This document shows, in pieces, positions 1 to 64,000 of a DNA stretch of 64,000 nucleotides. Within the stretch, counting starts at the first letter, position 1. Each line of letters opens with the position of its first letter. The position numbers and the translations under genes are program-made. Source of the DNA: Salegentibacter mishustinae (GTDB lineage Bacteria; Bacteroidota; Bacteroidia; Flavobacteriales; Flavobacteriaceae); NCBI RefSeq assembly GCF_002900095.1, contig NZ_LLKN01000002.1, positions 2,666,001-2,730,000 of the forward strand, given 5' to 3'. The notes beneath the pieces are model-generated. The model saw only the letters and a program-made list of their open reading frames with translations. It was not told where the DNA came from and did no database searches.

Positions 1-1861
1 ATTTGTAATTAAACTCCTTCATTTTAGCCCTGCGCTCTGCTGCACGTTCTATAAGCACTTCAGAAATTGGGTTATTAAACGGATCTTCCTCCCCGTGCTC
101 TTCCTGCTTTTTTTCAGGATTTTGAGGTTCTGGTTTCACCGTTTTCTTTTCAAAAGCAATTGTTTCATCTTTTGGCTCCTCTTTCTTTTTGGCCTGGGGT
201 TTTGAGCTATCTAAAGATTGCTCAAATTCCATATAATCATCCAGGCTGTAACGCTTAACTCCACGTGTAGAACTCTCGGTTACCGGAACAATTTCTACAG
301 GTTCATTTACCTCTATATTCTTAGACTCATCTTCTTCAAGCTGATGTCTAATTTCTTGCTTTCTTTCCTGTTGTGGCTGTTGTGGTCTGGATTGTGGTTG
401 TTGCTGCTGTTGTTGTTTTGGCTGCTCCCGTTGAGGCTCTTCTTTCTTTTCCTGGTTTATAGGAAAATCGAAAGTGAACATAAACTGATCTTCATTATTA
501 TCCTGAACCTCTTCCGGCTCATTAACATCCATCTTCTTTACTTCTTCTGAAGTATCATTAATAATAAAATCGTCGGGATTTATTTCTTCATAAGAAACTT
601 CCATATTCCTCGCCGAAGGTGGCGTTTGCAATAATTCTTCTTCTTTATTCTGAATATTTCCCAATTCGTCTACCTCTTCTACACTATCATCTAAAGTATG
701 AACGATAGGTTTTTCTGGTTCCTGCGCTTTTGGTTCTTCTTGCTGAGGCTCTTCCACCCTTTGGTTGAATTCAGGATAAGAACGGGTTTTCTTCGGATTT
801 AAATTTTGTTCCGCTTTCTGGTCGTCCTCCAGCGTGTGGATTATTTTTTTGGTTTCGGTATTTACAATTTCGTTTTGCTGTTCTACGTTAAATCCCGTGG
901 CAATAATTGTAACCGAGATCGCTTCATCTAAAGCTTCATCTTCACCCACACCCATAATAATATTGGCACTGTGACCGGCTTCAGCCTGAATATGATCGTT
1001 GATTTCCCCTATTTCATCAATAGTAATTTCCTCAGAACCCGAAACGATTAGCAGTAATACGTTTTGAGCACCGGTAATCTTATTATCGTTCAATAAAGGA
1101 GAATCCAGAGCTTTACTAATAGCATCCTGCGCCCTGGTAGCACCTGTAGCCTGGGCAGATCCCATTATTGCAGTACCACTATTGCTCAATACTGTTTTAG
1201 CATCCCTAAGGTCAATGTTTTGCGTGTAGTGATGCGTTATTACTTCAGCAATACCTCTAGAGGCAGTTGCTAAAACCTCATCGGCTTTAGAGAAACCGGC
1301 TTTAAAGCCGAGGTTACCGTAAACCTCACGCAATTTATTATTGTTGATCACAATTAAAGAATCAACGTGATTTCTTAGGTTTTCTACCCCAAGTTGAGCT
1401 TGCTCGTTTCTCATTTTCCCTTCAAACTGAAAAGGAATGGTCACGATCCCAACCGTAAGGATATCCATATCTTTAGCTTGTTTCGCAATTACCGGTGCGG
1501 CACCTGTACCGGTACCACCGCCCATACCTGCGGTAATAAATACCATCTTGGTATTTACATCAAGCATTTGTTTAATTTCGTCAAAACTTTCTACTGCTGC
1601 CTGCTCCCCAATATGTGGGTTAGCTCCGGCCCCTAAACCTTCTGTTAAGCTAACACCTAATTGTATTTTGTTGGGAACTGAGCTGTTATCAAGGGCTTGC
1701 GCATCGGTATTGCAAACCACAAAATCTACACCTTTTATCCCTAACTGGAACATATGGTTTATGGCATTGCTGCCTCCACCACCAACACCAATAACCTTAA
1801 TGACGTTCGATTGATTCTTTGGCAAATCGAATGCAATGTTGTCGAATTCTGTACTGCTCAT
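1..1861 (-). CDS. ftsZ: Cell division GTPase FtsZ (3' end beyond window)
   Basis: Tubulin-like GTPase that polymerises into the cytokinetic ring at mid-cell. 620 codons are visible from an ATG at 1861 and the frame is still open at the left edge. Seen: Gly-rich T1 loop at residues 27-32, tubulin signature GGGTGTG at 114-120, and the catalytic T7 loop as N215-x-D217-x-x-D220. After about residue 330 the protein becomes a Glu/Pro/Gln-rich linker with a six-Gln run at 483-488. A basic Arg/Ala/Lys-rich segment at the window edge looks close to the C-terminus. This is far longer than the roughly 380-400 residues of E. coli or Bacillus FtsZ; a long linker is, from memory, usual in Flavobacteriia. 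It is the last gene of the division cluster, 118 bp after ftsA. Confidence 0.97.
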   Translation of the reverse strand, partial: MSSTEFDNIAFDLPKNQSNVIKVIGVGGGGSNAINHMFQLGIKGVDFVVCNTDAQALDNSSVPNKIQLGVSLTEGLGAGANPHIGEQAAVESFDEIKQMLDVNTKMVFITAGMGGGTGTGAAPVIAKQAKDMDILTVGIVTIPFQFEGKMRNEQAQLGVENLRNHVDSLIVINNNKLREVYGNLGFKAGFSKADEVLATASRGIAEVITHHYTQNIDLRDAKTVLSNSGTAIMGSAQATGATRAQDAISKALDSPLLNDNKITGAQNVLLLIVSGSEEITIDEIGEINDHIQAEAGHSANIIMGVGEDEALDEAISVTIIATGFNVEQQNEIVNTETKKIIHTLEDDQKAEQNLNPKKTRSYPEFNQRVEEPQQEEPKAQEPEKPIVHTLDDSVEEVDELGNIQNKEEELLQTPPSARNMEVSYEEINPDDFIINDTSEEVKKMDVNEPEEVQDNNEDQFMFTFDFPINQEKKEEPQREQPKQQQQQQPQSRPQQPQQERKQEIRHQLEEDESKNIEVNEPVEIVPVTESSTRGVKRYSLDDYMEFEQSLDSSKPQAKKKEEPKDETIAFEKKTVKPEPQNPEKKQEEHGEEDPFNNPISEVLIERAAERRAKMKEFNYK

Positions 1862-1889
1862 AAATTCTGTTTTACTGGTTCTATCTTTT

Positions 1890-1932
1890 ACTCACTAAGT
1901 GAGTTTTATTATGCTTCGACGCTTCCGTCGAA
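1890..1932. repeat. Two perfect hairpins in the ftsA-ftsZ spacer
   Basis: The 118-bp gap between ftsA and ftsZ holds ACTCACT-A-AGTGAGT (1890-1904) and TTCGACG-CTTC-CGTCGAA (1915-1932), both perfect. A weaker CCTCTTAG/CTAGAGG pairing follows near 1956-1976. None is followed by a T-tract, so they are not clear intrinsic terminators. They could be RNA processing or pausing structures in the ftsZ leader. Confidence 0.6.
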
Positions 1933-1979
1933 ATGTCTTTATTTTAATTTTAATCCTCTTAGACTTGCCTAGAGGTATT

Positions 1980-3347
1980 TTACTCTGCGTTATCTAAAAA
2001 ATCTTTAAACTTCTCTGCCCATTTATCGAAAATACTCTTCTTGGGCGGTCCTTTTGAAGCTTCGGGATCTTGTTTCAAATCTTCACCTTCCGGTGGATTT
2101 TGCTCAAAATCTTCCTGTAATTCTGCTTCTTCTTTTTCTCTTTCTTCTTTGCTCTTCAGCACTACTTCTTCCTGAAACTTCTTTTCGCCGTGTTCCAGGC
2201 TATTCATTACCAAACCGACCGCGGTAGCATAAACCGGACTGGTAGTTTCGGTATCGTTATTTCCTGCCAGGTGCTCGTTTGGATAACCAATTCTTGTATC
2301 CATCCCGGTGATGTATTCGGCAAGTTGTTTTAGATGCTTCAACTGTGCGCCACCTCCGGTTAAAACCATCCCGGCAATCAATTTTTTCTTTTGCTCTTCG
2401 TGCCCGTAGTTTTTAATTTCAAGGTAAACCTGCTCAATAATCTCTACTACACGGGCGTGGATTATTTTTGAAAGATTCTTTAAGGTAATTTCCTTAGGCT
2501 CTCTTCCACGCAAACCAGGAATAGAAACAATTTCATTGTCTTTATTTTCTCCCGGCCAGGCAGAACCGAATTTTATTTTTAGCAATTCAGCCTGCTTTTC
2601 TATAATTGAACATCCTTCTTTGATGTCTTCGGTAATCACATTTCCTCCAAAAGGAATTACCGCGGTATGTCTAATTATTCCGTCTTTAAAAATCGCTAAA
2701 TCGGTAGTTCCGCCACCAATATCTATAAGTGCAACTCCGGCTTCCTTTTCTTCCTGACTCAATACTGCATTAGCTGAAGCCAATGGCTCTAAAGTCACTG
2801 CTGAAAGTTCTAAACCGGCACTTTTCACACATCTTCCAATATTTCTAATGGAAGAAACCTGGCCAACCACTACGTGGAAATTAGCTTCTAATCTTCCGCC
2901 ATACATTCCAATAGGCTCCTTGATCTCTGCCTGCCCGTCTACCTTGAATTCCTGGGGTAAAACATGAATAATTTCCTCGCCTGGCAGCATTACCAACTTA
3001 TGAACCTGATTGCAAAGACTATGAATATCATCGGCATCAATTACCTCTTCAGGATTTGTCCTGGTTATGTAATCGCTGTGTTGCAGGCTTCTTATATGCT
3101 GGCCCGCAATACCAACTACAATATCACTTATCTTTAAACCGGAATCTGCTTCCGCTTCCTGAATAGCCTGTTGTATAGACTGAATGGTTTGAGTGATATT
3201 ATTCACTACTCCACGGTGCACGCCAAGGCTTTTGGATTTCCCAATACCTACGATCTCCACTTTTCCATACTCGTTCTTACGCCCAATCATGGCCACAATC
3301 TTTGTGGTCCCAATATCTAATCCTACGGCTATGTCGCTGTGTTCCAT
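1980..3347 (-). CDS. ftsA: Cell division protein FtsA
   Basis: Actin-fold ATPase that tethers FtsZ filaments to the inner face of the cytoplasmic membrane and recruits later division proteins. 455 residues from an ATG. Seen: phosphate-1 motif GLDIGTTK at residues 9-16, a second phosphate motif DIGGGTTD near 210, and an adenosine-type GGGAQLK motif further on. The last 15 or so residues (DKWAEKFKDFLDNAE) have the spacing of an amphipathic membrane-binding helix. An acidic Glu/Lys-rich stretch of about 50 residues separates this helix from the core. It lies 3 bp after ftsQ and before ftsZ, the usual order. Confidence 0.97.
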   Translation of the reverse strand: MEHSDIAVGLDIGTTKIVAMIGRKNEYGKVEIVGIGKSKSLGVHRGVVNNITQTIQSIQQAIQEAEADSGLKISDIVVGIAGQHIRSLQHSDYITRTNPEEVIDADDIHSLCNQVHKLVMLPGEEIIHVLPQEFKVDGQAEIKEPIGMYGGRLEANFHVVVGQVSSIRNIGRCVKSAGLELSAVTLEPLASANAVLSQEEKEAGVALIDIGGGTTDLAIFKDGIIRHTAVIPFGGNVITEDIKEGCSIIEKQAELLKIKFGSAWPGENKDNEIVSIPGLRGREPKEITLKNLSKIIHARVVEIIEQVYLEIKNYGHEEQKKKLIAGMVLTGGGAQLKHLKQLAEYITGMDTRIGYPNEHLAGNNDTETTSPVYATAVGLVMNSLEHGEKKFQEEVVLKSKEEREKEEAELQEDFEQNPPEGEDLKQDPEASKGPPKKSIFDKWAEKFKDFLDNAE

Positions 3348-3350
3348 AAT

Positions 3351-4067
3351 TTACTTTTTAGTGCAAACAACCTGATCTCCAAATTGTAAATTCACTTTTT
3401 TGTAGGTCTCTAATTTCTCGTCTTGTAAAGCTTTTTTATAAAATGCTTTAAAATTATTCAACTTCAGGGCTATATTTTCGGCCTTCCCGAAATAAACCTT
3501 AAAATCCAGTTTTCTCATTTGTAACTCAAATTTATTCCCAGGTAAACGCCTTACGCCGGTTATATGTTGAGTTAAAAATTTATCCTGCTGAATATATGAT
3601 ACCAGCGGGTATACTTTCTCTATATTACTTGAATCTATATCTAACAATAACGGCACCCGAGCCGAATAGTAGGGTGACAAAGGCATTTCAAGCCCATTTT
3701 TATCTAAATAAAACGAAGAGCTTCCTACTATTCTGCCAATAGGTTTACGCTGACTTATTTTAGTTTGGAGTTTCCCATCCAGACTTAAAAAAGCTTCAGC
3801 ATTTTCTATCATATCGTGATTATTCAAAAGGCGCTCTACCCTATTCAAATCTAAAATTTCTTTATCTATGCCCGCCGCCGCTACATCATTTTGTATCAAC
3901 AACTTATTAACCGCTTCCTCGGTCACATATAGGTTTTCACCTGCTATAAATTGCACCTTAACTTCGCTTACTTTTCGAGCATTATTGCGTTTTTCAGCAA
4001 AACCGAAAAGAAAAGCCACTAAAATCACCAAAACAGGTAGTTTTATGTACTTAAGTTTATGCTTCAT
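3351..4067 (-). CDS. ftsQ: Cell division protein FtsQ
   Basis: Bitopic membrane protein of the divisome; the family links early and late division proteins through a periplasmic POTRA domain. About 238 residues. Seen: a basic N-terminus, one membrane segment at about residues 8-23 (LPVLVILVAFLFGFA), then a mixed alpha/beta periplasmic part. The identification rests largely on position between murC and ftsA, because FtsQ diverges strongly. The frame can be opened by a TTG at 4079, but the ATG at 4067 gives a normal short cytoplasmic tail and is preferred; it overlaps the murC end by 11 bp. Confidence 0.9.
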   Translation of the reverse strand: MKHKLKYIKLPVLVILVAFLFGFAEKRNNARKVSEVKVQFIAGENLYVTEEAVNKLLIQNDVAAAGIDKEILDLNRVERLLNNHDMIENAEAFLSLDGKLQTKISQRKPIGRIVGSSSFYLDKNGLEMPLSPYYSARVPLLLDIDSSNIEKVYPLVSYIQQDKFLTQHITGVRRLPGNKFELQMRKLDFKVYFGKAENIALKLNNFKAFYKKALQDEKLETYKKVNLQFGDQVVCTKK

Positions 4068-5412
4068 CTTGCAATGCAATTTTTACAGATTCCACTTCTT
4101 CTCCAATACTACCGGCGCCCATAAGCACCACAACTTCCGGATTTGATCTTTTTATTTCTTCCGCAATATTTTCTATCTGAATTAATTTCTTTTTTGAATT
4201 CTCAACTTTCTCTAAAAGCCAGCTTGAAGTAACCCCTTCAATTGGCATTTCTCGCGCTGGATAAATATCCAGCAACATCAATTCATCAAACAAAGACAGG
4301 CTTTCAGCAAAATCATCAACAAAATCTTTAGTTCTGCTGAATAAATGCGGTTGAAAAACTGCCAAAACCTTCTTCCCGGGATGCATTTCCCTTATGGCCT
4401 GGTTCACTGCAGCGATCTCTGCCGGATGATGCGCATAATCGTCTATAAGCACCAGCTTATCTGACTTAATTTTATAAGAAAATCTACGTTTCACACCCTT
4501 AAAACTATATAGCGCCCTGGCTAGCTTGGGGATTGGGGATCCATATTGGATAGCCATCGCCAGGGCGGTTATAGCATTTAGCAAATTGTGTTTGCCGGGT
4601 AGATTAAACTTAAAATCTTCTAGAACTCCGTTAGGAGTTTTTAGATCAAAATGATACGTCCCATTTTCGATCTTTATATTTTGTGCCGAATAATCGGCGT
4701 TGTCTTCTATTCCAAAAGTAATTCCCTCCAGCGGCAAGCCATTTTTCACAAATAGTGTTCCGTCTTCTGGCACGAGAGCGGCAAATTGCCTGAAGGTGTC
4801 TTCCAGCTCCTCTTTTTTACCATAAATATCCAAATGATCGGCATCCATAGAGGTTACCGCTGCAATGTTTGGGGAAAGTTGAAGAAAAGATCTATCGAAC
4901 TCGTCGGCTTCCACCACGATAACTTCTTCACCTTTAAGAATTAAATTGCTTTGAATATCCTCACTTATTCCGCCTAAAAACCCGGTTACTTTCGCATCGG
5001 TTTCTTTAAGTAAATGTCCTAAAATTGCCGTAGTGGTCGTTTTACCGTGAGTTCCACCCACGGCCAATGTTGTTTTTCCTTTAGAGATCAATCCGAGTAA
5101 AGCGGCTCTTTTCTTTAGGTTAAAATCATTATTCTTAAAATAAACCAGTTGCGTGTGAGCAGCAGGAACTGCGGGTGTATAAACCACAAGTGTATTTTCT
5201 TTCTGCATAAAGTCAGCAGGAACAGCACTTAAATTTTCATCATAAACCACAACTATACCTTCAGCCTCCAGCGTTCTGGTAAGCGAAGTTGAAGTCTTAT
5301 CGTAACCGGCTACATTTTTTCCCTGGAATTTAAAGTAACGCGCCAGCGCACTCATCCCAATACCGCCAATACCGATAAAGTAAATGTTTTGTATGTGGTT
5401 TAAATACTGCAT
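4057..5412 (-). CDS. murC: UDP-N-acetylmuramate--L-alanine ligase MurC
   Basis: Cytoplasmic ATP-dependent Mur ligase adding the first amino acid of the peptidoglycan stem peptide to UDP-MurNAc. 451 residues from an ATG. Seen: N-terminal UDP-binding Rossmann motif FIGIGGIGMS at about 12-21, the ATP-binding P-loop GTHGKTTTT at 120-128, the central Mur-ligase motif around VVEADEFDRSF, and the C-terminal DDYAHHP motif. Length and motif order are normal. It overlaps ftsQ by 11 bp and follows murG after 69 bp. Confidence 0.97.
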   Translation of the reverse strand: MQYLNHIQNIYFIGIGGIGMSALARYFKFQGKNVAGYDKTSTSLTRTLEAEGIVVVYDENLSAVPADFMQKENTLVVYTPAVPAAHTQLVYFKNNDFNLKKRAALLGLISKGKTTLAVGGTHGKTTTTAILGHLLKETDAKVTGFLGGISEDIQSNLILKGEEVIVVEADEFDRSFLQLSPNIAAVTSMDADHLDIYGKKEELEDTFRQFAALVPEDGTLFVKNGLPLEGITFGIEDNADYSAQNIKIENGTYHFDLKTPNGVLEDFKFNLPGKHNLLNAITALAMAIQYGSPIPKLARALYSFKGVKRRFSYKIKSDKLVLIDDYAHHPAEIAAVNQAIREMHPGKKVLAVFQPHLFSRTKDFVDDFAESLSLFDELMLLDIYPAREMPIEGVTSSWLLEKVENSKKKLIQIENIAEEIKRSNPEVVVLMGAGSIGEEVESVKIALQDEA

Positions 5413-5435
5413 TTATATTTTTAATCTCACTTTTC

Positions 5436-5455
5436 TGTCCCGAATTATCGGGACA
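5436..5455. repeat. Perfect palindromic hairpin between murC and murG
   Basis: TGTCCCGA-ATTA-TCGGGACA is a perfect 8-bp stem with a 4-nt loop, in the 69-bp gap between murG and murC. There is no T-tract. Similar TCCCGA/TCGGGA palindromes are, from memory, common between genes in Flavobacteriaceae, so this is probably a dispersed REP-like unit. It may also slow or process the polycistronic transcript. Confidence 0.6.
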
Positions 5456-5481
5456 TTTCAGAATCTATTTCTCTTTATATT

Positions 5482-6576
5482 TTATTCAATCAATTTTTCA
5501 ATTTCGTCTACAATCCTTGCGGTTGCATTTGGCAAGGCCAGTTTCTTTATATTTTCTCCTAATTCTTTTTGCTTTTCTTCGGAAGCCATTAATGCGAAAA
5601 ACTCGGTTTCAAATTTTTCATCCAGCTCATTTTCCTTCAACATCATCGCTGCATTTTTCTTTACTACTGCCAGTGCATTTTTAGCCTGGTGGTCTTCAGC
5701 TACATTTGGAGATGGCACAAAAAGCACCGGTTTTCCCACAATACTCAATTCTGAAACCGTACCTGCTCCGGCTCTTGAAATAATAACATCGGCAGCGCCG
5801 TAAGCAAAATTCATTTCATTCAAGAATAGATGCGTTTGCACTAAACCTGAATTGTACTTTTTATAATCTTCGAAATACAGCTTCCCGGTTTGCCAGATTA
5901 GCTGAATATTTTCCTTTTTAAACTTTTCTAAATTGGCTTCCACCAATTGATTAATTCTTCTAGCGCCAAGACTTCCGCCTAACACCAAAACAACTTTTTT
6001 ATCTTTATCAAGACTAAAGTGTTTAAGCGCCTTTTCCTTATTTACATCAATCTTCAACAGATCCTGTCTTACCGGGTTTCCAGTAATTACCGTTTTTTCA
6101 GCAGGAAAAAATCTTTTTACCTCCTCATAAGCTGCACAAATCTTATCGACTTGTTTTGCCAAAAGCTTGTTGGTTATCCCTGGAAATGAATTCTGCTCCT
6201 GTATTAAGCTCGGAATTCCTTTTGAGCTCGCTACTTTTAGTAACGGCCCGCTGGCAAAACCGCCGGTTCCAATTACTACATCTGGCTTAAATTCCTTTAT
6301 TATTCGTCTGGATTTCGCCAAACTGCTTAACAGCTTAAATGGAAACATCAGGTTTCTCATTGTTAACTTTCGCTGAATTCCACTAATCCAAAGACCTTCT
6401 ATCTTATAACCTGCTCGCGGAACCTTCTCCATCTCCATCCTGCCACTGGCACCCACAAATAATATATCCACTTTAGGAAAACGCGTTTTTATCTCGTTGG
6501 CAATAGCAATGGCCGGGTAAATATGCCCGCCGGTGCCGCCTCCAGATAATATTACACGTAAATCCTTTTTCATCAT
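5482..6576 (-). CDS. murG: UDP-GlcNAc--undecaprenyl-PP-MurNAc-pentapeptide GlcNAc transferase MurG
   Basis: GT-B fold glycosyltransferase on the inner face of the membrane that converts lipid I to lipid II. 364 residues, with two adjacent ATGs (6576 and 6573). Seen: N-terminal glycine loop GGGTGGH at residues 12-18, the acceptor-site region with [11 protein letters not shown] near 105, and the C-terminal donor-binding stretch [11 protein letters not shown] near 265. Length is normal. It lies 8 bp downstream of ftsW. Confidence 0.97.
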
Positions 6577-6584
6577 TTTAAATT

Positions 6585-7793
6585 CTATATAGCTTCACTT
6601 AGAATATCTAGCGGATTTTCATTATCCAGTTCCTTTTCAGCTTCTTCACGTTCTTTCATTTCCTCGCGTTTGGCGCTTACACTTAAAATAATTCCAAGTG
6701 CCATACAGGTCATCCAAATGGAAGTTCCACCGCTACTAATAAGTGGCAGCGTTTGTCCCGTAACCGGAAATAATTCTACCGCAACGCCCATATTGATTAA
6801 AGCCTGAAAGATTATTGGCAAACCAACGCCCATAACCAGTAATTTTCCAAAAACCGTATTCGATTTTGTGGCAACAATTACGATTCTAAACAGCAATAAT
6901 AAATATGCTCCCATCACGCCAAATGCGCCTATTAAGCCCATTTCTTCAACTATTATCGCGTAGATAAAATCTGAAGAAGACTGTGGTAAAAAATTTCTTT
7001 GCACACTTTTTCCAATTCCCGTTCCTGCAACACCACCACTAGCGATAGCAATTTTTGCCTTTTCTATTTGGTAATCGGCTTCAGTATCTTCATCATTTGT
7101 AAAACTTTCAATTCTACTGGCCCAGGTATCTACCCTGTTAGGTAAAAGTCCCGGAAAAGCCTTGGCTGTTAAAATGAACATCGTCAATAAAAGCAAGCCG
7201 ACAGCGACTATAATTCCGAGGTATTTTACCGGATACCCTCCTAAAAACATGAGTACCAGCACCATAGAAAAAATGATAGCTGTTGTAGAGAAATTGGCCG
7301 GCAAAATTAATAATAATACCAGTCCTACAGGCACCCAAAGCGGTAAAATTGACTCCTTAAAAGTGAGATTATCGTTAGTTTTTTTAGAGAGGTAACGCGC
7401 CACATAGATCATTAAAACTACCGAGGCCAACGTAGATGACTGAAAGGAAACGCCTAAGCCCGGAATTTGAATCCATCTACTTGCATAAGCCCCGTCAATC
7501 ATTGTTCCCTGGGCAACGGTATAAATCAATAACACAATGACAACCGGCAAAAACAATATGGAAAGCCCTCTAAAATAATGATAGGGAATTTTGTGTACAG
7601 CAAAGAGCAAACAAAAACCTAAAAGCAAATGGAAGAAATGCACCACCACATACTGGAAAGTGCTTCCGTCTCCATATAGATACGCAAGGTTACTACTGGC
7701 ACTGTAGACCGGCAAAAATGAAAATATTGCCAACAGCCCGGCCGTAGCCCAGATAACCTTATCGCCTTTAAGATTTGAAAAAATACTGCTCAT
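6585..7793 (-). CDS. ftsW: SEDS-family peptidoglycan polymerase FtsW
   Basis: Polytopic SEDS protein that polymerises lipid II into septal glycan, working with the transpeptidase FtsI. 402 residues from an ATG with about ten hydrophobic segments. Seen: the SEDS loop with DF-I-A-VEE-G in the C-terminal half, and the [10 protein letters not shown] motif near residue 350. It ends in a charged cytoplasmic tail. Assignment to FtsW rather than RodA is by its place in the division cluster next to murG. A 150-bp repeat-bearing gap separates it from murD. Confidence 0.95.
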
Positions 7794-7833
7794 TTAATTT
7801 TTATAATTCTTTTTTAGTCTATCTAACTTTTTA

Positions 7834-7913
7834 CGTCAAGCTGAACTAGTTTCAGCTTCTAATGTGTTTTAGATTCTACAGGTTCCAGATCCTGAAACAA
7901 GTTCAGGATGACG
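7834..7913. repeat. Pair of facing REP-like hairpins between ftsW and murD
   Basis: Two 26-bp units, 7834-7859 on the plus strand and 7888-7913 on the minus strand, share 21 of 26 bases. Each folds into an 8-bp stem with a 5-nt loop: AAGCTGAA/TTCAGCTT and ATCCTGAA/TTCAGGAT. Four of the five differences form two compensating base pairs in the stem; the fifth is in the loop. Both units share the CGTCA edge. Inverted doublets of this kind are typical of REP/BIME elements. Confidence 0.8.
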
Positions 7914-7943
7914 AACTATCAATAATTTTGGCAGCAAACACCA

Positions 7944-9308
7944 TTAAAGATTTCTTACCGCCTCCTTAAACTGGCGCCCTCTGTCTTCGTAATTCTCAAA
8001 AAGATCAAAACTCGCACAGGCCGGTGAAAGCAAGACCGAATTTCCTTTTTCGGCAAGACTGTAAGCCATTCTCACAGCTTCTTTCATAGACTGAGTTTCT
8101 ACCATAGTATCTACACAGTTGCCGAAGTTTTGCATCAGCTTTTGGTTATCTACGCCAAGACAAATTATAGCTTTTACCTTCTCGTTAACCAATGGCAAAA
8201 GATCGTCGTAAACATTTCCTTTATCTACACCTCCAACAATCCAAATGGTTTCGCTTTCCATACTCTCTAAAGCATAAAAAGTAGCGTTTACATTAGTTGC
8301 TTTAGAATCGTTGATGTACTGCACATTATTAATTTTCAGCACTTTTTCAAGTCGGTGTTCTACTCCCTGAAAACTCTCCATACTCTCACGAATAGTTTCT
8401 TTTCTAATTCTTAATAGCTGGGAAACAGTGGCCGCAGCCATAGCATTTTTAGTGTTATGCTTACCCTGTAAACCTAATTTTGTTGTTGGCATGTTAAATT
8501 GGTTGTTTTTTATATTGACAATAATATTTTGGTTCTCTATATATGATCCGTTTTCTACTTTTTGCTGAAGGGAAAACGGTAATTTTTGTGCTTTCACCGG
8601 GTTTTTCTCTAACCACCTGGTAATAATCTCATTATCTAAATCGTAGATGAAAAAATCTTTTTCTGTTTGATTTTCGGCAATTCTAAATTTTGAAAAAACA
8701 TAATTTTCCAGTTTATGCTCGTAGCGATCTAGATGATCTGGTGTGATATTGGTCAATACCGAAATATCTGGCCTAAAATCTTTAATTCCGTCTAACTGAA
8801 AACTGCTTAATTCCAAAACAAACCAATCGGGAGTAGTTTCAGCCACTTGTTTCGCAAAACTGTCTCCTACATTACCGGCCATTCCTGCTTTTATGCCCGC
8901 ACTTTTTAAAATATGATGCACAAATTTGGTGGTGGTGGTCTTCCCGTTACTTCCTGTAATCCCAATTATTTTTGCTGAAGTAAAAGCAGCAGCAAATTCT
9001 ATTTCTGAAATTACCGGAATACCTTTCGCTACTAATTGCTTTACAATTGAAACAGTTTCTGGAATTCCAGGACTTTTCATCACTACCTCAGCATTTAAAA
9101 TTTTAGCTTCGGTATGTTGCTCTTCTTCCCAATCGATCTTTAATTCTTCAAAAACCGACTTATATTTTTCTTTTATTTTCCCTTTATCTGAAACAAAAAC
9201 CTCAAAACCTTCTTTCACCCCAAGAATAGCAGTTCCCGCACCGCTTTCACCGCCGCCAAGAATTACCAGTCTTTTACCGGAATTATTATTTTGAGTTTTA
9301 GTGTTCAC
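7944..9308 (-). CDS. murD: UDP-N-acetylmuramoyl-L-alanine--D-glutamate ligase MurD
   Basis: Cytoplasmic Mur ligase adding D-glutamate to UDP-MurNAc-L-Ala. 454 residues. Seen: N-terminal Rossmann-like VILGGGESG at about 15-23, P-loop GSNGKTTTT at 119-127, the NITPDHLDRY motif near 220, and the C-terminal NDSKATN motif near 335 followed by GGVDKG. The frame opens with GTG at 9308; no in-frame ATG is available before the Rossmann motif, so GTG is taken as the start. It lies 6 bp after mraY. Confidence 0.97.
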   Translation of the reverse strand: MNTKTQNNNSGKRLVILGGGESGAGTAILGVKEGFEVFVSDKGKIKEKYKSVFEELKIDWEEEQHTEAKILNAEVVMKSPGIPETVSIVKQLVAKGIPVISEIEFAAAFTSAKIIGITGSNGKTTTTKFVHHILKSAGIKAGMAGNVGDSFAKQVAETTPDWFVLELSSFQLDGIKDFRPDISVLTNITPDHLDRYEHKLENYVFSKFRIAENQTEKDFFIYDLDNEIITRWLEKNPVKAQKLPFSLQQKVENGSYIENQNIIVNIKNNQFNMPTTKLGLQGKHNTKNAMAAATVSQLLRIRKETIRESMESFQGVEHRLEKVLKINNVQYINDSKATNVNATFYALESMESETIWIVGGVDKGNVYDDLLPLVNEKVKAIICLGVDNQKLMQNFGNCVDTMVETQSMKEAVRMAYSLAEKGNSVLLSPACASFDLFENYEDRGRQFKEAVRNL

Positions 9309-9314
9309 TATTTG

Positions 9315-10553
9315 TTATCTTACTTTTAGCGTGATTATAGTTACAATGGCCAGGAAAATTCCAATAATCCAAAAGCGCACTACTATTTTACTTTCGTGAT
9401 ATCCTCTTTTCTGATAATGATGATGCAAAGGAGACATCAGGAAAATTCTTCGGCCTTCGCCATATTTTCTTTTGGTGATCTTAAACCAGGCTACCTGTAA
9501 TACCACCGATAAGTTTTCCATCAGAAATATTCCGCATAAAACTGGGATCAATAATTCTTTCCTGGTGGCAACAGCGAGTACGGCTATAATCCCGCCAATC
9601 GTTAAACTCCCGGTATCGCCCATAAAGATTTGCGCCGGATAAGTATTATACCATAAAAAACCTACCAAAGCTCCCGCAAAGGCACTTATAAAAATGGTCA
9701 TCTCGCCAGATCGCGGGATATACATAATATTCAGGTAATCAGAAAAAATAATGTTACCCGAAACCCAGGCGAAAATCCCCAGCGTGAGCACAATTATTGC
9801 CGAAGAACCGGCTGCGAGGCCGTCTATTCCATCGGTTAAATTGGCCCCATTAGAAACGGCAGTGACAATAAATATTACGATTGGAATAAATATTAACCAG
9901 GCATAATTCTTTAAAGCAGGATCTATCCAACTTATTAAACTGGAATAATCGAATTCGTTATTCTTTACAAAAGGAATGGTGGTAGTGGTGGTTTTAATTT
10001 CAGGTCCCATCTCCCGAATATTCTGAAAACTATCTACCAGTTCCTGTTTTTCTGGAGCCGGCTCATTGGTTTCCTCTTTTACGGTAACACCAGGATGAAA
10101 AAACAAAGTACCTCCCACAATAATACCTAACCCAACCTGGCCAAGAACCTTAAATTTACCCTTTAGGCCTTCTTTGTCCTTTTTAAAAGTTTTAATATAA
10201 TCGTCTACAAACCCAATTGCCCCCATCCAAAGGGTGGTTACAATAAGCAGGATCACATAAATATTTTCAAGTTTCGCAAAAAGCAAAACCGGAACAAGGG
10301 TTGCAAAAATTATAATCAAACCACCCATTGTAGGTGTTCCAGCTTTCTCACTCTGACCTCTTAACCCAAGATCACGAACGCTTTCTCCCACCTGTTTCGC
10401 CAACAAATAACTAATAATTCTTTTTCCGTAAATAGTAGAAATAGCCAAAGAAAGAATAATAGCCATGGCAGATCTAAATGAGATATACTCAAATAAACGC
10501 GCCCCGGGCACCTGGTATTCTGCTTCTAAATATTGAAATAAGTAGTATAACAT
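9315..10553 (-). CDS. mraY: Phospho-N-acetylmuramoyl-pentapeptide-transferase MraY
   Basis: Integral membrane enzyme making lipid I from UDP-MurNAc-pentapeptide and undecaprenyl phosphate. 412 residues from an ATG. Seen: the GTPTMGG motif near residue 72, FVDDY near 115 with the catalytic Asp pair, [10 protein letters not shown] near 238, and the MSPLHHHY motif near the C-terminus. About 50 extra residues (roughly 155-210, polar with a Thr run) sit between membrane segments and explain why it exceeds the usual 360 or so residues. Confidence 0.97.
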
Positions 10554-10589
10554 GTTTTCTAATTACTCTTCCCTGGGAAAGTTTTGGGC

Positions 10590-12056
10590 TTACTTATTTA
10601 ATTCATTTAAAAATTCGGTTACTATCTTGAGATCATCAAAATCGCTGCGTTCTCCATTTACTTCCTGGTAGGTCTCGTGACCTTTTCCTGCGATTAGAAT
10701 GATATCATTCTCTCCCGCGATCTGGCAGGCCGTTTTTATAGCCTGTTTTCTATTGGTCACAGACACAATTTTCTTAAAATTCTGCGGCTCTACCCCGGCT
10801 TCAACATCTTCAATAATCTTATCGGGATCCTCAGTTCTTGGATTATCGCTGGTAAAGATCACTTTGGTACTTAAAGCAGAGGCGATATGCCCCATTTTTG
10901 GTCTTTTGGTAGTATCACGATCTCCACCACAACCAACAACAGTTATAAGCTCTTCATTTTTTGTACGGATGCTGTTTATGGTTTCCAGTACATTTTTCAA
11001 AGCATCTGGCGTATGCGCGTAATCTACGATCGCCGTAATTTTTTCTTCTTTTGAAATGATATATTGAAATCTTCCGCTAACAGAATTTAACTCGCTGATA
11101 ATCTTTAAACTTTCCAGGTTTTCAAGGCCTAAAAGTTCTGCAGTAGCATAAATTGCCAAAATATTATAAGCGTTGAAACTTCCAATTAGGCGCGTCCATA
11201 ATTCCTGGTCATTCACTTTCAGCAGTAAACCTGTGAAAGAATTTTCAAGGATCTGCGCTTTATAATCGGCGTAAGATTTTAAGGCGTAAGTATATTTCTG
11301 GGCTTTTGTATTTTGAAGCATTACCTGCCCGTTCTTATCATCAATATTGGTTAAAGCAAATGCTGAAGCCGGTAATTCATCAAAAAAGCGCTTTTTTACA
11401 TCGCGATATTCAGCAAAACTTTTGTGATAATCTAAATGGTCGTGGCTTAGATTCGTAAAAATTCCACCGGCAAACTCCAGCCCGGTAGTTCTATGCTGAT
11501 CTATACCATGAGAACTAACTTCCATAAAGCAAAACTCAACACCTTCATCATTCATTTGCTTAAGGTAATCGTTGATAGTAATAGAATCTGGCGTGGTTCT
11601 TACCGCATCAAAAGCATTTTCAGCAACCATTACTTTTACGGTAGAAAGTAAGCCAACTTTAAAGCCGGCTTTTGTAAATAAATTATATAAAAGCGTAGCA
11701 ATAGTAGTTTTCCCGTTGGTTCCCGTAACCCCTACAAGTTTTAATTTCTCTGAAGGATTATCGTAATAATTCGCAGCCATAAAAGCTAAAGCCTGCTGGG
11801 CGTTTCCAACTTTTATATAAGTAACTCCGTTTACAATTTCCTTCGGAAGTTCTTCGCAAATTATCGCAAGCGCACCCTTATCTATTGCCTGAGCTATATA
11901 CTCGTGACCATCTGAAATACTTCCCCGAATAGCCACAAAAGCATCATTCAGTTCAACTTTTCTCGAGTCAAACTGAAGCTTGTTAATAGTTACCGAAGTA
12001 TTACCTACTACGGCATCGATCTCTACTTTATATAATATGTCTTTTAAGACTCTCAA
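10590..12056 (-). CDS. murE: UDP-MurNAc-L-alanyl-D-glutamate--2,6-diaminopimelate ligase MurE
   Basis: Cytoplasmic Mur ligase adding the third stem-peptide residue. 488 residues. Seen: P-loop GTNGKTT at 112-118, the NLSHDHLDYH motif near 205, the DYAHTPDAL motif near 345, and SDNPRTEDP near 410. In the family DNPR marks meso-diaminopimelate specificity. The start is a TTG at 12056 that overlaps the ftsI stop (TTGA), a coupled arrangement; there is no early in-frame ATG. Confidence 0.96.
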   Translation of the reverse strand: MRVLKDILYKVEIDAVVGNTSVTINKLQFDSRKVELNDAFVAIRGSISDGHEYIAQAIDKGALAIICEELPKEIVNGVTYIKVGNAQQALAFMAANYYDNPSEKLKLVGVTGTNGKTTIATLLYNLFTKAGFKVGLLSTVKVMVAENAFDAVRTTPDSITINDYLKQMNDEGVEFCFMEVSSHGIDQHRTTGLEFAGGIFTNLSHDHLDYHKSFAEYRDVKKRFFDELPASAFALTNIDDKNGQVMLQNTKAQKYTYALKSYADYKAQILENSFTGLLLKVNDQELWTRLIGSFNAYNILAIYATAELLGLENLESLKIISELNSVSGRFQYIISKEEKITAIVDYAHTPDALKNVLETINSIRTKNEELITVVGCGGDRDTTKRPKMGHIASALSTKVIFTSDNPRTEDPDKIIEDVEAGVEPQNFKKIVSVTNRKQAIKTACQIAGENDIILIAGKGHETYQEVNGERSDFDDLKIVTEFLNELNK

Positions 12057-14044
12057 CCTATATTTAAATTTACTTGTTGGTTAGTTTTTATTTTTTGTCC
12101 TGCAGATATTGATTGCGCTCTAACTCTTCCAGTGCCTTTGAAATTCACTTTTAAACCAAGGTTTTCTAAAAGAGAAACAGCATCCATTGCAGGCATTCCG
12201 GTTACATCTGGCATTATTAGTTTTTCATTTTCAAAACTTGCATAATAAGCTTCAAAATCCTCTACCACCTTATCATTTTTAATATCAAGAGATGGCAGGG
12301 TATCCATAACCGGAGTGTCGGTATAGATCTTTTGGGCGATTTGTTTAAAAACCGGCGCAGCAACAATATTCCCGTAATAACCTTTTCTTTTATTTGGTTT
12401 GTGAATAATTACAATACAAGAATATTTGGGATTTTCGGCAGGAAAATATCCGGCGAAAGAAGAGATATATCTTCCCGGCTCTATCCAATATTCAACCTGG
12501 CAGGTTCCTGTTTTTCCGGCCATAGAAAAATTTGGGGTATAAATATTTGCGGCAGTACCTCTTTCTACGGTATGCTGCATCATATTTTGGAGTTTTTTAG
12601 CAGTTTCAGGAGAACAAATTCTAGGATTCATTACCTCCCGCTCAACTTTTAAAATACTTTTATCCCATTCCTTGACTTCCTTTATAAATCTCGGTTTTAC
12701 CATTTCTCCATTATTGGCGATGGCATTATAAAAATTAAGCGTTTGCAGAGGCGTCAATGAAACTCCGTAGCCAAAGGCCATCCAGGGCAAACTCAATCCA
12801 TTCCAGTTTTTATCTTTTGGATGCGGAATTCTTGGAGAGCCTTCTCCTTTTATATCCAGGCCTATTTTATTATTAAGCCCCATATCGTATAAACGATCAA
12901 CAAATTTGGACGGATTACTTTTATAACCTTCGGTAATAATTTTAGTGAAAGCGGTATTAGAGGAAACCTCGAAAGCGCGTGCTGCCGAAACTTTACCATA
13001 ACCTCCACGACGGGAATCCCTAACCGGTCTTCCGTAATATCGTACCACACCATTTTCGGTATCGATAACCGAACTGGTATCTATCACATTATCTTCCAAA
13101 GCGGCGGTCATCGCCATTAATTTAAACGTCGATCCCGGCTCACTAGATTCGTAAACTGCGTAGTTTCTTTTTTCGAAATAAGTTCCGGCTTCTGTGCGAC
13201 CAAGATTAGACATCGCTTTGATCTCGCCGGTTTTGGTTTCCATAACCACCACAGTACCATGATCTGCTTCAAAATACTCGAGTTGTTTTAATAAAGCATG
13301 ATGTGCAATATCCTGGATGTTCACATCTATAGTAGAAATCACATCGTAACCATCTTTAGGCTCTACCTCGTTATTATCACTAATTGGTTTCCACTGGCCT
13401 TTGGCTATTTTTTGTTTTAACCTACGGCCATCGGTTCCTCTTAAATAAGAACTAAAAGCACCTTCAAGACCTACCCGCGTAAAATATCCATTCTCATCCT
13501 GACGCTCGTAACCAACCGTTCTTTCTCCCATTTTCCCCAACGGATGCTCTCGAACAGTTCTTTGCTCTACAATAATACCTCCTCTATATGCACCTAAATT
13601 GAACATGGGAAAGCTTTTAACCTTCATATATTCTGAATAACCAAGATTTTGAGCGATAGGCAAATAACGTTGACCATTAGCTCTCGCCTGTCTTAAACGC
13701 TGAGACCAATATGCGGCCGATCTCCCAAACATCTCGGTTAGATTATTGGAAAGTGGCACTATATTCTCCTGGAAATTTTTATCTGAAACGGTAACCGCAT
13801 CAAATCTTATATCGTATTTAGGGACTGAAGTTGCCAAAAGATTTCCATTGGCATCGTAAAGGTTTCCACGGCTGGCAGGAATTTTAAAGCTACGCACAGT
13901 ACGTTCTTCGGCAAGATTTCGGTAATAATCTCCCTCCACAAACTGAATATCGAGCAGCTTCACACCTACCCCAACAGCAAAAATGAACATACAGGCCGCA
14001 ACCACGTATAATCTATTTAATATGCCTTTTTCTGATGTAGCCAT
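12053..14044 (-). CDS. ftsI: Septal transpeptidase FtsI (PBP3-type, with PASTA domain)
   Basis: Class B penicillin-binding protein that cross-links septal peptidoglycan in the periplasm with FtsW. 663 residues from an ATG. Seen: one N-terminal membrane segment at about 10-30, a PBP dimerisation domain, then the transpeptidase motifs S305-TFK, SSN at 361-363 and KTGT at 511-514. The last 60 residues form a PASTA-like domain beginning PDVTGMPAMDAV. A C-terminal PASTA domain is absent from E. coli FtsI but occurs in Bacteroidetes and Gram-positive homologues. Confidence 0.96.
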   Translation of the reverse strand: MATSEKGILNRLYVVAACMFIFAVGVGVKLLDIQFVEGDYYRNLAEERTVRSFKIPASRGNLYDANGNLLATSVPKYDIRFDAVTVSDKNFQENIVPLSNNLTEMFGRSAAYWSQRLRQARANGQRYLPIAQNLGYSEYMKVKSFPMFNLGAYRGGIIVEQRTVREHPLGKMGERTVGYERQDENGYFTRVGLEGAFSSYLRGTDGRRLKQKIAKGQWKPISDNNEVEPKDGYDVISTIDVNIQDIAHHALLKQLEYFEADHGTVVVMETKTGEIKAMSNLGRTEAGTYFEKRNYAVYESSEPGSTFKLMAMTAALEDNVIDTSSVIDTENGVVRYYGRPVRDSRRGGYGKVSAARAFEVSSNTAFTKIITEGYKSNPSKFVDRLYDMGLNNKIGLDIKGEGSPRIPHPKDKNWNGLSLPWMAFGYGVSLTPLQTLNFYNAIANNGEMVKPRFIKEVKEWDKSILKVEREVMNPRICSPETAKKLQNMMQHTVERGTAANIYTPNFSMAGKTGTCQVEYWIEPGRYISSFAGYFPAENPKYSCIVIIHKPNKRKGYYGNIVAAPVFKQIAQKIYTDTPVMDTLPSLDIKNDKVVEDFEAYYASFENEKLIMPDVTGMPAMDAVSLLENLGLKVNFKGTGRVRAQSISAGQKIKTNQQVNLNIG

Positions 14045-14362
14045 TTACTCCTTTATCTTCACTTTAATTTTATACGGCGGGTTCTCGGAAGGAAGAATCC
14101 CACGATCTTTCATTTTTTGGGTAATCGTCGATTCCATTTTAATTCGCATTAAAGCCGAACGACGATCTACAAATTCACTTTTTAACTCTCTTACTTCTGT
14201 ATGAAGTTTTGCTATTCTATGCACCTTACGCTCTGCACTATGCGAACTCGCAATCATAATTATCGCCAGCAGCGTACAAAAAACTATAAAGCGCCAGTTG
14301 TTTACCGCATCCCTGCTAATAAGAAAATTAGCACGTAGTATGTTGTAAAAACCTTTCCTCAT
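14045..14362 (-). CDS. ftsL: FtsL-like divisome membrane protein
   Basis: Small bitopic protein in the ftsL position between rsmH and ftsI. 105 residues from the ATG at 14362; a TTG at 14377 would add five residues. Seen: short basic cytoplasmic tail, one hydrophobic segment (FIVFCTLLAIIMIAS) at about 25-40, then a charged heptad-like stretch suggesting a coiled coil. FtsL proteins form a complex with FtsB and FtsQ. Sequence conservation is low, so the call rests on architecture and gene order. Its stop abuts the ftsI start. Confidence 0.8.
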   Translation of the reverse strand: MRKGFYNILRANFLISRDAVNNWRFIVFCTLLAIIMIASSHSAERKVHRIAKLHTEVRELKSEFVDRRSALMRIKMESTITQKMKDRGILPSENPPYKIKVKIKE

Positions 14363-14412
14363 CTCTTTTAACTTCAACCTCCTCGCGAGAATTCATTATA
14401 GTTTTTCAAAAA

Positions 14413-15309
14413 CTATAATTTCTTCGCCACTCTTAATTTGGCACTTCTCGCCCTATTGTTTTCTTTAATTTCTTCAGCCGAAGGCACTATAAGTCCTCCT
14501 ACTTTTTTGAAAGGAACCGAAATATTCCCGTAGAAATCTTTTTCAGGCTCTCCCTCAAACAAACCACTTCTTATGTATCGCTTCACCAATCTATCCTCCA
14601 AAGAGTGATAAGAAATAAGACTAATTCTCCCATTTTTTACCACCAGCTCTTCGGTTTGCTTTAAAAAATTTTTTAAAACCTCGATCTCCTGGTTCACTTC
14701 AATTCGAATTGCCTGGTAAATCTGCGCCAGTATTTTATTCTCTTTACCTTTAAATAAATGTGGTTTCAGCAAATCGTTTAATTGTTCGCTGCTCTCTATC
14801 GGCTTTTCCTTTCTTGCATCCACAATAAGCCTGGCAAGCTTTGGCGCATTTTTTAAATCGGCGTATTCGTAAAACAGCTTTTTAAGCTGATCTTCTCCGT
14901 ATTCATTGATCACCTCATAGGCACTCAACTTACTTCCCTGGTTCATTCGCATGTCTAAACGCGCGTCAAAACGAGTAGAAAAACCTCTTTCTGCTTCGTT
15001 GAATTGATGCGAGGAAACGCCAAAATCACCTAAAATCCCATCGACTTTCTTAACTCCGTAAAACCTCAAAAATCGTTTTATGAATTTGAAGTTTTCGTGA
15101 ATTAGCGTAAACCGAGGGTCTTCAATAGTATTCTGCAAGGCATCCTTATCCTGATCAAAACCAAAAAGTTTTCCTTTAGGACCAAGCCTGCTTAAAATTT
15201 CGCGGGAATGACCACCACCTCCAAACGTAACATCTACATACACGCCATCTTCCTTAATATTAAGGCCGTCTACAGACTCTTTTAATAATACCGGATTATG
15301 ATATTGCAT
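14413..15309 (-). CDS. rsmH: 16S rRNA (cytosine(1402)-N4)-methyltransferase RsmH
   Basis: SAM-dependent methyltransferase modifying C1402 in the decoding centre of 16S rRNA; formerly MraW. 298 residues from an ATG. Seen: opening HNPVLLKES, SAM-binding DVTFGGGGHS at about 26-35, GILGDFGVSSHQ near 93, and the C-terminal ISYHSLEDRLVK motif near 235. The start overlaps the mraZ end by 14 bp, indicating one transcript and translational coupling. Confidence 0.97.
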   Translation of the reverse strand: MQYHNPVLLKESVDGLNIKEDGVYVDVTFGGGGHSREILSRLGPKGKLFGFDQDKDALQNTIEDPRFTLIHENFKFIKRFLRFYGVKKVDGILGDFGVSSHQFNEAERGFSTRFDARLDMRMNQGSKLSAYEVINEYGEDQLKKLFYEYADLKNAPKLARLIVDARKEKPIESSEQLNDLLKPHLFKGKENKILAQIYQAIRIEVNQEIEVLKNFLKQTEELVVKNGRISLISYHSLEDRLVKRYIRSGLFEGEPEKDFYGNISVPFKKVGGLIVPSAEEIKENNRARSAKLRVAKKL

Positions 15310-15763
15310 CTAAATCATCGTTTCCCATTACTTCTTCAGCTAATTCAGCAAAATCATCTGAAGTCTCATCAATGGTATTTTCGTATTTATCTTTATCCCA
15401 GATCTCTATAATATTTACTGCAGAAGAAAGCACGATCTCTTTATTAATCCCTGCGAATCCAACAAGATCTTTCGGAATTAAAAGCCTACCGTTAGAATCT
15501 ACTTCTACCATCTTCACACCGGCAGTAAACCTTCTAATAAAATCGTTATTCTTCTTTTTGAAACGGTTCAGCCCGTTAATTTTCTGCATTAAAACATTCC
15601 ATTCCTGCATAGGATACAACTCTAAACAAGGTTGAAAAACCGAACGTTTTAGCACAAAACCATCCTGCAACATAGGCGCAAGCTGCTTTTTTAATGCGGA
15701 AGGAACCATTAACCGGCCCTTGGCATCTGCTTTACATTCGTATGTTCCAATGAGATTTACCAC
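15296..15763 (-). CDS. mraZ: Division/cell wall cluster transcriptional regulator MraZ
   Basis: AbrB-like DNA-binding protein that controls the mra/dcw operon from repeats in its own promoter. 155 residues. Seen: two SpoVT/AbrB-type halves, the first with DAKGRLMVPS near residue 13 and the second with DSNGRLLIPKDL near 93. The start must be the GTG at 15763: upstream in frame the next informative codon is a TAA, and no ATG precedes the first domain. It heads the cluster, and three GTGGTA repeats lie just upstream. Confidence 0.96.
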   Translation of the reverse strand: MVNLIGTYECKADAKGRLMVPSALKKQLAPMLQDGFVLKRSVFQPCLELYPMQEWNVLMQKINGLNRFKKKNNDFIRRFTAGVKMVEVDSNGRLLIPKDLVGFAGINKEIVLSSAVNIIEIWDKDKYENTIDETSDDFAELAEEVMGNDDLDAIS

Positions 15764-15781
15764 TTCTATACTTTATAGAGT

Positions 15782-15789
15782 CAAATATA
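15782..15789 (-). promoter_or_regulatory. Promoter -7 element of the mraZ operon
   Basis: Minus-strand TATATTTG matches the Bacteroidetes -7 consensus TAnnTTTG exactly and predicts a start about 12 nt before the mraZ GTG. No good TTTG box is seen at the -33 position. The MraZ repeats occupy that place instead. Confidence 0.65.
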
Positions 15790-15799
15790 TTGAAAAAAT

Positions 15800-15825
15800 T
15801 ACCACATTTTACCACTTTCTACCAC
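15800..15825 (-). promoter_or_regulatory. MraZ operator: three GTGGTA repeats at 10-bp spacing
   Basis: On the minus strand GTGGTA occurs at 15825-15820, 15815-15810 and 15805-15800, exactly one helical turn apart. MraZ is known to bind TGGG/TGGT-type direct repeats with about 10-bp period in front of its operon. The array covers the region where the -33 box should be, which fits repression of the downstream -7 site. Confidence 0.8.
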
Positions 15826-16010
15826 TTTGTTGATAAGTTTCTCCACTGTATTTAGCTGAAAGACTATCAAGTAGCGCTATTCATTTAGGTTTCAGAGTCT
15901 TGGTTTTTATTGTGCTTTTGTTGTTAAAAATTTTAGAAATGGAGTAAAAAATGCATTTCCTAAATCACTTTGCTATTTCTTAAAAATGATTATACTTGTA
16001 ATGAAATCGC

Positions 16011-16018
16011 TATATTTG
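16011..16018 (+). promoter_or_regulatory. Promoter -7 element upstream of the alpha/beta hydrolase gene
   Basis: TATATTTG on the plus strand matches TAnnTTTG, 26 nt before the ATG at 16044. A TTTG-type -33 box at the normal distance was not found. The rest of the 280-bp divergent gap (15764-16043) shows no other clear structure. Confidence 0.5.
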
Positions 16019-16043
16019 CGATTGCTAACCGCAAAGCCAATCA

Positions 16044-16808
16044 ATGAAAAATAATTTAAGGCAAGAGGGAAAGTTTACGTACCTGGAGCAAGGAGAAGGA
16101 ACCCCGATAGTTATTTTACACGGACTTATGGGCGGTTTAAGTAATTTTGATGGGGTTACCGAATATTTTCCGAAGCACGGTTATAAAGTGGTTATTCCAG
16201 AACTTCCTTTGTATTCCATGTCGCTACTTAAAACCAGCGTACAAACTTTTGCTAAATATTTAAAAGAATTTGTAGATTTTAAAGGTTACGATAAAGTGAT
16301 CCTGCTAGGGAATTCGCTGGGTGGGCATATTGCTTTATTAGCCACAAAATTATATCCCGAAATGGTAGAAGCCCTGGTAATCACAGGAAGTTCGGGACTT
16401 TACGAAAATTCTATGGGCGAGAGCTATCCGCGCCGTGGAGACTACGAATTTATCAAGAAAAAAGCTCAGGATGTTTTTTACGATCCTGAAGTTGCCACAA
16501 AAGAAGTGGTAGACGATGTTTATGAAACGGTAAGCGATCGCAACAAACTGGTAAAAACTCTTGCTATTGCAAAAAGTGCCATTAGGCATAATATGGCAAA
16601 AGATCTACCAAAAATGAAAACCCCAACCTGTATTATTTGGGGGAAAGACGATAATGTAACCCCACCAGAAGTAGCTGAAGATTTCCAGCGTTTGCTCCCG
16701 GATGCCGATCTTTATTGGGTAGATAAATGCGGACACGCTGCTATGATGGAGCATCCAGTACGGTTTAATGAACTACTTCACGACTGGTTGCAAAAAAGAA
16801 ATTTCTAG
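16044..16808 (+). CDS. Alpha/beta hydrolase
   Basis: Alpha/beta-hydrolase fold enzyme, 254 residues from an ATG, no signal peptide, so cytoplasmic. Seen: oxyanion-hole motif HGLMGG near residue 26, nucleophile elbow GNSLGG near 95 with the catalytic Ser, Asp in WGKDDNVTP near 202, and His in KCGHAAMMEHP near 233. The triad is complete. The substrate cannot be told; the family includes esterases and C-C hydrolases. It precedes engB by 79 bp on the same strand, divergent from the mraZ operon. Confidence 0.85.
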   Translation: MKNNLRQEGKFTYLEQGEGTPIVILHGLMGGLSNFDGVTEYFPKHGYKVVIPELPLYSMSLLKTSVQTFAKYLKEFVDFKGYDKVILLGNSLGGHIALLATKLYPEMVEALVITGSSGLYENSMGESYPRRGDYEFIKKKAQDVFYDPEVATKEVVDDVYETVSDRNKLVKTLAIAKSAIRHNMAKDLPKMKTPTCIIWGKDDNVTPPEVAEDFQRLLPDADLYWVDKCGHAAMMEHPVRFNELLHDWLQKRNF

Positions 16809-16887
16809 GCAAAATAACCTATAAAGGTTTAAGGTTTGATGCCTCTGAAGCTGACATTAAACAAGATCACTTTCAAAAAATTTTAAA

Positions 16888-17505
16888 ATGAAAATCAAGT
16901 CGGCAGAATTTGTGGTAAGCAATACACGGGTAGACAAATGCCCTGATAGCAAACTGCCCGAATATGCTTTTATTGGTCGAAGTAATGTTGGGAAGTCTTC
17001 CTTAATCAATATGCTCACCGACAGAAAGACCCTGGCAAAAACCTCAGCTAAACCGGGAAAAACGCAGCTTATTAATCATTTTTTGATCAATAAGAACTGG
17101 CATCTTGTAGACTTACCGGGTTATGGTTATGCAAAAGTCTCAAAATCTACCAAGCGTACTTTTCAAAAATTTATCACCGCTTATTTTGACAAACGCAAAC
17201 AAATGATTTGCGCTTTTGTTCTTATAGACAGCAGGCACGAGCCACAGCCCATAGATATGGAATTTATGCAATGGCTTGGAGAGCACCAGGTTCCATTTTG
17301 CATTATTTTTACAAAAGCCGATAAGCTAAAGCCGAAGATGCTTGAGAAAAATATCAATCATTACCAGGATAAAATGTTGGAAATTTGGGAAGAAATGCCA
17401 GAGTTTTTTGTGAGCTCGGCAACCTCTAAACTAGGGCAGGATGAAATACTGGACTATATTGAGGCTATTAATAATGAATTAAGTTCTAATAATTCACCTG
17501 GCTAG
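16888..17505 (+). CDS. engB: Ribosome biogenesis GTP-binding protein EngB/YsxC
   Basis: TrmE-Era-EngA family GTPase needed for late assembly of the 50S subunit. 205 residues from an ATG. Seen: G1 [10 protein letters not shown] near residue 31, G2 region KPGKTQ near 57, G3 DLPGYG near 76, G4 TKADKL near 143 and G5 VSSAT near 176. Length is normal. It shares a strand with the hydrolase upstream. Its stop overlaps the stop of the convergent small gene by 4 bp. Confidence 0.96.
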
Positions 17506-17867
17506 ATTTTAAGCCGCTCTTCAATAAGCACAATTAAAGCTTCAGTATTTGGTACTCGTTCCAGTTCTTCAGTAGTGATAAAAATACCCATTTCAGCTTC
17601 GTCTTCCCACAAAACGATGGGAAATGTATATTTATAGCTAAACTTAGAAGCGTACTTCTTTCGGAATTCATCTATATGCAGGAAATTCATTTCTACATTA
17701 GATTTTTGCCGAAATTCTTTCCATTGTGAGTTTTCAGAAAAAGTTCCGTAGGTAAGCTTGCAAAGATTACAAGCATAAGATTTGGGACTTACAATTTTAT
17801 GCAGCGCATCCAGAACAGCATTATGTGTTCCGGAAAACGCGTTATAAACAAAGATGAGTTTCTCCAC
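17502..17867 (-). CDS. Conserved hypothetical protein (121 aa)
   Basis: Family not recognised with certainty. 121 residues from a GTG. Seen: opening [18 protein letters not shown], then a [12 protein letters not shown] segment with a C-x2-C pair, and an acidic second half; no membrane segment or signal peptide. The single Cys pair could bind metal or be redox active, but nothing else supports either. Similar small proteins in Bacteroidetes are, from memory, sometimes labelled GTPase, yet no G motifs are visible here. It is convergent with engB. Confidence 0.7.
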
Positions 17868-17942
17868 TCGATAATCGAGATTTATATTCTGTTTCTAATC
17901 CAATTTTTTCCTACGCAGGTCCCAAGGACTCACTCAAGGTAA

Positions 17943-18281
17943 TTATTTTTGAGTGATTTCTAATTTCTCGGCAAAATAATCGCAGAAATCTTTCATCGTG
18001 GCGGTCATCTTTTCGTCCTGTGTTGCACGATTAAAGGTATCGCTCATAGAAACAAGCGTTTGGTGAAAGAATTTCTTCATTTCATCTACCGGCATATCTT
18101 TAGTCCAAAGATCTATTCGCAGTGTTTCCTGAGATTTGCTATCCCAAACCGAAAGCATTAAAGCCTTGGCATCTTCTTTATAGACATTTCCGTCTTCAGC
18201 ACTCCAGGTAATCTCTTCTGGCACTCGATTCTCATCGGTTACCACTTCTATATTTATTTCTGACTTTTTAAATTCTGACAT
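17943..18281 (-). CDS. gldC: Gliding motility protein GldC
   Basis: 112 residues, cytoplasmic by composition. GldC was found in Flavobacterium johnsoniae as a helper of gliding motility; its biochemical role is not established. Seen: opening KKSEINIEVVTDENRVPE, then a WSAEDG segment, acidic throughout. Its ATG overlaps the gldB stop as TAATG, so the two are translationally coupled. The gldB-gldC pair next to nadE supports the call. Confidence 0.88.
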   Translation of the reverse strand: MSEFKKSEINIEVVTDENRVPEEITWSAEDGNVYKEDAKALMLSVWDSKSQETLRIDLWTKDMPVDEMKKFFHQTLVSMSDTFNRATQDEKMTATMKDFCDYFAEKLEITQK

Positions 18282-19240
18282 TACTTTCTTGGTTTAAAAT
18301 TGGCTTTATTAAATATTGTTTCGGCATCTGTTGCTATCAATTCCTCTAAAGATGCATCGGTTTTATCCATATAGCTACGCACAATTTGCCATCCTATATA
18401 TTGCCCCAGCATTGCCGGAGAATCGGCGTCTAACTGCAGGTAAAATTTTGAAAAAGGTGCAGGATATAGAAACCGCGAATAAAGTTCGGTATCGGTATCA
18501 AAAAACAATTCGTTCTCTACGAAATACCGCCATATCTGGGCTTCGTTATTTTGCGCCCAGGTGAATTCTTCTGCAGTATACCCTATTTTTTCTGCATCAG
18601 GTACTTCAGGAATAAACCTGTCTTTTAAGTATAATAGTTTTCCGTAGTAAACCATATGCGCTAGAAAAGTTCTTGACTCGGGTCTATCCAGATATTTTTC
18701 GGCATATGCATTGGCAACATCCGGAAGTATTTGTTCCTTCTTAAAATTCTTCTTCAAGAACTCCTGAATTCCAATATAGAAATGATGATCCTCTCCTAAA
18801 TAGGTGTCCAGTGAAATAAATAAATAATCATCCTGCAGAATCACCTTGTTTTTGTAATCAACTTCTGATGTTACCGTAAATACTTTTGGCGCTTCAAATT
18901 GTGGGAAATAATATTTTATATGCTGAAAAAGACTGTGAAGTTCTGCCTTTTTATTTTCAAAAGAAGGAAAAGCTTTACCAACTTCTCTATCTATTTCCTG
19001 CTGGATGGTATCATTCAGTTTTTCTATCCAAACACTATCTGAAAATTGCTGCGGAAACAAAAAAGGATATTCCTGTTTTAGCTCCGGAATATCTTCAGGT
19101 TTAGCTTCGGCAAATTGCCTATCAAAACGCACCACCTCAAACTCTACCGGCACCTCTGCGATCTCCTTTTCAATTTCAGCTTCCTTATTACAGGAAACAA
19201 AGGCGACAATACAGAATAGGAAAATTATTTTCTTACACAT
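18281..19240 (-). CDS. gldB: Gliding motility lipoprotein GldB
   Basis: Cell-envelope lipoprotein required for gliding in flavobacteria and for stability of the GldKLMN type IX secretion parts. 319 residues from an ATG. Seen: lipoprotein signal with lipobox FVSC, Cys at residue 17, followed by an Asn/Lys/Glu-rich start of the mature chain. The body carries many aromatic residues and DS/ET-rich helices with no other membrane segment. It is first in the gldB-gldC unit and divergent from nadE. Confidence 0.92.
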   Translation of the reverse strand: MCKKIIFLFCIVAFVSCNKEAEIEKEIAEVPVEFEVVRFDRQFAEAKPEDIPELKQEYPFLFPQQFSDSVWIEKLNDTIQQEIDREVGKAFPSFENKKAELHSLFQHIKYYFPQFEAPKVFTVTSEVDYKNKVILQDDYLFISLDTYLGEDHHFYIGIQEFLKKNFKKEQILPDVANAYAEKYLDRPESRTFLAHMVYYGKLLYLKDRFIPEVPDAEKIGYTAEEFTWAQNNEAQIWRYFVENELFFDTDTELYSRFLYPAPFSKFYLQLDADSPAMLGQYIGWQIVRSYMDKTDASLEELIATDAETIFNKANFKPRK

Positions 19241-19274
19241 AGGGATTCTTTATGAAGGCTTTAACGCCCTGCCC

Positions 19275-19305
19275 TTTTTATAATTATGTTTAAATAGTAG
19301 ATTTG
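19275..19305 (+). promoter_or_regulatory. nadE promoter
   Basis: TAGATTTG at 19298-19305 matches the TAnnTTTG -7 box. The -33 place, 19 nt upstream (19275-19278), reads TTTT. The predicted start near 19312 leaves a leader of about 34 nt before the nadE ATG. The site is interlocked with the gldB promoter. Confidence 0.55.
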
Positions 19306-19309
19306 TGTG

Positions 19310-19342
19310 CAAAGGTATTATTTACAAACTTAACCACCCAAA
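19310..19342 (-). promoter_or_regulatory. gldB promoter
   Basis: On the minus strand TTTG at 19342-19339, a 21-nt spacer, then TACCTTTG at 19317-19310: a full match to TTTG-N19/21-TAnnTTTG. The predicted start lies near 19303, about 60 nt before the gldB ATG. The -33 box ends only 4 bp from the nadE start codon. Confidence 0.65.
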
Positions 19343-19345
19343 ATT

Positions 19346-20137
19346 ATGCAAACTGAAAAAGTGGTAGACCACATAGTTAACTGGTTAAAAGACTACGCTA
19401 CAAATGCAGGAATGAACGGTTTTGTACTTGGAATTAGTGGCGGGATCGACTCTGCAGTAACTTCAGCACTTTGTGCAAAAACCGGTTTGCGCACACTTTG
19501 TCTTGAAATGCCAATACACCAACACACCGATCAGGTAACCAGGGCGCAACAACATATTGGCTGGTTAAAAACTCATTATGCGAATGTGAGCAACCTGGAA
19601 GTTAACTTAACGCCGGTGTTCGACAATTTTAAAAAGGCAGTTCCAGCTGTGGAAAATTCTGAAGCTTTAGAGCTTACTTTAGCGAATACCAGGGCAAGAT
19701 TAAGAATGTCTACACTATATTATTTTGCCGGCTTGCATAGTTACCTTGTAGCTGGTACCGGCAATAAAGTAGAAGATTTTGGCGTAGGGTTTTATACTAA
19801 GTATGGAGATGGCGGTGTAGACTTAAGTCCAATTGCCGACCTTTTAAAAACAGAGGTTTATGAAATCGCCAAATTTCTGGAAATAACAGAAGAGATAGTA
19901 ACCGCTGCACCAACTGACGGACTTTATGGCGATACGCGTACAGATGAAGACCAAATAGGCGCATCTTATCCAGAATTAGAATGGGCCATGGAGGAAGCGG
20001 AAAATGGTAAATCTGTCGAAGATTTTGAAGGACGCAAAAAAGAAGTTTTTAAAATATATGAAAGCCGACATCGCGCTAACTCTCACAAAATGAATCCGAT
20101 ACCCGTGTGCACTATACCCGTTAATCTTAAAAAATAA
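19346..20137 (+). CDS. nadE: NAD(+) synthase (ammonia-type) NadE
   Basis: N-type ATP pyrophosphatase that amidates deamido-NAD in the last step of NAD synthesis. 263 residues from an ATG. Seen: PP-loop GISGGIDSAV near residue 28, LVAGTGNKVED near 135 and GVDLSPIADLLKTEVY near 155, with DGLYGDTRTDEDQIG in the C-terminal half. No glutaminase (nitrilase-type) domain precedes it, so free ammonia or a separate partner must supply nitrogen. Divergent from gldB. Confidence 0.95.
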   Translation: MQTEKVVDHIVNWLKDYATNAGMNGFVLGISGGIDSAVTSALCAKTGLRTLCLEMPIHQHTDQVTRAQQHIGWLKTHYANVSNLEVNLTPVFDNFKKAVPAVENSEALELTLANTRARLRMSTLYYFAGLHSYLVAGTGNKVEDFGVGFYTKYGDGGVDLSPIADLLKTEVYEIAKFLEITEEIVTAAPTDGLYGDTRTDEDQIGASYPELEWAMEEAENGKSVEDFEGRKKEVFKIYESRHRANSHKMNPIPVCTIPVNLKK

Positions 20138-20251
20138 TCACTTTATCGAATAATATACTCATAAAACAGAACGAAAGATAAATTCTGTTAAATTTAGTAG
20201 TGTAAATGCGCTTGTCCTACCCCGGCGTGTTTTTCAACCAAACCTAAAATT

Positions 20252-20890
20252 ATGAGTACAGTATTAATTGCAGATCATCACCCTGTGGTGCATGAGGGTA
20301 TTCGATACATTCTTAAAAACAATCCAGCGCTAGAAGTTGTGGGTAGCGTGCATAGCGGGATGGAGTTGTACGGTTTCTTAAGCGAGCGCCAACCCGATGT
20401 TTTGATTATTGAAATAGATCTTCCAGAGATAAATGGAATAAACGCGCTTCGCACCATTAAAAACGATTATACTAAAACAAAAATCCTGGTTTGCACCGGG
20501 CACCCAGAAGAAGTTTACGCTTTAAGTGCTATTAAAGCGGGCGCTGCAGGTTATATTTCCAAAATGGCAAAACCTGAAGAACTTGAAAAAGCCATTTACC
20601 AGGTTGCCAGAGGTGGAATTTACCTCAACAAAAAAATTACCGACAAGCTCAATGCAGGGATGTCTCCCGGAAGAAATTTAATCGCAAAATTTAAAAAACT
20701 TTCAACCAGAGAATCTGAAGTTTTAAACCTCATCTCTTCGGGTAAACGAAATAAAGATATCGCCGAAGCTCTTTCCATAAATGAAAAAACAGTAAGCACT
20801 TATAAAACAAGGTTACTTAAAAAATTACAGGTAGATAACGTGGCCGATCTAATTACGCGTTCTCGCTTATTACAAATAAGCACTACATAA
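20252..20890 (+). CDS. NarL/FixJ-family response regulator
   Basis: Two-component response regulator, 212 residues from an ATG. Seen: receiver domain 1-115 with Asp8, phospho-acceptor Asp56 in LIIEIDLPE, the Thr switch in VCTGH and the Lys in YISKMAKP. A LuxR-type helix-turn-helix follows from about 148 (LSTRESEVLNLISSGKRNKDIAEALSINEKTVS, read in two halves around the recognition helix). No sensor kinase is adjacent, so it is an orphan. Its stop overlaps the dnaG stop by 8 bp. Confidence 0.9.
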   Translation: MSTVLIADHHPVVHEGIRYILKNNPALEVVGSVHSGMELYGFLSERQPDVLIIEIDLPEINGINALRTIKNDYTKTKILVCTGHPEEVYALSAIKAGAAGYISKMAKPEELEKAIYQVARGGIYLNKKITDKLNAGMSPGRNLIAKFKKLSTRESEVLNLISSGKRNKDIAEALSINEKTVSTYKTRLLKKLQVDNVADLITRSRLLQISTT

Positions 20891-22847
20891 CTCGATTCAA
20901 TTTTTCTGAAAGTACTTTTTTTAGTGTTAAATAGTCTTTCACGTCTTCCAGTATATGCTGTGTTTGCTGTTCTCCATCTGGAGTTTTCACTTTTTCTGAA
21001 AGCTCATTAATTTTCTGATTTATTAAAAACCTGCGTAAGGAAAGAATGGTTTCGCTAACGTGCCTGGAGATAGTCTCGGTTTTTGCTTTCACGAAAATAT
21101 TTTGCCGATCCCATTCGTGCAGCTTATATTGTTCCTCTTCCATTAGAATTGAAGTAATCTCTGAAGCCTGATCTGGATCTATATCGTTGATGAAATTCTT
21201 TACTTCGAATTTCTCTTCACTATTGAGACGCGAGATTAACTCGGCATAAATATCCCTGAACTTAGGATTAGCAAAAGCAATCTCATCTTCCTGAAGATCC
21301 AGGAATATCTTTTCAAAGACCCTGGTTCTCTGCATTTCCTTTTCCAGACCAAATTCCCCATCTTCTTTTTCTTTGAGCACAAGGTCTTCAAATTCTTCCT
21401 CTACCGTACCATATTGAAGCAAAAGACTAATGATCTTCTTTTCAAGTTCGTACTGCTCATCTACTTTAGAAGTTTTTGGCTGGGGATCTTCTTTTACTAC
21501 ATCAAAGGATTTCTTCTGTTGCTGTTGTTGAGGAGAAGTTCTTCCACTTTTCGCATTTAACTGCGCGAGGCTAGAAAACAGCACATTTTCAGAAATATCC
21601 ATTATCCTGGAACATTCCTGTAAGTAAACTTCCTGCTGAATAGTATCTGGAATCTTAGAAATACTGTTTACTATATCCCGAATTAATTCTGCCTTTTTAA
21701 CCGGATCTTTCTTCGCTTCCTCCATAAGCAAAGAAGCTTTGTAACTAATAAAATCCCGGGCATTCTCCTCTAAATATTCTGCTAAAGCTTCATCTGAATT
21801 ATTTCTTGCGAAACTATCGGGATCTTCCCCTTCCGGAAAAGTACAAACCCTAACATTCATTCCCTGTTCCAGGATCAAATCTATTCCGCGCAGCGAAGCC
21901 CTTATCCCGGCGGCATCACCATCAAAAAGTACCGTGATATTTTTTGTAAGCCGATTAATTAATCTTATTTGCTCTGGTGTTAAAGCAGTTCCTGAAGACG
22001 AAACCACATTTTCAATTCCACTTTGGTGAAACTGAATCACATCGGTATAACCTTCAACCAGGAAACAATTATCTTCTTTGGCGATGGCCTGTTTCGCGAA
22101 ATTTATCCCGTATAAAACCTTACTCTTGTGGTAGATATCACTTTCGGGTGAATTCAGGTATTTGGCAGCCTTTTTATCATTGGTAAGAATTCTTCCACCA
22201 AACCCTAATACCCTACCAGACATAGAATGAATAGGAAACATCACTCTTCCTTTAAAGCGGTCAAATTGTTTTTCGCCTTTTACAATGGTAAGTCCGGTTT
22301 TTTCCAGGTATTCCAGCTTGTAGGCTTCAGCGAGCGCTTCTTTAGTAAAATCGTCCCATTCGTCTAAAGAATAGCCTAGTTCAAACTTCTTGATTGTTTC
22401 CAAGGTGAAGCCTCGTTCCTTAAAATAACTTAACCCAATAGCTTTCCCTAAATCGGTTTTATGCAGGTTTTTCTGAAAATGCTTATTGGCAAATTCTGAA
22501 ACCAGGTACATACTTTCCCGCTCGTCGGCTTGCTGTTTTTGCTCATCACTTTGCTGAGTTTCCTCGATCTCAATTCCGTATTTTTTGGCGAGATATTTTA
22601 TGGCTTCAGGATAGGTGAAATGCTCGTGTTCCATTAAAAAAGCTACGACGTTTCCTCCTTTTCCACTTGAAAAATCTTTCCAAATTTGCTTTACAGGAGA
22701 AACCATAAAACTAGGCGTACGCTCATCACTAAACGGACTCAAACCTTTAAAGTTCGAACCCGATTTTTTTAGCTGAACAAAATCACCAATAACCTCCTCT
22801 ACCCGGGCGGTTTCAAATACATTATCTATGGTAGTCTTAGAGATCAA
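20883..22847 (-). CDS. dnaG: DNA primase DnaG lacking zinc ligands
   Basis: Synthesises RNA primers at the replication fork. 654 residues; the frame opens with a TTG that gives the family-like start MISKTTID. Seen: the N-terminal region aligns with the zinc-ribbon domain (TPSFMVSP, FSSGKGGN), but the four metal ligands of the classical CPFH...CFGC pattern are Ser37, Ser40, Asp58 and Ser61. The TOPRIM core is intact, with LVEGYTDVI and LFDGDAAG. A Gln-rich linker separates it from the C-terminal helicase-binding region. Apart from the convergent gene it stands alone. Confidence 0.96.
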   Translation of the reverse strand: MISKTTIDNVFETARVEEVIGDFVQLKKSGSNFKGLSPFSDERTPSFMVSPVKQIWKDFSSGKGGNVVAFLMEHEHFTYPEAIKYLAKKYGIEIEETQQSDEQKQQADERESMYLVSEFANKHFQKNLHKTDLGKAIGLSYFKERGFTLETIKKFELGYSLDEWDDFTKEALAEAYKLEYLEKTGLTIVKGEKQFDRFKGRVMFPIHSMSGRVLGFGGRILTNDKKAAKYLNSPESDIYHKSKVLYGINFAKQAIAKEDNCFLVEGYTDVIQFHQSGIENVVSSSGTALTPEQIRLINRLTKNITVLFDGDAAGIRASLRGIDLILEQGMNVRVCTFPEGEDPDSFARNNSDEALAEYLEENARDFISYKASLLMEEAKKDPVKKAELIRDIVNSISKIPDTIQQEVYLQECSRIMDISENVLFSSLAQLNAKSGRTSPQQQQQKKSFDVVKEDPQPKTSKVDEQYELEKKIISLLLQYGTVEEEFEDLVLKEKEDGEFGLEKEMQRTRVFEKIFLDLQEDEIAFANPKFRDIYAELISRLNSEEKFEVKNFINDIDPDQASEITSILMEEEQYKLHEWDRQNIFVKAKTETISRHVSETILSLRRFLINQKINELSEKVKTPDGEQQTQHILEDVKDYLTLKKVLSEKLNRVM

Positions 22848-22869
22848 ATTCTTTGTGGTTTAAGCATTT

Positions 22870-22902
22870 AAACCTCACAGATTTTAGTAACCTGTGAGGT
22901 TT
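22870..22902. repeat. 11-bp perfect hairpin repeat upstream of dnaG
   Basis: AAACCTCACAG-(11 nt)-CTGTGAGGTTT, a perfect 11-bp stem in the 87-bp gap between the barrel-protein gene and dnaG. It lacks a T-tract. The loop keeps AACC of what looks like a longer ancestral stem whose GG partner is lost. From memory, AACCTCACAGG palindromes are widespread between flavobacterial genes, so a dispersed repeat is the likely identity. Confidence 0.65.
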
Positions 22903-22934
22903 TCAACGAAAACAAAATTACAATTTAAAATTGG

Positions 22935-23984
22935 CTAATCAACATCGAACCTAAGTCCTAAAGAAAAGTTGTGTAATTCTCTATTTGGATCCTGAAATAT
23001 AGGGTTTAGATCATATTTTCCGTAGAGCGTGGCGCCACCCCAGCCCAGGTAAGCACTTAATCCGTAAACCAAATCGTTGGTATTATAATTGTTTTTAAGT
23101 TTTTCCTTCACTTTATCTCCATCATCCTCGTACTTTAATTTTTGGCGTTCTCCAATATTGAAACCGGCATAACCACCAAATCCGATTTTTAACATTTTAT
23201 AGGTTGAAAAATGTAAACGGCTTTCAGTTTCTGTTCTTTTAGATGGTCCAATTTCAAAGTGAACTGGTACAACCAGGTTATCCATTCTAAACTTAGATTT
23301 ATCGAGATCTAACGCAAATTCCTGGAGATAGGTTTCATTTCCATCTTCTACAAAAATGCGATTATTGGTAGGCTTTAAGCCATTGAATTGAAAAGAAAGT
23401 CCGTAACGAACGCGCAGCCAGTTGGTTTTCTCAAAAACCCGTGTTTTCCAGGCCCACCCAATTTCAAAAAAGCGACTTCCTGCCAGTTTAAAATCTGAAT
23501 TATTTAGGGACTGGCCTTTTTCTAAGGCGTTATTAAATCCTGCCGCAACTACCAAATCGCTTGTGGTACGTTTATCGTATTTTTTGGTGTTTATATTAAT
23601 ATCAAGAGCTTTTCCTTTACCCCCAATAGCAATATAGCTTCCAGAAGAATCGGCATTTCTATCTCTTAATTCCATTTCGTTCTCCAAAATGGCTATTTTA
23701 TTTTCAATGTTTTTAGCGTGTTTTTCAGCCAATTCCTTTTTTCTCTTTTCGGCTTCTTCGCTCGTGATCTCACCTCTTTCCAGTTCTCCATTTATGCGCT
23801 CTACCTGGTATTTGAGTTTTTCTTTTTCCTTAGCAACAATTTCTGCCTTCTCTTTTTCAAAAAATTCTCTGGCTTTTTCTTCTGAGGTGAGCTCTACTTC
23901 TTTCGAAGCAACTTCCTGCGCACTAACTTCCTGTAATCCTACACTTAACAACGACAGGGTGATGTAAAAAATAATTGTTTTCAT
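22935..23984 (-). CDS. Secreted coiled-coil/outer-membrane beta-barrel protein
   Basis: Family not firmly recognised. 349 residues from an ATG. Seen: signal peptide about 1-22 ending VSAQ, a strongly charged Glu/Lys helix region (about 25-105) of coiled-coil type, then from about 115 alternating polar/hydrophobic strands with aromatic ends, finishing FSLGLRFDVD, typical of an outer-membrane barrel C-terminus. It lies 56 bp after the anti-sigma candidate on the same strand, so it is probably a member or target of that sigma unit. Confidence 0.75.
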   Translation of the reverse strand: MKTIIFYITLSLLSVGLQEVSAQEVASKEVELTSEEKAREFFEKEKAEIVAKEKEKLKYQVERINGELERGEITSEEAEKRKKELAEKHAKNIENKIAILENEMELRDRNADSSGSYIAIGGKGKALDININTKKYDKRTTSDLVVAAGFNNALEKGQSLNNSDFKLAGSRFFEIGWAWKTRVFEKTNWLRVRYGLSFQFNGLKPTNNRIFVEDGNETYLQEFALDLDKSKFRMDNLVVPVHFEIGPSKRTETESRLHFSTYKMLKIGFGGYAGFNIGERQKLKYEDDGDKVKEKLKNNYNTNDLVYGLSAYLGWGGATLYGKYDLNPIFQDPNRELHNFSLGLRFDVD

Positions 23985-24040
23985 GATAATTGATTTTAAA
24001 GTTTGATGAATGACCCCTTGTGGGGATTTTTTGATGATTA

Positions 24041-24796
24041 TTAATAATTCCTGTTGGCAACCGCCGTTTTTGCTTTGAGGTAACCTTCCTTAAGCACCTC
24101 GAAAACTTTAGCTTTAAACGATTGATAAATTTCGTCTTCTACTTCGGCTAAAAGTGCATTAGCATTAATTTCATTGCCCGAAGCGTATATGCTTAAGTTT
24201 CTTTGTCTACTTATTTCTGATGCAGCTTCAGCCAGTAAAATATCAACTTCATCCTCAGAAATCTCGTCGTTCTTAGCGGCCGAAGCAATGATTTCTTCAA
24301 GTTTAGATTGAATTAATTTTTCTTTAGAAACCGGCGGTTCCAGGCTAATTGTTTCCAACACAACGGCTTCTTCAATTTCAACTTCTTCCAAAACCGGTAC
24401 TTCCGGAGCTTTTTCTGCTAATATTGAAGGTTTAGACTTACTGAGAACTTTATTTTTTATCTCCTTTTCAGCTGAAGTTTTTTCTTCCCGATTATTTTCT
24501 TCCGAAACGATTTGTACATCATTTTCAGGTTTATTTATTTCCGGCTTTTCAATAATCTCATTTACAGGTTCCTCTACAATTTGAGGACTTTCTGAAGTAT
24601 TTGGGTTCCAAAGAAAAGTTCCAGCGACTAGCAAAACGGCAACGGCCGCCGCAATATATTTCCAGGACTTTTGGGAAGCTTTATTTTCTTTGGCATCTAA
24701 TTTAGCCTCCAACTTCTCCCAGCTTTGAGCAGAAGGCTTAATTTGCCTTTTCCCCATTTTTTCTCTTACGCTTTCTTCGAATTTATTTAATTCCAT
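24041..24796 (-). CDS. Membrane anti-sigma factor candidate
   Basis: 251 residues from an ATG. Seen: cytoplasmic N-terminal helix region (about 1-44, with FEESVREKMGKRQIKPSAQSW split around Lys16), one membrane segment at about 47-63 (YIAAAVAVLLVAGTFLW), then a long acidic Glu/Val/Pro-rich extracytoplasmic part. The layout and a 14-bp overlap with the ECF sigma gene upstream fit an anti-sigma regulator. No zinc-binding anti-sigma (ZAS) His/Cys motif is visible, so the inhibition mechanism is open. Confidence 0.75.
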   Translation of the reverse strand: MELNKFEESVREKMGKRQIKPSAQSWEKLEAKLDAKENKASQKSWKYIAAAVAVLLVAGTFLWNPNTSESPQIVEEPVNEIIEKPEINKPENDVQIVSEENNREEKTSAEKEIKNKVLSKSKPSILAEKAPEVPVLEEVEIEEAVVLETISLEPPVSKEKLIQSKLEEIIASAAKNDEISEDEVDILLAEAASEISRQRNLSIYASGNEINANALLAEVEDEIYQSFKAKVFEVLKEGYLKAKTAVANRNY

Positions 24797-25343
24797 AATC
24801 CGATGTGTTTTGTGTTTTTAATTGCTCCTGCAACATTCTTCGCGCTTTAGATAATTGCGATTTTGAAGTTCCTTCAGTAATCTTCAGCATTTTCGCAATT
24901 TCGGCGTGTTTATATCCTTCTACCGCATACATAACAAAAACCATCCTATAGCCTTCCGGCAAATTGTCTATGAGGTTTTGAATATGCGCAACATTAAGCT
25001 CCGTATTCATTTCAGCAGTAAAACCAGGGTCTGCGATTTCTTCATTGCTAAACACAATTTTCTTTTGTGACCGAAGAAAAGAAATTGATTCCCGCACCAT
25101 AATTTTACGTATCCAGCCTTCAAAACTTCCTTTAGATTCAAAATCTTTAAGGTGGGTGAAAACTTTTAAAAATCCGTTTAGCATAACTTCTTCGGCGTGA
25201 TGCATATCTTTAATATATTGCCGGCAGACGCTAAGCATTTTCCCTGAATGCAACTCATACAATTCGCGCTGCGCCTTACGATCTTTTTTAGCCGCACGCT
25301 TTATTAGTTGAGTTTCGCTTTTAAAAAGTTGAATTACTTTCAC
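24783..25343 (-). CDS. ECF-type RNA polymerase sigma factor
   Basis: Extracytoplasmic-function sigma-70 family member, 186 residues from a GTG. Seen: region 2 with SVCRQYIKDMHHAEEVMLNG and the GSFEGWIRKIMVRESISFLR stretch, then region 4 from about 120 with LPEGYRMVFVMYAVEGYKHA and a helix-turn-helix ending SQLSKARRMLQEQL. Regions 1.1 and 3 are absent, as normal for ECF. First gene of a three-gene unit with the anti-sigma candidate and the barrel protein. Confidence 0.92.
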   Translation of the reverse strand: MKVIQLFKSETQLIKRAAKKDRKAQRELYELHSGKMLSVCRQYIKDMHHAEEVMLNGFLKVFTHLKDFESKGSFEGWIRKIMVRESISFLRSQKKIVFSNEEIADPGFTAEMNTELNVAHIQNLIDNLPEGYRMVFVMYAVEGYKHAEIAKMLKITEGTSKSQLSKARRMLQEQLKTQNTSDYGIK

Positions 25344-25453
25344 CCGATTTCTTTATTAAAAAGGCCTTCTATTTACATAGACGCAGGAAAGTTACAAAAG
25401 GTTGCCTGTACCCTGATTATTTTTTAAAAAATTAGTTTCGTGTTGAATTCTTG

Positions 25454-25461
25454 TATCTTTG
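25454..25461 (+). promoter_or_regulatory. rluF promoter -7 element
   Basis: TATCTTTG matches TAnnTTTG exactly, 16 nt before the ATG at 25478. It lies inside the longer reading frame that opens with TTG at 25451, which argues that the TTG is not the real start. Confidence 0.6.
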
Positions 25462-25477
25462 TAGCACAATCTTTTTT

Positions 25478-26284
25478 ATGTCTGAACAGAAGCTTACCCG
25501 AATAAATAAATACTTAAGTGAAATAGGTTATTGCTCACGCCGCGCCGCCGATAAACTTATAGACCAGGGTCGCGTGACCATTAATGGAACTGTCCCTGAA
25601 ATGGGAACCAAGATTGCACCCGGCGATCTGGTAAAGGTTGATGGAAAAGCGGTTTCTGAAGCAGAAAAAAAAGAGCCCAATGTTTACCTGGCTTTTAATA
25701 AACCGGTAGGCATCGTTTGCACCACAGATACGAGGGTAGAAAAAGACAACATTATTGATTTTATAAATTACCCTAAACGAATTTTTCCTATTGGCCGGCT
25801 CGATAAACCCAGTGAAGGTCTTATTTTTCTTACCAACGATGGCGATATTGTGAATAAGATCTTACGTGCCAGGAACAACCATGAGAAGGAATATATTGTT
25901 TCGGTGAACAAACCAATTACTTCAGATTTTATAAGAAGAATGGGGAATGGTGTTCCCATTTTAGGAACTACCACCAAAAAATGTGAAGTGGAGAAATTGG
26001 GGAGAAACGAATTCAGAATCGTGCTTACCCAGGGATTAAACCGACAAATTCGAAGAATGTGTGAATTTCTAGGTTATGAAGTTACCACACTTAAACGCAT
26101 TAGAATCATGAACGTAAGCCTGGATGTTCCCGTAGGTACCTATCGTGACCTTACTCAAGAAGAGCTCGCCACCATTAACAAAATGGTAGATGAATCCAGC
26201 AAAACAGAAGAAGCTTCCAGATTAGAAAATTCAGGTAAAAAATCTTCAAAAAGAGCTACAGATTCCCGTAGAAATAAATCTTAA
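25478..26284 (+). CDS. rluF: 23S rRNA pseudouridine synthase, RluF/RluB type
   Basis: Isomerises a specific uridine in 23S rRNA. 268 residues from the ATG at 25478. Seen: an S4 RNA-binding domain at the start ([20 protein letters not shown]), then the catalytic domain with [18 protein letters not shown], whose Asp is the nucleophile, and [16 protein letters not shown] near the C-terminal third. The RluF call (over RluB) follows the motif form and length and is less certain. A Lys/Ser/Arg-rich tail of about 35 residues ends it. Confidence 0.88.
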
Positions 26285-26373
26285 CACATTATTAGCGCAA
26301 TGGCTTGCCGGCATGTTAAGATTACATGTTAATTTTAATAGCGTAGAATATTCGACTAACTAAGTTAAGATTT

Positions 26374-26796
26374 ATGAAGGTACAGCCATTTCATTTAGCC
26401 ATACCGGTTTCAGATTTACAAAAAGCAAGGCAATTTTATAAGGAAATTCTGGGTTGCGGCGAAGGCCGTAGCAGTGATCACTGGGTAGATTTTAATTTTT
26501 TTGGTCACCAATTGGTTATTCATTATAAGCCAGCAGAAGAAACAGAAAGAGCGCATAGCAATCCGGTAGATGGCAAAGATGTTCCTGTACCACATTTTGG
26601 GGTAGTCCTGGAATGGGATGTGTTTCAGGAATTTGCCAATTTGCTGAGATCAAAAAATATTGAATTTGAAATTGAACCGTATATTCGTTTTGAAGGACAG
26701 GTTGGCGAGCAAGCTACCATGTTCTTTAAAGATCCCTGCGGGAATGCCTTGGAATTCAAAGCCTTTAAAAATAAAGAACAACTATTTGCAAAATAA
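26374..26796 (+). CDS. VOC (glyoxalase-fold) family protein
   Basis: 140 residues from an ATG. Seen: opening [19 protein letters not shown], the first beta-alpha-beta-beta-beta half with the metal-ligand His, and a closing [16 protein letters not shown] with the Glu position of the second half. This is the vicinal oxygen chelate fold used by glyoxalase I, dioxygenases and resistance proteins. The substrate is not deducible. It lies 18 bp before the AI-2E permease gene. Confidence 0.85.
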
Positions 26797-26814
26797 CCAA
26801 CCAACTACTAAAAT

Positions 26815-27834
26815 ATGAATAGATTAAAACCGGCACTGGTACGGCAAATTTTCGTGCTAATGCTCATCCTATTTTTAACGGTTTTAATTTTTAAAGAAAT
26901 TATCCCTTACCTCTCCGGGGTTTTGGGAGCGATTACTTTATATGTTCTTTTGCGTAATTGGATGAAAAAATTGCTGGACAGAGGCTGGAAACCACCGGTA
27001 GCGGCAGCACTTTTAATGGCAGGCTCTTTTGTTGGAATCCTGGTACCCATTACATTAATTGTTATTATGCTATCCTCTAAAGTGAGTAAAGCAGTTGCTA
27101 ATTCAGAACGGGTAATTAGAGCTGTAAAAGAACAATTAACCGAAGCCGAAACTTATATAGGTTACAGTTTAAGCGATTCTATAGAGACTTCATCTATCAC
27201 CAACTGGATGTCTGGGAATTTACAAAGTCTGGCGGGCGGCACATTTAATGCATTTATCGCTATCGGGATTATGTATTTTATGCTGTATTATATGCTGGTA
27301 AAACGGGATTCTATGAAATCTTCACTCATTTCATATATTCCTTTAGGCAATGAAAATTTAAAAATAATAGGAAAGGAAAGTGACCAACTGGTAAGATCTA
27401 ACGCATTGGGAATTCCTCTTGTAGCAATTTTCCAGGGAATTATAGCGCTTATTGGATATTTGATCTTAGGCGTGCCAGACCCCTTCTTTTGGTTTGTAAT
27501 AACCGCTATAGGTTCTATGATCCCGTTTATAGGCACTGCCATTGGTATTATTCCAGTGGTAATACTTTTGATAGCCCAGGGCGATAATTGGCAAGCTATA
27601 GCCATGTTAATCTATGGTTTCGTGGTTGTTGGATCTACAGATAATTTAATTAGGCTCTATATTTTAGATAGACTGGCCGCGGTACACCCGCTTATTACTC
27701 TATTTGGGGTAATTGTTGGCGTACAGCTTTTTGGTTTTATAGGATTAATTTTTGGGCCTTTACTCATATCTCTATTTTTATTAATTCTGAAGATTTATAA
27801 AAAGGAATATGGTAATGCCCACGACCGACTTTAA
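26815..27834 (+). CDS. AI-2E family (UPF0118) membrane transporter
   Basis: Polytopic inner-membrane protein, 339 residues from an ATG, about eight hydrophobic segments with a soluble loop between the third and fourth (about 85-140). Seen: the conserved IPFIGTAIGIIPV stretch near 242 and the LFGFIGLIFGPLL stretch near 303. Members have been linked to autoinducer-2 export, sodium/proton exchange and other cargo, so the substrate is unknown. It sits between the VOC and YkvA-type genes, probably in one transcript. Confidence 0.88.
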   Translation: MNRLKPALVRQIFVLMLILFLTVLIFKEIIPYLSGVLGAITLYVLLRNWMKKLLDRGWKPPVAAALLMAGSFVGILVPITLIVIMLSSKVSKAVANSERVIRAVKEQLTEAETYIGYSLSDSIETSSITNWMSGNLQSLAGGTFNAFIAIGIMYFMLYYMLVKRDSMKSSLISYIPLGNENLKIIGKESDQLVRSNALGIPLVAIFQGIIALIGYLILGVPDPFFWFVITAIGSMIPFIGTAIGIIPVVILLIAQGDNWQAIAMLIYGFVVVGSTDNLIRLYILDRLAAVHPLITLFGVIVGVQLFGFIGLIFGPLLISLFLLILKIYKKEYGNAHDRL

Positions 27835-27865
27835 AAATAACTACTAATCAACAAAATGAAGAATT

Positions 27866-28267
27866 ATGAATATGTTAAGTAAAAAGAAGAAAGAGATTGA
27901 TGAGGAATACCTAAAAAAAGGTGTTGCCAAAGTAAAAGATGGAGACGTAGAAATTGCGGCAAAAAATCAGGACACCATAGAGGATAAGATTGTAAATGCA
28001 AGCGCACTTAGAAAATATACCGAACTTGGAAAATTAATGTTCGGGATGCTCCAGGATTATAGAAAAGGTGTTTACAGTAGTGTACCATGGTTTACCATTG
28101 CATCTATAGCTTTTGCTCTTTTGTATGTTCTAAACCCCTTAGATCTAATGCCAGATTTTATTCCGGGATTGGGCTATGTAGATGATTTTGCAATTTTGAC
28201 TATTACCTTAAGATTTATTGAAACAGATCTTCATAAATATCTGGATTGGAAGCTGGAAGAAGAATAA
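27866..28267 (+). CDS. YkvA family (DUF1232) protein
   Basis: 133 residues from an ATG. Seen: charged N-terminal half rich in Lys/Glu, then a hydrophobic segment IASIAFALLYVLNPLDLMPD running into IPGLGYVDDFAILTITLR. The PLDLMPDFIPGLGYVDD pattern is the hallmark of DUF1232 proteins, which are small membrane-associated proteins of unknown role. Last gene of the plus-strand run; a terminator follows 23 bp later. Confidence 0.88.
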   Translation: MNMLSKKKKEIDEEYLKKGVAKVKDGDVEIAAKNQDTIEDKIVNASALRKYTELGKLMFGMLQDYRKGVYSSVPWFTIASIAFALLYVLNPLDLMPDFIPGLGYVDDFAILTITLRFIETDLHKYLDWKLEEE

Positions 28268-28289
28268 TTCCACTACCTACTTTAAAATA

Positions 28290-28337
28290 AAAAATCCTAT
28301 CAACCTAAAAGTAATATTTAGATTGATAGGATTTTTT
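28290..28337. terminator. Bidirectional intrinsic terminator
   Basis: AAAAATCCTATCAA (28290-28303) pairs with TTGATAGGATTTTT (28323-28336), a 14-bp stem with a 19-nt loop and A/T tracts on both sides. It serves the YkvA-type gene on the plus strand and folD on the minus strand. Confidence 0.85.
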
Positions 28338-28358
28338 TATTAGCTAACCTTTTAAAAG

Positions 28359-29267
28359 TTATTGGTTAGCCTTAATTCTTTCCTTCGCTCTCTTTTTATG
28401 CCGTTCTGTAGCCAACAATGTATTTTTAAGCAACATAGAAACCGTCATTGGTCCTACCCCACCTGGAACAGGCGTAATATATGAAGCACGTTTGCTAACA
28501 TTATCAAAGTCTACATCACCTTTAATCACATAGCCTTTTTCAGCTTCATCATTAGGCACTCTGGTAATTCCAACGTCAATAATAACGGCGTCATCCTTGA
28601 TCATTTCCGCTTTCAGAAAATCTGGAATTCCAACTGCGATAATGATGATATCTGCCTGGGAAGTTATTTGTGTAATATTTTTAGTGAATTCGTGCGTTAA
28701 AGTTACGGTTGAGTTTCCGGGGAAACCACTTCTTCCCATCAAGATACTCATTGGTCTTCCTACAATATAACTTCTGCCAATCACAACGGTATGTTTTCCT
28801 TTGGTCGGGATATCATAACGCTCCAATAACTCTAAAATCCCAAAGGGAGTAGCGGGAATAAAAGACGTCATATCTAACGCCATTTTCCCAAAATTGGTAG
28901 GATGAAAACCGTCTACATCTTTATCGGGATCTACAGCATTTAATACTTTTTGAGTATCGATTTGTGGGGGTAATGGCAACTGAACAATAAATCCGTCTAT
29001 ATCGTCATTCTGATTTAGCTCTTCAATTTTATCAAGAAGCTCCAATTCACTTACCGTATTTGGCAATCTATAAAGAGAAGATTCAAAACCAACGCGCTTA
29101 CAGGATTTTACTTTTGCGTTTACATAAGTTAAGCTCGCACCGTCGTTCCCAACAATAATTGCAGCTAAGTGAGGTACTTTTTCTCCTCTTTTTTTAATCT
29201 TTTCAACCTCAGCAGCAATCTCGTTTTTAATATCGTTGCTGGTTTTTTTTCCGTCTAAAATGATCAT
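28359..29267 (-). CDS. folD: Bifunctional methylenetetrahydrofolate dehydrogenase/cyclohydrolase FolD
   Basis: Cytoplasmic enzyme of one-carbon metabolism interconverting 5,10-methylene- and 10-formyl-tetrahydrofolate. 302 residues from the ATG at 29267. The frame extends to 29318 but that part reads through the inverted repeat of the neighbouring cassette and is not family-like. Seen: YVNAKVKSCKRVG near 50 with the catalytic Tyr/Lys, IVQLPLPPQI, DVDGFHPTNFGKM, VVIGRSYIVGRPM and PGGVGPMTVSML. Only 4 bp separate the start codon from the cassette. Confidence 0.96.
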   Translation of the reverse strand: MIILDGKKTSNDIKNEIAAEVEKIKKRGEKVPHLAAIIVGNDGASLTYVNAKVKSCKRVGFESSLYRLPNTVSELELLDKIEELNQNDDIDGFIVQLPLPPQIDTQKVLNAVDPDKDVDGFHPTNFGKMALDMTSFIPATPFGILELLERYDIPTKGKHTVVIGRSYIVGRPMSILMGRSGFPGNSTVTLTHEFTKNITQITSQADIIIIAVGIPDFLKAEMIKDDAVIIDVGITRVPNDEAEKGYVIKGDVDFDNVSKRASYITPVPGGVGPMTVSMLLKNTLLATERHKKRAKERIKANQ

Positions 29268-29271
29268 CTCA

Positions 29272-29302
29272 GTTAGCAGTACTTTAGTTGGCAGATAGCA
29301 GT
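29272..29302. repeat. Left inverted repeat of the four-helix-bundle cassette
   Basis: 31 bp that match the right copy (29674-29704) in inverted orientation at 24 of 31 positions. Three of the seven differences become G-U pairs in RNA, so 27 of 31 positions could pair. On the minus strand it is built of degenerate 7-mers of the form ACTGnnA. It overlaps the cassette gene's stop codon by one base. Confidence 0.8.
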
Positions 29303-29670
29303 CAGATTTTGACTCCAAATTTACCAGGGTTATTTTTCATATAATTTATCAATTTCCCAACCTCTTCACTTTGAGATTGTAAAATTATCTTACGTTCTGC
29401 CGGCAAATATTCACAGGCTTCTGCAAAGTCAAGCCATAATTGAGTTTCAGCATTCTCAGAATCAGCATCTGTGAGTTTATTCGTAAAATATTTAGGGTAT
29501 TCCCTTTTTCGATAAGCCTCAGCGATGGCAGAACAAACACTTCTTGAAGATCGAATAATTTGATTGCTTAAAGCAAATCTTTCTTCAACAGGAAAAGTCT
29601 TTGAAAGTTTAAAAACTTCCATAGCAAGATCAAAAGCTTTCTGATATGCGTATAAGGTTTTAAAACTCAT
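29302..29670 (-). CDS. Four-helix-bundle protein, 23S rRNA intervening-sequence (S23) family
   Basis: 122 residues from the ATG at 29670; a longer frame from TTG at 29703 runs through the flanking repeat and is not favoured. Seen: opening SFKTLYAYQKAFDLAMEVFK, the family core FPVEERFALSNQIIRSS near 26-42, AIAEAYRKR near 49, and further amphipathic helices. Relatives are encoded inside 23S rRNA intervening sequences and include the Avd partners of diversity-generating retroelements; the role of stand-alone copies is unknown. The gene is tightly bracketed by 31-bp inverted repeats between ffh and folD. Confidence 0.9.
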   Translation of the reverse strand: MSFKTLYAYQKAFDLAMEVFKLSKTFPVEERFALSNQIIRSSRSVCSAIAEAYRKREYPKYFTNKLTDADSENAETQLWLDFAEACEYLPAERKIILQSQSEEVGKLINYMKNNPGKFGVKI

Positions 29671-29673
29671 TTT

Positions 29674-29704
29674 ACTGTTAACTGCCGACTGAAACACTGC
29701 CAAC
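29674..29704. repeat. Right inverted repeat of the four-helix-bundle cassette
   Basis: 31 bp ending one base before the ffh stop codon (29705-29707). It reads as 7-mers ACTGTTA, ACTGCCG, ACTGAAA, then one extra C, then ACTGCCA. The left copy has its single extra base at the same place. Together the two copies bound a 433-bp unit. Confidence 0.8.
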
Positions 29705-31033
29705 TTACTTCATTCCCTTCATCATCTGCATCATCTTCTGGCCGCCGCCACCTTGCATCATCTTCATCATTTTCCCCATTTGGTTGAATTGCTTCAACAA
29801 CTGGTTAACTTCCTGTACCGATGTTCCCGAACCTTTACTAATTCGTTTCTTACGGCTTGAATTTATAACCTTTGGATTGCTTCGTTCTTCAGGGGTCATC
29901 GAGTGGATTATTGCTTCAATTCCTTTAAAGGCATCATCATCAATATCTACATCTTTCAGCATTTTTCCGGCTCCCGGAATCATTCCCATAAGGTCTTTCA
30001 TAGACCCCATTTTCTTAATTTGCTGCAATTGCTTCAGGAAATCATCAAAACCAAACTGGTTTTTAGCAATTTTCTTCTGAAGCTTTCTTGCTTCTTCTTC
30101 ATCGTATTGTTCCTGGGCACGTTCTACAAGAGACACAACATCTCCCATTCCAAGAATTCTATCGGCCATACGTTCTGGATAGAACACATCCAGTGCGTCC
30201 ATTTTCTCACCGGTACCAATAAACTTAATAGGCTTATTAACTACAGATTTAATTGATATCGCTGCACCACCACGTGTATCACCATCTAATTTTGTAAGGA
30301 TTACCCCGTCAAAATTTAATCTTTCATTAAAGGTTTTTGCTGTATTCACTGCATCCTGACCCGTCATAGAATCTACCACGAATAAAGTCTCGTGTGGTTG
30401 GATTGCTTCGTGAATATTCGATATCTCGGTCATCATCGCTTCATCCACAGCTAAACGACCAGCGGTATCTATAATAACTACATTATGACCATTTTGCTTA
30501 GCATATGCAATTGCGGCTTTAGAAATAGCTACAGGATCCTGGTTGCCTTCATCTGAAAACACCTCAACACCAACCTGCTCACCAACTACGTGCAACTGGT
30601 TGATAGCCGCAGGACGATACACATCACACGCAACCAAAAGTGGTTTTTTGGTCTTTTTAGTTTTTAGAAAATTAGCAAGTTTTCCGGAAAAAGTTGTTTT
30701 ACCACTACCCTGTAATCCAGACATAAGAATAACAGAAGGATCTCCTGAAAGATTAATTCCTTCGGCTTCCCCACCCATTAACTGGGTTAGTTCGTCTTTC
30801 ACCAATTTCACCATCATCTGGCCCGGCTTCAGGGCGGTTAAAACGTCCTGTCCCAAAGCCTTTTTCTTCACAACATTGGTAAAGTCTTTGGCTATTTTAT
30901 AGTTCACATCGGCATCCACCAAAGCACGTCTCACTTCTTTTAAAGTTTCGGCAACGTTTACCTCGGTAATTTGCCCGTGGCCTTTTAAAACGTGTAAGGC
31001 ATTATCTAACTTATCACTTAAACTATCAAACAT
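29705..31033 (-). CDS. ffh: Signal recognition particle protein Ffh
   Basis: SRP54 GTPase that binds signal sequences and delivers ribosomes to FtsY at the membrane. 442 residues from an ATG. Seen: N domain, G1 GLQGSGKTTFSGKLA near 107, RPAAINQL, DTAGRL near 190, TKLDGDTRGG near 247, and a Met-rich M domain ending in repeated MMKMMQGGGGQKMMQMM-like segments. Length is normal. The 31-bp cassette repeat begins right after its stop. Confidence 0.97.
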   Translation of the reverse strand: MFDSLSDKLDNALHVLKGHGQITEVNVAETLKEVRRALVDADVNYKIAKDFTNVVKKKALGQDVLTALKPGQMMVKLVKDELTQLMGGEAEGINLSGDPSVILMSGLQGSGKTTFSGKLANFLKTKKTKKPLLVACDVYRPAAINQLHVVGEQVGVEVFSDEGNQDPVAISKAAIAYAKQNGHNVVIIDTAGRLAVDEAMMTEISNIHEAIQPHETLFVVDSMTGQDAVNTAKTFNERLNFDGVILTKLDGDTRGGAAISIKSVVNKPIKFIGTGEKMDALDVFYPERMADRILGMGDVVSLVERAQEQYDEEEARKLQKKIAKNQFGFDDFLKQLQQIKKMGSMKDLMGMIPGAGKMLKDVDIDDDAFKGIEAIIHSMTPEERSNPKVINSSRKKRISKGSGTSVQEVNQLLKQFNQMGKMMKMMQGGGGQKMMQMMKGMK

Positions 31034-31375
31034 AATTTTCCTGTGGTTTTATCTCTTCCAAACAATTGGAAAAGAGTATAATTTAGCTGAGGCAAGCCTC
31101 TATATTTTAAACTTAATATTATTTTCCTACCGGGATTTTTACCACTCGTAGGTTTGAAATCAGTAATACCTAAATGGTTTTACAAACCTTGTAGGAGACA
31201 TAAAACTCCTCCTATTTCAATAAGCTTTATACATTCGCTTTTTCAACGAATTGCAAATTTAATGATTTGAGCCTGAAGTGAAAACTTTTATTTCAATTCT
31301 CAGTTTTCGCTTATCTGTTTTCCTTTTTTTTTTAAATCATCAGCCTTTATTCTCGAATCCTGGGCAAAGGGCATT
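31034..31375. other. 342-bp intergenic region between ffh and argS
   Basis: No coding frame is credible here. Visible: an imperfect inverted repeat, CTCGTAGGTTTG (31145-31156) against CAAACCTTGTAGGAG (31183-31197), with 7 clean pairs; a minus-strand TAAATTTG (31261-31254) that could be an ffh -7 box with a long leader; and a T10-11 run near 31323. No tRNA-like or SRP-RNA-like sequence was recognised. Confidence 0.55.
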
Positions 31376-33157
31376 CTACATTCTTTCAGGCACCTGGATT
31401 CCCAGTAAACTAAAAGAAGATTTTATCACATTCCCTACACTGTTGGCCAATTGCACTCTTAAGGTTTTTTCGGTCACATCCTCAGTACCAAGGATGGTTA
31501 CATTTTGATAAAATGAATTGAATTCTTTTACCAGTTCGTAGGTGTAATTAGCAATTAATGCCGGACTATGATTTTCTGCCGCCAACTGAATTGTTTCTGG
31601 ATATAGCTGAAGTTGCTTGATTAACGAACGTTCCTTTTCGTGAAATTTATAACCATCTTCCACCGGTTTCTTAAAATCGAAATCGGCTTTCCTGATTATA
31701 GATTGAATTCTGGCGTAAGTATATTGAATAAACGGACCGGTATTCCCCTGAAAATCTACAGATTCTTCCGGATTAAATAAGATGCGTTTTTTAGGATCTA
31801 CTTTTAAAATATAATATTTTAACGCGCCTAAACCAATAATTCGGTAGAGCTCCTCCTTTTCAACTTCGGTATAACCGTCTAATTTTCCTAATTCTTCAGA
31901 AATATTTCGTGCAGTTTCGGTCATTTCAGCAATAAGATCATCGGCATCTACAACGGTCCCTTCCCTACTTTTCATTTTTCCGCTAGGTAAATCTACCATT
32001 CCATAACTTAAATGATACAGGTAATCTGCCCAATCAAATCCGAGTTTTTTCAGAATTAAAAATAAAACTTTAAAGTGATAATCCTGTTCGTTACCTACGG
32101 TATAAACCATCCCGCTAATATCAAAATCCTTTACCCGTTGGATAGCGGTTCCAATATCCTGCGTCATATAGACAGCAGTACCATCGCTTCGCAGCACGAT
32201 TTTTTCATCCAGGCCTTCATCGGTTAGGTCTATCCAAACACTCCCATCTTCTTTTTTATAAAAAACACCTTTTTCGAGTCCCTGGTTCACTACATCCTTA
32301 CCTAAAAGATAAGTATCACTTTCGTAATAATTTTTATCGAAATCTACACCTAAGGCATCATAGGTTTTTGCAAAACCATCGTATACCCATTGGTTCATTT
32401 TTTCCCAAAGCGCAACCACTTCCGGGTCACCGGCTTCCCATTTTAGTAGCATTTGCTTGGCTTCCACTAAAATTGGCGCTTCAGCTTTTGCGGCTTCTTC
32501 GGAAATCCCTTTTGTTTCCATTAATTCGGAAATTTCCTTTTTATATTCCTGGTCAAATTTTACGTAGTAATTCCCAACCAATTTATCTCCTTTTATGCCC
32601 GCAGATTCTGGAGTTTCACCATTTCCGAAGCGCTCCCAGGCCAACATAGATTTACAAATATGAATTCCACGATCGTTAATGATCTGGGTTTTATAGGCTT
32701 TATTTCCGGCTGCGCTTAAAATTTCAGCAACAGAAAAGCCTAAAAGAATATTCCTAATATGCCCTAAGTGTAAGGGTTTATTGGTATTTGGCGAAGAATA
32801 TTCAACCATAATCCCTTTAGCATCTTCTGCAGCGGGAAGTATTCCAAAATCCTTTCTGTCTTTCATTTCACTGAAAAAATTCAGAAAATAAGCATCGCTT
32901 AAAACAATATTCAAAAAGCCTTTTACCACGTTAAACCCGGAAACTTCTGCAACATTTTCAGTTAAATAATTTCCAATTTCCTCACCCAGTTTTACGGGAT
33001 TGGTTTTAAGCGCTTTTAGCATTGGGAAAGTAACCAAAGTGATATCTCCTTCAAAATCCTTACGTGTAGGCTGAAATTCTAAATGATCAATTTCAACATC
33101 ATAGATCTTTTTAACAGCATCTTTTACGTGGGTAGCGAGGGTACTTTGGAGTTTCAT
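31376..33157 (-). CDS. argS: Arginyl-tRNA synthetase
   Basis: Class I aminoacyl-tRNA synthetase charging tRNA-Arg. 593 residues from an ATG. Seen: N-terminal Add1-type domain, the HIGH motif as SSPNTNKPLHLGHIRN near 123-138, the KMSKS-equivalent region GKMKSREGTVVDADDL near 400, and an anticodon-binding helical C-terminal domain ending IQVPERM. Length is normal. It stands alone; a TATCTTTG -7 box (33196-33189) lies upstream. Confidence 0.97.
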   Translation of the reverse strand: MKLQSTLATHVKDAVKKIYDVEIDHLEFQPTRKDFEGDITLVTFPMLKALKTNPVKLGEEIGNYLTENVAEVSGFNVVKGFLNIVLSDAYFLNFFSEMKDRKDFGILPAAEDAKGIMVEYSSPNTNKPLHLGHIRNILLGFSVAEILSAAGNKAYKTQIINDRGIHICKSMLAWERFGNGETPESAGIKGDKLVGNYYVKFDQEYKKEISELMETKGISEEAAKAEAPILVEAKQMLLKWEAGDPEVVALWEKMNQWVYDGFAKTYDALGVDFDKNYYESDTYLLGKDVVNQGLEKGVFYKKEDGSVWIDLTDEGLDEKIVLRSDGTAVYMTQDIGTAIQRVKDFDISGMVYTVGNEQDYHFKVLFLILKKLGFDWADYLYHLSYGMVDLPSGKMKSREGTVVDADDLIAEMTETARNISEELGKLDGYTEVEKEELYRIIGLGALKYYILKVDPKKRILFNPEESVDFQGNTGPFIQYTYARIQSIIRKADFDFKKPVEDGYKFHEKERSLIKQLQLYPETIQLAAENHSPALIANYTYELVKEFNSFYQNVTILGTEDVTEKTLRVQLANSVGNVIKSSFSLLGIQVPERM

Positions 33158-33188
33158 TTCTTACTTTTATTTATTGTTTAAAGCCCTG

Positions 33189-33219
33189 CAAAGATAACAG
33201 AAAATAGGCTTTTGCCTAT
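33189..33219 (-). promoter_or_regulatory. argS promoter -7 element with adjacent palindrome
   Basis: Minus-strand TATCTTTG at 33196-33189 matches TAnnTTTG, about 32 nt before the argS ATG. Just upstream, ATAGGC-TTTT-GCCTAT (33204-33219) is a perfect 6-bp palindrome lying between the -7 and -33 places. It could be an operator, or chance in AT-rich DNA. Confidence 0.5.
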
Positions 33220-33337
33220 AATTTACTCGATAATCAAGATTTAATTCGATAAGACTTATCTCAAATTGTAGATTGCTTTTTGTTAGTGCTTTGTAAACTT
33301 ATCTCAAAGTAATTTACTTATCTTTAAACAAAAAGCT

Positions 33338-33763
33338 ATGTTATTAAATATCTCCTATAACCGAAGCAAAACCAAAGAGAAAATTGATAAGGAAGTCGGC
33401 AAGCCTTTTACTCTACTTGCGCGAATGAAATTAAACGGGACAGGATCTCCAAAATTACATATTACCGATACCAGCATTGATATTCACAACCTGTTAGTGC
33501 TGGATAATAATGCCAATACCTGTAATGTTGAAATGCGGCCCAATGGAATTATAGTAATGTTCAGGTCTTTACTGGAAACCTACGCCCTGGTTATTCCATA
33601 TTATAAACTTCATCTTTATAAAGGCAAAACTGAAGAGTATTCTATTTATAAAGATCATTCTAAAATTAAGGTAAAGGCCAATACGCCCGCGATACATAAA
33701 TATTTTAAAAAGATTTTAGATTATAAATCAGATAATGCGCCTACCCAAATCCAGGATCTTTAA
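33338..33763 (+). CDS. Conserved hypothetical protein (141 aa)
   Basis: Not recognised. 141 residues from an ATG. Seen: no signal peptide or membrane segment; a Lys-rich N-terminus (SKTKEKIDKEVGKP), a middle part of short hydrophobic strands (IHNLLVLDNN, NGIIVMFRSL, YALVIPYYKLHLYKG) resembling a small beta-rich domain, and a Lys-rich helix near the end. Codon use resembles its neighbours. It stands alone between argS and the MarC gene. Confidence 0.65.
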   Translation: MLLNISYNRSKTKEKIDKEVGKPFTLLARMKLNGTGSPKLHITDTSIDIHNLLVLDNNANTCNVEMRPNGIIVMFRSLLETYALVIPYYKLHLYKGKTEEYSIYKDHSKIKVKANTPAIHKYFKKILDYKSDNAPTQIQDL

Positions 33764-33870
33764 CTATAAGTTTACAAGCGTTTCCCGGTTTAGCTATTCT
33801 TGATAATCTAAGATTAATCTCTCCTTAATTTTTAATTGGCACTTCTGCTGCAATTTTGCCAAAAAAATTA

Positions 33871-34503
33871 ATGGAATTATTTATTTACGTATTTGCGGCG
33901 TTGTTTTCGGTAATAAATCCTTTAGGAACGGTGCCAATTTTTGTAGGATTAACACAAGAGTATTCTGCTTCAGAACGCTCCAGGACTTCGTTGTTAACAG
34001 CAGTAAACATTTTTGTGATTCTTCTAATCTCGTTTTTTACAGGAAGATTCATCCTACATTTCTTCGGAATAAGCATTGAATCGCTAAGAATTGCCGGCGG
34101 ACTCATTATCGTGACTTCGGGATTTGCCCTACTCACCGGTTCCTTCTCTAAACATAAGGGAATGGAAAAAGAAAGAGTAAAGAATGATGCTTTTCAGAGA
34201 GATAGTGTCTCCCTTACTCCACTAGCCATCCCAATGCTGGCAGGCCCGGGCTCGATCTCACTGCTTATAGGAATGTATGAAGACTACTCCATAATTTCCG
34301 AAAAAATCATTACCATTATAGCTATTCTAGGCGTTTGCCTGGCGACATTTCTCGTATTAAGAAGTTCTCATTATATCGTAAAAATGCTGGGCGCCTCAGG
34401 AATAAACGCCATTTCCCGTATTATAGGTTTTATTGTGATCGCCATTGGGATTGAATATATAAGCTCTTCTATAATAATTGTGTTGAGCAATGTTTTCAAA
34501 TAG
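33871..34503 (+). CDS. MarC family integral membrane protein
   Basis: 210 residues from the ATG at 33871; the frame opens earlier with a TTG at 33856, but the ATG gives the typical MELFIYVFAALFSVINPLGT start. Seen: about six hydrophobic segments, the conserved NPLGTVPIFVGLT near residue 15 and PLAIPMLAGPGSIS near 118. MarC proteins are inner-membrane proteins of unresolved function; an early link to multiple antibiotic resistance was not upheld. Confidence 0.88.
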   Translation: MELFIYVFAALFSVINPLGTVPIFVGLTQEYSASERSRTSLLTAVNIFVILLISFFTGRFILHFFGISIESLRIAGGLIIVTSGFALLTGSFSKHKGMEKERVKNDAFQRDSVSLTPLAIPMLAGPGSISLLIGMYEDYSIISEKIITIIAILGVCLATFLVLRSSHYIVKMLGASGINAISRIIGFIVIAIGIEYISSSIIIVLSNVFK

Positions 34504-34505
34504 GA

Positions 34506-34709
34506 TTAACGCTTCCCAAAAGCAAGTCCGCCAATTAGTGCTAAGACACCAAAACCAATCATCGCGTAAGACTGTGTATTATCGCCGTGAGCTTCAATTT
34601 GTAGCGGGCCGGCATCCAGTGCAAACTCTGGAGTAATTAGTCGGTATAACCCATACCCAATCATCCCAACTCCAATTACCAGAAGCACTATTTTAAGTAC
34701 GTTATTCAT
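34506..34709 (-). CDS. Small two-helix membrane protein
   Basis: 67 residues from an ATG. Seen: two membrane segments, VLKIVLLVIGVGMIGYGLYRL and YAMIGFGVLALIGGLAFG, split by a polar loop with AGPLQIEAHGDNTQ. The layout resembles DUF3185-type small proteins, but the match is weak and the role unknown. It is convergent with MarC (2 bp between stops) and divergent from the SDR gene. Confidence 0.65.
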   Translation of the reverse strand: MNNVLKIVLLVIGVGMIGYGLYRLITPEFALDAGPLQIEAHGDNTQSYAMIGFGVLALIGGLAFGKR

Positions 34710-34778
34710 TTTATAAAGTTTTACTAATCCGGGCGAAAAGTACTAATTTTATTGGTATTTTAAGCTTAAAATCTTTCT

Positions 34779-36224
34779 ATGAGAATTCTTCTTACAGGTG
34801 CCAACGGTTATATAGGAATGCGATTGCTACCCGAACTTTTAGCACAGGGACACGAGGTGGTTTGCGCTGTTCGAAATAAAAACCGATTTACTTCTAATGA
34901 AGAACTGCTTGAAAAAGTAGAGATTGTAGAACTTGATTTCCTTAAAGATAAAAACGCTCCTGAAAAAATAAAGAATATTGATGTAGCCTATTACCTCATT
35001 CATTCTATGAGTGGAAACACCAAAGATTTTGACACCCAGGAAGCAGAAGCCGCGAGGAATTTCAATAAGATAATGGCCGATACTTCGGTAAACCAGGTAA
35101 TTTATTTAAGCGGAATTATTAATACTGAGGAACTTTCTAAACACCTTAAATCGAGAAAAAAAGTAGAGGAAATTCTATATAGCGGTAATTTTAAAGTCAC
35201 CGTACTAAGGGCAGCAATCATTGTTGGCTCGGGGAGTTCGTCCTTTGAAATCATTAGAGATCTCTGTGAAAAGTTACCGGTAATGATCACTCCAAAATGG
35301 GTGGAAACCAAATGTCAGCCTATTTCTATTCGTGATATAATCAAATTTCTAACCGGTGTGATTGGAAAAGAAGAATGTTACAATCAATCTTTTGATGTTG
35401 GGGGCCCAGATGTACTTACTTATAAGGAAATGATGCTGAAATATGCCCAGGTTCGAAATCTAAAGTTATGGATCTTGAGTGTACCGGTAATGTCTCCCAA
35501 ACTCTCCTCTTATTGGCTTTATTTTGTAACCTCAACGTCTTACAAACTTGCGCAAAATCTCGTGGATAGTATGAGTGTTGAAGTAATTACCAACGATACC
35601 CGATTGCAGGATATCCTAAACATTAAACCTATATCTTACACCGAAGCCATAGAACTTGCTTTTTATAAAATTGAACAAAACCAGGTAATTTCCAGCTGGA
35701 AAGATTCTTTAAGCAGCGGTCGTTTTAATAAAGAATTGAACAAATATATACAGGTTCCCAAATATGGTTGCCTTTTGGATAAGCAATCTGTTAAAGTAGA
35801 AAATCCAGACGAAGTGCTGGAACGCATCTGGGCTATTGGCGGTTTAAACGGTTGGTATTATGGAAATTGGTTATGGAAATTTCGTGGATATATAGACAAG
35901 TTTTTTGGTGGTGTAGGATTGCGACGAGGTAGAACCCACCCCAACAAAATAGCTTCTGGAGATTCTTTAGATTTCTGGCGTGTTCTTTTAGCCGATAAAG
36001 AAGAAAGGCGGCTATTACTTTTTGCCGAAATGAAAGTTCCAGGCGAAGCCTGGTTAGAATTCTGTATAGATAAAGAAAATGTTTTGCATCAAACCGCTAC
36101 GTTTAGACCCAAAGGCATATGGGGCCGACTTTACTGGTATGCTATGTATCCTTTTCATTACTTTATCTTTGAAGGAATGCTAAATAAAATTGCAAAAGGC
36201 GAACCCACAAAACAAATAGCTTAG
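34779..36224 (+). CDS. SDR-fold NAD(P)-binding protein with C-terminal DUF2867
   Basis: 481 residues from an ATG. Seen: N-terminal Rossmann motif TGANGYIG at 6-13, YYLIHSMSG near 72, an atypical extended-SDR core to about residue 290, then a C-terminal domain with GGLNGWYYGNWLWKFRG, GLRRGRTHP and a closing basic-aromatic segment typical of DUF2867. Such fusions are annotated as NAD-dependent epimerase-like; substrate unknown. It precedes the BCCT transporter by 60 bp. Confidence 0.85.
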   Translation: MRILLTGANGYIGMRLLPELLAQGHEVVCAVRNKNRFTSNEELLEKVEIVELDFLKDKNAPEKIKNIDVAYYLIHSMSGNTKDFDTQEAEAARNFNKIMADTSVNQVIYLSGIINTEELSKHLKSRKKVEEILYSGNFKVTVLRAAIIVGSGSSSFEIIRDLCEKLPVMITPKWVETKCQPISIRDIIKFLTGVIGKEECYNQSFDVGGPDVLTYKEMMLKYAQVRNLKLWILSVPVMSPKLSSYWLYFVTSTSYKLAQNLVDSMSVEVITNDTRLQDILNIKPISYTEAIELAFYKIEQNQVISSWKDSLSSGRFNKELNKYIQVPKYGCLLDKQSVKVENPDEVLERIWAIGGLNGWYYGNWLWKFRGYIDKFFGGVGLRRGRTHPNKIASGDSLDFWRVLLADKEERRLLLFAEMKVPGEAWLEFCIDKENVLHQTATFRPKGIWGRLYWYAMYPFHYFIFEGMLNKIAKGEPTKQIA

Positions 36225-36284
36225 GAATTTCTGAATTCTTTAAATTTGAAAAACCACTTAATATAAACTGATTAGCAATAAATT

Positions 36285-37775
36285 TTGACGCAATTTTTCC
36301 GAGCTTTTCTTAAAAATCCATTGCTTTATATTGCATCGGGAATTCTATTTTTTCTCGCCCTTTTTATCTTTTTCTTTACCGATTTTTTCTACGAACTCAT
36401 AGAAATTGGATCTGTTTGGGTACGTGAGCATTTTGGAGGCTTTTACCTATGGCTTGGGTTACTATGCGTTTTTTTCCTAATCTTTATCGCTTTTTCAAGG
36501 TTAGGAAGAATAAAGCTGGGAAACTCTCCACCAGAATTCGACCGACTTTCCTGGATTGCGATGCTTTATAGCGCCGGAATGGGTTCAGGGATTTTACTAA
36601 GAGCCGTACAAGAACCGGTTTTTATGTATTTAAATTCGCCAATAGAAACCAGTTCCACTTCTGAAGTCATTGCCCTGGAATATACCTTTTACCAATGGGG
36701 TTTTACAGCCTGGGCATTTTACGGGATTTTCGCATTACTTATTGCTTACTCTCTATTTGTTAGAAAATCTGACATTCTTCTGGGAACCAGTTTACCTCAA
36801 TTAAAAAAAATAAAATATCTACCCGAGGGAGTAAATTTGCTCACTATTCTTACTACTGTTTTTGGGTTGGTCGCAGCAATTGGTTTGGGGACCACTCAAA
36901 TTGAAGGCGGCATTAGTCACCTTACTTCCACACCTGCCGGAACACTTTGGCTTATAGTCTTATTAGTATTTATAATCTGTTTAGTAGCATTTATTTCGGC
37001 ATTTGCCGGGATAACCAAGGGGATAAAACGCATCTCTAATTGGAATATTTATATCACAGTGATTCTAATGTTCTTTGTGTTTTTCCAGATAGACATTCTG
37101 AATGTTTTTTCTCGTTTTTTCGAATCCCTTTATAGCTATATTATAGATTTTGTTCCGCTTAGTTTAGCACTCGGAAAATACAATCCAGGAAAAGAATTTC
37201 TAACAGATTGGACTTATTATTACTGGGCATTTTGGTTAGCCTGGGCACCATTCACCGGAATTTTTATCGCCAGGATCTCCAAAGGTAGAAGTATCAGAGA
37301 AATGATTCTGGGAGTACTGATCATTCCATCGCTGGGCAGTTTCTTTTGGTTTAGCGTATTTGGCTCGGCTTCGTTTGATCTCATAGGAAATATGGAGAGC
37401 TACACCGGCGAATTTGATAATGTTTTCACCTCCCTGTTTCGTTTTTTTGAAGGTTTTCCGTTTGCAAATTTCACCAATATTGTCACCATAATTCTACTAA
37501 TTAGTTTTTTGGTGACTTCGGTAGATTCTGCAATTTATGTATTAAGTATGTTTAGTGATAAAGGAAAGGAACATCCCAGGAAAAAATTCAGGTTGATCTG
37601 GGCAATTTTAATCCTTATTTTTTCCGAAGCGATAATAATTCTGGGAAGCATAAAACCAGATAGCAATGTACTTACTGCGATGCAGAAGTTTTTGATAATT
37701 AGCTCCCTTCCCTTTGCTTTTTTTACCGCCGCAATTATAATTTTGTTTCTAAGAGATCTGTATAAGAAGTATTGA
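36285..37775 (+). CDS. BCCT family (betaine/carnitine/choline) transporter
   Basis: Secondary transporter of quaternary ammonium solutes in the inner membrane. 496 residues, about 12 membrane segments. Seen: the glycine stretch YSAGMGSGILL near 100 and the family signature WTYYYWAFWLAWAPFTGIFIAR, read across about 310-331, followed by ISKGRSIREMILG. The frame opens with a TTG directly after an in-frame TAA, so a TTG or a later start is forced. In marine flavobacteria such proteins serve osmoprotectant uptake; the exact solute is not shown. Confidence 0.9.
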   Translation: MTQFFRAFLKNPLLYIASGILFFLALFIFFFTDFFYELIEIGSVWVREHFGGFYLWLGLLCVFFLIFIAFSRLGRIKLGNSPPEFDRLSWIAMLYSAGMGSGILLRAVQEPVFMYLNSPIETSSTSEVIALEYTFYQWGFTAWAFYGIFALLIAYSLFVRKSDILLGTSLPQLKKIKYLPEGVNLLTILTTVFGLVAAIGLGTTQIEGGISHLTSTPAGTLWLIVLLVFIICLVAFISAFAGITKGIKRISNWNIYITVILMFFVFFQIDILNVFSRFFESLYSYIIDFVPLSLALGKYNPGKEFLTDWTYYYWAFWLAWAPFTGIFIARISKGRSIREMILGVLIIPSLGSFFWFSVFGSASFDLIGNMESYTGEFDNVFTSLFRFFEGFPFANFTNIVTIILLISFLVTSVDSAIYVLSMFSDKGKEHPRKKFRLIWAILILIFSEAIIILGSIKPDSNVLTAMQKFLIISSLPFAFFTAAIIILFLRDLYKKY

Positions 37776-37788
37776 ATTTAAACCAAAA

Positions 37789-37865
37789 CCCCTTCGGCCT
37801 GCGGCCACCTCTGCATTCCTCTCGCTCCTTTCGTCGATCGTCGGATGCAAGAAAAAGGGGAGGAA
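37789..37865. repeat. GC-rich intergenic repeat with nested inverted arms
   Basis: Between the convergent BCCT and CtlX genes: CCCCTT (37789-37794) against AAGGGG (37855-37860) outside, TGCATTCC (37812-37819) against GGATGCA (37843-37849) inside, and a GGCC-TGC-GGCC unit near the left arm. It is richer in GC than the flanks. CCCCTTCGGCC-type repeats recur, from memory, between flavobacterial genes. It may also act as a terminator for both genes. Confidence 0.55.
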
Positions 37866-37885
37866 CTTTATTTACTTGACGAAAA

Positions 37886-38809
37886 CTAAGCTTTTGGTAA
37901 GAAAACTTCGGCCATCATACAGCGGGCGCTACCGCCGCCACAAGTTTCTATTACGTGGAGGTCACTGCTTAAGATTTCACAATGCTTTTCAATTTTAGCA
38001 ATTTGATCCTTATTTAAACTCCCGTGAGCACGATCACTCATTACCAGAAACTTATTATCCTTTCCCTGTACCTGTAGCATATTCCCGGCAAATTCATGCA
38101 TTTGCTCTTCAGTGATGGTGATCACTTCTTTCCCATCTTCCTTTAGATGTTTCAATACATTTTTACGCTCTTTAGCATTATCTATGGTATCCAGACAAAT
38201 CACCGCAAAGTTTTCTGCCAGGCACATCATAACATTGGTATGATATATAGCTTTCCTTTTACCGCCAACACTTTGATTAGCGTTAAAAATTACAGGTGTA
38301 AATTCAAAATCTTCGCAAAATTCAATTAGAAGGTCTTCATCTGCACGAGGTGATAGCGCACAGTAAGCTTTACGGTTTACCCTATCCAGCAATAAGCTTC
38401 CGGTCCCTTCCAGGAATAGATCGTGTTCTTCAGCTTCTGTATAATCTACAATATTCTTTATTTTAAAACCTTCTTCTTCAAGCCTGGCAAAATATTCTAA
38501 TCGCCTTTCTTTTCTGCGGTTTTCAGCAAACATTGGATATAGACCTATATCTCCATTTTCGTGAAAGGAAACCCAGTTATTAGGAAAAATAGAATCTGGG
38601 GAATCATCTTCCAATTTATCATTTACCACAATAACGTTTACCCCAACTTTTTTAAGCTTTGAGGCAAATTCATCAAATTCTGCCTGGGCGCGTTCATTTA
38701 CATTATCGGCGGTAAGGTCTTTTTGAAAATAGTTATTCACCGCAGTTTGCTCGTTCGTTCTAAACGCCACCGGGCGCACCATCAAAATTGTATCTGTAAT
38801 CTGTCTCAT
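37886..38809 (-). CDS. ctlX: Arginine-deiminase-fold hydrolase, CtlX type
   Basis: Guanidino-group-modifying (amidinotransferase fold) enzyme, 307 residues from an ATG. Seen: opening ILMVRPVAF, NNWVSFHENGDIGLYPMFAENRR with the substrate-contact region, catalytic His in VGGKRKAIYHTNVMM, and nucleophile Cys in CGGGSARCMMAEVFLP at the end. Bacteroidetes members are named citrulline utilisation hydrolase CtlX; the activity here is inferred. It lies 4 bp after the second family member. Confidence 0.82.
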   Translation of the reverse strand: MRQITDTILMVRPVAFRTNEQTAVNNYFQKDLTADNVNERAQAEFDEFASKLKKVGVNVIVVNDKLEDDSPDSIFPNNWVSFHENGDIGLYPMFAENRRKERRLEYFARLEEEGFKIKNIVDYTEAEEHDLFLEGTGSLLLDRVNRKAYCALSPRADEDLLIEFCEDFEFTPVIFNANQSVGGKRKAIYHTNVMMCLAENFAVICLDTIDNAKERKNVLKHLKEDGKEVITITEEQMHEFAGNMLQVQGKDNKFLVMSDRAHGSLNKDQIAKIEKHCEILSSDLHVIETCGGGSARCMMAEVFLPKA

Positions 38810-38813
38810 AATT

Positions 38814-39725
38814 CTATTCTCTAATTAACGGTAAGGTTGAACAACGCAAAAGCCCTTCCTGTTTAGAAATTTCAGCGTAAGGCACTTCTTCCACAGTAAT
38901 GCCCTGTTCCCTTAACCAGGCATTTAATCTTGTAAAATTCTTTTCTGAAATCACTACATCTTCAGCGATAGAGAAAATATTGGAATTCATATAATACATC
39001 TCATCACGAGTAATTTCAAAAACATTTTCTTTTCCGAAAAGATTCACCAACCAGGTATATTCTTCTTCTTCCAGAAATCCGTTTCTATGAATAATTGCTT
39101 TGCCTTTTCCAACAGGCTGAAAACAACAATCTAAATGCAAAGCATTATCACGAGGCTCGGTATTCGACTTTCTTAAATTGAAAGAAACCACTTTTTTATT
39201 CGGAAATAATTCCTGCAAGGCTTCTACCGCCTGTACGTTGGTACGCGCTGTGATATAGTCTTTATAATCGGCGCCGCGATAAGTCCCTACCAAAATATAA
39301 TCCCCAAACGGCATTACATCTCCACCTTCTATATGTGCCTCTTCCGGTAACTGCAAGACTTTTGAAGGATCTATTTGCTGAATTACATGACTAATAGCTT
39401 CAATTTCCTGTTCGCGATCTGGTAGAATATTAGATTTAATGAATTTATCATCGATTACAAAAGCGATATCGCGGGTAAAAATCTGGTTATAATCTTTTAT
39501 GATCTTTGGTCGAAAAACCTGTACATCATATTTTTCCAGCACTTTGGCTACGGCATCCATTTCAGCAACCATATCTTTTTCTTTAGGATAAGATCCCATT
39601 TTGATAAATTCGGCTGATTTTGGATCATAAGCCTCTTCCAAAGAAGGCTCGGGCCCATTGCTTTCTGCTGTACCTAAAACTACCGCCTTAAGGCGTGAAG
39701 TTTCATTTTTTATATTCAATTTCAC
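38814..39725 (-). CDS. Arginine deiminase/DDAH-family protein
   Basis: Second amidinotransferase-fold enzyme. The frame opens with ATG at 39761, but that codon lies inside the gltA terminator hairpin and the first 12 residues are not family-like; the GTG at 39725 gives 303 residues and is preferred. Seen: RDIAFVIDDKFI near 95, EAHIEGGDVMPFGDYILVGTY near 145, HLDCCFQPVGKGKAI with the catalytic His near 210, and Cys in LLRCSTLPLIRE near the end. Substrate may be dimethylarginine, arginine or citrulline. Confidence 0.82.
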   Translation of the reverse strand: MKLNIKNETSRLKAVVLGTAESNGPEPSLEEAYDPKSAEFIKMGSYPKEKDMVAEMDAVAKVLEKYDVQVFRPKIIKDYNQIFTRDIAFVIDDKFIKSNILPDREQEIEAISHVIQQIDPSKVLQLPEEAHIEGGDVMPFGDYILVGTYRGADYKDYITARTNVQAVEALQELFPNKKVVSFNLRKSNTEPRDNALHLDCCFQPVGKGKAIIHRNGFLEEEEYTWLVNLFGKENVFEITRDEMYYMNSNIFSIAEDVVISEKNFTRLNAWLREQGITVEEVPYAEISKQEGLLRCSTLPLIRE

Positions 39726-39748
39726 AAGTAAAATTTTCACCAAATATA

Positions 39749-39780
39749 GAAAAAGCTTCATACGATGATGAAGCTTTTTC
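39749..39780 (-). terminator. gltA intrinsic terminator
   Basis: GAAAAAGCTTCAT (39749-39761) pairs with ATGAAGCTTTTTC (39768-39780), a perfect 13-bp stem with a 6-nt loop, 28 nt after the gltA stop. The U-run lies in the 3' arm. It contains the ATG that opens the next reading frame. Confidence 0.75.
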
Positions 39781-39808
39781 CAGATTTATTATTATGTGAG
39801 ATAGTTTC

Positions 39809-41089
39809 CTATCTCTTATCAACTTCTTTAAATTCACGAAGGTTTGTACCGGTGTAAATTTGACGTGGACGCCCAATTGGCTCTTTCATCAATCTCATTT
39901 CTCTCCACTGGGCAATCCATCCCGGAAGCCTACCAAGAGCAAACATTACGGTAAACATTTCTACCGGAATACCCAATGCGCGATAAATAATTCCTGAATA
40001 GAAATCTACGTTTGGATATAATTTTCTATCTACGAAGTATTGATCTTCTAAAGCTTCTTTCTCAAGACCTTTTGCGATCTCCAATACAGGATCGTCTACA
40101 CCAAGTTGCCCAAGAACTTCATCGGCAGATTTCTTGATGATCTTAGCTCGTGGATCAAAGTTTTTATAAACACGGTGTCCAAAGCCCATTAGACGGAACG
40201 GATCGTCTTTATCTTTGGCTTTAGCCATAAATTTCTTAGTATCACCACCATCTTCTTTAATTCTCTCCAGCATTTCTATTACTGCCTGATTAGCGCCACC
40301 GTGAAGTGGTCCCCAAAGTGCAGAAATTCCGGCCGAGATTGAAGCAAATAATCCTGCGTGAGAAGAACCTACCATTCTTACTGTTGAAGTAGAACAGTTT
40401 TGTTCGTGATCTGCGTGAAGAATTAATAACTTATCTAATGCTTCTATAACCGCTTTATCTACGCTGTAGCTTTTTCCCGGTTTTTCGAACATCATTTTAT
40501 GAAGATTCTCTACATAACCAAGTGTATCGTCTCCATAGTTCAACGGAAGACTATTTTTCTTTCTAAGAGTCCAGGCTGCAAGAACCGGGAATTTACCAAG
40601 AATCTTCACTATAGCTTTATACATATCTTCTTCAGACTCTACATTTACTGAAGATGGGTTAAAAGCTATAAGCGCACTGGTTAAAGAAGAAAGCACGCCC
40701 ATTGGGTGAGCAGACTTTGGAAAACCGTCAAGGATCTTCTTCATCTCCTCATCTACGGCAGACTCTTCTTTAATATCAGCATAAAATTTATCTAATTGGG
40801 TCTTAGTTGGCAATTCTCCAAAAATAAGCAAGTAAGCTACTTCAAGAAAATCAGCCTTTTCTGCTAAAGACTCAATAGAATATCCTCGGTAACGAAGCAC
40901 GCCTTCTTCTCCATTAAGAAAAGTAATAGCGCTCTCACAACTACCTGTATTTTTATATCCACGATCCAGGGTAATAACGCCTGCTTCAGCACGCAGTTTC
41001 TTTATATCTATTCCCTGTTCATTTTCTGTACCTTCTACAATGGGAAATTCGTATTTTTTCCCATTTATTTCAATCGTCGCTTTTGACAT
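39809..41089 (-). CDS. gltA: Citrate synthase
   Basis: Condenses acetyl-CoA with oxaloacetate as the entry step of the TCA cycle. 426 residues from an ATG, the length of bacterial type II enzymes. Seen: LHADHEQNCSTSTVRMVGSS with a catalytic His region near 232, ALWGPLHGGANQAV near 262 with the second His, GFGHRVYKNFDPRA near 305, and the Asp region before DFYSGIIYRALG. It lies downstream of eno but behind eno's terminator. Confidence 0.97.
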   Translation of the reverse strand: MSKATIEINGKKYEFPIVEGTENEQGIDIKKLRAEAGVITLDRGYKNTGSCESAITFLNGEEGVLRYRGYSIESLAEKADFLEVAYLLIFGELPTKTQLDKFYADIKEESAVDEEMKKILDGFPKSAHPMGVLSSLTSALIAFNPSSVNVESEEDMYKAIVKILGKFPVLAAWTLRKKNSLPLNYGDDTLGYVENLHKMMFEKPGKSYSVDKAVIEALDKLLILHADHEQNCSTSTVRMVGSSHAGLFASISAGISALWGPLHGGANQAVIEMLERIKEDGGDTKKFMAKAKDKDDPFRLMGFGHRVYKNFDPRAKIIKKSADEVLGQLGVDDPVLEIAKGLEKEALEDQYFVDRKLYPNVDFYSGIIYRALGIPVEMFTVMFALGRLPGWIAQWREMRLMKEPIGRPRQIYTGTNLREFKEVDKR

Positions 41090-41230
41090 ATCTTAATTTT
41101 ATATACTTTGATTCAACTTATTTTCGAGAGTTGCTAATTTAAGAAATCTACTGTTAATTTTCCGTTAAGCGTTGATAAGATTTTCATTCAAACCGTCGAT
41201 TTCGAGGGCTTTTTTGCTGAATTGTCTCCA

Positions 41231-41264
41231 AAAAAAATCCCTTTTGAAAAAATATCAAAAGGGA
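41231..41264 (-). terminator. eno intrinsic terminator
   Basis: TCCCTTTTGA (41238-41247) pairs with TCAAAAGGGA (41255-41264), 10-bp stem, 7-nt loop. On the minus strand it is followed by a run of T residues (plus-strand A7 at 41231-41237). It is 26 nt after the eno stop. Confidence 0.88.
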
Positions 41265-41289
41265 CTCTGTTTTTAGCTAAAATCAATAA

Positions 41290-42588
<1,299 letters not shown>

Positions 42589-42771
42589 TTAGTTAATTGA
42601 TTTAAATGCAAGATACAAATTGAAGCCCAAAATAGCGAGCGAAACAGGTAGTTTTAAAGCATTTATAACATTATGGAAACACGAAATGGTTTTCTAAAGG
42701 AAAGTCTTTAAAGGAATCTCAGGAAAAGGTTTTATTTGTTACGAATTTGCCGAAAAGCAAACTAATTACGC

Positions 42772-42803
42772 ATTTCTAAAATTCCGCAGAATATTTTAGA
42801 AAT
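42772..42803. repeat. 11-bp perfect inverted repeat downstream of the secreted-protein gene
   Basis: ATTTCTAAAAT (42772-42782) and ATTTTAGAAAT (42793-42803) with a 10-nt loop, 25 bp past the stop of the minus-strand gene. The stem is AT-rich and has no T-tract, so termination is only possible. The remainder of the 252-bp gap before eno (42577-42828) shows no other clear structure. Confidence 0.45.
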
Positions 42804-42828
42804 AACTACCACGGAAAATCTAATTATT

Positions 42829-43512
42829 TTAATCGTTTTTGGAAGCGAATGGATTGTAGTAAAATCTTAAGCCAAGACCAATTGTAGGAGTTGAAGCTGA
42901 TTGCATAAAGGCATCCTCTGTCGAATACTCCATGGTATACCAAACCTCGTTGGCATCTACCAATGTATAGTGAATGGAAAGAGCAAACCAATACCTGGGA
43001 GAAATCTGAATACCTTCAAAGCCAATAGCAAAACTCCAAAAAGAAGTTTTGATTTTAGCTTCCTCACTTTCCTTCACACCTATGTAGCGATTATTATCAC
43101 CACTATACACTAGATAAGCCGCTTCTCCCATTAATCTGCCTATATGATATTTTGGGGAAAAGGTGATATAAGCATCTTCTTCACCAAATTTAAGTTTCGG
43201 GTTTAAGGTGAATACTGAAAATTTAAACCGTTGCCTCAAAAGCCCCTTTCTTGGATCTTGAATGGTAAAATCTTCACCAAAAACAGTTCTTTCTGGGAGC
43301 GTGCCTCCCCCATAATCGAAACCAATTTCGGGAGCAAAAAACTTAATTTGATAGATTTGAGATCCTACTGAAAATTTCCCGAAGCTATTATCTTCAAAAT
43401 CGGTATTCCTGTAGCCTTCAAAACCCGCATAGAAAATAGGATGTTTTTGTGCATGAACCTTAGCAACAAAGAGAAATAAAAAAATGATAAAAATTAGTTT
43501 GAAAGAAGTCAT
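42829..43512 (-). CDS. Secreted/outer-membrane protein of unknown function
   Basis: Not recognised. 227 residues from the ATG at 43512; a TTG one codon earlier also opens the frame. Seen: signal peptide of about 20 residues ending VHAQ, then repeated amphipathic strands with aromatic residues (FSVFTLNPKLKFG, YWFALSIHYTLVD) and a closing GLGLRFYYNP, which suggest an eight- to ten-strand outer-membrane barrel. It lies between carA and eno, behind the carA terminator. Confidence 0.7.
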   Translation of the reverse strand: MTSFKLIFIIFLFLFVAKVHAQKHPIFYAGFEGYRNTDFEDNSFGKFSVGSQIYQIKFFAPEIGFDYGGGTLPERTVFGEDFTIQDPRKGLLRQRFKFSVFTLNPKLKFGEEDAYITFSPKYHIGRLMGEAAYLVYSGDNNRYIGVKESEEAKIKTSFWSFAIGFEGIQISPRYWFALSIHYTLVDANEVWYTMEYSTEDAFMQSASTPTIGLGLRFYYNPFASKND

Positions 43513-43636
43513 CAAATCTAATCAGCGTAATTGGAAAAATATGAAAACAGATAGAAGGTAAAATTTAATAGTTTCTCCATTGATGATTTTTGATGATTGA
43601 TGCGGCAATTTATAATAAAATCAGTTTTAAGAAAAG

Positions 43637-43668
43637 AAAAGCCCAAAATCTTTAAATTTTGGGCTTTT
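43637..43668. terminator. carA intrinsic terminator
   Basis: AAAAGCCCAAAAT (43637-43649) pairs with ATTTTGGGCTTTT (43656-43668), a 13-bp stem with a 6-nt loop, 22 nt after the carA stop. T residues follow on the minus strand. Confidence 0.88.
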
Positions 43669-43690
43669 GGATTAATTATTGTAAAATAAT

Positions 43691-44803
43691 TTAAGCTTTA
43701 GCTCTTTTTATTCTATCCATAAAGTCATCAAACAAATAACTGGCATCGTGTGGACCAGGGCTTGCTTCAGGGTGGTACTGAACTGAAAAACAGTTTTTAT
43801 TTTTCATCGCGATCCCTCCAACTGTATCATCATTCAAGCAAATATGAGTAATCTCCACTTCGCTGTTCGCCTCTGTTTCGGCTTTATCTACTGAGAACCC
43901 GTGATTTTGGGAAGTAATCTCGCCTTTACCAGTGATTAAATTCTTCACAGGATGATTTATTCCGCGATGACCGTGATGCATTTTATAGGTTTTTATACCA
44001 TTAGCAATTGCTATAATTTGGTGACCCAAACAAATTCCAAATAGCGGATGATCTTTTTCTAAAATTGCTTTAGTAAGATTTATGGCACTTTCCAAAGGTT
44101 GTGGATCTCCCGGGCCATTTGAAAGAAAATAGCCATCTGGATTCCATTCACTCATTTCCTCATAAGTTGCATTGTATGGAAAAACCTTTACATACACATC
44201 GCGCTTTTCAAAATTGCGAAGAATATTCTTCTTAATGCCAACATCTAGTGCAGCTATTTTATAAGTGGCATTTTCGTTTCCGAAGTAATATGGCTCATTA
44301 GTTGAAACTTTAGAAGCAAGTTCTAAACCGTTCATATCTGGCACTTCGGCAAGTTCTTTTTTAAGCCCTTCTATATTATCAACATCGGTTGAGATAATAG
44401 CGTTCATCGCTCCATTTTCTCTAATGTATGTTACTAAAGCACGAGTATCTACATCAGAAATAGCAAATAAGTTACTATCATCTAAAAACTCCTGAAGAGA
44501 AGAATCGGCAGCGGGACGCGAATGAGTGTAACTAAAATTCTTACAGATAAGCCCAGAAATCTTAGCTTTATCGGCTTCGCTTTCTTCGGCTAATGTTCCA
44601 TAATTACCAATATGTGCATTGGTAGTTACCATAAGCTGACCAAAATAAGATGGATCTGTAAAGATCTCCTGGTAACCGGTCATCCCGGTATTAAAACAAA
44701 CTTCTCCAACGGCTTTACCGTCTTTGTCTCCTACTGCCTTACCGTGAAAGATAGTACCATCTTCCAGTAAGATAATCGCTTTTTTTCGAGTTTGATATTT
44801 CAT
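43691..44803 (-). CDS. carA: Carbamoyl-phosphate synthase small (glutaminase) subunit
   Basis: Supplies ammonia from glutamine to CarB for arginine and pyrimidine synthesis. 370 residues from an ATG. Seen: N-terminal half with GEVCFNTGMTGYQEIFTDPS near 33, then a class I glutaminase domain with nucleophile Cys in FGICLGHQIIA near 248 and the His/Glu pair in HPEASPGPHDA near 345. carB is not adjacent. It follows the ribosomal block, but the rplQ terminator lies between. Confidence 0.97.
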   Translation of the reverse strand: MKYQTRKKAIILLEDGTIFHGKAVGDKDGKAVGEVCFNTGMTGYQEIFTDPSYFGQLMVTTNAHIGNYGTLAEESEADKAKISGLICKNFSYTHSRPAADSSLQEFLDDSNLFAISDVDTRALVTYIRENGAMNAIISTDVDNIEGLKKELAEVPDMNGLELASKVSTNEPYYFGNENATYKIAALDVGIKKNILRNFEKRDVYVKVFPYNATYEEMSEWNPDGYFLSNGPGDPQPLESAINLTKAILEKDHPLFGICLGHQIIAIANGIKTYKMHHGHRGINHPVKNLITGKGEITSQNHGFSVDKAETEANSEVEITHICLNDDTVGGIAMKNKNCFSVQYHPEASPGPHDASYLFDDFMDRIKRAKA

Positions 44804-44910
44804 AGTAATAATCCTAGATGTGTTTGTTGTGTTGAATGTTGTCCGTTAAAAAGGAAGTGAACTTTTTGATTTCCGCCTTCGCGGAAATGATTATTTCATT
44901 AGAATATATA

Positions 44911-44945
44911 AAAAAAGGATAAACCCAGAGAGTTTATCCTTTTTT
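44911..44945 (-). terminator. Terminator at the end of the ribosomal block (after rplQ)
   Basis: AAAAAAGGATAAAC (44911-44924) pairs with GTTTATCCTTTTTT (44932-44945), a 14-bp stem with a 7-nt loop and T-run, 28 nt after the rplQ stop. Confidence 0.9.
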
Positions 44946-44972
44946 AAAATTAGATTATTAAAAGATTCATTT

Positions 44973-45476
44973 CTATTCCTCTTTTTTATCCTCTTTATTT
45001 TCTGAAGATTTCTCTTCTGTTTTTCCTTCTGCTTTTGGAGCAGTAGCCTCAGTAGATTTCTTTTTACCCGCTCTACGAGTAGATTTCTTCTTCTCTGGCT
45101 TGCTAAGGTTATAAGTTTCGTTATAATCAACTAACTCGATAAGGGCCATATCGGCATTATCTCCAAGACGGTTACCTAACTTAATTACCCTTGTGTATCC
45201 ACCCGGGCGGTCACCAACTTTAGGAGCTACCTCACGAAACAATTCGGCTACAGCTTCTTTTTGACGAAGTTTACTGAATACCAATCTACGATTGTGAGTA
45301 GTATCTTCCTTAGACTTAGTTACCAAAGGCTCTACAAAAACTTTTAAAGCTTTTGCTTTAGCTACGGTGGTGTTGATTCTCTTGTGCTCTATTAGAGAGC
45401 AAGCCATATTGGCTAGCATAGACTTCCTGTGAGCGGTCTTTCTACCTAAATGGTTTATTTTCTTTCCGTGTCTCAT
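44973..45476 (-). CDS. rplQ: 50S ribosomal protein L17 with long charged tail
   Basis: bL17 of the large subunit, near the exit tunnel. 167 residues from an ATG. Seen: canonical start [20 protein letters not shown] and core to about residue 122, including [20 protein letters not shown]. The last 45 residues are a Lys/Glu/Ser/Ala-rich low-complexity tail absent from the 120-130 residue proteins of E. coli and Bacillus. Last gene of the block, 69 bp after rpoA. Confidence 0.97.
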
Positions 45477-45545
45477 TGTTTTGTTCTTAATTCATTCTCC
45501 CAAAGCGCGATCTTTTGCCGGCTTTTATGGAAAACTACTTATATA

Positions 45546-46538
45546 TTAGTCCTTATCTAATTTGTATTTTGAAAGGTCCATACCAAAGTTAAGCCCTTTG
45601 TTACTTACCAATTCTTCAAGCTCTGTCAAAGATTTCTTTCCGAAGTTTCTAAACTTCATCAAGTCGTTTTTATTGTAAGAAACAAGGTCTCCTAAAGTAT
45701 CAACTTCAGCCGCTTTTAAGCAATTTAAAGCTCTTACTGAAAGATCCATATCTACCAACTTAGTTTTAAGCAACTGTCTCATATGAAGAGATTCTTCATC
45801 ATAAGTTTCAGTTTGTGCTATTTCATCTGCCTCAAGCGTGATACGCTCGTCAGAGAATAACATAAAGTGGTGAATAAGTGTTTTTGCAGCTTCAGTAAGT
45901 GCATCTTTTGGATGAATAGAGCCATCGCTTACGATTTCAAAAACCAATTTTTCATAATCGGTCTTCTGCTCTACACGATAGTTTTCAATGCTATATTTTA
46001 CGTTCTTTATTGGTGTATAAATAGAATCGGTAAATATAGTTCCAAGAGGTGCGTTGGCTTTTTTGTTTTCTTCGGCCGGAACATAACCTCTACCTTTTTC
46101 TATGGTCATTTCCATATTCAGGTTTACTTTCTTGTCTGCAGTACAGATCACCTGATCTGGATTTAGGACTTGAAAGCCTGAAATGAATTTTTGAAAGTGA
46201 CCGGCAGTAATTTGTTCTTCTCCAGATATAGAAATGGTAACGGCTTCGTTATCTATTTCATCAATTTGCCTTTTGAACCTTACTTGTTTAAGGTTCAGGA
46301 TAATTTCTGTTACGTCTTCAACGACTCCAGGAATAGCGGAGAATTCGTGATCTACGCCTTCTATACGAATAGAAGTGATTGCATAACCTTCTAATGAAGA
46401 TAAAAGCACTCTTCTTAAAGCGTTACCAACGGTTAATCCATACCCAGGTTCCAAAGGGCGAAATTCAAATTTCCCTTCGAAATCGGTTGAATCAATCATT
46501 ATAACTTTATCGGGCTTCTGAAAATTTAGTATTGCCAT
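45546..46538 (-). CDS. rpoA: RNA polymerase alpha subunit
   Basis: Scaffold of RNA polymerase assembly and contact point for UP elements and activators. 330 residues from an ATG. Seen: N-terminal domain with [20 protein letters not shown] near 31-50, a linker near 230-245, and the C-terminal HhH domain with [20 protein letters not shown] and [14 protein letters not shown]. Length is normal. It lies between rpsD and rplQ, as in most bacteria. Confidence 0.98.
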
Positions 46539-46558
46539 ATTACGACTTCTGTGAATTA

Positions 46559-47164
46559 TTATTTCGAATATAATTCGACGATGAATTGTTCATTTATGTT
46601 TTCCGGAATCTGAATACGTCCGGGTACTGAAACAAAAGTACCTTGTTTTGTTTCGTTATTCCAGGTAATCCATTCGTATACACTGCTAGAATTAGCTAGT
46701 GAATCCTGGATAGCCTGTAAAGATTTTGATTTTTCACGAACACCTACAACATCACCCGCTTTCAATTGGTAAGAAGGTATGTTTACCAACTCTCCGTTTA
46801 CCGTAATGTGTCTGTGAGATACAAATTGTCTTGCTGCTCTTCTAGAAGGGGCAATACCCATTCTAAATACTACGTTATCAAGACGTGATTCACAAAGTTG
46901 AAGTAAAACCTCACCAGTAATTCCCTGCGCTCTAGTAGCTTTTTTAAACATATTACTAAACTGACGCTCAAGGATACCGTAAGTATACTTTGCTTTTTGC
47001 TTTTCCATTAGCTGGATAGCATATTCAGATTTTTTACCGCGACGACGGTTGTTACCGTGTTGTCCCGGAGGATAATTTCTTTTTTCGAAAGACTTATCGT
47101 CTCCAAAAATAGCTTCTCCGAACTTTCGGGCTATTTTAGTCTTTGGACCAGTATATCTTGCCAT
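46559..47164 (-). CDS. rpsD: 30S ribosomal protein S4
   Basis: uS4, primary 16S rRNA binder that nucleates the 30S body; in many bacteria also a translational repressor of the alpha operon. 201 residues from an ATG. Seen: [17 protein letters not shown] start, [19 protein letters not shown], and the S4 RNA-binding domain around [20 protein letters not shown] and HRHITVNGE. It has 89 bp before it and 20 bp after it. Confidence 0.98.
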
Positions 47165-47253
47165 TAACTTTGAATTTAGAAGAAAGGGATTATGAATTAA
47201 GGTCTCTGTCCTTCGATAATCTTAACTCCTCTCTTATTTATTTATACTTATTA

Positions 47254-47640
47254 TTAAACTCTACGTCTCTTAGGAGGACGACATCCGTTGTGTGGTAATG
47301 GAGTAACATCAATAATTTCAGTTACTTCAATCCCGTTGTTATGAAGCGAACGAATAGCAGATTCTCTACCATTCCCCGGCCCTTTAACGTAAACCTTAAC
47401 TTTGCGCAAACCAGCTTCGTGAGCTACTTTAGACGCGTCTTCTGCAGCTAACTGGGCAGCATAAGGAGTATTCTTTTTAGAACCTCTAAAACCCATTTTT
47501 CCTGCAGATGACCAAGCAATAACGTCACCCTTTTTATTAGTAAGGGAAACAATAATGTTATTGAAAGAAGCCGTAACGTGCGCTTGCCCTACGGACTCAA
47601 CGGTTACTTTACGCTTTTTTTGAACTGTCTTCTTTGCCAT
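47254..47640 (-). CDS. rpsK: 30S ribosomal protein S11
   Basis: uS11 of the platform, lining the mRNA path in the E site region. 128 residues from an ATG. Seen: [53 protein letters not shown] and the conserved end [11 protein letters not shown]. Length is normal. It lies 8 bp after rpsM. Confidence 0.98.
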
Positions 47641-47648
47641 ATTAATTA

Positions 47649-48023
47649 CTATTTAGTCGCTTTCTTCTTGTTAGCAACTGTTTTTCTTCTACCTTTTCTG
47701 GTTCTTGAGTTATTTTTGGTTCTCTGCCCTCTAAGTGGCAAACCACTTCTGTGACGAATACCTCTATAGCATCCAATATCCATTAGACGCTTAATACTCA
47801 TTTGAACTTCTGTACGTAATTCTCCTTCGATTGTAAATTCACCAACAGCTTCACGAATACGACCAATTTCTTCATCGTCCCAATCTGAAACTTTTTTGCT
47901 TTCATCTACTTTGGCCTGGCTAAGGATCTTTTGAGCCCTGCTTTTACCAATTCCGAAGATATAGGTCAATGCTATAACTCCTCGCTTTTGTTTAGGTATA
48001 TCTACCCCTGCAATTCTTGCCAT
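47649..48023 (-). CDS. rpsM: 30S ribosomal protein S13
   Basis: uS13 of the 30S head, forming intersubunit bridges and touching the P-site tRNA through its basic tail. 124 residues from an ATG. Seen: [53 protein letters not shown] and a Lys/Arg-rich end. It lies 2 bp after rpmJ. Confidence 0.98.
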
Positions 48024-48025
48024 AA

Positions 48026-48142
48026 TTAGCCTTGTCTTTGTTTAAATCTAGGATTCTTTTTGTTAATTACGTAAAGGCGCCCTTTTCTGCGAACTATCTT
48101 ACAGTCGGCACTTCTTTTCTTTACTGATGCTCTAACTTTCAT
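48026..48142 (-). CDS. rpmJ: 50S ribosomal protein L36, zinc-free form
   Basis: bL36, the smallest 50S protein, 38 residues from an ATG. Seen: [20 protein letters not shown] start and [10 protein letters not shown] end. Of the usual zinc ligands C-x2-C...C...H only one Cys (position 14) remains; the others are Ser11, Asn and Phe. It is therefore the C-minus (zinc-independent) type. It sits between infA and rpsM and has its own candidate promoter upstream. Confidence 0.95.
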
Positions 48143-48164
48143 CTCTTTAGTTTTTTACAATTCA

Positions 48165-48191
48165 CTGATCTTGAAATATGCTCAAAATCAG
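48165..48191 (-). promoter_or_regulatory. Leader hairpin upstream of rpmJ
   Basis: On the minus strand CTGATTTTG pairs with CAAGATCAG (one G-U), with a 9-nt loop, inside the predicted 5' leader of the rpmJ-rpsM-rpsK-rpsD-rpoA-rplQ part. Its place suits an S4-type operon leader, but no known leader pattern was recognised. Confidence 0.4.
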
Positions 48192-48221
48192 GATTTCAGC
48201 ATTCATAAATTTTTCAGGTTG

Positions 48222-48254
48222 CAAAAGTACTGAAAATTTTACAAATAGCTCAAA
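48222..48254 (-). promoter_or_regulatory. Internal promoter between infA and rpmJ
   Basis: Minus strand TTTG (48254-48251), a 21-nt spacer, then TACTTTTG (48229-48222), a full match to the Bacteroidetes consensus. It begins just after the infA stop and predicts a leader of about 70 nt before rpmJ, so the alpha-operon genes may be expressed separately. Confidence 0.65.
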
Positions 48255-48260
48255 TTACTT

Positions 48261-48476
48261 TTAGTATCTGTATGTTATACGAGCCTTACTTAGATCGTAA
48301 GGGCTCATTTCCAGTTTTACTTTATCTCCAGGTAACAATTTAATGTAGTGCATACGCATTTTCCCAGAGATGTGAGCTGTCACAACGTGACCATTTTCCA
48401 ATTCTACACGAAACATCGCATTAGATAATGCTTCTATAATTGTTCCGTCTTGTTCTATTGCCGGTTGTTTTGCCAT
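48261..48476 (-). CDS. infA: Translation initiation factor IF-1
   Basis: OB-fold factor that blocks the A site during initiation. 71 residues from an ATG. Seen: [20 protein letters not shown] near the start, [19 protein letters not shown], and [15 protein letters not shown] at the end, all normal. It lies 2 bp after secY; 118 bp separate it from rpmJ. No map or adk lies between secY and infA, unlike in many other phyla. Confidence 0.98.
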
Positions 48477-48478
48477 AA

Positions 48479-49816
48479 TTAAGCTACTGCTTTTCTGTTT
48501 TTACCTGTTTTCATTAATCCGTCGTAATGTCTATTCAGCAAGTAAGAGTTTACTTGTTGCATAGTATCTATTGCAACTCCAACCATAATTAAAAGCGAGG
48601 TTCCTCCAAAAAACAATGCCCATCCTTGTTGCACACCTAAGAGTTGCACCACAATCGCTGGGAACACAGCAATAAGTGCAAGGAAAATAGATCCTGGCAA
48701 GGTAATTTGAGACATAATTCTATCTAAAAACTCAGCGGTTTCAGTTCCGGGACGAATGCCTGGAATAAATCCTCCACTACGTTTTAGATCATCAGCCATT
48801 TTATTGGTAGGCACAGTAATCGCGGTATAGAAGTAGGTAAACACAATAATTAAAAGTGCAAATACTACATTATACCAAAATCCGAATATATCGCTAAAAG
48901 CCGCGGTAACCCCTTGTGCAGCATCAGAATCTGATAATCCTGCCACAGCAGCCGGGATAAACATAATAGCTTGAGCAAATATAATTGGCATTACACCTGA
49001 AGCATTAAGCTTAAGTGGAATGTACTGTCTAGATCCAAATACGTTTTTCTCGTAACCTCCAGAGGCGGTTCTTCTGGCATATTGCACCGGGATTTGACGC
49101 ACGGCCATAACCAACATTACCGAAGCAAGAATAATAGCGAACCAAATTACCAATTCAATAAGAATCATAATAAGGCCTCCATTAGATTCAAATACTCTGG
49201 AAGCAAATTCCTGAATAAATGCCTGCGGTAAGGTAGCAATAATACCAACCATAATTAATAGCGAAATACCATTACCAATACCTTTATCGGTTATCTTTTC
49301 ACCCAGCCACATTGCAAAAATGGTTCCTGTAGTAAGGATTACCACAGCAGAAGCCACAAATGTCACAGTATCACCTAATAAAAAGGCTTGCTGCGGAAGT
49401 GTAGCAAAAAGGTTATAGATATAACCAGGTCCCTGCACCAGGGTAATTGCAATTGTTAACCAACGAGTGATTTGATTGATCTTACGTCTACCGCTCTCTC
49501 CTTCTTTTTGAAGTTTTTGCAGGTAAGGTATCGCAATACCCATAAGCTGCACCACAATCGAAGCCGAGATATATGGCATAATTCCCAACGCAAAAACAGA
49601 AGCATTAGAAAATGCTCCTCCTGTAAATGCATTTAGGAGACCTAAAAGGCCACCATCGGTTTGACTAGCAAGATTAGTTAATTGCGAGGCATCTATTCCG
49701 GGAAGCACAACTTGCGCTCCAAAACGATAGACCAACAATAGACCGAGGGTAACTAAAATTCTATTTTTTAGTTCCTCGATCTTCCAAATATTTTTAATAG
49801 TATTGATGAATTTCAT
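48479..49816 (-). CDS. secY: Protein translocase subunit SecY
   Basis: Pore-forming subunit of the Sec translocon in the inner membrane. 445 residues from an ATG, ten membrane segments expected. Seen: [24 protein letters not shown] near the first segment (read in two halves), the plug-region [32 protein letters not shown], and [18 protein letters not shown] in the cytosolic loop. Length is normal. It lies between rplO and infA. Confidence 0.97.
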
Positions 49817-49827
49817 TTGGCTATCTA

Positions 49828-50280
49828 TTATAAAGTAACAACTTCACCTCCAGCAGCTTCTATAGCTTCTTTTGCTGAGGCAGTAAATTTATGAACAGAT
49901 ATTTTCAACTTTGCCTTTAATTCACCTCTACCTAATATCTTAACTGGTTCGTTTTTACTTACAAGACCATTAGCGATCAAAGCATCAACATCTACAGTAT
50001 CTTTAATTTTACCTTCATCAACCAAACGTTGCAAAGTATCAAGATTTACACCTTGATAAGCTACACGATTTCTGTTAGTGAAACCAAATTTTGGAACACG
50101 GCGTTGAAGTGGCATCTGCCCACCTTCAAAACCTATCTTCTTGGAGTAACCAGAACGAGACTTAGCCCCTTTGTGACCACGAGTGGCAGTACCACCTTTT
50201 CCTGATCCTTCTCCACGGCCAACACGCTTGTTGTTACTCTTAACTGAACCTTTTGCAGGTTTTAAGTTATTTAATTCCAT
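49828..50280 (-). CDS. rplO: 50S ribosomal protein L15
   Basis: uL15, late-assembling 50S protein. 150 residues from an ATG. Seen: the Gly-rich basic start [20 protein letters not shown] near 22-41, [19 protein letters not shown], and a globular C-terminal half ending [10 protein letters not shown]. It lies 9 bp after rpmD. Confidence 0.98.
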
Positions 50281-50289
50281 GTGAATTTA

Positions 50290-50472
50290 TTATTTTGTTT
50301 CTTCTACAGAAACTAAATGTTTAACTTTATTTACCATACCAAGGATGTTTGGCGTATCGTTATGCTCTACCGTCTGGCCAATTTTCTTAAGACCAAGAGA
50401 CTCTAAAACCAATTTCTGGTTTTTAGATCGGTTAATAGCACTTTTTACTTTTGTAACTTTTATCTTTCCCAT
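50290..50472 (-). CDS. rpmD: 50S ribosomal protein L30
   Basis: uL30, 60 residues from an ATG. Seen: [20 protein letters not shown] and [20 protein letters not shown] followed by [13 protein letters not shown], the short bacterial form. It lies between rpsE and rplO. Confidence 0.97.
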
Positions 50473-50485
50473 CGTTCTCCTTGAT

Positions 50486-51010
50486 TTATCCTTTAAAAAC
50501 CTTTTCTAATGAAATACCACGTTGTTTAGCAACAGTATCAGCACTTCTTAATTGAAGTAGCGCATCAAAAGTAGCTTTTACTACGTTGTGTGGGTTTGAA
50601 GACCCCTGGTTTTTAGAAAGTACGTCGTGTACACCAACAGATTCCAGTACGGCACGAATTGCACCACCGGCTATAATCCCGGTACCAGTTGCAGCAGGTA
50701 GCAAAAGAACTCTTGCACCACCATACTTACCTTTCTGTTCGTGAGGAAGGCTTCCTTTATGCAAAGGAATACGCACTAAATTCTTTTTTGCATCTTCCAC
50801 AGCTTTAGAGATAGCGTCAGCAACTTCTTTAGATTTCCCTAAACCTTGCCCTACAACACCATTCTCATCTCCTACTACTACGATAGCAGAAAACCCAAAA
50901 GCTCTACCACCTTTGGTTACTTTGGTCACACGCTGTACTCCTACCAAACGGTCTTTTAATTCAAGTCCGCCCGGTTTTACATGTTCTACGTTTTTATAAT
51001 CTTGATACAT
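50486..51010 (-). CDS. rpsE: 30S ribosomal protein S5
   Basis: uS5, part of the mRNA entry helicase centre and decoding fidelity. 174 residues from an ATG. Seen: [20 protein letters not shown] with the loop where spectinomycin-resistance changes occur in other bacteria, [20 protein letters not shown], and [20 protein letters not shown]. Length is normal. It lies 6 bp after rplR. Confidence 0.98.
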
Positions 51011-51016
51011 AATTTT

Positions 51017-51370
51017 CTAGAATTTTAGTCCTCCTTCTCGAGCACCTTCTGCTAATGATTTAACTCTTCCGTGATACAGGTAACCACTTCTATCAAAAGA
51101 AATAGTTTCTACACCGGCCTTTAAAGCTTTTTCAGCAAGGGCTTTACCAACCAATTCTGCTTGCTTGGATTTATTTCCTTCTGCTGTTACACCTTTATCT
51201 CTCGAAGAGGCTGCAGCCAGGGTTTTTCCTTCTACATCATCTATAATTTGAGCATAAATTTCTTTATTACTTCTAAATACAGATAATCTTGGACGGCTAG
51301 CGGTACCCGTAATTGACTTACGAACACGCTTTCTTATCTTATTTCGTCTATCTTGTTTTGAAACTGCCAT
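51017..51370 (-). CDS. rplR: 50S ribosomal protein L18
   Basis: uL18, binds 5S rRNA in the central protuberance. 117 residues from an ATG. Seen: [38 protein letters not shown], and the end [20 protein letters not shown]. Normal length, between rplF and rpsE. Confidence 0.98.
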
Positions 51371-51382
51371 ATCTAAACTTTA

Positions 51383-51925
51383 TTAAGCTGATTTACCTGC
51401 TTTTCTACGTAATTGCTCTCCAACATACTTAATACCTTTTCCTTTGTAAGGCTCTGGAGCTCTGAAGGAACGTATTTTAGCAGCTATTTGGCCCACAAGT
51501 TGCTTGTCATAAGAAGTCAATTTCACAACAGGATTCTTACCTTTTTCTGAAATTGTTTCCACCTGAACTTCCGGTGCCAAATCTATTACAATATTATGGG
51601 AAAACCCAACGGCCAAATCTAATTTTTGTCCCTGGTTAGTTGCTCTATATCCAACTCCTACCAGTTCCAATGATTTAGTGTATCCGTTAGAAACTCCTTC
51701 AATCATATTGTTTATCAAAGCACGGTATAAGCCGTGTTTTGCTTTTTGATCACTTTTCTCTGAAGAACGTTCAAAAGTAATTACGCCATCTTCAATTTTC
51801 ACATCAATGTCGCTAACTTCCTGCTTAAGTTCTCCTAATTTTCCTTTTACCGTTACAATATTACCTTTAAGGTCTACAGTTACACCTTCAGGAATTGTAA
51901 TTGGGCTTTTACCTATTCTTGACAT
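51383..51925 (-). CDS. rplF: 50S ribosomal protein L6
   Basis: uL6, near the GTPase-associated centre. 180 residues from an ATG. Seen: MSRIGKSPITIPEGVTVDLK, two similar beta-rich halves, and the conserved PEPYKGKGIKYVGEQLRRKA near the end. Normal length, 19 bp after rpsH. Confidence 0.98.
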   Translation of the reverse strand: MSRIGKSPITIPEGVTVDLKGNIVTVKGKLGELKQEVSDIDVKIEDGVITFERSSEKSDQKAKHGLYRALINNMIEGVSNGYTKSLELVGVGYRATNQGQKLDLAVGFSHNIVIDLAPEVQVETISEKGKNPVVKLTSYDKQLVGQIAAKIRSFRAPEPYKGKGIKYVGEQLRRKAGKSA

Positions 51926-51944
51926 TTCTTTAGTCTTTTAAGTA

Positions 51945-52343
51945 TTAGTAAACGTAACACAATACTTCACCACCAACTTTCTCGGCTTTAGCTTGCTTCC
52001 CGGTCATTACACCGTGAGAAGTAGAAACTATAGCGATACCAAGACCATTAAGGATACGTGGCAATTCATTAGCGCCGGCATACTTACGTAAACCAGGTTT
52101 ACTTATTCTTTGAATATCTTTAATTACAGGTTCTTTAGTGACTTTATCATACTTAAGGGCAATTTTAATTGTCCCCTGAGCAGTAGCATCATCAAACTTG
52201 TAACTAAGAATATATCCCTGATCGAATAATATTTTTGTTATCTCCCTTTTAAGGTTAGAAGCTGGTATCTCTACCACCCTGTGGTTTGCGGCCACAGCGT
52301 TCCTAACTCTTGTCAAATAATCTGCAATAGGATCTGTATTCAT
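51945..52343 (-). CDS. rpsH: 30S ribosomal protein S8
   Basis: uS8, central-domain 16S rRNA binder; in E. coli it represses the spc operon by binding at the rplE start region. 132 residues from an ATG. Seen: DPIADYLTRVRNAVAANHRV and GIAIVSTSHGVMTGKQAKAE with VGGEVLCYVY at the end. It lies 66 bp after rpsN, one of the larger gaps of the block. Confidence 0.98.
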   Translation of the reverse strand: MNTDPIADYLTRVRNAVAANHRVVEIPASNLKREITKILFDQGYILSYKFDDATAQGTIKIALKYDKVTKEPVIKDIQRISKPGLRKYAGANELPRILNGLGIAIVSTSHGVMTGKQAKAEKVGGEVLCYVY

Positions 52344-52409
52344 CTATAATAATTTGCGGATGTGGTTTTCTAACCGACTATCGGTAGAACCTGCAACCAA
52401 TTTATAATT

Positions 52410-52679
52410 TTACCAACTAGCTTTTCTAACTCCAGGAATTAATCCTTTGTTAGCCATTTCTCTAAACATTACACGAGAAAGACCAAACTGTCTCATATAT
52501 CCTTTTGGCCTACCAGTTAGTTTACAACGGTTATGCAAACGTACAGGAGAAGAATTTTTTGGTAATTTTTGTAGTGCTTCCCAATCGCCAGCTTCTTTCA
52601 AAGCTTCACGTTTTTCAGCATACTTCTTTACCATTTTTTGTCTCTTCACCTCACGGGCTTTCATTGATTCTTTAGCCAT
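52410..52679 (-). CDS. rpsN: 30S ribosomal protein S14, zinc-free long form
   Basis: uS14 of the 30S head. 89 residues from an ATG, so the long form without the zinc ribbon of the 61-residue type; no C-x2-C pair is seen. Seen: [20 protein letters not shown] and [20 protein letters not shown] with [19 protein letters not shown] at the end. It lies 2 bp after rplE. Confidence 0.98.
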
Positions 52680-52681
52680 AA

Positions 52682-53233
52682 TTAATTCTTTTTAAAAGGT
52701 AATCCTAGTTCGGTTAACAATGATTTAGCTTCCTTATCGGTCTTGGCAGTGGTTACAAAGGTAATATCCATACCATTAATACGGTTTACTTTATCAATAT
52801 CGATCTCTGGAAAGATGATTTGCTCAGTAACACCTAAATTGTAATTTCCTCTACCATCAAAACCATTAGCTTTAATCCCGTTAAAATCACGAACACGTGG
52901 AAGTGCTGATGTGATTAAACGATCTAGAAATTCGTACATTCTATATCCTCGCAAAGTAACTTTTGCCCCAATTGGCATTCCTTTACGAAGCTTGAATGAA
53001 GCAACATCCTTTTTAGAAATGGTTTGCACCGCTTTTTGACCTGTAATTGTTGTAAGTTCATCTACAGCATGGTCAATTAGCTTTTTATCTGCTACAGCTG
53101 CACCAACGCCACGGCTCAAAACTATTTTTTCAAGTTTTGGGATCTCCATTACGTTAGCATAGCTAAATTCTTCTTTTAATGCAGGCTTAATTCGCTCTGC
53201 ATATTCTGCTCTAAGTCTTGGTACGTATGCCAT
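52682..53233 (-). CDS. rplE: 50S ribosomal protein L5
   Basis: uL5, 5S rRNA binder in the central protuberance, touching the P-site tRNA. 183 residues from an ATG. Seen: [60 protein letters not shown], and [17 protein letters not shown]. Normal length, 2 bp after rplX. Confidence 0.98.
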
Positions 53234-53235
53234 AA

Positions 53236-53547
53236 CTAAATTACTTCATTAGATTTTTTGGAAAATCTTACTTTCTTTCCATCCTCTTCTTTATATCCAA
53301 CTCTGGTAGTATTACCATCTTTGTCTAACAAAGAAAGGTTAGAAATATGAATAGGAGCTTCTTTCTTTACAATACCACCTTGTGGGTTAGATGCACTTGG
53401 CTTCTCATGTTTTGAGATAGTGTTCACACCTTCCACGATGGCTTTATTCTTTTCTATGAGTACTTTTTGAACTTTGCCTTCCTGACCTTTGTGGTCTCCA
53501 GCAATAACTCTAACAGTATCTCCAGATTTTATCTTAAGCTTTCTCAT
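53236..53547 (-). CDS. rplX: 50S ribosomal protein L24
   Basis: uL24, early 50S assembly initiator near the tunnel exit. 103 residues from an ATG. Seen: KOW motif [20 protein letters not shown] near 8-27 and [20 protein letters not shown]. Normal length, 12 bp after rplN. Confidence 0.98.
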
Positions 53548-53559
53548 CTTTTTAATGTA

Positions 53560-53928
53560 TTAAAGCACTTCTGGTGCCAATGATACAATTTTCATGAATT
53601 GCTTATCACGAAGTTCTCTCGCAACCGGTCCAAATACACGAGTTCCGCGCATTTCTCCGGTAGGGTTTAGCAATACACAAGCATTATCATCAAAACGGAT
53701 ATAAGATCCATCCTGCCTGCGTACTTCTTTCTTGGTACGAACAACAACTGCTGTTGAAACTGCACCTTTTTTGATATTTCCGTTAGGTGTAGCTTCTTTT
53801 ACGCTGACAACGATCTTGTCCCCAACAGAAGCGTATCTTTTCTTTGTACCGCCCAATACACGAATGGTCAAAACTTCTTTTGCCCCGGTATTGTCTGCTA
53901 CTCTTAGTCTAGACTCTTGTTGTACCAT
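53560..53928 (-). CDS. rplN: 50S ribosomal protein L14
   Basis: uL14, on the subunit interface and the docking site of silencing factor RsfS. 122 residues from an ATG. Seen: [40 protein letters not shown] and [20 protein letters not shown]. Its ATG overlaps the rpsQ stop as TAATG. Confidence 0.98.
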
Positions 53929-54185
53929 TACTTCGCTCTTTCAATTATTTCTACTAATCTCCAACATTTAGATTTACTTAAAGGTCGTGTTTCCATGATC
54001 CTTACAGTATCTCCTTCGTTGCAGTCGTTTGTTTCGTCGTGCGCTACGTATTTTTTCGTTTTTAAAACGAACTTTCCATACATAGGGTGTTTTACTTTCT
54101 TAACTTCAGAAACCACGATTGATTTCTGCATTTTATTACTGGTAACAACACCTATACGCTCTTTTCTTAAATTTCTTTTTTCCAT
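53928..54185 (-). CDS. rpsQ: 30S ribosomal protein S17
   Basis: uS17, OB-fold primary binder of 16S rRNA. 85 residues from an ATG. Seen: [40 protein letters not shown] and VEIIERAK at the end. Its stop is coupled to the rplN start by one base. Confidence 0.98.
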
Positions 54186-54203
54186 CTTTCAGCAGAATAA
54201 CAC

Positions 54204-54395
54204 TTATTGTTGTTCTCTTTTAGTTAACTCTGTAGCAAGTCTCGCTATAGTTCTTCGTTCAGCTCTAAGCTGTATCGGGTTCTCTAATGGCGAAACTGCG
54301 TGAGCCATTTTCAAATCTGAATATGCTTTTCTAGATTTACCAAGCTCTTCTTGTAATTCTGCCACAGACAGTTCTTTTACTTCTGATTGTTTCAT
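54204..54395 (-). CDS. rpmC: 50S ribosomal protein L29
   Basis: uL29, two-helix hairpin at the tunnel exit near the SRP and trigger-factor docking site. 63 residues from an ATG. Seen: VKELSVAELQEELGKSRKAY and ENPIQLRAERRTIARLATEL. It lies between rplP and rpsQ. Confidence 0.97.
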   Translation of the reverse strand: MKQSEVKELSVAELQEELGKSRKAYSDLKMAHAVSPLENPIQLRAERRTIARLATELTKREQQ

Positions 54396-54407
54396 AACTT
54401 TATAATA

Positions 54408-54827
54408 TTAAGCTTGATAGTCTCTAGCTACAATAAATTTGGTTCTTACAGGAAGTTTCTGTGCTGCAAGCCTTAAAGCTTCTTTAGCAACATCCATTGG
54501 CACTCCACCAATTTCAAACATAATTCTTCCTGGTTTTACAACAGCAGCCCAATATTCAACAGCACCTTTACCTTTACCCATACGAACCTCTAGAGGCTTC
54601 TTAGTGATAGGCTTGTCTGGAAATATTTTAATCCAGATAGAACCTTCCCTTTTCATATAACGGGTAGCAGCAATACGTGCAGCTTCTATTTGACGGGCAG
54701 TAATGAAACTAGAATCCATAGATTTAATTCCAAAGGTTCCATTAGAGAGTCTATGCCCTCTTCCGGCATTACCTTTCATACGGCCCTTCTGCTGTTTACG
54801 GTATTTTGTTCTTTTAGGTTGTAACAT
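54408..54827 (-). CDS. rplP: 50S ribosomal protein L16
   Basis: uL16, organises the A-site side of the peptidyl-transferase region. 139 residues from an ATG. Seen: [25 protein letters not shown]-type basic loop as [40 protein letters not shown] with the Arg region hydroxylated in E. coli, and a helix ending LPVRTKFIV. Normal length. Confidence 0.98.
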
Positions 54828-54846
54828 TTTTCTTTACTTTAAAAAA

Positions 54847-55566
54847 TTACTTTCTACGACGTGATTTGTTACCACCTCGCCCGGCTCCAGCTTTTCCTCC
54901 TTGCTTCTTAGACATGCCAACAAGCGGAGAAAGATCTCTTTTACCGTACACTTCACCTTTCATGATCCATACTTTAACACCCAATCTACCATAAGTAGTG
55001 TGAGCTTCAATTAAAGCGTAATCAATATCGGCCCTAAAAGTAGACAGAGGTATTCTACCATCTTTGTATGCTTCTGAACGTGCCATTTCAGCACCATTTA
55101 AACGTCCGGAAATCTGTATTTTGATTCCTTCAGCATTCATTCTCATAGCAGCCGCGATAGCCATTTTTATTGCACGACGGTAAGAGATACGATTCTCAAT
55201 TTGTCTTGCAACACTAGATGCTACTAAATGCGCATCAAGTTCTGGCCTCTTAATCTCAAAGATGTTAATTTGAACCTCCTTGTCGGTAATCTTCTTAAGC
55301 TCTTCTTTAAGCTTGTCTACCTCCTGGCCGCCTTTACCAATAATTATACCTGGTCTGGCAGTGGTGATAGTAACGGTTACAAGCTTAAGCGTACGCTCAA
55401 TAATTACCCTAGATACACTCGCTTTTGAAAGACGAGCATGGATGTACTTTCTAATCTTATCGTCTTCGGCTAATTTATCGCCGTAGTCATTTCCTCCGTA
55501 CCAGTTGGATTCCCATCCTCTTACGATACCAAGGCGATTCCCGATTGGATTTGTTTTCTGTCCCAT
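54847..55566 (-). CDS. rpsC: 30S ribosomal protein S3
   Basis: uS3 at the mRNA entry channel. 239 residues from an ATG. Seen: [22 protein letters not shown]-domain GKGG loop in [20 protein letters not shown] near 68-87, [18 protein letters not shown], and a C-terminal Gly/Lys/Arg-rich tail of about 20 residues. Normal length, 7 bp after rplV. Confidence 0.98.
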
Positions 55567-55573
55567 ACTCTAC

Positions 55574-55981
55574 TTAGCTTTGTGTATTATTGTTTTCTCC
55601 AAGCACCAAAGTAACGTGGTTGGATCTCTTTCTAATTCTATGTGCGCGACCCTGTGGTGCAGGACGTAGCCTCTTAAGCATCGCTCCTCCATCTACACGG
55701 ATTTCTTTTACAAACAATTCAGCTTCTTCAATATTCGCCTCTTCGTTTTTAGACTGCCAGTTGGCTATTGCAGAAAGCAATAATTTCTCTAAACGTCCAG
55801 AAGCTTCTTTTGAACTGAATTTCAATATTTGAAGCGCCTTCTCTACTTTCTCACCTCTTACTAGATCCGCAACAAGGCGCATTTTTCTAGGTGAAGTAGG
55901 GCAGTTATTTAACTTTGCAAAAGCTACCTGTTTTTTGGCCTCTTTTATTTGCTCTGCTCTTTCTCTTTTACGAACTCCCAT
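55574..55981 (-). CDS. rplV: 50S ribosomal protein L22
   Basis: uL22, whose beta hairpin reaches into the exit tunnel and is a macrolide-resistance site in other species. 135 residues from an ATG. Seen: [20 protein letters not shown] near 25-44 and the hairpin [20 protein letters not shown] near 103. The N-terminus is about 15 residues longer than in E. coli. Confidence 0.98.
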
Positions 55982-55989
55982 AGCTTCAA

Positions 55990-56268
55990 TTATCTTTTAC
56001 CTTTATTTTTTGCACCTGAATGCCCTCTAAAAGAACGCGTTGGTGAAAATTCTCCTAACTTATGACCTACCATGTTCTCTGTTACATATACAGGTACAAA
56101 TTGTTTCCCGTTGTGAACAGCGATAGTTTGCCCAACGAAATCTGGAGTAATCATTGAAGCTCTAGACCAGGTTTTGATCACGGCTTTTTTACCAGACTCA
56201 ACATTTTGAGCTACCTTCTTATCTAACTTATAGTGAACGTAAGGTCCTTTTTTTAATGAACGTGCCAT
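55990..56268 (-). CDS. rpsS: 30S ribosomal protein S19
   Basis: uS19 of the 30S head, contacting S13 and tRNA. 92 residues from an ATG. Seen: [39 protein letters not shown] and [20 protein letters not shown]. Normal length, 6 bp after rplB. Confidence 0.98.
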
Positions 56269-56274
56269 ATCTTA

Positions 56275-57102
56275 TTATTTCTTTCTACGTTCTACAATAT
56301 ACTTATTACTCGCTTTTGTTCTTGAACGGGTTTTAAATCCTTTAGCAGGTAAACCTTTTCTAGAACGTGGGTGACCTCCGGAAGCTCTTCCTTCACCACC
56401 ACCCATTGGGTGATCCACAGGGTTCATCACAACCGGTCTTGTTCTCGGTCTAATACCCAACCAACGTTTTCTACCAGCTTTACCAGAAACCTGAAGTTGA
56501 TGATCACTATTAGATACAGCCCCAATTGTTGCCATACAAGTAGCTAACACTCTTCTAATTTCTCCTGAAGGCAGCTTAACAGTTGCGTATTTTCCTTCTC
56601 TTGCTAATAATTGAGCAAAAGCTCCGGCACTTCTTGCCATTACAGCACCTTGCCCAGCTCTTAACTCTATACAAGAAACAACAGTACCAAGCGGTATACT
56701 AGACAACGGCATCGCATTTCCAATTTCGGGAGCAGCCGAATCTGTACTTGATACAATATTTTGACCTACCTGCAACCCATTTTGAGCAATAACATATCGT
56801 TTCTCACCATCCTGGTAATTCAACAATGCGATAAAAGCAGTTCGGTTTGGATCATATTCTATACTCGCAACAGTAGCCGGAACTCCGTGCTTGTCGCGTT
56901 TAAAGTCTACAATTCTGTAACGTCTCTTATGACCTCCACCTTTGTAGCGCATGGTCATTTTTCCCTGACTGTTTCTCCCACCTGACTTTTTTATCGGAGC
57001 CAAAAGGCTTTTTTCCGGCTTATCAGTAGTTACGGCGTCATACCCGTTTACTACTCTAAAACGCTGGCCAGGGGTGATTGGTTTTAATTTTCTAACTGAC
57101 AT
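56275..57102 (-). CDS. rplB: 50S ribosomal protein L2
   Basis: uL2, needed for subunit joining and peptidyl-transferase activity. 275 residues from an ATG. Seen: [40 protein letters not shown], and the C-terminal [20 protein letters not shown] with the conserved His essential in E. coli. Normal length, 9 bp after rplW. Confidence 0.98.
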
Positions 57103-57111
57103 TTTTTAATC

Positions 57112-57402
57112 TTAAAGATTACTGTACAAATCAATAGTTTCACCTTCCGTCACCTGTACCAATGCTTTTTTGAAAGCTTTGGTTTTACCAGTGATCATAC
57201 CAGACTTTGTATATCTGGTTTTGCGATCTGGACGGACATTTATAGTACGAACTTTTTCAACTGAAACTCCATATGCAGCTTCTACTGCATTCTTAATTTC
57301 AATCTTATTCGCCTTACTGTCTACCACAAAAGAAAAACGGTTATTCAACTCGCTATCTCCAGTGGCTTTTTCTGTAATAATTGGTTTTATCAAGATACTC
57401 AT
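57112..57402 (-). CDS. rplW: 50S ribosomal protein L23
   Basis: uL23 at the tunnel exit, docking site for trigger factor and SRP. 96 residues from an ATG. Seen: ILIKPIITEKATGDSELNNR, VDSKANKIEIKNAVEAAYGV and VEKVRTINVRPDRKTRYTK. Normal length, 5 bp after rplD. Confidence 0.98.
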   Translation of the reverse strand: MSILIKPIITEKATGDSELNNRFSFVVDSKANKIEIKNAVEAAYGVSVEKVRTINVRPDRKTRYTKSGMITGKTKAFKKALVQVTEGETIDLYSNL

Positions 57403-57407
57403 AAGGC

Positions 57408-58037
57408 TTATTTACTTAAATTCGACTCAATTCCTTCTAAAGAACCTTCAAGCAATACAATATTCTTAGCATTAAGAATTCCGTAAGTACTTAATTCTGA
57501 GGAGTTTACAACCTCAAGTCCTTTTAAATTACGTGACGACAAATATACGTTTTTATTTGAGTCACCCAACACTATAAGCGATTTTTTGTCCTGAATACCA
57601 AGGGCTTTCAAAACATCAATCATACTTTTTGTCTTTGGCGCATCAAAAGAAAAGTCTTCAATTACATAAATTGATTCTCCTTTTGCTTTAATTGATAAAG
57701 CCGATTTTCTAGCCAAACGTTTTAAATTTTTATTCAATTTAAAACCGTAATTTCTTGGTCTTGGTCCAAAAACACGTCCACCACCTTTAAAAATTGGCGA
57801 CTTAATGCTACCTGCACGCGCAGTACCGGTACCTTTTTGCTTTTTAATCTTACGAGTACTACCCGCGATTTCAGCACGTTCTTTGGCTTTATGAGTTCCC
57901 TGACGCTGATTAGCTAAATATTGCTTAACATCAAGATACACAGCGTGATCATTCGGCTCTATAGCGAAAACAGAATCAGAAAGCTTTGCTTTTCTGCCTG
58001 TTTCTTTTCCTTTTATATCTAAAACTGCTACTTCCAT
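57408..58037 (-). CDS. rplD: 50S ribosomal protein L4
   Basis: uL4, with a loop lining the exit tunnel; in E. coli it represses the S10 operon by attenuation and translational control at the leader. 209 residues from an ATG that overlaps the rplC stop (TAATG). Seen: [20 protein letters not shown], the tunnel loop [20 protein letters not shown] near 68-87, [19 protein letters not shown], and [19 protein letters not shown]. Confidence 0.98.
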
Positions 58038-58648
58038 TACTTACTAATGATTACGTATGAGTTTTTGTGACCTGGCACACATCCTTTTACTACTAAAAGG
58101 TTTTTATCTGCCACCACTTTTAAAACTCTCAGGTTTTCTACTTTAACTCTTTCTCCACCCATTCTACCGGCCATTTTCATTCCTTTGAAAACCCGTGCAG
58201 GGTAAGACGCTGCACCAATAGAACCCGGAGCTCTTAATCGGTTATGCTGACCGTGAGTCGCCTGACCCACACCACCAAAGTTGTGTCTTTTCACAACTCC
58301 CTGAAAGCCTTTACCTTTAGAAGTACCTGCAATATCTACAAATTCTCCTTCGTTAAAGTGCTCTACCGTGATAGCATCACCTAATTTATAATCTGCTTCA
58401 AATCCTTTGAATTCAACGACTTTACGTTTTGCAACGCTTCCTGCTTTTTTAGCGTGCCCTTCGGCAGCCTTATTTACAGTCTTTTTGTCATCGAAACCAA
58501 CTTGAAGTGCCTCATACCCGTCAACCTCTTTGGTTCTGACTTGGGTAACTACGCATGGACCTGCTTCTATAACGGTACAAGGAATGTTTTTCCCATTCTC
58601 GTCAAAAATACTGGTCATGCCTATTTTTTTTCCTATTAACCCAGACAT
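58037..58648 (-). CDS. rplC: 50S ribosomal protein L3
   Basis: uL3, early assembly protein near the peptidyl-transferase centre. 203 residues from an ATG. Seen: [40 protein letters not shown], and [20 protein letters not shown] with the Gln region methylated in E. coli. Length is normal. It is separated from rpsJ by 164 bp carrying a promoter-like site and three hairpins. Confidence 0.98.
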
Positions 58649-58678
58649 AATTAATTATTGATTATTACTTATTTATTT

Positions 58679-58716
58679 AAAAAAATTCAGGGCAGAAAAA
58701 CACTTTCGCCCTGAAT
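58679..58716 (-). terminator. Terminator-like hairpin upstream of rplC (candidate attenuator)
   Basis: On the minus strand ATTCAGGGC (58716-58708), a 14-nt loop, GCCCTGAAT (58693-58685), then T6 (58684-58679): a textbook intrinsic terminator shape, 30 nt before the rplC start and inside the ribosomal block. If active it would stop transcription before 27 or so essential genes, so it is probably regulated or partly read through. Confidence 0.75.
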
Positions 58717-58762
58717 GTATCTTTCTTCCGTTTTTCCCTCGCCAACTGCTCAGGACATGTTT

Positions 58763-58807
58763 ATTCTCAAGTTATTGAGAATTTTGTTATCCCCGCCCAG
58801 GCGGGGA
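58763..58807. repeat. Two perfect hairpins in the rpsJ-rplC spacer
   Basis: ATTCTCAA-GTTA-TTGAGAAT (58763-58782) and TCCCCGCC-CA-GGCGGGGA (58790-58807). Both are perfect 8-bp stems; the second is very GC-rich for this genome. They precede the terminator-like hairpin on the minus-strand transcript. They could be parts of a leader RNA, or REP-like insertions. Confidence 0.65.
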
Positions 58808-58835
58808 CAAACTTATACTTTGATCTCTACTTCAA
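58808..58835 (-). promoter_or_regulatory. Candidate internal promoter for rplC
   Basis: Minus strand TTG (58835-58833), a 17-nt spacer, then TAAGTTTG (58815-58808), which matches TAnnTTTG and overlaps the rpsJ stop codon. The predicted start near 58801 gives a leader of about 150 nt before rplC. The spacer is at the short end of the accepted range. Confidence 0.45.
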
Positions 58836-59118
58836 CTCCACTTGGTAGCTCTAACTTCATCAACGCATCAATTGTTTTTGAAGAAGAACTGTAGATATCT
58901 AAAAGCCTTTTGTAAGAGCTTAATTGAAATTGCTCTCTAGCTTTCTTATTTACGTGAGGAGAACGCAAAACAGTAAAAAGTTTTTTGTGTGTAGGCAAAG
59001 GAATTGGTCCTGTTACCACCGCACCTGTAGTTTTTACAGTCTTCACGATCTTCTCAGCAGATTTATCTACCAGGTTATGATCGTAGGATTTTAGTTTTAT
59101 TCTGATTTTCTGACTCAT
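58813..59118 (-). CDS. rpsJ: 30S ribosomal protein S10
   Basis: uS10 of the 30S head, also the NusE antitermination factor. 101 residues from an ATG. Seen: [40 protein letters not shown] with the NusB-binding side, and [16 protein letters not shown] at the end. It lies 10 bp after fusA, joining the str and S10 groups with no tuf gene between. Confidence 0.98.
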
Positions 59119-59128
59119 TTTCCTAATA

Positions 59129-61237
59129 TTATTCGTTTGTACCCTTTGCCGCTTTAATCACTTCTTCTGAAATATTAGAAGGAGTTTCAGCATAGTGAGA
59201 AAATTCCATAGTTGAAGTTGCTCTACCAGAAGATAATGTTCTCAATGTAGTCACATATCCAAACATTTCAGCCAAAGGCACTTCCGCTTTAATAATTTTC
59301 GCTCCAGATCTATCTGACATACTGTTCACCTGACCTCTTCTTCTGTTAAGGTCACCTACAATATCTCCCATATTTTCTTCTGGAGTAACCACTTCGTTCT
59401 TCATAATTGGCTCAAGAATCACAGCACCAGCTTTCTTAGCAGCAGCTTTGTAACCCAATTTAGCAGCCAATTCGAATGAAAGTTGATCCGAATCCACAGG
59501 GTGGAAAGATCCATCTTTCAATACAACTTTTAGGGTATCCATTTGGAATCCAGCTAAAGGTCCATTCTTCATCGCTTCCTTAAAGCCTTTTTCTACAGAA
59601 GGAATAAATTCCTTAGGAATACGTCCACCTTTAATTTCATCGACAAACTGAAGTCCTTTTCCTTCGAAATCTTCATCTACAGGTCCCATTTCAAATACAA
59701 TATCAGCAAATTTACCACGACCACCAGATTGCTTTTTATAAACCTCTCTGTGCTCAGCGTGTTTAGTTACTGTTTCTTTATATTCTACCTGAGGTTGACC
59801 TTCGTTAACTTCAACTTTAAATTCTCTTTTTAAACGATCTACAAGAATTTCAATATGAAGTTCTCCCATACCAGAGATAATGGTTTGACCTGAAATTTCA
59901 TCAGTTTTAACCTGGAAAGTTGGATCTTCTTCAGCAAGTTTAGCCAAAGCCATACCCATTTTATCAACATCAGCTTTAGTCTTAGGCTCTACCGCGATAC
60001 CAATTACAGGCTCAGGGAAAGTCATCGATTCTAAAACGATTGGGTGCTTCTCGTCTGTAAGCGTATCACCAGTTTTAATATCTTTAAAACCAACAGCAGC
60101 TCCAATATCACCTGCCTCAATTCTATTAATAGGCTCCTGCTTGTTCGAGTGCATTTGGTAGATACGAGAGATACGTTCTTTTTTACCAGAACGGTTATTC
60201 AATACGTATGAACCAGCATCTAATCCACCTGAGTAAGCACGGAAGAACGCTAACCTACCCACAAAAGGATCGGTTGCGATCTTAAACGCAAGCGCAGAAA
60301 AAGGAGAGTCTACGTGTGGTTTACGAGATTCCTCTTCACCCGTTTCAGGGTTAGTACCCACAATAGCTTCAACATCTACTGGAGAAGGCATATATCTCAT
60401 TACAGCGTCAAGCATTGCCTGAACACCTTTATTTTTAAAGGCAGAACCACACATCATAGGTATGATAGACATATCTATAGTTGCAGCTCTTAGCGCAGCG
60501 ATAATCTCATCTTCAGTAATAGAATCCTCATCCTCAAAAAACTTTTCCATCAATGCTTCATCATACTCGGCCACAGCTTCAACAAGCTCTGCCCTGTATT
60601 TATTCACATCATCGATCAACTCTTCAGGAATATCAATAGTTTCATAGGTCATCCCATGATCTTCCTCATTCCAAATAATAGCTTTTTTGGAAATAAGATC
60701 AACAACACCTTTAAAGTCTATTTCATCACCGATTGGAACTTGCAATGGCACTGGGTTTCCACCTAACATCTCTCTAACCTGCTTACACACATTAAAGAAG
60801 TCAGCTCCCTGACGGTCCATTTTATTTACAAATCCTAAACGCGGTACTTTATATTTATCTGCCTGTCTCCATACAGTTTCAGATTGAGGCTCCACCCCAT
60901 CTACTGCACTAAACAAAGCAACAACACCATCAAGAACACGTAAAGAACGCTCTACCTCTACGGTAAAGTCAACGTGACCAGGGGTGTCAATAATATTCAC
61001 AATATACTCATGATCTCTATAAGGCCAGGTACAGTGCGTCGCAGCAGAAGTAATAGTAATACCTCTTTCCTGCTCTTGCTCCATCCAGTCCATAGTAGCC
61101 GCACCATCGTGCACCTCTCCTATTTTGTGGCTTATTCCTGTATAATAAAGAATACGCTCTGTTGTTGTGGTTTTACCCGCATCAATATGAGCAGCAATTC
61201 CTATATTTCTCGTAAATTTTAAATCTCTTTGTGCCAT
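59129..61237 (-). CDS. fusA: Elongation factor G
   Basis: Translational GTPase that drives tRNA-mRNA translocation and, with RRF, ribosome recycling. 702 residues from an ATG. Seen: G1 [10 protein letters not shown] near 16-25, effector region [15 protein letters not shown]3 DTPGHVDF, G4 [10 protein letters not shown], and C-terminal domain IV with [20 protein letters not shown]. Length is normal. It lies 5 bp after rpsG. Confidence 0.98.
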
Positions 61238-61242
61238 TATTT

Positions 61243-61719
61243 TTAGAATCTAAAGTGAGAGAATGCTTTATTCGCTTCAGCCATTTTATGAGTATCAACT
61301 CTTTTCTTAACTGCAGCTCCTTCTTCTTTGGCAGCAGCAAGAACTTCAGAAGCTAATTTCTGCGCCATAGTTTTTTCATTTCTCTTTCTTGCAAAAGAAA
61401 TCAACCATTTCATAGCAGTTGCTACTTTCCTATCTGGTCTTATTTGCATCGGGATTTGAAAGGTCGCACCTCCAACTCGTCTACTTCTAACTTCAACGTG
61501 AGGCATCACATTAGAAAGAGCATCTTTCCAAATTTCCAAACCGGTTTTTTCTTCGTCTTGTTTTTTCTCCTCTATAATTGCAATAGCATCATAGAAAATT
61601 TTAAAGGCTACCGATTTCTTACCATCCCACATCATCATGTTTACAAAACGTGTAACAAGTTGATCGTTAAATTTTGGATCTGGTAAAAGCGGTCTTTTTT
61701 TGGCCTGTCTTCTTCTCAT
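61243..61719 (-). CDS. rpsG: 30S ribosomal protein S7
   Basis: uS7, nucleates the 30S head and touches the E-site tRNA. 158 residues from an ATG. Seen: [40 protein letters not shown] near 86-105 and [13 protein letters not shown] at the end. Normal length, 23 bp after rpsL. Confidence 0.98.
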
Positions 61720-61742
61720 TTCTTTACATTAAAAGTTTTTAA

Positions 61743-62117
61743 TTACTTTTTAGGGCGTTTGGCTCCGTATTTAGACCTACGCTGGCTTCTACCTTCAACA
61801 CCCGCTGTATCTAATGCACCGCGAACAATGTGGTATCTCACACCTGGTAAATCTTTTACCCTTCCACCTCTAACCAATACTATCGAGTGCTCTTGTAGAT
61901 TGTGACCCTCACCTGGAATATAAGCATTAACTTCTTTTCCATTAGTCAACCTTACCCTAGCTACTTTACGCATAGCCGAGTTTGGTTTCTTAGGTGTAGT
62001 AGTATACACACGTGTGCACACTCCTCTTCTTTGAGGGCACGAATCTAAAGCAGCCGATTTGCTCTTCTTGGTCATCTGGGCTCTTCCTTTTCGTACTAAT
62101 TGTGAAATTGTTGGCAT
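61743..62117 (-). CDS. rpsL: 30S ribosomal protein S12
   Basis: uS12 of the decoding centre. 124 residues from an ATG. Seen: [18 protein letters not shown] with Lys43 and Lys44, and [20 protein letters not shown] with Lys88 and Asp89. Both Lys positions where streptomycin-resistance changes occur carry the wild-type residue; Asp89 is the methylthiolation site in E. coli. It is the first gene of the ribosomal block, behind a strong promoter. Confidence 0.98.
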
Positions 62118-62171
62118 AATTTCTTTTACCTAATTATTGTTTAAAATTAATCCCCTGTTTTTTAGGGTTTG

Positions 62172-62202
62172 CAAATGTAGAAATAAAAACATATTTATCA
62201 AA
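62172..62202 (-). promoter_or_regulatory. Promoter of the ribosomal block (rpsL)
   Basis: Minus strand TTTG (62202-62199), a 19-nt spacer, then TACATTTG (62179-62172): a perfect match to the Bacteroidetes housekeeping promoter. The predicted start near 62165 gives a leader of about 48 nt before the rpsL ATG. Confidence 0.8.
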
Positions 62203-62464
62203 CTATAATGAATTAATTTTCAGCAGTATGATACCTTGAGCTAAAAATACACGTAATCAAAATAAAAAATACTTTTTTATAACGCTCCAAAATCTAACAT
62301 AACAACATAACCCCTCCATTAATTATCCAAATCAATCACCATATCTTTTTTTAATACCAATTAAAACGATCTTTTTAACATATTAGATAAAATAAACACC
62401 CTTTAAACCCAAAAATGGGTGAATAAATATTGATTTATGGTGTTTTATGTTAAATTTTTTATTC

Positions 62465-62491
62465 AAAAAATAGTTCCATTAACTATTTTTT
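62465..62491. promoter_or_regulatory. Perfect 11-bp palindrome before the susC-like gene
   Basis: AAAAAATAGTT (62465-62475), a 5-nt loop CCATT, AACTATTTTTT (62481-62491). It ends 36 bp before the ATG and 3 bp before a near-consensus -7 box CATATTTG (62494-62501). It could be an operator for this receptor gene, or a terminator-like hairpin. Confidence 0.5.
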
Positions 62492-62527
62492 AGCATATTT
62501 GATAAGCTAATTCCAAAAAATAAAAAG

Positions 62528-64000
62528 ATGAACAGAAAATTACGCAGTACCCTTACGCTATTGCTGGTGCTTATTGCGCATATTTCCTTTGCGCAACAAA
62601 AAACCATTAGCGGTAATGTCTCAGATCAGGATGGTTTACCCCTCCCTGGAGTAAACGTCCTATTAAAAGGCACATCAACCGGAACTCAAACTGACTTTGA
62701 TGGAAATTATTCCATACAAGCTGCACAGGGAGATGTTCTAGTTTTCTCATTCATAGGACTGGAAACGAAAGAATACACAGTTGGCGCTGTTAATACAATA
62801 AACGTAACTTTAGGCGATGATTCTGCATCACTAGATGAAGTTGTAGTTGTTGCTTACGGTACTACCAGTCAGGAAGCTTTTACTGGATCGGCGAGTGTGA
62901 TAGGCGCTGCAGATCTTGAAAACAGAAACGTAACCTCACCAATTGCAGCGATAGAAGGTAAGGCAACCGGAGTACAATTTACTTCTCCTTCGGGACCAGG
63001 AGAATCTCCTGGAATTGTAATTCGCGGAGTAGGAACTCTTAACGGAGACACAGATCCGCTATTTGTAGTAGACGGAGTACCGTTTGAAGGAAGTTTAAGT
63101 GCGATCAACCAGGAGGATATCGAATCTTTTACGGTTTTAAAGGATGCGGCCTCTACTTCGCTTTACGGTTCCCGTGCGGCCAATGGGGTTGTGATGATTA
63201 CCACAAAGAGTGGTACGCCTGGAGAAACCAAAATTACTTTATCTGCCCAAACCGGAATTGTGAACAATGGTGTTTCTTTCTACGATCAGGTATCTCCTGG
63301 TCAGTATTACGAAATTATGTGGGAAGCTCTTAAAAACTCCAGTGCAGGAGGAGGAGATCCACAATTTGCCAGCGACAACATTTATAATCAGTTAGCATAT
63401 AATCCATTTAACGTCCCCAATGAAGAGATCGTTGGTGTTGATGGACAGTTGAATCCTGATGCTCAGGTAATATATGAAAGTCTGGACTGGTTCGATGAAC
63501 TTACGCAAACAGGGATTAGAACAAATTATAACATGAATGTCTCAGCTGGAGGAGAAGATCATTCCGTATATTTCTCAACTTCCTTTTTGGATGAAGAGAG
63601 CTATGTAATCACATCTGGTTTCGAACGATTTACCGGAAGGTTAAATGGTGAATTTGATGTAAGCGATAAAATTAAAGTAGGAGGAAATGCCTATCTTACT
63701 ATTTCTGAAGCCAGAGGACCTAGTTCGGCAGGTACAGGAAGTATTGTAAACCCATTCGGTTTTGCTCTTAACGTAGGTTCAGTCTACCCGGTATACGTAA
63801 ATGATCTAAATGGAAACATCGTTTTGGATGATTTCGGAAATCCTGTTTTCGATAACGGTGAAGGTTATCCCGATTTCAATATCGGTTCCAGACCTATTTC
63901 TCAAGGACGTCATGCCATCCAGGAATTAATTCTTAATAATGAAAGCGATAAAGACAATTATTACGGTATTAGGCTTTTTGGAGAATATGAGATACTTGAT
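62528..64000 (+). CDS. SusC/RagA-type TonB-dependent receptor (5' part)
   Basis: Outer-membrane TonB-dependent transporter, 491 codons visible from the ATG at 62528, running off the right edge; family members have about 1000 residues. Seen: signal peptide of about 22 residues ending SFAQ, an N-terminal carboxypeptidase-D-like domain (ISGNVSDQDGLPLPGVNVLL), the LDEVVVVAYGT link, the plug domain with LFVVDGVPFEG, and the SusC signature SLYGSRAANGVVMITTKSG. A susD partner is expected downstream. The substrate, often a glycan or peptide, cannot be read from this part. Confidence 0.95.
   Translation, partial: MNRKLRSTLTLLLVLIAHISFAQQKTISGNVSDQDGLPLPGVNVLLKGTSTGTQTDFDGNYSIQAAQGDVLVFSFIGLETKEYTVGAVNTINVTLGDDSASLDEVVVVAYGTTSQEAFTGSASVIGAADLENRNVTSPIAAIEGKATGVQFTSPSGPGESPGIVIRGVGTLNGDTDPLFVVDGVPFEGSLSAINQEDIESFTVLKDAASTSLYGSRAANGVVMITTKSGTPGETKITLSAQTGIVNNGVSFYDQVSPGQYYEIMWEALKNSSAGGGDPQFASDNIYNQLAYNPFNVPNEEIVGVDGQLNPDAQVIYESLDWFDELTQTGIRTNYNMNVSAGGEDHSVYFSTSFLDEESYVITSGFERFTGRLNGEFDVSDKIKVGGNAYLTISEARGPSSAGTGSIVNPFGFALNVGSVYPVYVNDLNGNIVLDDFGNPVFDNGEGYPDFNIGSRPISQGRHAIQELILNNESDKDNYYGIRLFGEYEILD

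Follow-up and report, generated by a model that had tools for sequence, protein, structure and literature searches.

Inverted heptamer arrays around 23S rRNA IVP-family genes: a small cassette at the ffh–folD junction of Salegentibacter mishustinae and its relatives in other bacteria

Described systems and the ffh–folD locus

The intervening sequences (IVSs) of 23S rRNA, which hold an open reading frame of the PF05635 family (23S_rRNA_IVP, here IVP) between complementary ends, are the described system to which the element reported here is most readily compared. For Coxiella, part of PMC4990558 describes GACAGAT heptamers before the S23p frame of the IVS, in a copy number varying between strains, and a solved Xanthomonas campestris protein of the IVP family as a homopentamer; the solved structure 2gsc is XCC0516. 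The family is also named in sections of open-access work on cas loci (PMC3936711), on DGRs (PMC10053308) and on rRNA insertions of candidate phyla. Within the cas study, 18 IVP genes are placed inside cas loci, one of them between cmr3 and cmr2. Repeats of the same unit length have been reported in parts of PMC4679880 and PMC4692102 from cyanobacteria including Nostoc, from Xanthomonas (GGGAATC) and from Beggiatoaceae (TAACTGA; MacGregor 2015, PMC4679880), and those of Xanthomonas also form inverted pairs, with 70 and 75 convergent pairs given in PMC4692102. The terms "four helix" and "S23" have no occurrences in the main texts of PMC4679880 and PMC4692102, so that IVP genes are unnamed there, and the GGGAATC pairs were published, in the sections covered, without a link to such genes. 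Likewise, the portions considered of PMC5524665 and PMC5896051 make no connection between IVPs and heptamers, and we found no description of inverted heptamer arrays around IVP genes in the open-access literature searched.

The window, by which we mean the whole analysed stretch of 64,000 nucleotides from Salegentibacter mishustinae, contains an IVP gene at positions 29302-29670 of the minus strand, an open frame for a four-helix-bundle protein of 122 residues. A first, sequence-only reading of this DNA had assigned the product to the protein family of 23S rRNA intervening sequences, and the assignment held: the protein reached 97.3 bits with the PF05635 profile, whose cut-off is 33.8, and 46 with the bAvd profile PF22296 (cut-off 40). 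These were the only Pfam profiles above their cut-offs, and no transposase, nuclease or Y1 transposase domain was found in the protein. The co-directional operon neighbours, all on one strand with the IVP gene, are those named before, as Pfam domains confirmed: ffh upstream (29705-31033, minus strand; SRP54 domains) and folD downstream (28359-29267, minus strand; THF_DHG_CYH domains).

Two arms enclose the gene in a cassette of ~430 bp. Read in gene sense, the 5' arm, GTTGGCAGTGTTTCAGTCGGCAGTTAACAGT (29674-29704, minus strand), shows CAGT each 7 nt with a single 8-nt step, and the 3' arm (29272-29302, plus strand) is its inverted copy with ACTG and the same longer step, its final base being common to the IVP stop codon. 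The arms are identical at 24 of 31 positions, and three of the seven differences become G-U in the RNA of either strand, which leaves 27 of 31 positions pairable. The best 31-mer identity within the 50-nt flanks was 24, far beyond the 300 shuffled versions (mean 14.9, maximum 20, none reaching 24). The repeats and their heptameric make-up with one extra base at the same place are thus as first described, and so is the distance of four bases between the downstream arm and the folD start codon (29265-29267); the upstream arm, said to begin one base after the ffh stop codon, in fact directly adjoins it (29705-29707). A gapped local alignment of the 110-nt flanks scored 19.2, a tie with the best of 67 other genes of the window, and the period score of 0.39 fell below the cut-off of 0.45 because the register is interrupted. 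Taken alone, the window locus is moderate evidence with a weak period, and it draws its strength from the family.

The complementary ends close a stem around the IVP frame, as in 23S rRNA IVSs, and the RNA of the cassette is predicted to fold accordingly (z -3.75). Because the IVP and the closed ends are common to both, we group the cassette with the IVS kind. Location, arrays and spread differ: the present cassettes lie between protein genes of operons, here ffh and folD, outside any rRNA gene, with both arms built as 7-nt arrays, each cassette having its own word, and with several cassettes in one genome. Five short rRNA motif patterns had no match in the loci gathered by then. The DGR accessory protein Avd is a related four-helix-bundle protein, as the PF22296 match and part of PMC10053308 indicate, but the window IVP adjoins ffh and folD, and these immediate neighbours include no reverse transcriptase.

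Heptamer arrays around IVP genes

A profile search detected eight PF05635 genes in the genome of the window. By reading, each of the eight is flanked on its two sides by imperfect 7-nt (once 8-nt) arrays that face opposite ways and have a word of their own; the weakest case is L008, for which 11.6% of mispairs attain the arm score. Inverted 7-nt arrays do recur at other genes of the family, as the first reading had proposed to test, with ACTGnnn being one word among many. A universal ACTGnnn motif is rejected, since words differ per cassette and strict ACTG arrays occur at one of the eight genes.

Among the matches listed, PF05635 genes were present in 42 of 60 genomes searched, and a control search of 14 well-known genomes gave none. 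From among the matches listed we assembled a relatives set of 97 loci, reduced to 96 by dropping L030, whose frame was not readable. Autocorrelation over the 70 nt next to these 96 genes peaked at lags 7, 14 and 21, with values of 0.43, 0.39 and 0.38 upstream and 0.45, 0.42 and 0.38 downstream, compared with 0.27-0.32 at other lags; regions 330-400 nt from the same genes had no such peaks. The upstream flank aligned with the reverse-complemented downstream flank of the same gene at a mean local score of 17.9, as against 10.5 for downstream flanks of other clusters and 11.8 for the own downstream flank read directly. This own-arm score lay above 95% of mispairs in 67 of the 96 loci and, by median, in 29 of 44 protein clusters; the direct match beat the inverted one in eight of the 96, strongly in L071, L074 and L082.

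The same organization extended to named contigs, for which the best 80 loci among the matches listed were scanned. Forty-eight are titled Bacteroidota and 32 otherwise (Clostridia, Acidobacteria, Planctomycetes, gammaproteobacteria, SAR324, Nitrospirae, candidate phyla and others, one being "uncultured bacterium"), many of the non-Bacteroidota loci being metagenome bins whose individual taxon labels may be wrong. Peaks at lags 7, 14 and 21 appeared on both sides in both groups. In an initial comparison with background genes, which used a cruder measure of period and gave a weaker result, the arm score exceeded 99% of the background in 25 of 78 IVP genes and the period did so in 11 of 78, both exceeding 95% in 16 of 78 compared with 4 of 390. 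With a cut-off (period 0.45) that was fixed after seeing this cruder test, inverted 7/8-nt arms were found at 39 of the 73 query genes that could be scored out of 80, and at 5 of 386 non-adjacent other genes (Fisher p 9e-31); the remaining 34 of the 73 fail this stricter cut-off. In these loci three of four further IVP genes also passed, as did 6 of 137 genes adjoining an IVP gene, and the same cut-off was passed by 66 of the 96 relatives and by none of 68 scored window genes, the window's own IVP gene included. One of the five non-IVP genes with inverted 7/8-nt arms (L165, 3379-3705) encodes a 108-residue protein, which we take to resemble RNase P protein.

These counts bear on the notion that ordinary, slippage-prone 7-nt repeats are scattered in genomes and that IVP genes lie among them by chance. 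Heptamer repeats are indeed reported from the bacteria named above, but such scattering would explain neither 39 of 73 against 5 of 386 nor why, in most pairs, the second arm is an inverted array of the cassette's own word, so that we regard this notion, already disfavoured, as highly improbable.

Genomes of 12 non-Bacteroidota loci yielded 30 loci: 12 were query cassettes already scored (six passing), and of the 18 new ones 10 passed the arm cut-off; several IVP copies within one such genome bear different words. In a Xanthomonadaceae-like family, an IVP gene was present in 20 of 59 genomes, and 7 of 21 loci passed, with arrays visible by eye in most and alignments extending into GC-rich flanks. 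The 1.1-Mb genome G071 (locus L155, titled Candidatus Buchananbacteria) has 12 PF05635 matches, ten of them above the cut-off. Together, we consider it practically certain that the heptamer-flanked IVP cassette is real and general.

Arms at a score of at least 13 were present in 152 of 175 cassettes, the other 23 having no such arms or containing N. The best period was 7 in 117 and 8 in 24 of the 152 armed cassettes, in which the inward-reading strand is C-poor (9.7%). Array length, counted on 122 flanks per side (44 clusters of relatives plus the named loci, unclustered), peaked at 4-5 units; among the arrays exceeding shuffles, this length was found in 35 of 66 on the upstream side and in 44 of 61 on the downstream side. 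In 66 words of period 7 with a clear array (one per protein cluster for relatives, named loci unclustered), AG was the best-kept pair of positions, occurring in 77% (expected 47%), and TAG occurred in 56% (expected 17%). Stop codons in all frames were considered as a reason for periods of 7 or 8 and rarely 6 or 9, and rejected: TAA was not enriched (0.21 compared with 0.25), TGA stood at 0.15, TAG alone was clearly above expectation, and GC-rich words were often stop-free by reading.

The cassettes lie in sense within operons. For the 145 of 152 armed cassettes with neighbours within 400 nt, both neighbours lay on the IVP strand in 136 (94%). In the named set this held for 55 of 69 IVP genes, compared with 66 of 117 other small genes (p 0.0014) and 230 of 404 of all other genes (p 0.0003). 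The fit is also tight, the median spacing being -4 nt between the stop codon of the upstream gene and the arm and 0 nt between the arm and the start codon of the downstream gene. Such sense placement could reflect an RNA step or a promoterless gene needing read-through. At L005, L221, L222 and L224 the frame of an RND transporter enters the cassette array, and its C terminus gains residues such as SQLKVKSEKLKVIN.

Presence, decay and transfer

Comparing the ffh–folD junction in 15 species of the genus, as had been proposed as a check, revealed ten full cassettes, two decayed ones in which the gene end and the right arm remain, and three species without, so that the cassette is not universal at this site. 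In the cassette-less L041/G004, L045/G003 and L049/G007 the junction is filled by a ~95-nt repeat, which at its clearest reads CCCCTAACCCC...GGTCGGGAGGGG. Presence, decay and absence were seen at four other junctions of the genus as well. Of 14 species compared at a CoA-transferase junction, four have the gene, at least three hold pieces of arms without it, and three are compact there; at L270, L272, L274, L275 and L280 the hairpin repeat ATATAGATTTCCGCCTTCGCGGAAATGACAAA or a near form occupies the cassette position of this junction. The L008 junction carries an IVP cassette in 6 of 14 species. The junction between an ABC-protein and a methyltransferase gene carries an IVP gene in 9 of 14 species, of differing types and with differing words (GTTGTGA or GTGTTTG). 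In L203 (G014), an (ACAAACC)n array lies inside the downstream methyltransferase gene, ~1050-1115 bases past the ABC-protein stop; it matches the arm word at the same junction, where the IVP appears, by reading, to be chimera-like, of two types.

These patterns weigh on a reading in which the gene is not mobile and regulates itself, the IVP binding the leader array to control its own translation and the downstream array controlling the next gene. TRAP is a ring that wraps RNA in a comparable manner, and the 4-5 units with their kept AG would suit such wrapping; the arrays also lie near the start codons of the IVP gene (median 16 nt before it) and of the next gene. Against it stand the presence, loss and remnants at junctions, the different IVPs and words that one junction holds in different species, the inverted orientation of the downstream array and the existence of pairs devoid of an ORF. 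We therefore judge a regulatory, non-mobile gene to be quite improbable.

The arms themselves go with the gene into other neighbourhoods. Within Flavobacteriia, the similarity of arms between sites with unrelated flanks was 10.0-10.6 for IVPs less than 50% identical and 11.1 at 50-60% identity, rising to 13.6 at 60-70% (n=56) and 17.2 above 70% (n=8), so that strong similarity between sites is confined to IVPs at least 60% identical. Between a Nitrospirae bin and a Chitinophagaceae assembly (the pair L121/L132), the gene is 76% identical over 254 nt, and both copies have AGGCAnn arms amid different neighbours; mis-binning could account for this cross-phylum pair.

The junctions and genomes compared revealed neither a transposition event nor a target duplication nor a mobilising enzyme. 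They also held no recent empty site that was clean and exactly bordered, the cassette-less junctions being rebuilt or occupied by other repeats. A candidate for recent transposition in G005, with four equal-score IVP hits on contigs C5, C7 and C32, was dismissed: the three copies compared are identical across a whole 1.7 kb, which indicates a larger duplication or an assembly artefact and not movement of the cassette. Altogether, the pattern suggests that a kind of small mobile element has been overlooked. That the cassette is a mobile, selfish unit we consider likely; the fuller statement, a small selfish cassette of ~430 bp with one IVP gene between inward-facing inverted arrays, is the best explanation and probably the right one.

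RNA pairing, a possible mechanism and ORF-less pairs

The sequence-only reading had spoken of a small mobile or RNA-processed element. A small element outside rRNA is what the junctions, the arrays at other family members and the arms travelling with the gene support; RNA processing as the reason for the complementarity fared worse. In that account the arms are kept complementary as a stem of the operon mRNA, which RNase III would cut to separate the IVP message. Processing is known for rRNA IVSs (described in part of PMC4990558), and the predicted closed stem of the window and the prevalence of sense orientation agree with it. So does the order of units, which corresponds between the arms beyond their shared consensus (17.5 compared with 16.2, Wilcoxon 2e-8, n=98); this version is the one relied on, an earlier one with 118 alignment-picked arms (21.0 compared with 17.2) being biased by selection. 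This slight correspondence could be explained by copying or by weak pairing. Selected pairing should favour G-U over A-C differences, yet across 152 cassettes 299 differences were G-U-compatible and 336 were A-C (p 0.15), and transitions made up only one third; selection for an RNA stem is thus not supported by these counts. Moreover, the ORF-less inward pairs described below carry no IVP message. On balance, complementarity maintained for RNA processing appears unlikely, and an RNA step as such is possible given the sense insertion in operons.

Returning to the selfish cassette, we envisage the following scheme. Each cassette comprises one IVP gene between inverted arrays, mostly of 4-5 imperfect 7-nt repeats, with a word specific to the cassette lineage. 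Insertion, or survival, would occur almost only in sense between co-transcribed genes, where the IVP would be made by read-through. The IVP ring, of five subunits in the relative 2gsc, may bind the array with roughly one 7-nt unit per subunit, and bound IVP could thereby label the termini of its cassette, and those of ORF-less derivatives, for a copying enzyme that the host or another element would supply. The 23S rRNA IVSs would then belong to this element family as its best-known branch. Reading of the 7-nt units by the ring, with action in trans, is a tentative proposal. Similarly tentative is a unification in which 23S rRNA IVSs, intergenic IVP genes and 7-nt arrays form one bacteria-wide class of mobile cassettes, whose ring would read the word, one unit per subunit with a cassette-specific word at each end, and cause its own units and ORF-less ones to be copied into operon junctions, in sense only and probably by an RNA-linked route. 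Such a class would join IVPs without known function, rRNA IVSs without known movement and 7-nt arrays without agreed explanation, offering a testable partner for each. It also advises caution in inferring function from IVP genes in operons: those in cas loci (in part of PMC3936711) may be cassettes of the present kind rather than CRISPR genes.

ORF-less pairs were found in a genome with the published Xanthomonas word. When 369 genomes from G064's class (gammaproteobacteria, judging by the locus title) were searched for (GGGAATC)3, a single one matched, G438, which we infer to be a Xanthomonas. G438 has exactly one PF05635 match, located behind a gene with a biotin-carboxyl-carrier domain and flanked by GGGAATC arrays; because the gene looks broken, covering profile positions 1-64 only, this IVP may be a relic. 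A 16-base form of the pattern had 79 hits in G438 at up to two mismatches (overlaps counted), compared with none for the reversed control. Among 19 other regions chosen from these hits, seven had inward GGGAATC pairs with at least three units per arm, and three more had shorter ones by reading; one region had a partner of another word, five a single array and three none at the cut-off. These small inverted ORF-less units dispersed beside a rare gene-bearing copy resemble REP/RAYT systems and MITEs, from which the cassettes differ in that Pfam identifies no nuclease or transposase domain in the IVP and in that the ends are arrays and not single hairpins or TIRs. Several of the arms keep the variant-unit order of the gene-bearing cassette. 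The inner ends matched weakly on the left (4.8 of 8 compared with 3.7 expected) and are partly shared on the right, with 8.3 of 12 compared with 6.1 expected and p<0.03 in five of ten.
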